A stretch of 35,031 nt of DNA from an uncultured bacterium. GTDB lineage: Bacteria > Cyanobacteriota > Vampirovibrionia > Gastranaerophilales > Gastranaerophilaceae. Made by a program: the position numbers and the translations under genes. Where the stretch lies: assembly GCA_902765215.1 (NCBI GenBank), contig CACWZA010000019.1:1-35031 (forward strand), given 5' to 3'. Each line of letters opens with the position of its first letter. Within the stretch, counting starts at the first letter, position 1. Shown here piece after piece: positions 1-35,031 of this stretch. The notes beneath the pieces are model-generated. The model searched no databases. It worked only from the letters and a program-made list of their open reading frames with translations, and was not told the DNA's origin.

Positions 1-154
1 CGAAAAGGTCGGATTACCCCCTCCCTACCCTCCCCCTATGTAAAGGGGGAGACTCTGCCGACACAAATGATTAAGTATCATTTGTGGAGAGGTAAGTTGT
101 AGAAATCTCTGATTTCTTACAAATACGGGTGAGGGTTAATTATACATTTACCCC
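1..154. repeat. Structured extragenic repeat element, diverged member of the GGGGTAAAT family
   Basis: No gene is visible here. The stretch holds a C-rich block, a hairpin at 30-51 (CTCCCCCT / AAGGGGGAG), a 10-bp stem at 62-86 (CACAAATGAT / ATCATTTGTG, 5-base loop) and a bulged hairpin at 97-122 (TTGTAGAAATC / GATTTCTTACAA). Read on the minus strand it begins GGGGTAAATGTATAA and continues with CCCTCACCCG and ACCTCTCC, the same ordered blocks as in the copies at 15770 and 28727, so I take it as a diverged member in reverse orientation. The far boundary lies outside the window. Confidence 0.55.
17..36 (-). other. G-quadruplex-type motif
   Basis: On the minus strand this reads as four G-runs of 5, 3, 3 and 5 bases separated by loops of 1, 2 and 1 base, the classic short-loop quadruplex pattern. 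It is conspicuous in such AT-rich surroundings. It overlaps the left arm of the 30-51 hairpin, so the two structures would compete. Confidence 0.6.
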
Positions 155-177
155 TAAACAATAATTTATGCTATAAT
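147..177 (+). promoter_or_regulatory. Promoter of the dCMP deaminase gene, extended -10
   Basis: TATAAT at 172-177 is preceded by TGC, giving a perfect extended -10. TTTACC at 147-152 could be a -35 with a long 19-base spacer, and it forms the end of the repeat element. A strong Shine-Dalgarno GGAGGTG lies at 189-195, just before the ATG at 200. Confidence 0.65.
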
Positions 178-199
178 ATGTAAAAAGCGGAGGTGTGGA

Positions 200-643
200 A
201 TGGCAATAAAACCTTGGATAGACTATTTTTTAGATTTGGCAAAAACATGTTCATCCCGTTCTAACTGTCTGAGAGCACAAGTCGGAGCGGTTATTGTAGG
301 TGATGATAAAAAAATAAAAGCAACAGGTTATAACGGAACACCGTCAGGAGTAGAATCCTGCTACGAAAGAGGGGAATGTTACCGTATAAAAAATAACATC
401 GAATCAGGTACAAGATACGAAACCTGCCGTTCTATCCACGCAGAACAAAATGCAATTATTCAGGCCGGTCAAGACCGTTGTAAAGGGGCAACCATGTACA
501 TTTACGGTCATAATTTTATCTGTATCTTATGTAAAAGATTTATTGTTCAGTCAGGAATAAAAGATGTTTATCTTAAAAAAGATGACAACTCGGAAGTTCT
601 GCATGTATCTGTAGAAGAAATAAAAAAAGAGTTAGAAGCATAA
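200..643 (+). CDS. dCMP deaminase-like (ComEB-type) zinc deaminase
   Basis: Member of the cytidine/deoxycytidylate deaminase fold; the likely reaction is dCMP to dUMP, feeding dTMP synthesis. The zinc site is visible as HAE (His80, catalytic Glu82) and a C-x-x-C pair (Cys108, Cys111). The Asn/Gly-rich YNGTPSG segment at 44-50 and the Cys-rich insert at about 54-60 are typical of dCMP deaminases. At 147 aa it is normal length for ComEB/dCMP deaminases. The usual Pro before the C-x-x-C is Ile here (F-I-C-I-L-C), a small deviation. The start is set by GGAGGTG five bases upstream. It is followed after 41 bases by the fliJ-like gene on the same strand. The family is clear; the exact substrate is inferred. 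Confidence 0.88.
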   Translation: MAIKPWIDYFLDLAKTCSSRSNCLRAQVGAVIVGDDKKIKATGYNGTPSGVESCYERGECYRIKNNIESGTRYETCRSIHAEQNAIIQAGQDRCKGATMYIYGHNFICILCKRFIVQSGIKDVYLKKDDNSEVLHVSVEEIKKELEA

Positions 644-684
644 ACTTTTATTGTAAAATCGGAACAATTCATTAAGAGAATAAT

Positions 685-1191
685 ATGCCATTCAGATATA
701 AACTTCAAAAAATGCTCGACTGGCGTCAGCGTGAGAAAGAAAAGCAAGAAACTATCGTGAACAAAGCACGACAGAAACTTCGGCTTGCTGAACAGAGAAT
801 AGAACAAAATAATCAGGAAATACTACAGGTAACAACCGCAAGAAAAACTGCTGACTATTCGCTCATGGAATATTATGACAAATACCTTCACCACCTGTGG
901 GATAAAGCCGAACAACTTGAACAGGCAAGGAAAGAAGCGGAAGAAGAACTGAAAATAGAAATTCAAAAACTTATTGAATGTGAACAAAAAGTAAAAGTAC
1001 TTGATAAACACAAAGAAAAACAAAAAGAAATTTATCTGGAAGAAGAAAAAAGAGCAGAGCTCAAAAGGTTCTCCGAACTCGGGGTACAAAGACACTTCAT
1101 CCGTTCAAGAGAAGATATTGAAGAGCAGGAAATGATTGAACAAATGATGCGCGAAATGCAGGAAGATGAGCAAAGCGAACAACAAATTTAA
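685..1191 (+). CDS. fliJ: FliJ-like flagellar export coiled-coil protein
   Basis: A 168-aa, highly charged, almost entirely helical coiled-coil protein. It starts with the FliJ signature pattern F-x-Y-x-L-Q-K-M-L-D-W-R near residues 3-14, then has long Lys/Glu heptads. Residues about 107-130 (E-K-Q-K-E-I-Y-L-E-E-E-K-R) match the conserved second helix of FliJ/YscO stalk proteins. FliJ sits under the flagellar type III ATPase FliI and helps couple ATP hydrolysis and proton flow to export. The C-terminus is acidic and Gln-rich. A weak Shine-Dalgarno AAGAGA precedes the ATG. No other flagellar gene is adjacent, so the assignment rests on length, N-terminal motif and coiled coil; another coiled-coil protein is the alternative. 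Confidence 0.7.
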   Translation: MPFRYKLQKMLDWRQREKEKQETIVNKARQKLRLAEQRIEQNNQEILQVTTARKTADYSLMEYYDKYLHHLWDKAEQLEQARKEAEEELKIEIQKLIECEQKVKVLDKHKEKQKEIYLEEEKRAELKRFSELGVQRHFIRSREDIEEQEMIEQMMREMQEDEQSEQQI

Positions 1192-1273
1192 TGTAAAGAA
1201 AAATTAATTATTTTGGGGGTATAAAGCAATTTTTAACTCTCATACGCTTTATAAGTGTATCGGAGATTAGTGT

Positions 1274-2317
1274 ATGTTTATAGCACCAGTAATTACATCA
1301 AATCTATTTGCCAATATAAGACCGCAAAATACCAATTTTGCAGGTCAAAAATATGCAAATCTAATGCCTTTATCAAAAGATACAGTATGTTTTACGGGTG
1401 GCAAAAAAGATATAAGAAGCAATAACCCCGAAGATGACCATGTTGGCGGAATTAACAAAACAACTGCTATAGCTATCCATAGTGATGCTGAACGCGCATA
1501 TATGTACCTTGACCAAAAATTGGATAAAATTTTAGGTGATATGGTCAGACCTGAACACTCTGCCGGTTCAGCTTCTAAACCTATCCAAATAATTCGCAGC
1601 AGAATTAAAGATGTAGATTCTATTATTGAAAAATCTATTACAAGAAAATTAGACAGTACCCAAGAGGTAAAAGAGGGAATTACAGATATTGTCGGAGCCA
1701 GAATTGTTATGGCTAACACAACAAAAGGTGCAGTTGATAAAGTTATTGACAGATTAACAGATGCCGTAAAAAATAATGAATTAAAAATTATTGAAATAGA
1801 AAATTACAGACCGGATCCTGAGATGGATTCAGAGGACAATATTATAAAATCATACGATTATTCCTCTGCAAGATCTTTAAAAGAATTGAAACTGGCATGT
1901 GATGATCAGCTTGGAACAAGTATCAGAAAAGTTGATGAAGATGTTCCGTCAGGTTATATGGCAATCCACATGTTAGTGCAGTTGCCAAACGGTTTTACAG
2001 GCGAAATTCAGATTTTAGGTCGTGAAGTAGAACGATTAAAAGATATTGAAGATATTTGTTATAAAGTTAAAAATGGCAAAACTGTGAAAAAAGTTCCGCC
2101 AAAAGTTAAAAAGATGCTCGCTCCTTTATCTAACAGAGAAGATGTTGTTTTAAGAAAAGAACACAATATTTATACAAGACAGGCATATATATTCCAAAGA
2201 GAATTAGAACTTCAAAATTCGTTTGGAAGAAGAAAAATGAGCAATGAATTCTTAAAAATACCTGATTATTTACCAAAAAATTTAGATTTTAATAACCTCG
2301 CAAATGAACTCTATTAA
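1274..2317 (+). CDS. Orphan RelA/SpoT-domain protein with F-x-G leader
   Basis: A 347-aa protein whose central part (about 75-270) carries the RelA/SpoT nucleotidyltransferase motifs in order: S-R-I-K near 109-112, I-T-D-I-V-G-A-R at 136-143, S-G-Y-x-A-I-H at 226-232, and G-E-I-Q-I-L at 243-248. These match the substrate-binding and E-x-Q catalytic positions of (p)ppGpp synthetases (E244, Q246), followed by a conserved-looking Y-K at 263-264. There is no HD hydrolase domain and no TGS/ACT region, so it is not a full Rel enzyme. The first 45 residues are low-complexity with two F-x-G motifs (N-F-A-G at 21-24, C-F-T-G at 39-42). It could be a small alarmone synthetase, a toxic synthetase or an effector. 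GGAG at 1262-1265 supports the start. Confidence 0.75.
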   Translation: MFIAPVITSNLFANIRPQNTNFAGQKYANLMPLSKDTVCFTGGKKDIRSNNPEDDHVGGINKTTAIAIHSDAERAYMYLDQKLDKILGDMVRPEHSAGSASKPIQIIRSRIKDVDSIIEKSITRKLDSTQEVKEGITDIVGARIVMANTTKGAVDKVIDRLTDAVKNNELKIIEIENYRPDPEMDSEDNIIKSYDYSSARSLKELKLACDDQLGTSIRKVDEDVPSGYMAIHMLVQLPNGFTGEIQILGREVERLKDIEDICYKVKNGKTVKKVPPKVKKMLAPLSNREDVVLRKEHNIYTRQAYIFQRELELQNSFGRRKMSNEFLKIPDYLPKNLDFNNLANELY

Positions 2318-2331
2318 AGCAATTCACCCGT

Positions 2332-2350
2332 TAAATTTTTGTAAAATTTA
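2332..2350. terminator. AT-only palindrome between convergent genes
   Basis: TAAATTTT, a 3-base loop TGT, then AAAATTTA: a perfect 8-bp stem between the ends of the RelA/SpoT-domain gene and the PHP gene, overlapping the stop codon of the latter. It has no GC base pairs, so it would be a weak terminator. Confidence 0.3.
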
Positions 2351-3178
2351 TTTAAAAATAGTGAATTTTTTTGCATCAATTTTTATATCTTTGTTATTCA
2401 ATCTGCCCAAAGGGATATTTTTGTTTGTTCCGTGATAATCACTTCCGCCTGTGATAAAAAGATTGTGTTCTTTTGCGGTTTTTACCAAAAATTTTATCTC
2501 TTCATCAGAATATCTTGAATAATAACATTCCAAACCTTCTATTCCGTATTCTTTCATTTTAATAAGTTGTTTCTGCAACAAATCCTGAGAAATATGTTCT
2601 TCTCCTTCACCGCCCAAAGGATGTGCCCAAACAGGGATTCCACCCGATTTTTTGATAACATTTATCGCCTCAATACCGTCAAATTTCGTATTCCCTGTTT
2701 TGCAGTCATCTAAATATTTTTTCATAGCAGGGATATTACTCTTTGCGAGCCCTCTTTTTACAAGTATATTTGCAAGGTGAGTTTTTACAACACTCCGTCG
2801 TGAATAAAGCCAGTCGAGTTCTTCTTTCGTCAGTTCTATCCCGTGAACATCTTTCAGGTATTTTATTCTTGTTTCAAGTTTCTGGCGTCTTAAAACTTTT
2901 CCTTTTTCAATCAGTGCTTTTAATTCAGGAGTTTCAGGATTTATATAATATCCTAAAATATGACATTTAATCTCACCTGCAAGACAGGTTAATTCTATCC
3001 CTCTGATAAATTTTTTATCAGATGAAATAAGTTCCCCGAATTTTTTCAAACCGTCAGTTGTATCATGGTCGGTCAGAGCAACAATATCAAGGTCAGAAGA
3101 ATTTATTTTCTCAGCCAGTTCCTCTACCGTATCACTTCCGTCCGAACAATTACTGTGTATATGTAAATCTGCTTTCAT
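2348..3178 (-). CDS. PHP-domain metallophosphoesterase (RNase AM / nucleoside bisphosphate phosphatase type)
   Basis: PHP-family metal-dependent phosphoesterase of 276 aa. Visible metal-binding motifs in order are D-L-H-I-H-S at 4-9, T-D-H-D-T at 36-40, G-I-E-L-T (Glu ligand), K-T-H-L-A-N, W-A-H-P-L-G-G and G-G-S-D-Y-H-G near the C-terminus. Length and motif layout fit the YciV/RNase AM group, which removes 5' nucleotides from short RNAs or dephosphorylates 3',5'-nucleoside bisphosphates; the exact substrate cannot be read from sequence. I use the ATG at 3178; a GTG two codons upstream (3184) is in frame. There is no Shine-Dalgarno, and a -10 box lies six bases before the ATG, so the mRNA may be leaderless. 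Confidence 0.87.
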   Translation of the reverse strand: MKADLHIHSNCSDGSDTVEELAEKINSSDLDIVALTDHDTTDGLKKFGELISSDKKFIRGIELTCLAGEIKCHILGYYINPETPELKALIEKGKVLRRQKLETRIKYLKDVHGIELTKEELDWLYSRRSVVKTHLANILVKRGLAKSNIPAMKKYLDDCKTGNTKFDGIEAINVIKKSGGIPVWAHPLGGEGEEHISQDLLQKQLIKMKEYGIEGLECYYSRYSDEEIKFLVKTAKEHNLFITGGSDYHGTNKNIPLGRLNNKDIKIDAKKFTIFK

Positions 3179-3184
3179 ATACAC

Positions 3185-3213
3185 ATTTTATAATAAATAA
3201 AAAAGAGGGTACA
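3185..3213 (-). promoter_or_regulatory. Candidate leaderless promoter of the PHP gene
   Basis: On the minus strand TGTACC, a 17-base spacer and TAAAAT are followed by six bases and then the ATG at 3178. Transcription would begin at or next to the start codon. No Shine-Dalgarno is present. Confidence 0.5.
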
Positions 3214-3224
3214 CCGATAAATGA

Positions 3225-3629
3225 CTATCTTTCTATTTCAATCATATCGTCATCAAATTTTACAAACGATTTATTACTTCCAAAATCGTAAACTGTGGCA
3301 GCACCGTCTTTTCCGAATAAAATAATTTCAGGAGTACTATCATCAGTCAGGTTTTCAACCTTCATTGAATCAACACCGTATACTGATTCAGCGGCAATTT
3401 CTCTCAACATTCTGTCTGTCTGAGAATCTTTATAAGCAGTTGTTCCGCCTGCAGCAACCATTGTTCCGATTGCAGCCCCGATTAAAAATGCAGCTTTAAC
3501 ATCTTCTTTTCTGTAACCGGTTGAAGGTTTTTCATTCTCAGGAATTTCATTTTTATCTGAAGGAGCTCCACCCATTATTGTTTTTGCCCCGAAATGTATG
3601 TTATTGCTGATATTTAACGGTCTAATCAT
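3225..3629 (-). CDS. Hypothetical membrane protein with F-x-G leader
   Basis: I do not recognise a named family. The 134-aa product starts with a short Asn-rich leader containing I-H-F-G-A-K (11-16), then a Pro/Glu-rich linker. A Gly/Ala-rich hydrophobic helix at about 46-63 could span a membrane, and a C-terminal domain follows. The segment N-L-T-D-D-S-T-P-E-I-I-L-F-G at 93-106 resembles one blade of an FG-GAP/VCBS-type repeat, but only one unit is seen. The start is fixed by an excellent Shine-Dalgarno (AAGGAGTG) six bases upstream. It shares its F-x-G leader with the proteins at 1274 and 14002. Confidence 0.7.
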   Translation of the reverse strand: MIRPLNISNNIHFGAKTIMGGAPSDKNEIPENEKPSTGYRKEDVKAAFLIGAAIGTMVAAGGTTAYKDSQTDRMLREIAAESVYGVDSMKVENLTDDSTPEIILFGKDGAATVYDFGSNKSFVKFDDDMIEIER

Positions 3630-3810
3630 AGTCCACTCCTTGCTGTTTGTTGTTGTAATCTCTTAATAACTCTGAAACCTTTTTTTTGCGGTATATTAAA
3701 CTTTGCTTAAACATTTTTTACAATCCCATGCTTTTACATACCTTAAAACATGGTGTAAAAACAAAATCTTGCATGATAAACTAAAAAAAGACAAAAAAAT
3801 GAGGAGCAAA

Positions 3811-5205
3811 ATGGTATCAGGTTCAACTAAGGAAAAAGCAGATTTAACACAATTAATGCCACAAAGTATTGAGGCAGAAGAAGCGGTTTTAGGGGCTATA
3901 CTCGTCAACCCGAGAAGTTTAGACAAGGTCATGACAAGTTTAAGGCCCGAATATTTTTACAAACCTGCACACAGATACATATATGAGGCAATGTTGCAAT
4001 TAACAAACAATAATACGGTTATTGATATTGTATCAGTATCTGATACCCTTAATATTAACCAAAAACTGGAACTTGTAGGCGGGCGTGCTTATATCAACGA
4101 TTTGAGTTTCAAATGTATTTCAACTGCAAATGTGAAATATTATGCTGACATTATAGAAGAAAAAGCAATTAAACGCTCACTTATTAACGCAGGTACAGAA
4201 ATCACAACAACAGGATACGACACCTGTTCAAGTGATGAATCTTTAGAAAAAGCCGAAAGACTTATTTTTGATTTATCCTCAAAAAAATCAACCTCTGAAC
4301 TGGTGCCGATAGAAAATATCATATACGGTACCTATGATATGATTAACGAAAGATACAAAAACCGTGATAAAAAGACAGGGGTAGAATCAGGGTTTTATGA
4401 TCTTGATGAACTTACCAACGGTTTCCAAAAATCAGATTTAATTATCCTTGCGGCTCGTCCTGCAATGGGTAAAACTGCGTTTGCACTGAATATTGCACAA
4501 AATGCCGCTTTAAGAAACGGAAAAACAGTTGCTATCTTCTCTTTAGAAATGTCAAAAGACCAGCTTGTACAACGACTTTTGTGTTCTGAAGCTGAAGTCG
4601 ATTCCCAAAGACTGCGTTCAGGAAATATGCAGTCAACTGACTGGGAAAAACTTGCAAACGCTATGGCAAACCTCGCTGAAACAAACATTTATATTGACGA
4701 TTCATCTGCATGTACTCTGAATGATATTCGTGCGAAATGCCGTCGTTTGGCAATGCAGGAAAAAGAACTCAGTCTGATTGTAATCGACTACCTTCAGCTT
4801 ATTATGCCGGCAGGTAAGATGCTTAGCCTCCAGCAGCATGTTGCGGAAGTATCAAGAGGGTTGAAACTGCTTGCAAAAGAGCTTAATGTTCCTATCATAA
4901 CTTTATCACAGTTATCACGCGGACCTGAACAAAGAAACGATAAACGCCCTCAGCTTGCCGATTTGAGAGATTCAGGCTCAATCGAACAAGATGCTGATAT
5001 TGTAATGTTTATTTATCGTGGCGAATATTATGTTAATAATGGTGAAGCAAGTGAAGAAGAAGCTCTTGAACTTGCAAAAAGTAAGGGCGAGGCAGAAATT
5101 ATTATTGCAAAACAAAGAAGCGGCCCTACAGGCACCGTTAAACTTCTGTTCCAGAATAATATCACCAAATTCAAGAATAAAACAAAAGTTACGACAGAGT
5201 TTTAA
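3811..5205 (+). CDS. dnaB: Replicative DNA helicase DnaB
   Basis: RecA-type hexameric helicase that unwinds DNA at the replication fork and works with primase DnaG. The N-terminal helical domain (about 15-115) begins M-P-Q-S-I-E-A-E-E-A-V-L-G. Walker A R-P-A-M-G-K-T lies at about 216-222 and Walker B as V-I-D-Y-L-Q-L. Next come the R-G-L-K-L-L-A-K-E-L block and the S-Q-L-S-R-G...L-R-D-S-G-S-I-E-Q-D-A-D motif with the DNA/arginine-finger region. It has 464 aa, normal length, with no intein. The frame is open upstream to 3703, but AGGAG at 3802-3806 sits five bases before the ATG at 3811, and the upstream residues do not look like DnaB, so 3811 is the start. Its stop is followed closely by the lptC promoter. 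Confidence 0.97.
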   Translation: MVSGSTKEKADLTQLMPQSIEAEEAVLGAILVNPRSLDKVMTSLRPEYFYKPAHRYIYEAMLQLTNNNTVIDIVSVSDTLNINQKLELVGGRAYINDLSFKCISTANVKYYADIIEEKAIKRSLINAGTEITTTGYDTCSSDESLEKAERLIFDLSSKKSTSELVPIENIIYGTYDMINERYKNRDKKTGVESGFYDLDELTNGFQKSDLIILAARPAMGKTAFALNIAQNAALRNGKTVAIFSLEMSKDQLVQRLLCSEAEVDSQRLRSGNMQSTDWEKLANAMANLAETNIYIDDSSACTLNDIRAKCRRLAMQEKELSLIVIDYLQLIMPAGKMLSLQQHVAEVSRGLKLLAKELNVPIITLSQLSRGPEQRNDKRPQLADLRDSGSIEQDADIVMFIYRGEYYVNNGEASEEEALELAKSKGEAEIIIAKQRSGPTGTVKLLFQNNITKFKNKTKVTTEF

Positions 5206-5209
5206 TTTA

Positions 5210-5238
5210 TTTACCAATATCCCTTTATGTGCTAAAAT
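5210..5238 (+). promoter_or_regulatory. Promoter of lptC, probably leaderless
   Basis: TTTACC at 5210-5215, a 17-base spacer and TAAAAT at 5233-5238, with TGC just before the hexamer (extended -10). The ATG at 5245 lies six bases after the -10, so the start site would fall on the start codon. Confidence 0.65.
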
Positions 5239-5244
5239 ATGTTT

Positions 5245-5862
5245 ATGAAGATTGATAAGGAACTTTTTTGGGATATATTATCGAAGGCAAAAGAACGCTG
5301 GGCCAAAATGGACGGACACCAACGCACTTATTTCATAATTGCTGTTGTGATAACTATTATCCTGATGTGGGCGTTTATAACGGCAGGGTTCATTACAACA
5401 AACTTCAACCGTAATGCATTAAGATCCGGAGTAGACAGACAGGAACTTCAGGTATCCAGTATGATTCTTACGGAAACGAAAGACGGTCAAAAGTTCTGGG
5501 AAATCTTCGGAGAAACGGGGAAATACAACAGCGACCACAAAATCGCAAACTTAAATAATGTGGTTGGTAATTTCTATAAAAATAATGAAGTAGAACTGAG
5601 TTTTGAATCAACAAAAGGGTTGTATAATGAAGAAACTCAAGAGATAATTTTGTATGAAAATGTTTTTGTTGTACTGAAGGATGAAACTTCGCTCAAAGCG
5701 GACAAGTTGACTTTCGATATAAAAACAAAAACGCTCAATGTTGAAGGTAATGTTATAATAAATAAAAAACGCTCGTTTAATGCAACAGCAGAAAGAGCCG
5801 TAATTGATTCCGAATATTCAAGATTCAGAATAATAGGAAAAACCGTATCGAAGTTATATTAA
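5245..5862 (+). CDS. lptC: LPS export protein LptC
   Basis: Bitopic inner-membrane protein that takes LPS from the LptBFG transporter and passes it to LptA. A cytoplasmic N-terminus is followed by one membrane helix at about 28-49, then a periplasmic beta-jellyroll with the LptC pattern (K-F-W-E-I-F-G-E-T-G-K-Y, then G-L-Y-N...L-Y-E-N-V-F-V...L-K-A-D-K-L-T-F-D). At 205 aa it is typical in length. The start is either ATG 5239 or ATG 5245; the -10 TAAAAT ends at 5238, so 5245 is favoured. lptA follows 19 bases downstream, which supports the call. Confidence 0.85.
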   Translation: MKIDKELFWDILSKAKERWAKMDGHQRTYFIIAVVITIILMWAFITAGFITTNFNRNALRSGVDRQELQVSSMILTETKDGQKFWEIFGETGKYNSDHKIANLNNVVGNFYKNNEVELSFESTKGLYNEETQEIILYENVFVVLKDETSLKADKLTFDIKTKTLNVEGNVIINKKRSFNATAERAVIDSEYSRFRIIGKTVSKLY

Positions 5863-5881
5863 ATTAAGAAAAGGAAAGATG

Positions 5882-6853
5882 ATGAATAAGAAGAAATTTT
5901 TAATAATAATGTCACTTTTAGTGTTATGCTTGGGAGCAATAGGGGTTATTGCGGAAGATTTGATTATTGAATCTAAAACACAAAGTTTTAGTGAAGAAGA
6001 CAGCCGTATCAAATTTGACGGTGATGTCAAAGTTAAATACGGAGATATCAATCTGGTTGGTGACAGAGCAGATGTTACGGTTAAAAACAGCAAACTTCAT
6101 ACTGCGACCTTCTATGACAAACCTTATGCATACGAAATCAAAAACAACAAGAAAAGAGAAGTAAAAGCAAACATACTTAAATTCTCTCTTTTAAATAAAG
6201 TTATTAAAGCTGAAGGTGACACCCAAACAATCATCACCGAAGGTCAGACACCTGTTGCGGTAATCAATGCCGATGAACAGGAATACAATGTAAATACAAA
6301 CATAATGACAGCAACAGGTTCAGTTGCAATAAAATATAAAGACATAAACGCATACACCGATAAAGCGGTTATCCATACGGATAAACACGGCGAATTAAAA
6401 AGAATTGACCTTATCGGCAGAGCGAGAATTGACCAGTCTAAACACCACGCAACGGCTAATCATTTCATATACGAAGCAGACAAAGAACAAATGACTGCAA
6501 TGGGTGAGGCCGTTACTTCAACCATTTTGGATAACGGTAAAGAATTTGTACTTAAAGCAAATTACCAACAATACAACAAAAAAGAAGGTATCTTTATCGG
6601 GAACGGAAATGTAAGAGCATGGTACGATAACTATTATGCTAAAGGCCCTAAGGTTGTATGCTACCCTGACAAGGTGACAAATAAACCTCAGGAAGTATTT
6701 ATGATAGGTCGTTCTACTATCAAAGAAAATGAAAAAGATATCACGGCAGATAAAATTAAAGTTATTATCGAACCTAAAAACTTCACAGCCGAAGGTAATG
6801 TAAGAACAGTTATTCACCAGGCAGGTGTTTCAAGCGAAAAAGCAGGGTTCTGA
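5882..6853 (+). CDS. lptA: LptA/OstA-like periplasmic LPS-bridge protein
   Basis: Periplasmic protein of the LPS transport bridge, here 323 aa and longer than the roughly 185-aa E. coli LptA. The signal peptide is K-K-K followed by a hydrophobic core, with probable cleavage after V-I-A at about residue 22. The rest is repeated OstA beta-strand units marked by G-D-V-K-V-K-Y-G-D-I, G-S-V-A-I-K-Y-K-D-I, G-N-V-R-A-W-Y and a final E-G-N-V-R-T-V, each followed by A-D-K-A-type segments. Two ATGs are adjacent; AAGGA at 5871-5875 is better spaced for 5882 than for 5879. It is co-transcribed with lptC and, after 3 bases, the TPR gene. Confidence 0.87.
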   Translation: MNKKKFLIIMSLLVLCLGAIGVIAEDLIIESKTQSFSEEDSRIKFDGDVKVKYGDINLVGDRADVTVKNSKLHTATFYDKPYAYEIKNNKKREVKANILKFSLLNKVIKAEGDTQTIITEGQTPVAVINADEQEYNVNTNIMTATGSVAIKYKDINAYTDKAVIHTDKHGELKRIDLIGRARIDQSKHHATANHFIYEADKEQMTAMGEAVTSTILDNGKEFVLKANYQQYNKKEGIFIGNGNVRAWYDNYYAKGPKVVCYPDKVTNKPQEVFMIGRSTIKENEKDITADKIKVIIEPKNFTAEGNVRTVIHQAGVSSEKAGF

Positions 6854-6856
6854 TAA

Positions 6857-7648
6857 ATGGAAAATGGGAATTTAAAAATGGAAAATAATGTTGAAAATGC
6901 TATTGAATGTTTTAAAAAAGGTGAATTTCAACAAGCAATAGATATCTTCAGTAATGTTTTGGAACACGAAGACGATAACGCAGAAATCTATAACAATATG
7001 GGGCTTTGTTACACGAAACTGGGGAATTTTGAACAGGCAGAAAAATCTTTTACAAAGTCTATAAAACTAAACCCGCTTATCCCTCAATCCTATATAAATT
7101 TATCTGATTTATATTATAAAGCAGGTGATTTGTCAGGTGCTATCGGGGTTTTAGAACGCGGAAGTTACGAAATGGAAGATAACTATGTTATCGCACACCT
7201 TTTAGCAAGAGTTTATATTGACGATTCCCGTTACGATATGGCTATTGTTGAACTTGAAAAAATTCTTGATGCCCAGCCTGAAAACTATGATGCCTATTAC
7301 GATTTAGGCAGAGTAATGTTTGAAATGGGTAACTATGAAGATGCCATTTCCAATTTTGAAAATGTTATCGAATACAAAGAAGATAATGAATTTTTATATT
7401 ACTATCTGGCTCAGGCTTATGAGGCAAATAACGAGATTGATAAAGCAATCTCTAACTACCTGAAGGCAACTGCCGTAAATACAAAATTTGCTATGCCTTA
7501 TAAAAAATTAGGTATTCTGTTTTTAGCAAGAGAAGATTACGAAGACGCAATAGAATTTTTTGAAGATTATATCAAACTTGATGTTCCCGACGAAGAAAGA
7601 AAAAGTGTTAACGAACTCATTAACAGAATAAAAGGGAAACTTGGATAA
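6857..7648 (+). CDS. TPR-repeat protein
   Basis: A 263-aa protein composed of about seven tetratricopeptide repeats (for example A-E-I-Y-N-N-M-G-L-C-Y-T-K-L-G and Y-D-A-Y-Y-D-L-G-R-V-M-F-E-M-G), a helical scaffold for protein-protein contacts. There is no signal peptide or membrane helix, so it is probably cytoplasmic. The start codon is three bases after the lptA stop and the stop codon abuts the dprA start, so it is tightly coupled within the operon. An internal ATG at 6878 is a possible alternative start because neither has a strong Shine-Dalgarno. The partner cannot be inferred from sequence. Confidence 0.85.
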   Translation: MENGNLKMENNVENAIECFKKGEFQQAIDIFSNVLEHEDDNAEIYNNMGLCYTKLGNFEQAEKSFTKSIKLNPLIPQSYINLSDLYYKAGDLSGAIGVLERGSYEMEDNYVIAHLLARVYIDDSRYDMAIVELEKILDAQPENYDAYYDLGRVMFEMGNYEDAISNFENVIEYKEDNEFLYYYLAQAYEANNEIDKAISNYLKATAVNTKFAMPYKKLGILFLAREDYEDAIEFFEDYIKLDVPDEERKSVNELINRIKGKLG

Positions 7649-8761
7649 ATGCACAAAAAATACTGGGTTAGTTTTTCATCAATAGAAACAATCGACTCTA
7701 AGTTTATCATTGCATTATTTGAATACTTTGGGGATATTGAAAGGGCCTTTAATGCCGGAGTTGACGAACTTTTGGAATTTGCTAAAAGCGTTAACGGAGT
7801 CTTACAGAAACGCATTAATGATTTTCTGAAAGTGCGCGATAAGATTAATCCGGATAAGATATATAATTCAGTCCTTGACAGAGGGTTAAAAATACTCACT
7901 TATGAGGACAGCGCTTATCCTTATATGCTCAAAAATATCTCAGACCCGCCTGCGGTACTTTATTACAAAGGTGATTTTTCTGTATGTAATTTGGAAAGAA
8001 CTCTTGCAGTTGTCGGCTCAAGAAGAATAAGCAGAAACGCACAAGACTCTTTAAAAGTTGTGATGTCAGGACTAACAGGAACAGATTTGTGTGTTGTATC
8101 AGGTTTGGCAACGGGTGCTGATACTTTAGCACACAAAATTGCTCTCGATAACGGACTAAAAACAATTGGGGTAATAGGCGGAGGAATGGATAACCTTTAT
8201 CCGTCATCAAACAAAGCATTGGTAGAGGAAATAATAAACGGAAACGGGGTAGTTATGAGTGAATACTTCCCGACCTTTGAACCGTTACCGTTCAGATTCC
8301 CTCAAAGAAACAGAATTGTATCGGGGCTTTCTTACGGAACACTTGTAGTGGAAGCGGCAATAAAAAGCGGGGCATTAATCACCGCCAATCTCACCCTTGA
8401 ACAAGGCAGAGAGTTGATGTGTATTCCGGGATTAATTACTAACCCAAACACCGCAGGTATTTATAAAATGATTAAAACGGGAGCACATATTGTAACCGAA
8501 TCGGAAGATATTCTGAACGCACTCGGCTGGACAATAAACAGACAAATACCTTTGTTTACAGATGAAAATAACTCTGCCGAGGTGAATTCCGATGAAGAAA
8601 AAATTATAAAATCAATAACGGTAGAGCCAAAAAGTTTTGACGAAATCCAAAAAGAAACAGAACTTGATGTGGATAGCCTGCTCGTTTGTCTTACAAATCT
8701 GGAACTTAACGGACTGATAGAACAAACAGCAGGGGACAGGTATAAAAGGACTGTCGGATAG
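7649..8761 (+). CDS. dprA: DNA-processing protein DprA
   Basis: DprA/Smf loads RecA on incoming single-stranded DNA during natural transformation. A helical N-terminal region comes first. The Rossmann-type core carries V-V-G-S-R near 113-117, V-S-G-L-A-T-G-A-D, G-V-I-G-G-G-M-D-N-L-Y-P, F-P-Q-R-N-R-I-V-S-G-L and S-G-A-L-I-T-A. A C-terminal winged-helix domain covers about residues 300-368. At 370 aa it is full length. It starts immediately after the TPR gene stop (TAA then ATG). Its TAG stop is the first part of a GGGGTA repeat end. Competence capacity is inferred; no other competence gene except the ComEB-like deaminase is in view. Confidence 0.95.
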   Translation: MHKKYWVSFSSIETIDSKFIIALFEYFGDIERAFNAGVDELLEFAKSVNGVLQKRINDFLKVRDKINPDKIYNSVLDRGLKILTYEDSAYPYMLKNISDPPAVLYYKGDFSVCNLERTLAVVGSRRISRNAQDSLKVVMSGLTGTDLCVVSGLATGADTLAHKIALDNGLKTIGVIGGGMDNLYPSSNKALVEEIINGNGVVMSEYFPTFEPLPFRFPQRNRIVSGLSYGTLVVEAAIKSGALITANLTLEQGRELMCIPGLITNPNTAGIYKMIKTGAHIVTESEDILNALGWTINRQIPLFTDENNSAEVNSDEEKIIKSITVEPKSFDEIQKETELDVDSLLVCLTNLELNGLIEQTAGDRYKRTVG

Positions 8762-8805
8762 GGGTATTTTATATATTTACCTCGCGATAAACTATAATTT
8801 ACTAT

Positions 8806-8833
8806 TTTACTTTTATTATGTTCAAACTAAAAT
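8806..8833 (+). promoter_or_regulatory. Candidate topA promoter
   Basis: TTTACT at 8806-8811, a 16-base spacer and TAAAAT at 8828-8833. The mRNA leader would be about 37 bases with the Shine-Dalgarno GGGAG before the ATG at 8877. Confidence 0.45.
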
Positions 8834-8876
8834 AGAATAAGAAGGATTAATCGTCAGTTATAAAAAAGGGAGAAGA

Positions 8877-11141
8877 ATGAGTCCTGCAGCAAAAACAGCG
8901 GCAAAAAAGACCACTAAAAAATCAAGTGGGGAAAAGGCTTTAGTGATAGTCGAGTCACCTGCAAAATCTAAAACCATCAAAAAGATTTTGGGTGCTAACT
9001 ATACTATTGAAGCAAGCTTTGGTCATGTTCGCGATTTATCATCAAAAAACGATTTGGGGTTTGATGTCGATAACGGGTTCAAACCGTCGTTTGTTATTCT
9101 GCCTGACAAAAGAAAAGTTGTTTCAAAACTTAATTCTCTTGCAAAAGATTCCGATAAAATCTTTCTCGCATCCGACCCTGACCGTGAGGGGGAAGCAATA
9201 GCATGGCATGTCAGAGAAATACTCAAAGTGCCTGACGAAAAAATTTACAGAATAGAGTTCAACGAAATCACACCAAAAGCGGTAAAATACGCTGTTGAGC
9301 ACTCTCGCCAAATAGATATGGATAAGGTGAGAGCTCAACAAACAAGACAAATATTAGATAAACTTGTAGGTTACAAGCTCAGTCCTGTTTTATGGAAACA
9401 ACTTGGTAACTATCACCTTTCTGCAGGTCGTGTTCAGTCTGTTGCACTGCGTATGATTTGCGAAAGAGAAGAAGAAATTGATGCTTTCACTCCTGTTGAA
9501 TACTGGACAATAACAGCTCAACTTAATAAAGACGGAAAACCGTTTGAAGCAGAACTTTCAAAATTTATCGGAAGCAAGGTTGAAATCAATAATGAAGAAG
9601 AAGCCCTGAAAATAAAAGAAGAACTTGAAAAACCAAACATGGAATACACAGTATCCAATGTTACAAAACGGGAAACTTCAAGAAAGCCGACTGCACCGTT
9701 TATTACCTCAACTTTGCAGCGTGAAGCAAGTTCTAAACTGGGTTACGGGGTATCAAAAACAATGCAGATTGCCCAAAAGTTATACGAAGGTATAGAACTC
9801 GAAGAAGGTTCTGTCGGTTTGATTACCTATATGAGAACCGATAGTGTCCGTATTTCTGACGATGCACAGGCAATGGCAAAAGATTTCATAACAACAAACT
9901 ACGGTGCGGAATACTATCCGGAAACACCTAATATCTATGCCAAGGGTAAAAAGAATGTTCAGGACGCACACGAAGCTATCAGACCGTCATACCCTGAAAG
10001 AACACCTGAAAGCATAAAACAATATTTAACCAATGAACAATACAGATTGTATAAACTCATCTGGAACAAGTTTATGTCATCACAAATGGCGCCTGCAAAA
10101 ATTGCAAACAAAACTGTTGATATAACAGCGGGCGATTATGAATTCAGAACAGGCACAAGCAAAGTATTGTTTGACGGTTTCTTAAAACTTTATCAGGATA
10201 ACGAGGACGAACAGGAAGCAAAAATCCCTGATTTATCGGAAGGCGATAAACTCAAACTTGACGAAATTATTCCGAAACAACACTTTACCCAACCGCCTCC
10301 AAGATATTCGGAAGCTTCTTTGGTTAAAGCTTTGGAAGAATACGGAATCGGTCGTCCGTCAACTTATGCAAGCATTATTACCAAAATTCAGCAAAGACAA
10401 TATGTTGAAAAACAGGATAAGGCACTTGTTCCGACCTTCCTCGGAAAGACCGTATGCAAACAACTTGTAACCCAGTTTACGGATATTATGGACTATGCTT
10501 TCACTGCGGGCATGGAAGAAAAATTAGACCAAATCGCAGATAAAAAAGCCGTCTGGAACGAAGTATTACAGAACTTTTATGATCCGTTTATTGATAATGT
10601 GAACGATGTTATGTCAAACGCACAGAAAATTAAAATAGAAAGTGATGTAACCTGTCCTAACTGCGGTAGAAAAATGATTGTAAGAACAAACCGCTATGGC
10701 AATCAATTCCTAGGATGTTCAGGATATCCGGAATGTAAAACAATTCTTTCACTCGATAAATCGGGAGCGGTTATCAACAATACGGAAGAACCTGAATTAG
10801 CAGAAGAAAAATGTGAAAAATGCGGCGGCGACTTATATATCAAGGTTGGGCCATACGGCAGATATACTGAATGTGCAAGCTGCAAAGACAGAAAAAGTAT
10901 CGTAAAATCAACAGGAGTAACCTGCCCTAAATGCGGCGAGGGTGAAATTATCGAACGCAAATCAAAACGCGGGGTTACCTTCTTTGGCTGTAACAAATAC
11001 CCTGATTGTGACTATGTTCTCTGGAACGAACCAACCGGCGAAAAATGCCCTGACTGCGGTTCTTTACTCACCAAACGCACCCTCAAAAGCGGTGAAGTAA
11101 TCGAATGTTCTAACCGCGCCTGCGGATACAAACAAGTGTAG
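8877..11141 (+). CDS. topA: DNA topoisomerase I
   Basis: Type IA topoisomerase that relaxes negative supercoils. After a Lys/Ala-rich N-terminal tail (1-20) comes the Toprim domain: V-E-S-P-A-K with Glu26 and D-P-D-R-E-G with Asp100/Asp102. The catalytic tyrosine is Tyr318 in L-I-T-Y-M-R-T-D-S. The core ends near 585. Four C-terminal zinc ribbons follow, with Cys pairs at 593-620, 646-669, 683-711 and 724-749. Total length is 754 aa, normal for bacterial TopA. GGGAG upstream fixes the start. The stop TAG is the first base group of a GGGGTAAATA repeat end. Confidence 0.97.
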   Translation: MSPAAKTAAKKTTKKSSGEKALVIVESPAKSKTIKKILGANYTIEASFGHVRDLSSKNDLGFDVDNGFKPSFVILPDKRKVVSKLNSLAKDSDKIFLASDPDREGEAIAWHVREILKVPDEKIYRIEFNEITPKAVKYAVEHSRQIDMDKVRAQQTRQILDKLVGYKLSPVLWKQLGNYHLSAGRVQSVALRMICEREEEIDAFTPVEYWTITAQLNKDGKPFEAELSKFIGSKVEINNEEEALKIKEELEKPNMEYTVSNVTKRETSRKPTAPFITSTLQREASSKLGYGVSKTMQIAQKLYEGIELEEGSVGLITYMRTDSVRISDDAQAMAKDFITTNYGAEYYPETPNIYAKGKKNVQDAHEAIRPSYPERTPESIKQYLTNEQYRLYKLIWNKFMSSQMAPAKIANKTVDITAGDYEFRTGTSKVLFDGFLKLYQDNEDEQEAKIPDLSEGDKLKLDEIIPKQHFTQPPPRYSEASLVKALEEYGIGRPSTYASIITKIQQRQYVEKQDKALVPTFLGKTVCKQLVTQFTDIMDYAFTAGMEEKLDQIADKKAVWNEVLQNFYDPFIDNVNDVMSNAQKIKIESDVTCPNCGRKMIVRTNRYGNQFLGCSGYPECKTILSLDKSGAVINNTEEPELAEEKCEKCGGDLYIKVGPYGRYTECASCKDRKSIVKSTGVTCPKCGEGEIIERKSKRGVTFFGCNKYPDCDYVLWNEPTGEKCPDCGSLLTKRTLKSGEVIECSNRACGYKQV

Positions 11142-11184
11142 GGGTAAATAAAAAACATTAACCTCTCCCTTAAAAAGGGCGAGG
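11141..11184. repeat. Repeat end GGGGTAAATA plus CCTCTCCC hairpin
   Basis: GGGGTAAATA starts on the last base of the topA stop codon. It is followed at 11162-11184 by a 10-bp imperfect stem (CCTCTCCCTT / AAGGGCGAGG, AAA loop). There is no U-run after the stem, so it looks like a fragment of the dispersed repeat family rather than a strong terminator. Confidence 0.5.
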
Positions 11185-11213
11185 GAATATATAATTAAAC
11201 AATTATTTACAAC

Positions 11214-11242
11214 TGGTCATAAATCAAAATTAATAGTAAAAT
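11214..11242 (+). promoter_or_regulatory. Candidate leaderless promoter of the aro operon
   Basis: TGGTCA at 11214-11219, a 17-base spacer and TAAAAT at 11237-11242, then six bases and the aroC ATG at 11249. There is no Shine-Dalgarno in front of aroC. Confidence 0.5.
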
Positions 11243-11248
11243 AGACCT

Positions 11249-12409
11249 ATGAATAAGAAGTTTAGGTTTTTAACCTCGGGCGAGAGCCACGGAAAATGTT
11301 TAAATGCAATCATAGAGGGAGTACCTGCAGGGTTCCCTGTTTCAGTTGATGAAATAAATACCAACCTTTACCGCAGACAACAGGGCTACGGCAGAGGCGG
11401 AAGAATGAAGATAGAATCAGACAAGGTTGAGATTAAATCGGGTGTAAGACACGGGATATCAACAGGCGCACCGATTTGCCTTGAGATAAAAAACAAAGAT
11501 TTTGAAAACTGGCAAACGGTTATGTCAACCGAACCGGTTGAACTGAACGATGAAAACATCGCAAAAATTCAGGAAAAATCTTTCACAAAACTACGCCCGG
11601 GACACGCTGACTATGCGGGTTCCGTCAAGTATGATTTTGAAGATTTAAGGAATGTCCTTGAACGATCAAGTGCAAGAAAAACAGCAATAGAAGTTGCTGT
11701 CGGAAGTATTGCAAAACAAATATTAAAACAATTCGGAATTGAAGGGCTTTCAACAGTAATTAGTATAGGTGATGCATCTGTTGATGAGTCTGCTGATTTT
11801 GATAAACTGAAAGAATGTTCTGAAAAATCCGAGGTCAGATGTTGGGATAATGAAACCTCAGAGAAAATGAAACAGGAAATTGACAAAGCAAAAGAAAAAG
11901 GAATAACTCTTGGCGGTCAGTTTGAGGTACATTACAGAAATTTACCTGTCGGGCTTGGCTCTTATGTACATTATGACAGAGCAATAGACGGATTGATTGC
12001 ACAAGCGGTTATGTCAATCCCTGCAGTTAAAGCGGTTGAGATAGGTGCAGGAGTAAATGCTGCAAGTTTAGACGGCTCACTTATGCACGATCCTTTCATT
12101 ATGAACGACGGAAAAATAGAAAGATCTTCTAACAACGCAGGCGGTGTTGAGGGCGGAATGACTAACGGTGAAACCCTTATCGTCAGAGGAACAATGAAAG
12201 CTATCCCTACAATGAAAACACCTCTGCCAACGGTTGATATTAAAGATATGACAGAAGCCGAGGCCCATTTTGAACGCTCTGATGCGTGTGCGGTTCCGGC
12301 ATGTGCAGTTGTTGCGGAAGCAAGAGTTGCGACTGTTTTGGTTGATGCCTTTTTGGATAAATTTGGCGGCGACAGTTTTAAAGAAGTAAAGGCACACTAT
12401 GAGTCCTAA
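11249..12409 (+). CDS. aroC: Chorismate synthase
   Basis: Last step of the shikimate pathway: 5-enolpyruvylshikimate-3-phosphate to chorismate, using reduced FMN. Signature motifs are T-S-G-E-S-H-G at 9-15, R-R-Q-Q-G-Y-G-R-G-G-R-M-K-I-E at about 42-56, R-P-G-H-A-D, the R-S-S-A-R-K-T-A block and the Gly-rich N-N-A-G-G-V-E-G-G-M-T-N-G. The length of 386 aa is normal. It is the first gene of the aroC-aroK-aroB operon and its 3' end overlaps aroK by 11 bases. Confidence 0.97.
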   Translation: MNKKFRFLTSGESHGKCLNAIIEGVPAGFPVSVDEINTNLYRRQQGYGRGGRMKIESDKVEIKSGVRHGISTGAPICLEIKNKDFENWQTVMSTEPVELNDENIAKIQEKSFTKLRPGHADYAGSVKYDFEDLRNVLERSSARKTAIEVAVGSIAKQILKQFGIEGLSTVISIGDASVDESADFDKLKECSEKSEVRCWDNETSEKMKQEIDKAKEKGITLGGQFEVHYRNLPVGLGSYVHYDRAIDGLIAQAVMSIPAVKAVEIGAGVNAASLDGSLMHDPFIMNDGKIERSSNNAGGVEGGMTNGETLIVRGTMKAIPTMKTPLPTVDIKDMTEAEAHFERSDACAVPACAVVAEARVATVLVDAFLDKFGGDSFKEVKAHYES

Positions 12410-12911
12410 TATTGTTCTTACAGGTTTAATGGGGGCGGGAAAATCCACCGTCGGCAAAGCACTCGCCAAAGTATTAAAAGATTATACTTTTATTGATTCT
12501 GATGATGTAATTGTTGATATTGAGGGAATGACTATCCCTGAAATCTTTGAGAAAAAAGGGGAACCTTATTTCAGAGAAGTTGAAAAAAGTATTATATCTG
12601 AACTTTCGGAAGAAGAAGATTTGATTATCGCACTCGGCGGGGGTGCTTTTGAGAGTGAAGATACAAGAAAAAATCTCGAAAATAATTGTATAACGATTTA
12701 TCTGAAAAGCAGTGTAGACAGGCTTTTAAACAGAATAAAAGATGATAAAAACCGTCCGCTTTTACAGTGCGAAAATCCAAGGGGTAAACTTGAAGAACTA
12801 CTCAAATTAAGAGAACCAAACTACCTGAAAGCAGATTATATTATCGAAACCGGTAACAAAAATATTGATGAAATAGTGGAAGAAATACTTGAAATTGCAG
12901 AGGAAATATAA
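12399..12911 (+). CDS. aroK: Shikimate kinase
   Basis: Phosphorylates shikimate at the 3-hydroxyl with ATP. The P-loop is G-L-M-G-A-G-K-S-T at 8-16. The substrate-binding D-S-D-D near 32-35, the G-G-G-A motif near 80 and the lid R-P-L-L are all present. The 170 aa is standard. The start lies inside the aroC end (11-base overlap), and its TAA shares its last A with the ATG of aroB, indicating translational coupling across the operon. Confidence 0.96.
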   Translation: MSPNIVLTGLMGAGKSTVGKALAKVLKDYTFIDSDDVIVDIEGMTIPEIFEKKGEPYFREVEKSIISELSEEEDLIIALGGGAFESEDTRKNLENNCITIYLKSSVDRLLNRIKDDKNRPLLQCENPRGKLEELLKLREPNYLKADYIIETGNKNIDEIVEEILEIAEEI

Positions 12912-13999
12912 TGACAACTTTGACCGTAAATATATCAGAAACACCGTCAGGCAGTTATCCGATTTATATTGATAACGACGATTTAAAAGAGTTGAAAAAG
13001 AAACTTGACGAAGAAACTAAGGAAAGAAAAAGATTAGTAATTTTTTCAGAAAAAGTTTATAAAATTTACGGAAAAATTTTAGATTTTAAAAAGTCTGAAA
13101 CCTTTGTGCTAAAAGACGGAGAGCAACAAAAAAATATCAAAAATTATGAAAAAATTATCAGAAAATGCATCGAATTAAAACTCTCCAGAAAAGATATGAT
13201 TATCGCAATCGGCGGAGGTGTTGTCGGGGATATGGCAGGGTTTGTTGCCGCAACCTATATGAGAGGGATAAAATTCCTTCAGGTGCCGACTACATTACTT
13301 GCTATGGTTGATTCTTCCGTAGGCGGAAAAACCGCAATAGATATGCCTCACGGCAAAAACTTTGTCGGCGCTTTTTATCAGCCAAAAGCGGTTTATATTA
13401 ACCTCAATTTCTTAAAAACTTTAGATGAAAAACAATATAAATCAGGTTTCGGAGAGGTTATAAAATACGGGTTCATAGAAAAAAGCTGTCAATATGGCGA
13501 ATATTTTAACCTGATAAAAATTTTAAAAGAAAACAGAGATAAATATGAAAAAAGAGATAATGAATTTTTGGCACGAATAATAGAAATCTGCCTTAAACTC
13601 AAGTCCTCGGTTGTGGAAAAAGACGAAAAAGAATCGGGATTAAGAAAAATCTTAAACCTCGGACATACTTTCGGCCACGCACTTGAAGAAGAAACAAAAT
13701 ATAAACGCTATACTCACGGCTATGCCGTCGTTTTGGGGTTAATGTTTATATTTAATTATGCGCTTAAAAATAACCTTTGCGGACGCGAATATTATGACGA
13801 GGCCTATACTCTTATGTCTGTATATGGGTATGAACCCCCGTGCTTCTGCGGAATAAACAAAAAACGCACCCTTAATTATATGAAAACCGACAAAAAATCT
13901 GACGGTAATACAATCAACTTAATTGTGCCCGTAAACTACGGCGAAGTAACCGAAAAAACCGCAGACAGCGTTGAGTTTGATATCGAGTATATTAAATAG
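12911..13999 (+). CDS. aroB: 3-dehydroquinate synthase
   Basis: Converts DAHP to 3-dehydroquinate, an NAD- and metal-dependent early shikimate step. Visible motifs are G-G-G-V-V-G-D-M-A-G-F near 97-107, R-G-I-K-F-L-Q-V-P-T-T-L-L-A-M-V-D-S-S-V-G-G-K, G-K-N-x-V-G-A-F-Y-Q-P, and the metal ligands in L-N-L-G-H-T-F-G-H-A-L-E. At 362 aa it is full length. It is the third gene of the aro operon. It ends two bases from the end of the convergent 115-aa gene, with no room for a separate terminator. Confidence 0.96.
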   Translation: MTTLTVNISETPSGSYPIYIDNDDLKELKKKLDEETKERKRLVIFSEKVYKIYGKILDFKKSETFVLKDGEQQKNIKNYEKIIRKCIELKLSRKDMIIAIGGGVVGDMAGFVAATYMRGIKFLQVPTTLLAMVDSSVGGKTAIDMPHGKNFVGAFYQPKAVYINLNFLKTLDEKQYKSGFGEVIKYGFIEKSCQYGEYFNLIKILKENRDKYEKRDNEFLARIIEICLKLKSSVVEKDEKESGLRKILNLGHTFGHALEEETKYKRYTHGYAVVLGLMFIFNYALKNNLCGREYYDEAYTLMSVYGYEPPCFCGINKKRTLNYMKTDKKSDGNTINLIVPVNYGEVTEKTADSVEFDIEYIK

Positions 14000-14001
14000 T
14001 T

Positions 14002-14349
14002 CTACCCTCTATAGATTTTGGCTTTTAATTCACCGCGATTAATCTTCAGAAACTTTTCGACAATTTTTCTGAAAGAAGTTCTTTTTGCAATAACTGCCGC
14101 ATTTTCAGAGTTTTCGCCATCTCTGACCGCTTTTATGGTATATTCCGTACCCCATGCCGTATATTTCTGATTAAGCTGCATGGTATAATCGTCAAACCCA
14201 AAGTTTGCGTATTCTTCTATTTTTTTGCTCAGTTTGTAATTGTTCTTCAGGCGATTTTCACCGCTATTCATAAATCCACGCATTGCGTTAACAAATTTAG
14301 GGTCAACATTTACCCCAAACGATTGTTGGCTGTTAAAATCTACTCTCAT
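14002..14349 (-). CDS. Hypothetical 115-aa protein with F-x-G-type leader
   Basis: Family not recognised. The 115-aa product begins M-R-V-D-F-N-S-Q-Q-S-F-G-V-N-V-D, resembling the leader of other unnamed proteins here, followed by a basic helical body. There is no membrane helix or signal peptide. The frame is open 20 codons upstream, but a good Shine-Dalgarno (GAGGGA) sits just before the ATG at 14349 and the extra residues are Cys-rich and unlike a leader, so I use 14349. It converges on aroB. Confidence 0.65.
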   Translation of the reverse strand: MRVDFNSQQSFGVNVDPKFVNAMRGFMNSGENRLKNNYKLSKKIEEYANFGFDDYTMQLNQKYTAWGTEYTIKAVRDGENSENAAVIAKRTSFRKIVEKFLKINRGELKAKIYRG

Positions 14350-14511
14350 ACTACATCCCTCACATAATAAACACACAGTTATATTAACACAACCAGAATT
14401 TATCAGCAATTTTTATTTTACCCCAAAATTTACACCAAAAATGAACAATTTTTTTTGAAAATCGTTATATAGATGTATAGGGTAAAAACACACATCCAAC
14501 TAATATAAAAT

Positions 14512-14541
14512 GGAGCAAAGAAATTTGCCCCATTGTTTTTT
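14512..14541 (+). terminator. Orphan terminator-like hairpin
   Basis: GGAGCAAA, a GAAA tetraloop and TTTGCCCC form a stem with one mismatch, followed by A-T-T-G and six T residues. It has the shape of a plus-strand intrinsic terminator, but no plus-strand gene ends here. It lies in the 277-base gap between two minus-strand genes (14350-14626); otherwise that gap holds only the yebC terminator. Confidence 0.4.
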
Positions 14542-14568
14542 AGGGGGGAGGAAATGTAATGTGTAAAT

Positions 14569-14604
14569 AAAAAACGCATCTCTTAAAAAAGAAATGCGTT
14601 TTTT
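14569..14604 (-). terminator. Intrinsic terminator of yebC
   Basis: A-run plus CGCAT..TCTT, loop, AAGA..ATGCG plus T-run: a stable stem flanked by A and T tracts on both sides, so it can act in both directions. It lies 23 bases after the yebC stop on the minus strand. Confidence 0.8.
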
Positions 14605-14626
14605 AAAATTTTATTTAATCTTTTCA

Positions 14627-15376
14627 CTAATAGTCTAATTTTTCCATTAAATCATCAGCGATATCAAAGTTCATATACACATTCTGAACATCATCATGTT
14701 CGTCTAATCTTGTATATAATCTCATAATATTTGTTGCGATTTTTTCGTCTGTTATCTCAATCTCGTTTTGAGGAATACGGGTAAATTCTGCAGTTACAGA
14801 CTTAAAGCCTGCCTGCTCTAAACCTTCTGTTACAGATTGAAGATTTTCAAAAGATGTGATTACTCTATAACCGTCTTCATCATCTTCAATATCTTCCGCA
14901 TCAAGATTGATTGCTGCCTCAAACAATTGTTCATAATCAACTGATTTGTCAAAAGTTATACAACCTTTTTTATCGAACATCCAACCTACACAACCTGTTT
15001 CACCGAGGTTACCGTTGAACTTTGTGAAATAACTTCTGATATCGCCTGCTGTTCTGTTTTTGTTATCGGTCATAGCCTCAACAACAACAGCAACACCGCC
15101 TGCTGCATATCCTTCGTAAACGATTTCTTCATAGTTATCGGCACTTGATTGTCCTGCACCTTTTTCTATCGCGCGTTTGATATTATCGTTAGGAAGCCCT
15201 GCTGCCTTTGCTTTTTCAATAGCAGTTCTCAAACGGAAGTTTCCAGCAGGATCAGGCCCGCCAAGTTTTGATGCCACAATAAGTTCTCTTGAATATTTCT
15301 GAAATACTACTGCTCTTGCAGAGTCTGTTTTTGCTTTTTTATGTTTAATCGTTGACCACTTTGAATGTCCGCTCAT
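14627..15376 (-). CDS. yebC: YebC/PmpR family protein
   Basis: YebC-family protein (bacterial relative of TACO1), described as a transcriptional regulator or as a factor that relieves ribosome stalling. The N-terminus M-S-G-H-S-K-W-S-T-I-K-H-K-K is diagnostic. It is followed by N-F-R-L-R-T-A-I-E-K-A-K, P-N-D-N-I-K-R-A-I-E-K-G and the Y-E-G-Y-A-G/A-G-V-A motif, then an acidic C-terminal domain. It has 249 aa, normal length. GAGAGG upstream supports the start. It stands alone as a single-gene unit with its own terminator. Confidence 0.96.
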   Translation of the reverse strand: MSGHSKWSTIKHKKAKTDSARAVVFQKYSRELIVASKLGGPDPAGNFRLRTAIEKAKAAGLPNDNIKRAIEKGAGQSSADNYEEIVYEGYAAGGVAVVVEAMTDNKNRTAGDIRSYFTKFNGNLGETGCVGWMFDKKGCITFDKSVDYEQLFEAAINLDAEDIEDDEDGYRVITSFENLQSVTEGLEQAGFKSVTAEFTRIPQNEIEITDEKIATNIMRLYTRLDEHDDVQNVYMNFDIADDLMEKLDY

Positions 15377-15453
15377 GTTTACCTCTCTTTATTTTTCTTA
15401 CATAACCATGATACCAAAACCATATAAAATTGGAAATGGGAAACAAGAAATTA

Positions 15454-15514
15454 TTATAATTCTTAAAATTATAACCATCTTTTCTAACGCAAAAGTCTGA
15501 TATTTCAGTCTTTT
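15454..15514. promoter_or_regulatory. Two palindromes upstream of the 56-aa gene
   Basis: TTATAATT..AATTATAA lies at 15454-15474, and AAAAG-T-CTGA / TTCAG-T-CTTTT at 15491-15514, in the 207-base divergent gap between yebC and the small gene. They could be operator sites or a terminator-like hairpin. I see no convincing -35/-10 pair here. Confidence 0.3.
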
Positions 15515-15583
15515 CACCGATTAATTTTTTAAATCAGCCGTAACTTAGAGAGAACAAATATTATTTATCCCAAGGAGGTATTT

Positions 15584-15754
15584 ATGGCTAGAATTATCGA
15601 CTCAACAACAGGTGCAAGACGCACTATCCAACTCTCAACCGACGACATCATCTCTATCGTGCGGGAATATCAGCAACTCACAAACAAATTCCGATATTTA
15701 GAAGATATCAGAGATATACTTGAAAATAAGGTTATTTACATACCTGAGGGGTAA
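15584..15754 (+). CDS. Small 56-aa hypothetical protein
   Basis: A short gene not matching any family I know. It begins M-A-R-I-I-D-S-T-T-G-A-R-R and contains an amphipathic helical middle (D-I-I-S-I-V-R-E-Y-Q-Q-L, then F-R-Y-L-E-D-I-R-D-I-L-E-N), ending V-I-Y-I-P-E-G. It is soluble, with mixed charge and no Cys. A perfect Shine-Dalgarno, AAGGAGGT at 15572-15579, four bases before the ATG, is the best evidence that it is real. The stop codon lies inside a GGGGTAAAT repeat end. Confidence 0.7.
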   Translation: MARIIDSTTGARRTIQLSTDDIISIVREYQQLTNKFRYLEDIRDILENKVIYIPEG

Positions 15755-15769
15755 ATAAATTATTGTTTA

Positions 15770-15875
15770 GGGTAAATATATAAAACACCCCTCACCCGAA
15801 TATTTGATAATTTGCAGGCAAATAATAAGATATTCGACCTCTCCCGCGGAAAGGTTAATGTTTTTCATTTACCCC
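15770..15875. repeat. Extragenic palindromic repeat, copy A (106 bp)
   Basis: The element is bounded by GGGTAAATATA and CATTTACCCC as inverted ends. Inside are CCCCTCACCCG, a hairpin (GAATATTTGATAATTTGC pairing with GCAAATAATAAGATATTC, about 15 of 18 matched) and CGACCTCTCCCGCGG. By eye it differs from copy B (28727-28832) at 7 of 106 positions. It overlaps the last codon and stop of the minus-strand aminotransferase by seven bases. The outer flank AAATTATTGTTTA is also found beside the other members. Confidence 0.85.
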
Positions 15876-16972
15876 AGCCACTCAGAAAACAATTCCAATC
15901 CCTGTTTCAGCTTTGAAACATCGCTGCAATATCCTGCTCTTAAATATCCTTCCATCTCAAGAGTTGATGCAGGCAGAAACAAAACCCCCGTATTATCTAA
16001 CAGTTTTTTACACAAATCAACTGATGAGATTGAAGAATTATATTTCAAGAGGCAAGTTGTTCCGCCTTTCGGCTCAACCCAAGAAATATGAGGTTCTGAT
16101 TTCACCCAATCAGACATAATTTTTTTGCCCTCTAAAATTTTACCAAGATTACGGGAAATAATTTTTTCTTTGTTCTCAAGTGCTAAAGCCGCAAAATAAT
16201 CATCAGGAATACTTACGCTTATTGTGTTATATTCTCTGTGGATAATGATTTTATCCATAACTTCCTCAGGTGCAACTATCCAGCCCAACCTCAACCCCGC
16301 AAGCGAGAACACTTTTGACATACTACCCGTCGATATCCCTTTTTCATAAAGTTCGGTTATAGATTTTGAAATATCACCGTTATGTTCTAACCCGCGATAA
16401 ACCTCATCACACAGAATATAAGTGCCATTCACTTGCGCAAATTCTACTATCTGCTTCAGCATACTCTCAGGCATGACAGAACCTGTCGGGTTATTAGGGT
16501 TATTCATACAAACGAGTTTTGTATCGTTCCCCATAACATTTTTAAGTTCTTCCATATCAGGAAGCCAGCCGTTTTCCTCTTTTAAAAAGACGAGTTTAAC
16601 ATCTGCCCCGAGTGATTTCGGGATAGAATAATGCTGCTGATAAGTCGGCACAACAGATACAACCTTATCCCCCCGCTCAATTATTGACTGCATAACGAGG
16701 TTATTCGCCCCGATTGCTCCGTGAGTCACAGTCAGAGGCATATCAGTATTATAGAGTGAACGGATAGCATTATGCAGTCTTCCACTTCCCTGAATATCAC
16801 CATAGTTGAGTTTTCGGCTCATTATTTTTGATAAATGTTCTTCTTTGTTCCCGATAATTTTAAACAATTCTTCTAACGACAAGCTCTCAACACAAGTGTC
16901 TGCCATATCGTATTTTGCAAGCTTTTCGTATTCGTTAAACCAGTCTTCTACTTTAAAATTATCTATCTTCAT
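15869..16972 (-). CDS. PLP-dependent aminotransferase, class I/II
   Basis: Fold-type I pyridoxal-phosphate enzyme, 367 aa, of the aspartate/histidinol-phosphate aminotransferase superfamily. Visible are Y-G-D-I-Q-G-S-G-R-L at 57-66, the turn N-N-P-N-N-P-T-G at 157-164, C-D-E-V-Y-R-G near 188-194 (Asp189 for PLP nitrogen, Tyr192), the Schiff-base lysine Lys220 in S-M-S-K, and L-R-L-G-W-I. The C-terminal substrate arginine is probably in L-R-A-G-Y. The substrate is not determinable. It overlaps the upstream glycosyltransferase gene by four bases, so the two are co-translated. Its final Gly and stop codon come from the repeat end. Confidence 0.88.
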   Translation of the reverse strand: MKIDNFKVEDWFNEYEKLAKYDMADTCVESLSLEELFKIIGNKEEHLSKIMSRKLNYGDIQGSGRLHNAIRSLYNTDMPLTVTHGAIGANNLVMQSIIERGDKVVSVVPTYQQHYSIPKSLGADVKLVFLKEENGWLPDMEELKNVMGNDTKLVCMNNPNNPTGSVMPESMLKQIVEFAQVNGTYILCDEVYRGLEHNGDISKSITELYEKGISTGSMSKVFSLAGLRLGWIVAPEEVMDKIIIHREYNTISVSIPDDYFAALALENKEKIISRNLGKILEGKKIMSDWVKSEPHISWVEPKGGTTCLLKYNSSISSVDLCKKLLDNTGVLFLPASTLEMEGYLRAGYCSDVSKLKQGLELFSEWLG

Positions 16973-18798
16973 TTTTTCCTGAATACAAAGAACTGATTAG
17001 ATTCGTCTCTGTCCTTTTTCACAAATTGAGCTTTCTGCATCATCATTGATACAAAATCAACATCAAACTTAGACAACATGCCTGTCATTGTGTAATCTAT
17101 TACATTATCCATTTTGCCGTAGACTCTTTTCACCTGTTCAGGCGGAATAATTGCATAATTATCGGAATAATAAACTACCCAAATTATATAACCACCTTTC
17201 GGAACGGAACTGATATAAGAGTCCATAAACTCCATAAAGTTTTTGGAAATATACTTATCACTTGTGATTATTTTTTGGAACACCTTATATTTATCACCCG
17301 TTTTAAATGCTTCTCTCTGGTCGTTATCGTATATTATTGTACTTTCAGGATTTCTTACTGCGTGGAAAAGCTCGAGCGGTAAAACTCTCGGCATATCCGC
17401 ACCGTTGAAATAATAGAAAGATACTGATGATGCAAACGGCATAACTACTAAATTCTTTTTGTTGTTATAACCGTTCTTTTTGATAAAATCAGCAGGCGAT
17501 TTCAGAGAGTATTCAGCGATGAACTGATATTTAGGATAAGTTATTTTGAAAGCATAACCGCACCCTATTGTGTATAACAAAATAATCGATATAAGAACAT
17601 ATTTATTAAATTTGCTCAGACCTATTGCACCAAGTATAAAAATAAACGGAGCAATAAAGATTATGTATCTGCCTGTAAAGGCGATAGTTCTTGCGTTTGC
17701 GAGGAACACAAAAGCCAATAAAGATAAGAAAATTGTGCCAAAAACAACCTGATTAAGTTTTTCCTTATCAAACAAACTTCTTATAATACCGCCAACAAAC
17801 ACAATCATCGGAAGGAACACAAGTGTCCAGACCTGAAACTGCATAACAGAGTTTTTGTGAAGAATTTCAGGAGTGTTACCTTTTAAATAATTAAAGAACG
17901 GCTCAAATCTTGTTTCATGGATATGCCCCGGATCACAGGAAACGAGGTTTTGGATAGTACCCCAAAAGTTTATCGCAGAGAATTTTGACAAATCAGTTAC
18001 AAGAAAATGCGAACGTACCAAAGCATAATGCACGATTATAATAATGTAAGGAATATATCCCAACAATACAAAAAGGTTTGACATTACATAATCGGAAATC
18101 TTTTTAGAATCTGCCTTTCTCCAGTCGAGATATGATGTATAAATAATAAACTGTGCAAGCACAAAAATTATCGAACCTGTGAGAAAATACGGGTTCAAAA
18201 GGTTCACTATCCCAAGTTTTATGAGTGCTTTTCTGTCAGAAGTTCTGTCATAATCAATGAGATAATTAACCGATAACAGCGCCAAAAGTATCACATAAGG
18301 ATACATACGAATTTCTATTGAATAAAGCACCTGAAAAGTGTTTATCCCCATCAAAAGCATTGCAAAAAGTGCAACTTTTTTTGAAGAGAGTTTTTCTGTC
18401 ACGATATAGGTTACAGGCAAAAGTGCCATAGAAACTATAAGGGAAGATGCCCTTAATACAACAACACTATCCCCAAAGAACTGCATAATGAAATGCAGAA
18501 TATAAAAATACAACGGAGTGTGCTGCAAATCCTGAGTCCAAAGATAATTGTTTATCCCTGCAGGAAAAGTATTTATCGCTGCCGCAATAGAACAACCTTC
18601 GTCGTACCAGAGCGGGAAATCAATCAGAGTAAGCCTTAACGCAATACTGACCAGAATAATCAGCCCGAAGGCACCCCAAAATACAAATTTATTATCAAAT
18701 ATGCTGCCTGAATTATTTTCCTCTACAACCGCCGTTTCAGACGGCTCAATATTAACTGCCTTTTTAACAGGCTTATTTTTATTAGTTTTCTTTGACAT
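16969..18798 (-). CDS. GT39/ArnT-type membrane glycosyltransferase
   Basis: Polytopic inner-membrane protein of 609 aa. A cytoplasmic Lys-rich tail (1-35) is followed by about ten or more hydrophobic helices to residue about 440, then a soluble C-terminal domain. The first outer loop carries F-P-L-W-Y-D-E-G (61-68) with the D-E pair characteristic of PMT_2/ArnT-like enzymes that use polyprenyl-phosphate sugars. Later loops contain S-I-E-I-R-M-Y-P, another family feature. It probably adds a sugar to a lipid or protein on the periplasmic side, perhaps LPS-related given LptC/LptA in the genome, but that is inference. GGGAGAG precedes the ATG. Confidence 0.82.
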   Translation of the reverse strand: MSKKTNKNKPVKKAVNIEPSETAVVEENNSGSIFDNKFVFWGAFGLIILVSIALRLTLIDFPLWYDEGCSIAAAINTFPAGINNYLWTQDLQHTPLYFYILHFIMQFFGDSVVVLRASSLIVSMALLPVTYIVTEKLSSKKVALFAMLLMGINTFQVLYSIEIRMYPYVILLALLSVNYLIDYDRTSDRKALIKLGIVNLLNPYFLTGSIIFVLAQFIIYTSYLDWRKADSKKISDYVMSNLFVLLGYIPYIIIIVHYALVRSHFLVTDLSKFSAINFWGTIQNLVSCDPGHIHETRFEPFFNYLKGNTPEILHKNSVMQFQVWTLVFLPMIVFVGGIIRSLFDKEKLNQVVFGTIFLSLLAFVFLANARTIAFTGRYIIFIAPFIFILGAIGLSKFNKYVLISIILLYTIGCGYAFKITYPKYQFIAEYSLKSPADFIKKNGYNNKKNLVVMPFASSVSFYYFNGADMPRVLPLELFHAVRNPESTIIYDNDQREAFKTGDKYKVFQKIITSDKYISKNFMEFMDSYISSVPKGGYIIWVVYYSDNYAIIPPEQVKRVYGKMDNVIDYTMTGMLSKFDVDFVSMMMQKAQFVKKDRDESNQFFVFRKK

Positions 18799-18913
18799 TA
18801 TAACTCTCCCTACACTTATATTTTACAATGAATATTTTAATATGGAAATATATCCAACAAGTTAATAGACAAAATTATTAAAATTATCTATCTTCATAAA
18901 AAAGGATAAACCT

Positions 18914-19903
18914 ATGATTAAAATGCTTATGTTTGATTTGAAAGAGAGTGAAAAGCAATTCCTGAACGGATTTGATACATCTGATTTTGAGATAACATAT
19001 TACAAAGAAAGCCTGAACAAAAACACAAAGCTAACCGTTACGGAATGTGACGAAACCGTTATTTTAAGCACTTTTGTCACATCAGATATAACCAAAGAAG
19101 TGCTGGACAAGTTCAAAAATTTGAGGATAATCGTAAACCGTTCTGTTTGTTATAACAACATAGATATAGCCGAATGCCGAAAACGAAATATCGCAGTAAT
19201 AAACTCAACCGGTTATGCAGCTGATGCCGTGTCACAGTTTATTGCAGGACTAATTCTTGCACTCACAAGAAATATTGTAAAAGCATCAGAAAACATAAAA
19301 AAAGGAATTTCTCAGTTTGAAAAATATGAGGGGGTAAACATCAATAACCTCTCGCTCGGAGTAATCGGAACGGGCAGAACAGGAAGTGCCGTCTGCGAAA
19401 TCGGACACAGACTCGGAATGAAAATTTATGCAAACGATTTCACAATAAATAAAGATATTGCTGAGTTTAGTGAATATGTTTCTTTTAATGATTTAATCAG
19501 ACAGTCCGACATAATAACTCTCCATATTCCGTACTCAAAAGATTGTTATCACATATTTTCGGATAAACAATTTGAAATAATGAAAGAAACAAGTTACATA
19601 ATAAATGTATCGCGGGGGGAATTTATAGATTTAACCGCGCTATATAACGCAGTCAAAAAAGGAAAAATCAAGGGCGGAGCATTAGATATTCTGACAGAAG
19701 AAAAAGATATTTTCGATAAAAATTTAACCCGTCAGGAACTTGAGGAAATACTCATAAAACAAAAACTCTCAGACCTTTCTGATATAATAATAACACCCGC
19801 CATAGCGTATGACACAAAAGAATCATTAGAAAATATTCTCATATCAAACTTCCACGATATAAAAGATTATTTTATCGGACGAAAAACAAACAGAATCGTG
19901 TAG
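18914..19903 (+). CDS. D-2-hydroxyacid dehydrogenase family protein, catalytic His missing
   Basis: A 329-aa member of the D-isomer-specific 2-hydroxyacid dehydrogenase family. The N-terminal catalytic half contains N-R-S-V-C-Y-N-N-I-D (75-84). The NAD-binding Rossmann motif is G-V-I-G-T-G-R-T-G at 149-157. The active-site arginine is in N-V-S-R-G-E (Arg234), and a Glu lies in L-T-E-E near 262. At the usual T-P-H-x-A motif the sequence is T-P-A-I-A-Y, so the proton-relay histidine is replaced by Ala296. Either it uses another residue or it is not a standard dehydrogenase. AAGGAT precedes the ATG. The stop TAG abuts a GGGGTAAAT palindrome. Confidence 0.83.
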   Translation: MIKMLMFDLKESEKQFLNGFDTSDFEITYYKESLNKNTKLTVTECDETVILSTFVTSDITKEVLDKFKNLRIIVNRSVCYNNIDIAECRKRNIAVINSTGYAADAVSQFIAGLILALTRNIVKASENIKKGISQFEKYEGVNINNLSLGVIGTGRTGSAVCEIGHRLGMKIYANDFTINKDIAEFSEYVSFNDLIRQSDIITLHIPYSKDCYHIFSDKQFEIMKETSYIINVSRGEFIDLTALYNAVKKGKIKGGALDILTEEKDIFDKNLTRQELEEILIKQKLSDLSDIIITPAIAYDTKESLENILISNFHDIKDYFIGRKTNRIV

Positions 19904-19937
19904 GGGTAAATGTATAATCGTTTTTATATTTACTCCC
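19903..19937. repeat. Short GGGGTAAAT palindrome between convergent genes
   Basis: GGGGTAAATGTAT and ATATTTACTCCC are inverted copies separated by about ten bases. It starts on the last base of the dehydrogenase stop codon and ends just before the stop of the SbcC-like gene. It is probably a minimal form of the repeat family and may end transcription from both sides. Confidence 0.55.
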
Positions 19938-19938
19938 A

Positions 19939-22557
19939 TTACAATTCAATATAATTATGTTTAATCTTTTCGTTTTTGAGAATTTCTTTCACGCTGTCTG
20001 TGTGGCAAGTGAAGTATAGCACCTGATTTGTTTTTGAAAACTCGCTCAGACATTTCAGGATTGCAGAAGTTCTTTCTTTATCAAAATTCACAAAAGCATC
20101 ATCAATAATTATCGGTAAATCGGGTTTCCCGTTAGGGTTGCCCTTCAAATCTTTTGAATAATTACCCGCATAACCAAGACGCAAAGCAAGATACAACTGC
20201 TCTTTTGTTCCGCGGCTCAAATTATCCCAGTCCTTATCACCGATACCGTCACCCGAGATTGTTTTTGTTTCAAAATCTATTTCAGAATATTTCCCTCCCG
20301 TTATCTTTGAAAAATATTCTTTTGCCGAAACAAAATTCGGCTGGGTTTCGTTGAATTTATCTTTTGCGATACCTATGACATTATAAATTATTTCTTTTTG
20401 AATAAGTTTAGAGATCGCCAATCTTATCCTGTTCAGCTCAACATTTTTTGCATTTCTCAAATCATACAACCCCGAAACTTTTTCCAAATCGTCTTTTTGC
20501 TGCGATAATCTTGCCTTTTCCTCAGTCTTTGATTTGACGATATTTTTTAACTCGTTAAGGGTTTCTTCTTCCATTTTTTCAAACTCATAGTGAGGATATA
20601 CGGATGCCTGTTCATCATATTTTTGTATTTTTAAATCAATATCAGACAACGCCTGCTCATTTGCAATATTTCCACACACAATTTCATCAATTTTAGATAA
20701 AACTTCATCAAACTTCGGATAATCATATTTACTGTATTTTTGAAAATCATTTAACCCTGTATTTTCGATAAATTTATTCAGATTATCCGTAAAACTTTCG
20801 ATATTTTTTTCTAAATTTTGAAGGTCTGTTTCGCTTTCACTTATTGTCTTTAAGGTGAATTTCAAATCTTTTGTAAGTTCAAAAATTTCTTCTAAATTTT
20901 CCGTTGAAGAAAGGTGTATTCTTTCAAGATATTTTGATTTTTCTTTGGCTAAATCTTCAAGTTTTTCTGTTATTTCATCAGACAATTTTTCATTTTCTGC
21001 CAGTTTTGTCTTTGCCCTCTCTAAATCCATTCTTATCCTGAGCAATTCACTATCTATATTTTCATATTCAGCAATATTACTCTTCATTTTTTCAATTACC
21101 GTGTTTGCAGTAACAATAAAATTCACTCCCGGCTGGATATCATAACCGTATTTTTTAGCCAGTTTTATCGCAGTTTTTTCGCATTGAACAAGTTCTTCAT
21201 CAGAACTGAACTGATTACTTTGTTTTTTGGCAGATAATTTCTGCATAATTACGGTATTTATCCCGACAATTGAAACCAATAACATTGAGATGAAAACATA
21301 TTTAACAGATGAGTGCCAAAATCTGAAAACAGAACCCAACATTCCAAGCCCCAAAATTACAAACAACATGATGAACATATCTTCAAACCACTTTTTCTGT
21401 TTTGGGTTAAAGTTTTCACCACTCATTCTGTTTTTTAAATCACTGAATCTTGTATAACAACTGATAAGCATATCTTTATCAGATTTATATTCGTTGATAT
21501 CATAAATATTTAATTTGTTTCGTCTTTCATCAGACGATGAGATACAGTTATTCAGATTATCAATCTGTTCTGCCAGTTCATCCGTTTTACTCTGAAGATT
21601 ATTCTGTTCAAAAATCAAATTCTTTTCTTCTTCAATCAGTTTTCTGCCGGTTTTTAAATCTTCATTTTCCAAATTTAATCCGTCAAAATCCTCGATTTTA
21701 ATATCTTCCAGCCTGTTTAATTTCTTAAAATTTTCATCAAAATTCTTCTTATTGGTTTCTATTTTTTGGGTTACGGCCTCCTCATTTCGTTTAAGAGAAT
21801 TTAATGCCCCAAACTCCTCTCTTAACTTGTCAAACTCCGATTTATATTCCAAAACTTTTTTGTTGATATTTATGTTTTCTTTTTCTTTCAACGCATTATT
21901 TTTCTGAAAAAGAATTTCTGCATATTCGAGCTTCTCAGCTGCCAATCTCAAATCTTCTTCCAATAGAGTTATTGACTGACAAACGCTATTATAACTTTCT
22001 TCCTTTAATTGCAGTTTTTTGATATCCTCATCCATCTTTCTTAAATTATCAAACTGTCTTTTAAAGTTTGTTGACAACCCGTTTGAATTAGTAAGAGAGA
22101 ATTTTTGTTTTTTTGCATCATAAATAAGCGCCGCATATTCTTCCTGCTTTTGATTAACCGCATTCCCCGAAGAATCTTTTATTGTGTTCAGCAATTCTTC
22201 CGCATTTGCTTTTTTTGCAAACATCAAATCATCAATATTTATAACAAACCCCGTCTGAAAATCATGAGCGGTTATTCTTTCTATATATTTTTCGTTCTCT
22301 TTTAACTTTTTGGTTTCACCCGCGATAAGGTTAAAACTTTCCCCCTCATATTCACACTTCACATAACCTTTTGCAGAAGACGATTTTCGGATAAAGATAT
22401 TTTTAACAAAATCCATTAAAGTAGATTTACCCGCCTCATTATCCCCGCAGATGATGTTTATCCCCTCATCAAATGTGTAGAGCTGATTATTTGTCTCATT
22501 AAAATTATCTATTTTTGTTTCTGAAATTTTAAACTTTGTCAATGCTGTAAATCTCAC
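19939..22557 (-). CDS. SbcC/Rad50-like ATPase of YhaN type with two membrane helices
   Basis: An 872-aa ABC-type SMC-like ATPase. Walker A is G-D-N-E-A-G-K-S-T at 38-46. Long coiled coils cover about 170-390 and 440-700. The ABC signature is L-S-R-G-T-K-E-Q and Walker B is P-I-I-I-D-D-A-F. Instead of a zinc hook (no C-x-x-C), the middle has two hydrophobic helices at about 393-412 and 419-438, as in Bacillus YhaN. It likely pairs with the SbcD-like nuclease just upstream for DNA end processing. The start is GTG at 22557, overlapping the nuclease gene by 29 bases with no Shine-Dalgarno, so it depends on coupling. Confidence 0.85.
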   Translation of the reverse strand: MRFTALTKFKISETKIDNFNETNNQLYTFDEGINIICGDNEAGKSTLMDFVKNIFIRKSSSAKGYVKCEYEGESFNLIAGETKKLKENEKYIERITAHDFQTGFVINIDDLMFAKKANAEELLNTIKDSSGNAVNQKQEEYAALIYDAKKQKFSLTNSNGLSTNFKRQFDNLRKMDEDIKKLQLKEESYNSVCQSITLLEEDLRLAAEKLEYAEILFQKNNALKEKENININKKVLEYKSEFDKLREEFGALNSLKRNEEAVTQKIETNKKNFDENFKKLNRLEDIKIEDFDGLNLENEDLKTGRKLIEEEKNLIFEQNNLQSKTDELAEQIDNLNNCISSSDERRNKLNIYDINEYKSDKDMLISCYTRFSDLKNRMSGENFNPKQKKWFEDMFIMLFVILGLGMLGSVFRFWHSSVKYVFISMLLVSIVGINTVIMQKLSAKKQSNQFSSDEELVQCEKTAIKLAKKYGYDIQPGVNFIVTANTVIEKMKSNIAEYENIDSELLRIRMDLERAKTKLAENEKLSDEITEKLEDLAKEKSKYLERIHLSSTENLEEIFELTKDLKFTLKTISESETDLQNLEKNIESFTDNLNKFIENTGLNDFQKYSKYDYPKFDEVLSKIDEIVCGNIANEQALSDIDLKIQKYDEQASVYPHYEFEKMEEETLNELKNIVKSKTEEKARLSQQKDDLEKVSGLYDLRNAKNVELNRIRLAISKLIQKEIIYNVIGIAKDKFNETQPNFVSAKEYFSKITGGKYSEIDFETKTISGDGIGDKDWDNLSRGTKEQLYLALRLGYAGNYSKDLKGNPNGKPDLPIIIDDAFVNFDKERTSAILKCLSEFSKTNQVLYFTCHTDSVKEILKNEKIKHNYIEL

Positions 22558-23815
22558 TACAAAGAGATTTTATCTCTTTTTTTGCACTTTCCGTTATTTC
22601 TTCTTTATCGACCTTTAAAGAAGCTGTCAAAAAATCTTTAGACTCAGAATCAAGTCCGAGTTTTTTATAAATTGCCTCATGAATTTCTGATATGTTATCG
22701 TAGATTTCACCGAGATTGATTTCACCTTTTTCAACCCCTCTGTGGATAATACCTATGATTCCGTTATCTTCCGCAAATTCAGATTCATTAACGCATGGCA
22801 CGGTATCGTTATTAATTCTGTATACCGCAGTTTTACCGATATCACCAAAATTTTGACGATATTCTTCTATCAGATTTTCGCTTTCTGTTAAATCTTTATA
22901 GGCATTAGTAACCCCCGAAAGATTAATTTCTAAAAGCGACAACTCCGCATCTTCATTGATATTTGAGGTACTGTTTGTTATTTCTTCAAAAACATCAAGT
23001 TTGTTTTCACAATCAGAACAATCAATATCCATCGTGCTAAATCTGACAAAATCTGTCGGAATAAATTCCAGTTTTTCTACGGTTTTCCCGTTAATTTCAG
23101 CATAATAGCAGCCGTGCGCTCCCGTTTCTTTCTTCGTTCTCCCCTGAGGAGAGCCCGCATATACAATCTTTACCGCACCTGATTCTTTGACTTCAGGAAT
23201 ATGAATATGCCCTAATGCATAATAATCATATCCCAAATTCCTCAAATCCTCGCGGGATGTCGGAGCATATTTAGACTCTGTTTTATCCAAATCACAATGA
23301 AGCAAACCAATATTAAAATCTTTGGAATTTTTATCATCAATTTTGGGCAAATATTTTAACTGATTTTCTGACTCATCACTCTTAAAACTTGCTGAATATA
23401 TGTTTACCCCGTCAATCGGTTTGTAAGCTTCTATATTTTCAGGAGTATTTACCCCAGTTATATTGATTAAACCGTCATATTTTGAATCAAATCTGAAATA
23501 CGATTCGTTCTTTTTATACACCTCTATTGAATCATGGTTTCCGCAAATTATATAAGATTTAATCCCGTTATCTGCAAGCCGTTTGAGGTTTTCCCTAAAG
23601 AGAAGTTTTGAGCTCAAATCGTGTTCTTCACTATCAAAACTATCCCCTGCAATAAGAACAAAATCAACTTTTTTACTAATTGCCAGATCAGTTATTTTAT
23701 TAAACGAACGGGTACATGCCTGATTACACAATTCCTTCTTTTCGCCAAGCTCCGGCAAATCGGAAAACGGACGACCTAAATGAATATCTGCTAAATGTAT
23801 AAAGGAAAATGTCAT
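22529..23815 (-). CDS. SbcD/YhaO-like DNA exonuclease
   Basis: Calcineurin-like metallophosphoesterase of 428 aa, the nuclease partner of the adjacent SbcC-like ATPase. Metal-binding motifs in order are L-A-D-I-H-L-G at 8-14 (Asp10, His12), I-A-G-D-S-F-D, I-C-G-N-H-D-S, L-L-H-C-D and L-G-H-I-H. The C-terminal cap follows. The context of an overlapping ATPase gene fits YhaO-YhaN or SbcD-SbcC. GAGGGG sits just before the ATG. It heads a two-gene minus-strand operon. Confidence 0.9.
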   Translation of the reverse strand: MTFSFIHLADIHLGRPFSDLPELGEKKELCNQACTRSFNKITDLAISKKVDFVLIAGDSFDSEEHDLSSKLLFRENLKRLADNGIKSYIICGNHDSIEVYKKNESYFRFDSKYDGLINITGVNTPENIEAYKPIDGVNIYSASFKSDESENQLKYLPKIDDKNSKDFNIGLLHCDLDKTESKYAPTSREDLRNLGYDYYALGHIHIPEVKESGAVKIVYAGSPQGRTKKETGAHGCYYAEINGKTVEKLEFIPTDFVRFSTMDIDCSDCENKLDVFEEITNSTSNINEDAELSLLEINLSGVTNAYKDLTESENLIEEYRQNFGDIGKTAVYRINNDTVPCVNESEFAEDNGIIGIIHRGVEKGEINLGEIYDNISEIHEAIYKKLGLDSESKDFLTASLKVDKEEITESAKKEIKSLCSEIYSIDKV

Positions 23816-23844
23816 AAAACCCCTCGCTGATATATTTAGTTTAT

Positions 23845-23853
23845 ATTATATCA
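23845..23853 (-). promoter_or_regulatory. Extended -10 of the sbcD-like operon
   Basis: On the minus strand TGA-TATAAT forms an extended -10, about 29 bases before the ATG at 23815. No clear -35 is seen, which is acceptable for an extended -10. Confidence 0.5.
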
Positions 23854-23898
23854 ACGCGTTTTGCAACAATTTAAACCAATACCCCCTTACATTTACCC

Positions 23899-23932
23899 AA
23901 AAAAAATGCCTTATCTTTAGGACACAGGCATT
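23899..23932 (-). terminator. Terminator of the 532-aa gene
   Basis: On the minus strand AATGCC and GGCATT form a stem with a 16-base loop followed by eight T residues, then a TTTGGGTAAATG repeat end. It lies about 70 bases after the stop at 24003. Confidence 0.65.
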
Positions 23933-24002
23933 ACTTCTTTTTTAAAGAAATCAAATTAGGAATTAGGAATTATAGGAATATGTTAGGAAATTTAATCAAT
24001 TA

Positions 24003-25601
24003 TTATGTACCACCCCAGTTAAATACTGATTTGATATTGTTAGATTTTAATGTCTTAACAGATTCAATTTCAGTATTTACGGAAGTCAATTCCGTAGAGA
24101 GGTTGGTAATTTCAGAATCCCAGTAGGTTTCTTTTTCTGAGATTTTTTGTTGTTCTACGTTAAACCAAGCCGTAATCTTTTCTCTCATTTCCGTAGATAA
24201 TTTTTCGGAAACGTAATTCATGTGAGAAAAATACGTCAGAGTTGTATTCTTCTTTTCAATACCGGTAGCAGGATCAACCATAGCAAGTTGATAGAAACCG
24301 GATCTCAAACCATCCTGCAACAATTCTGTATCAAGTGCATTATTATACACTGTCTTTGTTTCAGGATCTGCTACATATTTAGCCTGAGCAGAGGATTTTG
24401 TTATTTCAACTGCCTTAATTGATGCGTGAGTTTCGTTACCTTCTCTTGTAATCTTGAAATAATGTGTTCTGCCATCAGCTGCAGGTAATGTAATGTAGTA
24501 GGTTGCAGATTTCAGCCAGGAACCGCTGCCTGTATCCTGAACCGGATTAATCGAATTTAATTTCGCAAGAATCTGGCTTGCTGTATAATTATTCGGATCA
24601 AAACTTAATACATTACCACTTATGTCATAAACAGTGTTAAGCCCTCCTGTAACATTTTGAGGCAACTTTATAGTAACATTACCCGAACCGGAATAACTCA
24701 TATCATAAATTTTATTTAAAGAATCGCCTTCTTTAACACTTGTAGTAGTACCATTCTGAATTGCCGCACTAATAATCGGAGCAAAATAACTTATCAGGTT
24801 ACCAAAATACTTAGCCTGCTGTGAATTTATAGCGGTAGAGAAACCACTGGCACGACCTGTCCATAAACCACTGGTTACAATTGAATTAGTAGTACTATTA
24901 ACCTGATAACAAGTACCCGGTACCAATGAAATCAATTGATCTGCAGTACCATTTTTCGCACCTTCAAGTGACTTATAATATTTGCCGCCACTTGTATATA
25001 CAATACCTCCATCATTATAACCACCATTCTTCAAAATAGGAATTAACTGGTTAACAAGTCTTTCTCTCGCAGTCAAACTTTGTTCAGTTCCGCCTCTGGA
25101 ACCGTCTGCATAACACTGTGCCAAATTGTTAAGTGCTTCACAAGATGTTCTGTTTAAGAAAATAAAATCTAATAAACCTTCTAAGGTTTGGTGTGCAACA
25201 TCCTGATGACCATAATCTGCTTTAGCCTGTGCTGCAATTTCAGCAATTTCTGCACCGACAACAACCTGACCTAAATAGTCAGTCAAAATCATTCTGTTTT
25301 CAGTCTTTTTCTCAAATGCAGTACCGCCGATAGCTATTTCCTGCAGGAAGTCATCAGCATACATTTCGTCTGTACGCTCACGCTGACCCATCAAATAGTC
25401 ATAAGTAACATCCTGATAACCGTTGTCACTTGCATACTGAACATTTGCAGCCTGCAATCTGGAATAATAGGTTTGAGCCAGCTCAGTAGATTTACGCGTA
25501 AGCTGCATTTTACGCTTAGTATCTATTTGCATTTCAAGCTCGATATCAGCCTTACGATTCGTAAGAGCCAAAAGTCTAACTTGTGATACCGCTAAACCCA
25601 T
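24003..25601 (-). CDS. Uncharacterised 532-aa protein with helical ends, sigma-28 promoter
   Basis: I do not recognise a named family. The N-terminal 70 residues are helical without a signal peptide (M-G-L-A-V-S-Q-V-R-L-L-A-L-T-N-R-K-A-D). The middle (about 200-400) is Ser/Thr/Gly/Asn-rich and probably beta. The last 60 residues form a coiled coil with Ser/Thr heptads, ending F-N-W-G-G-T. Helical ends around a variable core are the plan of flagellin and hook-associated axial proteins and of substrates exported by flagellar-type systems. The promoter upstream matches the flagellar sigma-28 consensus, which supports a late flagellar or exported product. GGAG lies ten bases before the ATG. Confidence 0.75.
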   Translation of the reverse strand: MGLAVSQVRLLALTNRKADIELEMQIDTKRKMQLTRKSTELAQTYYSRLQAANVQYASDNGYQDVTYDYLMGQRERTDEMYADDFLQEIAIGGTAFEKKTENRMILTDYLGQVVVGAEIAEIAAQAKADYGHQDVAHQTLEGLLDFIFLNRTSCEALNNLAQCYADGSRGGTEQSLTARERLVNQLIPILKNGGYNDGGIVYTSGGKYYKSLEGAKNGTADQLISLVPGTCYQVNSTTNSIVTSGLWTGRASGFSTAINSQQAKYFGNLISYFAPIISAAIQNGTTTSVKEGDSLNKIYDMSYSGSGNVTIKLPQNVTGGLNTVYDISGNVLSFDPNNYTASQILAKLNSINPVQDTGSGSWLKSATYYITLPAADGRTHYFKITREGNETHASIKAVEITKSSAQAKYVADPETKTVYNNALDTELLQDGLRSGFYQLAMVDPATGIEKKNTTLTYFSHMNYVSEKLSTEMREKITAWFNVEQQKISEKETYWDSEITNLSTELTSVNTEIESVKTLKSNNIKSVFNWGGT

Positions 25602-25638
25602 TTATACGATACTCCATATTCTAGTCCTAATATTCTAC

Positions 25639-25665
25639 TTATCGGCATATTTTCTTAAAACTTTA
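25639..25665 (-). promoter_or_regulatory. Consensus sigma-28 (FliA) promoter
   Basis: On the minus strand TAAAGTTT (25658-25665), an 11-base spacer and GCCGATAA (25639-25646) match the enterobacterial sigma-28 consensus at all 16 specified positions. The start site would be near 25632, giving a 5' leader of about 30 bases. Confidence 0.88.
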
Positions 25666-25676
25666 ATAAAATATGG

Positions 25677-25733
25677 CATGTTGTTACAATTCTTAACATG
25701 CTCAAACTCCATGGTGGTGCATGTTTCAACATG
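25677..25733. promoter_or_regulatory. Cluster of CATGTT/AACATG half-sites
   Basis: Four half-sites form two inverted pairs: CATGTT at 25677 with AACATG at 25695 (12-base gap), and CATGTT at 25720 with AACATG at 25728 (2-base gap). They lie directly upstream of the sigma-28 -35 box, between the 532-aa gene and surE. The same half-sites recur at 32637-32711. A transcription-factor operator is the simplest reading. Confidence 0.5.
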
Positions 25734-25783
25734 ATTTAAAAAATTTTTATTAGGAAAAATATGTAACAATTTACCTATTTACA

Positions 25784-25812
25784 TTGAAAATTTATTAGTA
25801 TAAATTTATAGA
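25784..25812 (+). promoter_or_regulatory. Candidate surE promoter
   Basis: TTGAAA at 25784-25789, a 17-base spacer and TATAGA at 25807-25812, with the ATG 26 bases further on behind AGAGGG. Confidence 0.45.
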
Positions 25813-25838
25813 TATTTCACAGATTTATAGAGGGATAA

Positions 25839-26630
25839 ATGAATATATTAATATCAAACGATGACGGAATATTAGCTTACGGGATAAGAGCACTGGTTGA
25901 GGCATTATCTCCAAAACACAATGTTTATGTAATCGCGCCTGACAGAGAACGCAGTGCGGCAGGACATTCAATAACCATACATACCCCCCTAAGGGTTGAA
26001 GAAGTTGAAGCAGAGTACGGGGCAAAACGCTGCTGGATGACGACAGGCACTCCGGGGGACTGCGTGAAAATCGGGGTTAACGCTATATTATCTAACGAAG
26101 AATTACCTGATTTGGTTATCTCGGGGATAAACCACGGGCCTAACCTCGGCAGAGATATTTTATATTCGGGAACGGTAAGTTGCGCAATTGAGGGGGCACT
26201 GCTTGGGATACAGAGTATTGCAGTATCACTTGCGAGCCTGCATTTTGACTACGAAGATTTTAAACCGGCGGCAGAATTTACCGCAAAATTTATTGAACGG
26301 TTAGGCGATTATAAATTCCCTCCAAAAACCGTTTTAAACATTAATGTTCCGGGGCTTGAGAAAGAAGATATTTCAGGGATAGCAATAACGGAATTAGGCA
26401 AACGAATTTTTACTGACGACTATGAAAAAAGGATTGACCCGAGAGGGAAAGTTTATTACTGGATGGCGGGCGAACTTATACATGAGCCTGAGAACGCCAA
26501 CACAGATATTGCGGCAGTAAGGAACAACAAAATTTCCATAACCCCGATAACCTATGATATGACAAGAAAAGGGTTTATGACAGAACTCGAAAACCAACTT
26601 GGGAATTTAGACGCAGATAATTGGTTTTAA
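25839..26630 (+). CDS. surE: 5'-nucleotidase SurE
   Basis: Metal-dependent survival protein E, which dephosphorylates nucleoside 5'- and 3'-monophosphates. The N-terminus M-N-I-L-I-S-N-D-D-G-I carries the metal-binding D-D pair. A-P-D-R-E-R-S-A-A-G-H-S, T-G-T-P-G-D-C-V and S-G-I-N-H-G-P-N-L-G are the other family blocks, all present. The 263 aa is typical. It is divergent from the 532-aa gene and stands alone. AGAGGG before the ATG supports the start. Confidence 0.96.
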   Translation: MNILISNDDGILAYGIRALVEALSPKHNVYVIAPDRERSAAGHSITIHTPLRVEEVEAEYGAKRCWMTTGTPGDCVKIGVNAILSNEELPDLVISGINHGPNLGRDILYSGTVSCAIEGALLGIQSIAVSLASLHFDYEDFKPAAEFTAKFIERLGDYKFPPKTVLNINVPGLEKEDISGIAITELGKRIFTDDYEKRIDPRGKVYYWMAGELIHEPENANTDIAAVRNNKISITPITYDMTRKGFMTELENQLGNLDADNWF

Positions 26631-26721
26631 AATTAATAAATTAACCGAAACTTTTCCGGCAAAATATCAAAGATTAAAAAAGTTAAATACGCTCTACACA
26701 AGAATATGAACGGAAAAAAGG

Positions 26722-26750
26722 TTTACTTAAAAAATTTTTTATGATAACAT
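26722..26750 (+). promoter_or_regulatory. Candidate promoter of the 160-aa gene
   Basis: TTTACT at 26722-26727, a 17-base spacer and TAACAT at 26745-26750. The ATG at 26785 has no clear Shine-Dalgarno. Confidence 0.4.
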
Positions 26751-26784
26751 CGTTATGTCAACTAGATTTATAAAGATATGATGT

Positions 26785-27267
26785 ATGGTAACAGGTATTA
26801 CGCCCCTAAAACCGATTACAAAAAAGGTTGGTAATCGTGTTATTAAAAGATATAACGCAAAACTCATTAAACAACACAATCCGACAAATTCAAATACTAA
26901 TATTGGTATAACGCCAAAAGGCTCGTTTTATTATCGAGAAACCATGCCTGATAAAAGTATGAGTTCCATATATTTAGAAAAACAAGATGGAACAGAGGTA
27001 ATTGTTGATTCTTTTACGGTTGATTCCGACAGAAAATGCAATGTAATAATACAAAAAGACGGCAAAGTTGTAGATGGAAAATATATTCATCAATTCAGTA
27101 ATAAATACAATGCCGTAGCAGAGAATCGTTACATCGGATACCCTGCAAGGGCTTATGTAAGCGATAATGTATATAAAGCCAAAGCATTATTGGAAGAACG
27201 AGTGGATATGTCAGAATTTAAACCTAAAAAAACTATTTTTACAAAAATAAAAGAAACATTATTTTAA
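26785..27267 (+). CDS. Hypothetical 160-aa protein
   Basis: Not recognised. It is a basic, probably soluble protein rich in Lys, Asn and Tyr, with no signal peptide or membrane helix. The middle part (about 45-110) alternates hydrophobic and polar residues as in beta strands (for example S-I-Y-L-E-K-Q-D-G-T-E-V-I-V, then C-N-V-I-I-Q-K-D-G-K-V-V). A helical stretch and a Lys-rich tail ending K-E-T-L-F follow. It lies between surE and a convergent oxidoreductase gene. The absence of a Shine-Dalgarno leaves the exact start uncertain. Confidence 0.6.
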   Translation: MVTGITPLKPITKKVGNRVIKRYNAKLIKQHNPTNSNTNIGITPKGSFYYRETMPDKSMSSIYLEKQDGTEVIVDSFTVDSDRKCNVIIQKDGKVVDGKYIHQFSNKYNAVAENRYIGYPARAYVSDNVYKAKALLEERVDMSEFKPKKTIFTKIKETLF

Positions 27268-27328
27268 TATAATCATAAAAAACGATGACATTTACTAATA
27301 AGATTTCAACTTAATCTTTGATAAATTA

Positions 27329-28681
27329 TTATTTTCTCAATTTTTCAGCAAGTAGCCTTGCGGCAGAGATTAAAGGATCAATACTTGTAGAAAAAGGTGG
27401 TGCATAAGTGATATCCGCACCCGAAAGTTCTTCTGCGGTTACATGTTTCAGAAGTGCCGTTGAGAGTGTGTTTATGCGTTTGTCAGCATCACCGCAACCT
27501 ATTGCCTGACCGCCTAACATCTGATGCGTTCTTTTATCCGCAACAAGTTTGAGCGTGACATTCTCTGCATCAGGCATATACCCTGCCTTATCCCGTTTTG
27601 TTATCATAACAGATACCGTATCATACCCATGCCTGCGGGCAAACTTTTCCGTAAATCCCGTCATAGATACGGTCAGACCAAAATATTTTGTGACGGCTGA
27701 ACCCAACACCCCCTCAAAATCTTCCGCTCCGCCACAAAGATTAATTGCACAACATCGTCCCTCTTTGTTTGCGTTCGAACCTAACGGTATCCAAGAAGGA
27801 GTCCCTGTCATAGCATAGGTATTTTCTATACAATCTCCGCAGGCATAAATATTTTTTATGCTCGTTTCCATTCTGCTGTTTACCTTTATCGCCCCCGTCT
27901 GCCCGAGGGTTATTCCGCAATCTTTTGCTATATCCACAACAGGCTGAACCCCTGTTGCCAAAAGCACTAAATCGGTTTCAATAATTTCGCCTTTTTCTGT
28001 TTTTATTGCAGTTACACTATCCTCACCTATAAACTCTGAAATATTATCCTCCGTTAATATTTCCGTATATTCAGGATACATATCTTTCACAAAGTTTTGG
28101 ACTAATTCTGATATCTCGTCATCCAAAATAGACATTATATAAGGCGAGCGCTCAATCATTGTTGTATAAACTTTATTTGACACGAATGCCTCCAACAATT
28201 CAAGCCCGATATAACCTCCGCCAAGTATTACCGCCCGTTTAGATTCCCTTAATTTTTTACGGAGTTCTATCCCGTCTTCGAGTGTTCGTAGTTTAAAAAC
28301 ATTTTTCAGATTTCTGTTTTTTATATCGGGAATCTTTGGCACCGCACCTGTTGCAATAACGAGTTTGTCGTAATCGACAAAAAACTCTGTATCCTTAATC
28401 AAATCACGAACCTTTATCCTGTTTTCTTTCGGGTAAATCTTTTCAACCCTATGCTGAAGATGTATATCTATCCCGTCTTTTTGAAACTTTTCCGGTGTTC
28501 TTATAATTAGGTTTCTGTAATCTTCAAAATTCCCCTGTACATAATAAGGAAGTCCGCAGGCAGAATAAGATACATGAGTATCCTGAGTATAAATATCTAT
28601 TTGAGCATCGGGTAAAAGCCGTTTTGATTTTGCGGCTGCTTTTGCACCCGCAGCCACCCCGCCTATTATTACAATTTTCAT
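27329..28681 (-). CDS. CoA-disulfide reductase-type FAD oxidoreductase
   Basis: Pyridine nucleotide-disulfide oxidoreductase family, 450 aa. The FAD-binding motif is I-I-G-G-V-A-A-G at the N-terminus. The single redox cysteine is Cys42 in S-Y-S-A-C-G-L-P-Y-Y, the arrangement of CoA-disulfide reductases and NADH oxidase/peroxidase, not the two-Cys reductases. The NAD(P)H motif is I-L-G-G-G-Y-I-G-L-E and the second FAD motif is Y-A-C-G-D-C. No C-terminal rhodanese domain is present. It probably keeps CoA or a related thiol reduced, or reduces oxygen or peroxide. The frame stays open to 28825 through the repeat, but homology starts at the ATG 28681. Confidence 0.9.
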   Translation of the reverse strand: MKIVIIGGVAAGAKAAAKSKRLLPDAQIDIYTQDTHVSYSACGLPYYVQGNFEDYRNLIIRTPEKFQKDGIDIHLQHRVEKIYPKENRIKVRDLIKDTEFFVDYDKLVIATGAVPKIPDIKNRNLKNVFKLRTLEDGIELRKKLRESKRAVILGGGYIGLELLEAFVSNKVYTTMIERSPYIMSILDDEISELVQNFVKDMYPEYTEILTEDNISEFIGEDSVTAIKTEKGEIIETDLVLLATGVQPVVDIAKDCGITLGQTGAIKVNSRMETSIKNIYACGDCIENTYAMTGTPSWIPLGSNANKEGRCCAINLCGGAEDFEGVLGSAVTKYFGLTVSMTGFTEKFARRHGYDTVSVMITKRDKAGYMPDAENVTLKLVADKRTHQMLGGQAIGCGDADKRINTLSTALLKHVTAEELSGADITYAPPFSTSIDPLISAARLLAEKLRK

Positions 28682-28687
28682 ACCCTG

Positions 28688-28716
28688 ATTATTTTTTATC
28701 CCCGAGTAATTTTCAA
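28688..28716 (-). promoter_or_regulatory. Candidate leaderless promoter of the oxidoreductase gene
   Basis: On the minus strand TTGAAA, a 17-base spacer and AATAAT are followed by six bases and the ATG at 28681. The GGG two bases before the ATG is too close to serve as a ribosome-binding site. Confidence 0.5.
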
Positions 28717-28726
28717 TTAACTTGGT

Positions 28727-28832
28727 GGGTAAATATATGAAACACCCCTCACCCGAATATCTAATAATTTGCGGGCAAATAATAAGATATTCGACCTCTA
28801 CCGCGGAGAGGTTACTGTTTTTCATTTACCCC
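28727..28832. repeat. Extragenic palindromic repeat, copy B (106 bp)
   Basis: Same length, orientation and block order as copy A: inverted ends GGGTAAATATA / CATTTACCCC, CCCCTCACCCG, an internal hairpin pairing GAATATCTAATAATTTGC with GCAAATAATAAGATATTC (16 of 18), and CGACCTCTACCGCGG. It fills most of the divergent gap between the oxidoreductase gene and lysS. Beyond its right end comes GATAAACAATAATTTAT, the same flank as at 155-169 and, reversed, beside copy A. Confidence 0.85.
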
Positions 28833-28897
28833 CGATAAACAATAATTTATCTTTATGATAAAATAAAATCATAGAACACAACAAAGAGGAAATATAA

Positions 28898-30415
28898 ATG
28901 AGTGAAACACAAACAAGAGAACCAATCTCTGCAAAAGAAACAATGCGTCAGCGCAGACTTCAAAAACTTACAGAACTTATGGATAAAGGGATTAATCCGT
29001 ATCCTTATAAGTACAACAAAGATATAGATGCAAAAGATTTGCAGGAAAAATACAAAGATTTACCTGCCGGTGAAGAAACAGAAGATTTTTATTCTGTTGC
29101 AGGTCGTGTAATGGCTATCAGAAACACAGGCATGTTCATTGACCTTATGGATTCATCAGGCAAGATTCAAATCTTTTCACACAAAGACAATATGGATGTT
29201 GAAAAGTTTAAAATGCTTAAACTTGTTGATGTAGGCGATATTATGGGCTTCTACGGTTCTATCAGAAGAACCCCAAGAGGTGAACTTTCTATTAAGGCAA
29301 AAGAATACACTATTCTTTCAAAATCACTTCAGACTCTGCCTGAAAAATTCCACGGTTTAACCGATCAGGAAACAAGATATCGTCAAAGATATGTTGACCT
29401 TATTGTTAACGAAAAAACAAGAGATACCTTCAGAAAAAGAAGTTTAATTATCCAAAAGATAAGAGAATATTTGACTAATCAGGGCTTTTTGGAAGTTGAA
29501 ACACCTATGTTACATACTCAGGCATCTGGTGCGAACGCAAGACCGTTTATTACTCACCACAATGCACTTGATATGGATTTAACTTTGAGAATTGCACCTG
29601 AACTTCACTTAAAAAGACTTATGGTCGGCGGGTTAAGTGAAAAGATTTTTGAACTCTCAAGATGTTTCAGAAACGAAGGTATTGATACCCGTCACAACCC
29701 TGAATTCACTATGATTGAGTTGTATCAGTCTTATGTTGATTATAACGATATGATGGAATTAACAGAAAATATGGTTGCGTGGGTTGCAAAAGAAGTTTTG
29801 GGAACAACAAAAATTCAGTATGGCGAACACGAAATCGATTTGACACCGCCATGGGACAGAAAAACTATGCTCGGTGCTGTTAAAGAAGCAACAGGTATTG
29901 ATTTCTTGGAAATCTTTACTGCAGAAGAAGCTGTTCAAAAAGCAAAAGAATTACATGTTGCAGTTGATGACGATATGAACTGGGGTCAGGTAATCGATGC
30001 TATCTTTGAAGAAAAGGTTGAACCTACTTTAATTCAGCCATGCCACATTATCGATTATCCAAGAGAAATCTCACCTTTGGCAAAGGCTCACAGAGATAAC
30101 GACAGATTAACAGAAAGATTTGAAACCCGTGTAAACGGTTGGGAAATCGCTAATGCGTTCTCTGAACTTTCTGATCCTATCGACCAAAGATACAGATTTG
30201 AGGCTCAGGCATTGGCAAAAGCAAACGGCGACGAAGAAGCAATGTCTATTGACGAAGATTATATCAACGCGTTAGAATACGGGCTCGCACCGACAGGCGG
30301 TATGGGTATGGGTATAGACAGACTGGTTATGTTACTGACTAATTCCCCTACTATCCGTGATGTTATTGCATTCCCGACAATGCGTACTATAACTCAAAAT
30401 AACGAAAACCAATAA
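28898..30415 (+). CDS. lysS: Lysyl-tRNA synthetase, class II
   Basis: Charges tRNA-Lys with lysine. The N-terminal OB-fold anticodon-binding domain (about 62-140, V-A-G-R-V-M-A-I-R...G-K-I-Q) is followed by the class II catalytic core. Motif 2 is F-R-N-E-G-I-D-T-R-H-N-P-E-F at 257-270 and motif 3 contains G-M-G-M-G-I-D-R-L-V-M near the C-terminus. The 505 aa is standard. A Shine-Dalgarno AGAGGA precedes the ATG. A -10 (TAAAAT at 28859-28864) follows the end of repeat copy B. It is terminated by the hairpin at 30436. Confidence 0.97.
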   Translation: MSETQTREPISAKETMRQRRLQKLTELMDKGINPYPYKYNKDIDAKDLQEKYKDLPAGEETEDFYSVAGRVMAIRNTGMFIDLMDSSGKIQIFSHKDNMDVEKFKMLKLVDVGDIMGFYGSIRRTPRGELSIKAKEYTILSKSLQTLPEKFHGLTDQETRYRQRYVDLIVNEKTRDTFRKRSLIIQKIREYLTNQGFLEVETPMLHTQASGANARPFITHHNALDMDLTLRIAPELHLKRLMVGGLSEKIFELSRCFRNEGIDTRHNPEFTMIELYQSYVDYNDMMELTENMVAWVAKEVLGTTKIQYGEHEIDLTPPWDRKTMLGAVKEATGIDFLEIFTAEEAVQKAKELHVAVDDDMNWGQVIDAIFEEKVEPTLIQPCHIIDYPREISPLAKAHRDNDRLTERFETRVNGWEIANAFSELSDPIDQRYRFEAQALAKANGDEEAMSIDEDYINALEYGLAPTGGMGMGIDRLVMLLTNSPTIRDVIAFPTMRTITQNNENQ

Positions 30416-30435
30416 ATAAAACAATAAATCAATAT

Positions 30436-30470
30436 AAAAACGGGGTATCACAAAAGATACTCCGTTTTTT
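30436..30470 (+). terminator. Intrinsic terminator of lysS
   Basis: AAAAACGGGGTATC and GATACTCCGTTTTTT form a long stem with a six-base loop and a T-run, 20 bases after the lysS stop. The A-run on the left would allow bidirectional use. Confidence 0.88.
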
Positions 30471-30473
30471 ATA

Positions 30474-30502
30474 TTTACCCGTTTTGTCCTTTATGATATA
30501 AT
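30474..30502 (+). promoter_or_regulatory. clpP promoter
   Basis: TTTACC at 30474-30479, exactly 17 bases, then TATAAT at 30497-30502. AAGGAG at 30513-30518 and the ATG at 30525 follow. The -35 begins three bases after the lysS terminator. Confidence 0.75.
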
Positions 30503-30524
30503 TAAGAAAAACAAGGAGAGTAAT

Positions 30525-31157
30525 ATGTACGATGTTATAAGCAAAAGCGATTTAAATAAAATTATAAACTATGTGCCAACAGTTATTGAGGCATCATCAC
30601 GCGGTGAAAAATCGTTTGATATTTTCTCAAGACTGCTTAGAGAAAGAATCATCTTTTTAGGAACAGAAATTGATGATGATGTTGCAAATTCAATTGTTGC
30701 ACAGTTATTACTTCTTGATAGCGAAAACCCAGAAAAAGATATTATGTTATATATAAACAGTCCGGGTGGTGTAATTACTGCGGGCATGGCAATCTATGAT
30801 ACAATGAACCTCATCAAAGCAGATGTTCAGACTATTTGTTTAGGCGAAGCAGCAAGTATGGGCTCTTTCTTGTTATCATCAGGTGCAAAAGGAAAAAGAA
30901 TGGCTTTACCTAGTTCAAGAATTATGATTCACCAACCTTTAGGCGGTGCTCAGGGTCAGGCAACAGATATTGAACTTGAAGCAAAAGAAATTTTAAGAAT
31001 GAAAGAAATGCTGACAGGAATTTTGGCAGAAAATTCAGGTCAGGATATCGAAAAGGTTAAAAAAGACTGCGAACGCGACTACTACATGTCAGCAGAAGAA
31101 GCAGTAAAATATGGCCTTATCGATAAAGTTATTACCGCTGAAGAAATGAAGGGGTAA
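30525..31157 (+). CDS. clpP: ATP-dependent Clp protease proteolytic subunit
   Basis: Serine protease that forms the double-heptamer chamber used with ClpX or ClpA/C. The catalytic triad is visible: Ser111 in G-E-A-A-S-M-G-S, His136 in R-I-M-I-H-Q-P and Asp185 in C-E-R-D-Y-Y-M. The 210 aa is full length. It has no ClpX gene beside it. It is a single-gene unit with its own promoter and terminator. It ends Lys-Gly followed by GGGGTAA, the repeat-end-like stop. Confidence 0.97.
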
Positions 31158-31175
31158 TAATAACAAAACATTTTC

Positions 31176-31206
31176 AAAAAAGGCGGGGTTTATAACTCCG
31201 CTTTTT
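31176..31206 (+). terminator. Intrinsic terminator of clpP
   Basis: An A-run with GGCGGGGTT and AACTCCGC followed by five T residues form a G-T-containing stem, 18 bases after the clpP stop. CATTTACC follows immediately, as after the lysS terminator. Confidence 0.8.
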
Positions 31207-31265
31207 CATTTACCGCAAAAAATATTTGTGATAACTTATAAATGACAAAAAATAAAGGAGTGTTT

Positions 31266-32009
31266 ATGAAAAAGTATATCGTTTTATTATTAGCAATTTT
31301 CACAATGGCAATAACAGGAATAACATCAGAGGTTAAAGCAGCACCTGAGCAGGGATACATCTCTGTTGAAGCAACTTCAACTCTGGAGCTCGTTCCTGAT
31401 GTGGTAGATTTCAGCGTTGAGATTATAACAACCTCAAAAGAATCAATGGCAAAGGCTGTTGCAGAGAGCAAAAAGATTTCAGCTAAAGTTTATGAAGATT
31501 TAAAGAAAGCAACGGCAAACAATCAGGGTGACTGGATAAAAACATCAAACTACAGTGCAAACCCTGTATACAGATACAATAACAACAAACGCATTTTGGA
31601 CTACTATCAGGTAGTAAACAGCGTAAAAGTACATACAAAAGATGTTGCTAATGTGGGCAAAATGATAGATACCGCAACCGCAGACGGTGCAACATCAGTA
31701 AACAGTATGTCATATTCAGTATCAAAATATGATGAAGAAGCAAACAAACTTTTGGCAGATACGGCAAAGAAAGCAAGAAAACAGGGAACAGACCTTGCAA
31801 AAGCAATCGGTTCTGAAATAACAGGGATAAAATCACTCAGCAGTTCATGTTCTTTTTCAAGCAGAACAGTAATGCCGAGAATGATGCTTATGTCAAAATC
31901 TGCAGGTGCTTGTGATGAAGCATGCCAGACAAATGACGCGGGCACAAACATTGAACTCGGAACAATGACCTTACATGCCAGAGTAAACGCAGATTTTTAT
32001 CTGAAATAA
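31266..32009 (+). CDS. Secreted SIMPL-domain (DUF541) protein
   Basis: A 247-aa exported protein. The signal peptide is M-K-K-Y plus a hydrophobic core with cleavage after V-K-A at about residue 26. The mature part starts G-Y-I-S-V-E-A-T-S-T-L-E-L-V-P-D, the SIMPL/DUF541 hallmark of oxidative-stress or outer-membrane-associated periplasmic proteins of poorly known function. Near the C-terminus is an unusual Cys pair, C-D-E-A-C. The frame extends to an ATG at 31242, but AAAGGAG at 31254-31260 points to 31266, which also places the Lys-Lys of the signal peptide at the N-terminus. Confidence 0.87.
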   Translation: MKKYIVLLLAIFTMAITGITSEVKAAPEQGYISVEATSTLELVPDVVDFSVEIITTSKESMAKAVAESKKISAKVYEDLKKATANNQGDWIKTSNYSANPVYRYNNNKRILDYYQVVNSVKVHTKDVANVGKMIDTATADGATSVNSMSYSVSKYDEEANKLLADTAKKARKQGTDLAKAIGSEITGIKSLSSSCSFSSRTVMPRMMLMSKSAGACDEACQTNDAGTNIELGTMTLHARVNADFYLK

Positions 32010-32029
32010 AATTTCCACCAAATAAATCA

Positions 32030-32062
32030 AAGAGGGTGTTAAGTAAAACGCCCTCTTTTTTA
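32030..32062 (+). terminator. Intrinsic terminator of the SIMPL gene
   Basis: AAAGAGGGTGTT and ACGCCCTCTTTTTT form a G-T-containing stem with a T-run, 20 bases after the stop. Confidence 0.82.
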
Positions 32063-32099
32063 GTTGTTAATTGATATGGTAAATGTATTTTTGAGTTAT

Positions 32100-32615
32100 T
32101 TAAATTCCCAGCATGTATCTTGTACTTGCTGCCTGCATATCCATTGCATAATACATGGATGAATTAGATGCAGTAATATCGTTATATTGTGTTGTTAATT
32201 GAGATAACTGTGCCTGATAATTTTGTACCTGCTGAAGTACCTGAGGATTGTATGCTGCTTCTGATATCATTGTTCTGATTTCGTTAGAAATTGCCGCAGT
32301 AATTTCTTCAAAAGTATCTTCCTGTGATACAGAAATTCCAAGTTGTTCGGCTAATGTTTTTGCTTCCGAAATCAATGAAGATTCTGAAGAAGTACCGTTT
32401 TGTTCCTCTGCAGGTTTTTCCTGATTAGCAGCATATACATCGAAACTTTTTTCTGCCTGTCTTGCCGCTATAAGGGATAACGCCTGTGATTCAGATGATA
32501 CTAAGGCAGGATCGATACCCAGAGATTCAAGTTTACGCTTTGTTGAAGCCGAAATCTGGTTAGGTTGAACCGTCTGGTTATTATTGCCATATTTTATTGA
32601 ACTTAATAGTGACAT
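32100..32615 (-). CDS. Uncharacterised 171-aa helical protein
   Basis: Not recognised. It is a Gln/Ser/Ala-rich, mostly helical protein without a signal peptide, membrane helix or Cys. The N-terminal third contains T-K-R-K-L-E-S-L-G-I-D-P then Q-A-L-S-L-I-A-A-R. A Glu/Ser-rich linker follows, then a C-terminal helix pair (Q-V-Q-N-Y-Q-A-Q-L-S-Q-L, ending M-D-M-Q-A-A-S-T-R-Y-M-L-G-I). Composition recalls proteins exported by flagellar or type III systems and their chaperones. GAAAGG lies in front of the ATG. Its upstream region shares CATGTT/AACATG sites with the 532-aa gene, and a weaker sigma-28-like promoter is visible. It is divergent from glmS. Confidence 0.72.
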   Translation of the reverse strand: MSLLSSIKYGNNNQTVQPNQISASTKRKLESLGIDPALVSSESQALSLIAARQAEKSFDVYAANQEKPAEEQNGTSSESSLISEAKTLAEQLGISVSQEDTFEEITAAISNEIRTMISEAAYNPQVLQQVQNYQAQLSQLTTQYNDITASNSSMYYAMDMQAASTRYMLGI

Positions 32616-32636
32616 AATTCAAACCTTTCTCGTATC

Positions 32637-32711
32637 ACATGATTGTTTTAATCATGTTTTTCAAATAGTCAACATGTTCTAACGGCATAAATTTACACTT
32701 TTTAACATGTT
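32637..32711. promoter_or_regulatory. Palindromic ACATG-containing sites
   Basis: ACATGATT / AATCATGT at 32637-32657 form an inverted pair with a 5-base gap. AACATGTT, itself palindromic, occurs at 32671-32678 and 32704-32711. Another CATGTT is at 32796. These are the same half-sites as at 25677-25733. Confidence 0.5.
32679..32704 (-). promoter_or_regulatory. Weak sigma-28-like promoter
   Basis: On the minus strand TAAAAAGT, a 10-base spacer and GCCGTTAG. The TAAA and GCCG cores match the sigma-28 consensus, but the spacer is one base short and two -10 bases differ. It would give a 5' leader of about 57 bases. Confidence 0.35.
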
Positions 32712-32744
32712 TGAATAAAAATACATCATTTAGATGAGAGGTAA

Positions 32745-32776
32745 GGGGTAAATATATAAATTATTTTCATTTACCC
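32745..32776. repeat. Minimal GGGGTAAATATA palindrome
   Basis: GGGGTAAATATATAAATT runs directly into ATTTTCATTTACCC: the two ends of the 106-bp repeat with the interior missing. It lies in the divergent gap between the 171-aa gene and glmS. Confidence 0.55.
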
Positions 32777-32783
32777 TCAATAA

Positions 32784-32812
32784 TTTACTTAAAACCATGT
32801 TGATGATAATAT
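32784..32812 (+). promoter_or_regulatory. Candidate glmS promoter
   Basis: TTTACT at 32784-32789, a 17-base spacer and TAATAT at 32807-32812. AAGGAGAG precedes the ATG at 32844. Confidence 0.45.
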
Positions 32813-32843
32813 ATTTTAGTAAAAGTTTTTAAGGAGAGCATAT

Positions 32844-34688
32844 ATGTGCGGAATCGTCGGATATATTGGGGAAAAATCAGCAGTTGATATTCTTTTGAAC
32901 GGGTTAACCAAACTTGAATATCGTGGATATGATTCATCAGGAATCGCGTTGAATAACGGCGGTCATATTGAATTGTACAAAGCTGTCGGGAAACTGAATA
33001 ACCTTAAAGAAAATATTAGACCGATAAAAGACGAGCTCGACAAATCAACAATAGGTATCGGGCATATCCGCTGGGCAACACATGGCGCTCCTACAACAGT
33101 CAATGCTCACCCGCACACATGTAACTGCGGAAAACTGGTTCTTGTTCACAACGGTATTATTGAGAACTATCAGGAACTCAGAGCAGAACTGGAAAAACAG
33201 GGCTGTCTGTTTAAATCACAAACAGATACGGAAACAGTGGCTCACCTTGTAGCAAGAGAATTTGACAAAGTTAAAGACCTGACTGAAGCCGTAAGACTTG
33301 CAACACAAAGAATTGAAGGTGCTTATGCACTTTGCGTTCTCCATCAGGATGCTAAAGATACAATCGTTGCAACAAAAAGAAACGCACCGCTGGTTGTTGG
33401 TATCGGAGAAGGTGAATACTTTGTTGCATCCGATGTTCCTGCAATTATTGATTATACTAAAAAGGCTATGTATCTTGATGATAACCAAATTGTTACCCTT
33501 ACAAGAACATCAATGAAGCTTATCGACAAAAACAATAATGAAATAAAAGGTAAAGTGGAAATTCTTCCTTGGGAACCTGTTGCTTTGAGCAAAATGGGTT
33601 ACAAACACTACATGATGAAGGAAATCCACGAACAACCAAGTATTATAAGAAATCTGCTGAGCGGTAAAATTACTGGAATAAACGAAAACCTTAACCTCAA
33701 TGAAGTTCAGCTGGATAAAGAAACCGTAAAAAAACTGAACCGTATCCAGATTGTAGCATGCGGAACATCTTTGCATGCCGCAATGGTCGGAAAATATATT
33801 CTGGAAGATTTCTGCGGAATAGCGGTAGATGTTGAACCGTCAAGCGAATATATTTACAGAAAGACTGTAACCGATGAAAATACACTTGTAATAGGGGTTT
33901 CTCAATCAGGTGAAACAGCAGATACTATTACAGCGGTGAAACAATCTAAAAAACGCGGTTCGCATATCCTTATTGTTACGAACAGACCTGATTCAACAAT
34001 GGCGCGTGAAGCTGACAGTCTTATTTCTGTCTGCGCGGGGATTGAAGTCAGTGTTGCCGCAACAAAATCATATATGGCACAGTTGATTTCCTTCTACCTG
34101 TTAGCTATATATATTGCAGAAATCAAAGGTTCTGTTGATAAAGAACTTGTTAAAAAATTGAAGAAAGAACTTATTGTATTGCCTGAAAAAGCAGAAGAAG
34201 TACTTTCACAGGAAAATCAGGTTAAAGTTATTTCAAGAAAATATGCTAACGCAAAGAACTTCATTTATATTGCAAGAGGGATAAACTTCCCGACAGCATT
34301 AGAAGGTGCTTTGAAACTGAAAGAAATCAGTTATATCAACGCAACAGGTTATACTGCAGGTGAACTTAAACACGGCCCTATCGCTATGTTAGACGAAACT
34401 TTACCTGTACTTTCTATTATGATGAAAGGAAAAGTATACGATAAGATTTTATCTAACAGCGAAGAAGCAAAAGCAAGAAATGCAAAAATGATAGCACTCA
34501 CAAACTCATCAGACGAAAAACTGAACGAGTTGTTCGACGATATTATCAGAATCCCTGAAACAGACGAATACTTATCACCGATTTTGGCTATTATTCCGTT
34601 ACAATTGATTGCATATTATATTGCAGAATTTTTAGGCAAAGATGTTGACCAACCGAGAAACCTCGCTAAATCCGTAACCGTCGAATAG
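32844..34688 (+). CDS. glmS: Glutamine-fructose-6-phosphate aminotransferase
   Basis: Makes glucosamine-6-phosphate for peptidoglycan and LPS. The N-terminal class II glutaminase domain begins M-C-G-I-V-G-Y-I-G, with Cys2 becoming the nucleophile after Met removal, then E-Y-R-G-Y-D-S-S-G and H-N-G-I-I-E-N-Y. Two SIS sugar-isomerase domains follow, with C-G-T-S near 310 and S-Q-S-G-E-T-A-D, then A-L-E-G-A-L-K-L-K-E-I-S-Y. The C-terminus ends L-A-K-S-V-T-V-E. At 614 aa it is full length. The leader shows none of the conserved glmS ribozyme core that I could recognise. Its TAG stop runs into GGGGTAAGGGGTAAAT. Confidence 0.97.
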   Translation: MCGIVGYIGEKSAVDILLNGLTKLEYRGYDSSGIALNNGGHIELYKAVGKLNNLKENIRPIKDELDKSTIGIGHIRWATHGAPTTVNAHPHTCNCGKLVLVHNGIIENYQELRAELEKQGCLFKSQTDTETVAHLVAREFDKVKDLTEAVRLATQRIEGAYALCVLHQDAKDTIVATKRNAPLVVGIGEGEYFVASDVPAIIDYTKKAMYLDDNQIVTLTRTSMKLIDKNNNEIKGKVEILPWEPVALSKMGYKHYMMKEIHEQPSIIRNLLSGKITGINENLNLNEVQLDKETVKKLNRIQIVACGTSLHAAMVGKYILEDFCGIAVDVEPSSEYIYRKTVTDENTLVIGVSQSGETADTITAVKQSKKRGSHILIVTNRPDSTMAREADSLISVCAGIEVSVAATKSYMAQLISFYLLAIYIAEIKGSVDKELVKKLKKELIVLPEKAEEVLSQENQVKVISRKYANAKNFIYIARGINFPTALEGALKLKEISYINATGYTAGELKHGPIAMLDETLPVLSIMMKGKVYDKILSNSEEAKARNAKMIALTNSSDEKLNELFDDIIRIPETDEYLSPILAIIPLQLIAYYIAEFLGKDVDQPRNLAKSVTVE

Positions 34689-34710
34689 GGGTAAGGGGTA
34701 AATATTTATT

Positions 34711-34875
34711 ATGCAAATTATTTCAGAAATTGTAAATATTCCAAACAACGGAAACCCAACGACGGAATATGTTTTATCAGAGCTGAAAAAAATGGGTATA
34801 ACCCCTCTGAGATGGGCTATTGTAAAAATCACCAACGAAACTTATACAGTAAATTGTGCATACGACAAGGGGTAA
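34711..34875 (+). CDS. Small 54-aa hypothetical protein
   Basis: Not recognised. The 54-aa frame begins M-Q-I-I-S-E-I-V-N-I-P-N-N-G-N-P-T-T-E-Y, followed by a helix V-L-S-E-L-K-K-M-G-I-T-P-L-R-W and a beta-like T-N-E-T-Y-T-V-N-C-A-Y end. The composition looks like a folded alpha/beta miniprotein, not random translation. AAGGGG at 34693-34698 lies 12 bases before the ATG, a poor Shine-Dalgarno, so the start is uncertain. The stop codon lies in an AAGGGGTAAAT repeat end. Confidence 0.5.
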   Translation: MQIISEIVNIPNNGNPTTEYVLSELKKMGITPLRWAIVKITNETYTVNCAYDKG

Positions 34876-34918
34876 ATTATTGTTTATTGGACAACTTTGT
34901 TGTCCTTAAAATTGGGGT
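34868..34918. repeat. GGGGTAAAT repeat end with perfect hairpin
   Basis: AGGGGTAAATTATTGTTTATT, the family flank, leads into GGACAAC-TTT-GTTGTCC (34889-34905, 7-bp stem) and then a second GGGGTAAAT. The right-hand gene-free region to the window end contains only this and the next palindrome. Confidence 0.5.
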
Positions 34919-34948
34919 AAATATAAAACCAACAATTATGGGTTTGAT

Positions 34949-34980
34949 GTACCATTTCTTTGACCGCAAAGAAATGGTAC
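34949..34980. repeat. Perfect 14-bp inverted repeat
   Basis: GTACCATTTCTTTG, a loop ACCG and CAAAGAAATGGTAC. No T-run follows; instead comes CGAAAGAAACTCTCCGACC. It looks like an extragenic palindromic repeat unit distinct from the GGGGTAAAT family. Confidence 0.65.
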
Positions 34981-35031
34981 CGAAAGAAACTCTCCGACCT
35001 GACTCTCCGTAATCACTCATCTGTTAGGATT

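What the first reader, a model, noticed from the sequence alone, without database searches (positions are those of the whole stretch)
25639..25665. Exact sigma-28 consensus promoter drives an uncharacterised 532-aa protein
Seen: TAAAGTTT, 11 bases, GCCGATAA on the minus strand, 38 bases before the ATG. Known: this is the FliA/sigma-28 consensus that controls late flagellar genes. Inference: the 532-aa protein belongs to a flagellar or flagellar-export regulon, which makes it a candidate axial, cap or exported protein in a lineage whose flagellar apparatus is little studied.
Basis: partly seen in the sequence, partly recalled or inferred. Interest (0 to 1): 0.75.

Follow-up and report, generated by a model that had tools for sequence, protein, structure and literature searches.

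The report
Sigma-28 regulon without flagellin
In gut bacteria related to cyanobacteria that have no flagellin gene, the switch that normally turns on flagellar genes instead appears to turn on a large, unnamed family of proteins that are probably exported by a second, flagellum-like secretion machine found in every species checked.

Summary
The site is real: TAAAGTTT-N11-GCCGATAA at 25639-25665 (-), 37 nt before the ATG. It is the only exact match in the 2.15-Mb genome and is footprinted in three orthologues with different neighbours. The genome has a true FliA.

The 532-aa protein belongs to an unnamed family: about 56 conserved N-terminal and 60 C-terminal residues (predicted helices) around a variable middle. 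There are 15 paralogues in this genome and copies in 146/146 genomes of the order. Half of the relatives' genes carry a strong sigma-28 box, against 5% of control genes.

Flagellin is absent here and in 96/146 genomes, yet FliA is kept in 145/146. A distinct 'type 2' FlhA and FliP is found with or without flagellin; the ordinary flagellar versions occur only in flagellin-bearing genomes. The 'partial flagellar gene set' reported for Gastranaerophilales is therefore best read as a separate, conserved type III export apparatus.

Best explanation: the protein is a FliA-controlled substrate of that system. Export, and whether it forms a filament, are inferred. I found no prior description in the papers held.

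The parts
25639..25665 (-). sigma-28 (FliA) promoter: -35 TAAAGTTT 25658-25665, spacer 11, -10 GCCGATAA 25639-25646
   Evidence: exact 16/16 match, unique in the genome; conserved in orthologues L075-L077
25625..25636 (-). conserved leader block AGAATATTAGGA just after the -10 box; expected transcript start lies near 25632
   Evidence: identical block in L075, L076, L077; start position is inference
25612..25615 (-). GGAG, probable ribosome-binding site
   Evidence: sequence; GGAG at a similar place in the three orthologues
24003..25601 (-). gene of the 532-aa protein, MGLxxSQxR family
   Evidence: open frame; family by alignment and profile; no Pfam or NCBIfam domain
25434..25601 (-). conserved N-terminal module (residues 1-56), predicted long helix 2-49
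24006..24194 (-). conserved C-terminal module (about residues 470-532), predicted long helix 470-530
685..1191 (+). FliJ-like export protein, probably a part of the same type III export apparatus
   Evidence: TIGR02473 E 1.7e-8, below the cut-off; PF02050 E 1.9e-4, below the cut-off; assignment to the type 2 system is inference

Best explanation
FliA (sigma-28) directs RNA polymerase to 25639-25665 and transcribes the 532-aa gene as one of a dispersed set of 15 paralogues (promoter and family shown by sequence and comparison; transcription not measured). The products mostly lack known domains, share two long terminal helices that can pair as an antiparallel coiled coil, and differ in the middle (shown by alignment and prediction). 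They are substrates of a second, flagellum-derived type III export apparatus ('type 2': FliE, FliF, FliH, FlhA, FlhB, a SpoA protein, FliO, FliP, FliQ, FliR, and rod-type FlgB, FlgC and two FlgF/G) that is conserved across the order whether or not a flagellum is present (apparatus shown; substrate link inferred). Outside the cell they most likely assemble through their helical ends into a surface fibre or tip that displays variable, sometimes adhesin-like, middle domains (inferred).
For: Promoter unique, exact and footprinted. True FliA present, one copy in 145/146 genomes including nearly all without flagellin. Box upstream of 44/88 family genes against 28/561 controls, p 5e-25; reversed, opposite-strand, scrambled and shuffled controls about 2-4 of 88. 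Own genome 8/13 against 12/255. Family in 146/146 genomes, more copies where flagellin is absent. Two separate FlhA and FliP lineages, type 2 found with and without flagellin and 76-97% identical. Apparatus genes found. Suggestive adjacency: family gene divergent from the type 2 SpoA-FliOPQR operon in two genomes, and directly after fliA with its own box in a third. Helical termini.
Against: No direct evidence of transcription, export or assembly. Half of the family genes lack a strong box, and three paralogues of the MGMAASQARY/MGLAASQARY type here show none. Presence of both family and apparatus in all genomes gives no variation with which to test the link, and adjacency is only a little above what I would expect by chance. 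FliI was not located. Fold searches show only generic coiled coils.
Confidence: 0.62

Rival explanations
1. Degenerating flagellum: the genome keeps leftovers of a lost flagellum; FliA and its promoters persist as a relic and the 532-aa protein is a flagellar accessory protein. This is how the literature reads the partial gene sets.
For: Flagellin missing, rod and export genes present; published reading as loss (PMC3787301, PMC4040986).
Against: The retained FlhA and FliP are not the flagellar ones: flagellated relatives have both kinds, and type 2 is kept intact and 76-97% identical with and without flagellin. The family grows where flagellin is lost.
Confidence: 0.1
2. FliA does drive the gene, but the product is not exported by the type III system: a cytoplasmic or envelope coiled-coil protein in a FliA regulon turned to another purpose, as WhiG in Streptomyces.
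For: No direct evidence of export; coiled-coil ends resemble many intracellular proteins.
Against: Flagellin-like plan of constant helical ends and variable middle, many paralogues, occasional GLUG or M26-type adhesin-like middles, kept together with an export machine in the whole order.
Confidence: 0.22
3. The box is a chance match and FliA has nothing to do with the gene.
For: At up to 3 mismatches the pattern is barely enriched over its reversal in the genome (84 against 72).
Against: Unique 16/16 match, conserved in orthologues, and enriched before the family in many genomes at the sigma-28 spacing of 11-12.
Confidence: 0.03

Closest known systems
FliA (sigma-28) late flagellar regulons (E. 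coli, Salmonella, B. subtilis)
   Same: Same promoter consensus and spacing, true FliA, probable targets exported by a flagellum-type apparatus
   Different: No flagellin; targets are an unnamed protein family
Sigma-28 in non-flagellated bacteria (Legionella oakridgensis FliA, cited in PMC12199754; WhiG of Streptomyces and sigma-28 of Chlamydia from my own knowledge)
   Same: Sigma-28 kept without flagella
   Different: Here the kept sigma factor is paired with a large paralogous family with constant ends and a conserved export apparatus across an order
Flagellar type III export apparatus
   Same: FlhA, FlhB, FliP, FliQ, FliR, FliO, FliE, FliF, FliH, SpoA and rod proteins by profile
   Different: FlhA only 36-39% identical to flagellar FlhA and under the equivalog cut-off; found without flagellin
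Non-flagellar type III secretion systems (injectisomes)
   Same: Flagellum-related export apparatus without flagellin; FliF also matches SctJ and FlhA also matches SctV
   Different: Closer to flagellar than to injectisome models (FlhA 703 against SctV 591 bits) and keeps FlgB/C/F/G-type rod genes
Flagellin
   Same: Conserved helical ends, variable middle, many paralogues, FliA promoter
   Different: No sequence match to flagellin; coexists with true flagellins in 50 genomes

Membership tests
FliA (sigma-28) regulon | Promoter with TAAA...-N-GCCGATAA at the right spacing | tested here: met
   16/16 match, unique, footprinted, family-wide enrichment
FliA (sigma-28) regulon | Cognate FliA in the genome | tested here: met
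   C43:3773-4435, 229.8 bits, cut-off 189.6
FliA (sigma-28) regulon | Transcription depends on FliA | not testable with these tools
   needs 5' mapping or a reporter
Flagellum in this genome | Flagellin gene | tested here: not met
   PF00669: no match in a genome 97% complete
Flagellum in this genome | Flagellar-type (type 1) FlhA and FliP | tested here: not met
   only type 2 copies
Flagellum in this genome | Hook, cap and stator genes | tested here: inconclusive
   FlgE_D2 finds nothing in 146 genomes, flagellated ones included, nor in B. subtilis, so it is uninformative; FliD, FlgK/L, MotA/B not searched
Type III export apparatus | Export gate FlhA, FlhB, FliP, FliQ, FliR | tested here: met
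   all five found in G000
Type III export apparatus | ATPase FliI | not tested
Non-flagellar injectisome | SctV/SctJ over curated cut-offs | tested here: not met
   FlhA 591 bits with SctV model (cut-off 692); FliF 56 with SctJ (cut-off 162)
Non-flagellar injectisome | Secretin, needle and translocators | not tested
   a 108-114-aa helical short member of the family is a candidate only by size
Flagellin family | Sequence match to flagellin domains | tested here: not met
   no flagellin match for the window protein nor among the 47 family members scanned

The most novel reading that the evidence does not exclude
Gut Gastranaerophilales carry an undescribed flagellum-derived type III machine, universal in the order and separate from their flagella, that builds a non-flagellin surface structure or secretes a large modular protein family under sigma-28 control.
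Probability: 0.5. Interest if true: 0.87.

Novelty: new variant of a known kind. Interest (0 to 1): 0.74.

Why it matters
The partial flagellar gene sets of Gastranaerophilales have been read as decay (PMC3787301, PMC4040986). If the present reading holds, they are a separate, conserved export machine with its own sigma-28-controlled proteins. These bacteria live in human and animal guts, so the machine would be a new candidate for contact with host or neighbours. It would also add a deep, independent branch to the history of flagella and injectisomes, and it makes the question of what sigma-28 does without flagellin directly testable.

Tried and rejected
1) Chance promoter: rejected. 2) Degenerate flagellum: made unlikely by the two FlhA/FliP lineages. 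3) Known domain in the 532-aa protein: none. 5) FlgE_D2 as a hook test: uninformative. 6) Adjacency to the apparatus as proof: a few cases, but my rough estimate of chance is about 3 of 80 loci, so it is only suggestive. 7) A first FlhA tree with too few rows was redone. 9) Flagellin promoters in relatives as a positive control: only 5 of 18 reach 12 of 16, so the box does not mark all flagellins there.

Full report
Observation. On the minus strand the window reads TAAAGTTT TAAGAAAATAT GCCGATAA at 25665-25639, then 37 nt with a GGAG at 25615-25612, then the ATG of a 532-codon frame, 25601-24003. This is a 16/16 match to the FliA consensus. It is the only exact match in the 2,154,469-base genome; with up to three mismatches the pattern as such is hardly enriched (84 against 72 for the reversed pattern). 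The weight of the case therefore rests on conservation and on which genes carry the box.

Footprint. Three orthologues in other genomes (L075, 52% identical; L076, 38%; L077, 34%) have a box at the corresponding place, followed by the same AGAATATTAGGA block and a GGAG; their neighbour genes differ from those in the window. In L075 the aligned box is the weaker TAAAGATT-N11-GTCGATAT. The site is thus probably kept by selection rather than by shared surroundings.

The sigma factor. The genome has one FliA over the curated cut-off (C43, 229.8 bits). In 146 genomes of the same order it is found once in 145; the exception is an 88% complete genome. The organism is one of the Gastranaerophilales by inference: the named contigs that encode relatives are mostly Candidatus Gastranaerophilales or Melainabacteria assemblies from guts and rumens.

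The family. Near-matches to the box in the genome led to genes with the same N-terminus. A profile of 56 N-terminal residues finds 16 places in this genome; two are the same sequence at two contig ends, so 15 paralogues. Complete ones are 224 to 1008 aa. Invariant or nearly so are M1, G2, S6, Q7, R9, L11, T14 and R16. The C-terminus is also conserved (about 60 residues, typically ending in N-I/V-E/D-x-T/S-F-K/G); the middle is not. No Pfam family covers them; single members carry GLUG repeats or an M26-type N-terminal region. AlphaFold models give a helix at residues 2-49 and one at 470-530 of the window protein, mostly with high confidence, and a poorly resolved middle; a 196-aa relative (L118) is two long helices with a short, less certain middle. 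Fold searches give only common coiled coils. A short version without a middle domain, 108-114 aa, occurs in this genome and in two relatives, in a conserved cluster of four genes.

Promoters of the family. In relatives, 44 of 88 upstream regions hold a site with at least 12 of 16 consensus bases at spacing 11, against 28 of 561 other genes of the same loci (p 5e-25). The reversed consensus gives 3, the opposite strand 4, scrambled consensus 2 on average, shuffled sequence 2.3. The spacing preference peaks at 11 and 12. In this genome 8 of 13 paralogues scored reach 12, against 12 of 255 controls; with a looser -10 and spacing 10-12 most do, but three of the MGMAASQARY or MGLAASQARY type do not (that looser pattern was drawn from the data). 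Some flagellin genes of flagellated relatives also have the box (5 of 18 tested reach 12), so one FliA probably serves both sets there. The genes are related, so the p values are not of independent events.

No flagellin here, but a second export machine. Flagellin is absent from this genome and from 96 of 146 in the order. Yet all 146 have an FlhA-family match. The full-length scores fall in two classes: about 860-890 bits ('type 1', with one partial copy at 817), in 48 of the 50 flagellin-bearing genomes and in no other, and about 720-740 bits ('type 2'). Limits: the match list was cut, so type 2 was seen as the best match in nearly all flagellin-less genomes and in many, not all, of the flagellin-bearing ones; in two flagellin-less genomes (G040, G117) the best match is only a partial one, and G008's best copy scores lower than either class. 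FliP shows the same split in full: 20 flagellin-less genomes have one copy, 12 flagellin-bearing ones have that kind and a second, better-scoring one. In a tree, type 2 FlhA from genomes with and without flagellin form one group (100/100); they are 76-97% identical to each other, 36-39% to type 1 and 36% to E. coli FlhA, while type 1 is 41-43% identical to E. coli. Type 2 in this genome includes FliE, FliF, an unassigned 361-aa protein, FliH and FlhA on C12; a SpoA protein, FliO, FliP, FliQ and FliR on C2; FlhB on C15; FlgB, FlgC and two FlgF/G on C10. The same gene order of the C12 and C2 groups is seen in relatives. FliI was not located. FlhA scores 703 bits with the flagellar model and 591 with the injectisome model, below both cut-offs.

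Link between family and machine. Shown: shared order-wide presence and larger families where flagellin is absent (median 10 against 5, p 3e-14). A family gene is divergent from the type 2 SpoA-FliOPQR operon in two genomes (L150, L152), follows fliA directly with its own box in another (G079), and lies about 2 kb from type 2 rod genes in L093. I estimate that a few such neighbours would arise by chance, so this is support, not proof. Inferred: export by type 2, assembly by the helical ends, display of the middle.

Literature. Di Rienzi et al. [quoted passage not shown] their gene list for ACD20 already holds two flhA genes. Soo et al. (PMC4040986) found complete sets in three of nine genomes and inferred losses. 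Utami et al. (PMC5877343) describe a likely motile termite species. I found no paper in the held library that names a second export system, or this protein family, in the group. Sigma-28 in non-flagellated bacteria has precedents (Legionella oakridgensis, cited in PMC12199754).

Verdict. The finding leads to something larger: a sigma-28 regulon and an apparently separate type III export machine across an order of gut bacteria.

Noticed in passing
L043:9394-10866 (+), G000 C2 about 106393-107865: A soluble-looking 490-aa protein ends in an FlhA cytoplasmic domain (147.7 bits, profile positions 321-655) without the membrane part; a second, partial FlhA match of this kind seems to occur across the order.
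   Followed up: partly
L047:311-3860, L211:12585-15202, L212:10560-13457: Conserved four-gene cluster: MGMAASQARY family protein, a 272-283-aa glycine-rich protein, an 89-90-aa protein and a 108-114-aa short family member; in G001 and G016 it lies about 8-9 kb from the type 2 fliE-flhA genes. A candidate for needle or tip parts by size only.
   Followed up: partly
L044:4905-5297 (-) and 6416-6850 (-), G000 C21: Two unrelated small proteins (130 and 144 aa) follow good sigma-28-like boxes with TGCCGTAAA and TGCCGTTAT, possible further regulon members.
   Followed up: no
window 32100-32615 (-); similar L237:767-1273 and L042:2150-2593: Small proteins with a similar '...LxxLGI/V...' region; the L237 one has a sigma-28-like box (12/16) 43 nt before its start. 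No family found for the window one.
   Followed up: no
L237:4605-6365, G000 C15: flhB is followed directly by a gene for a 216-aa sigma-factor-like protein (57.5 bits with the FliA model, below the cut-off).
   Followed up: no
L049:3769-5502 (-): A family member has GLUG repeats in its variable middle (37.9 bits, over the cut-off), a motif seen in surface and adhesin-like proteins.
   Followed up: no
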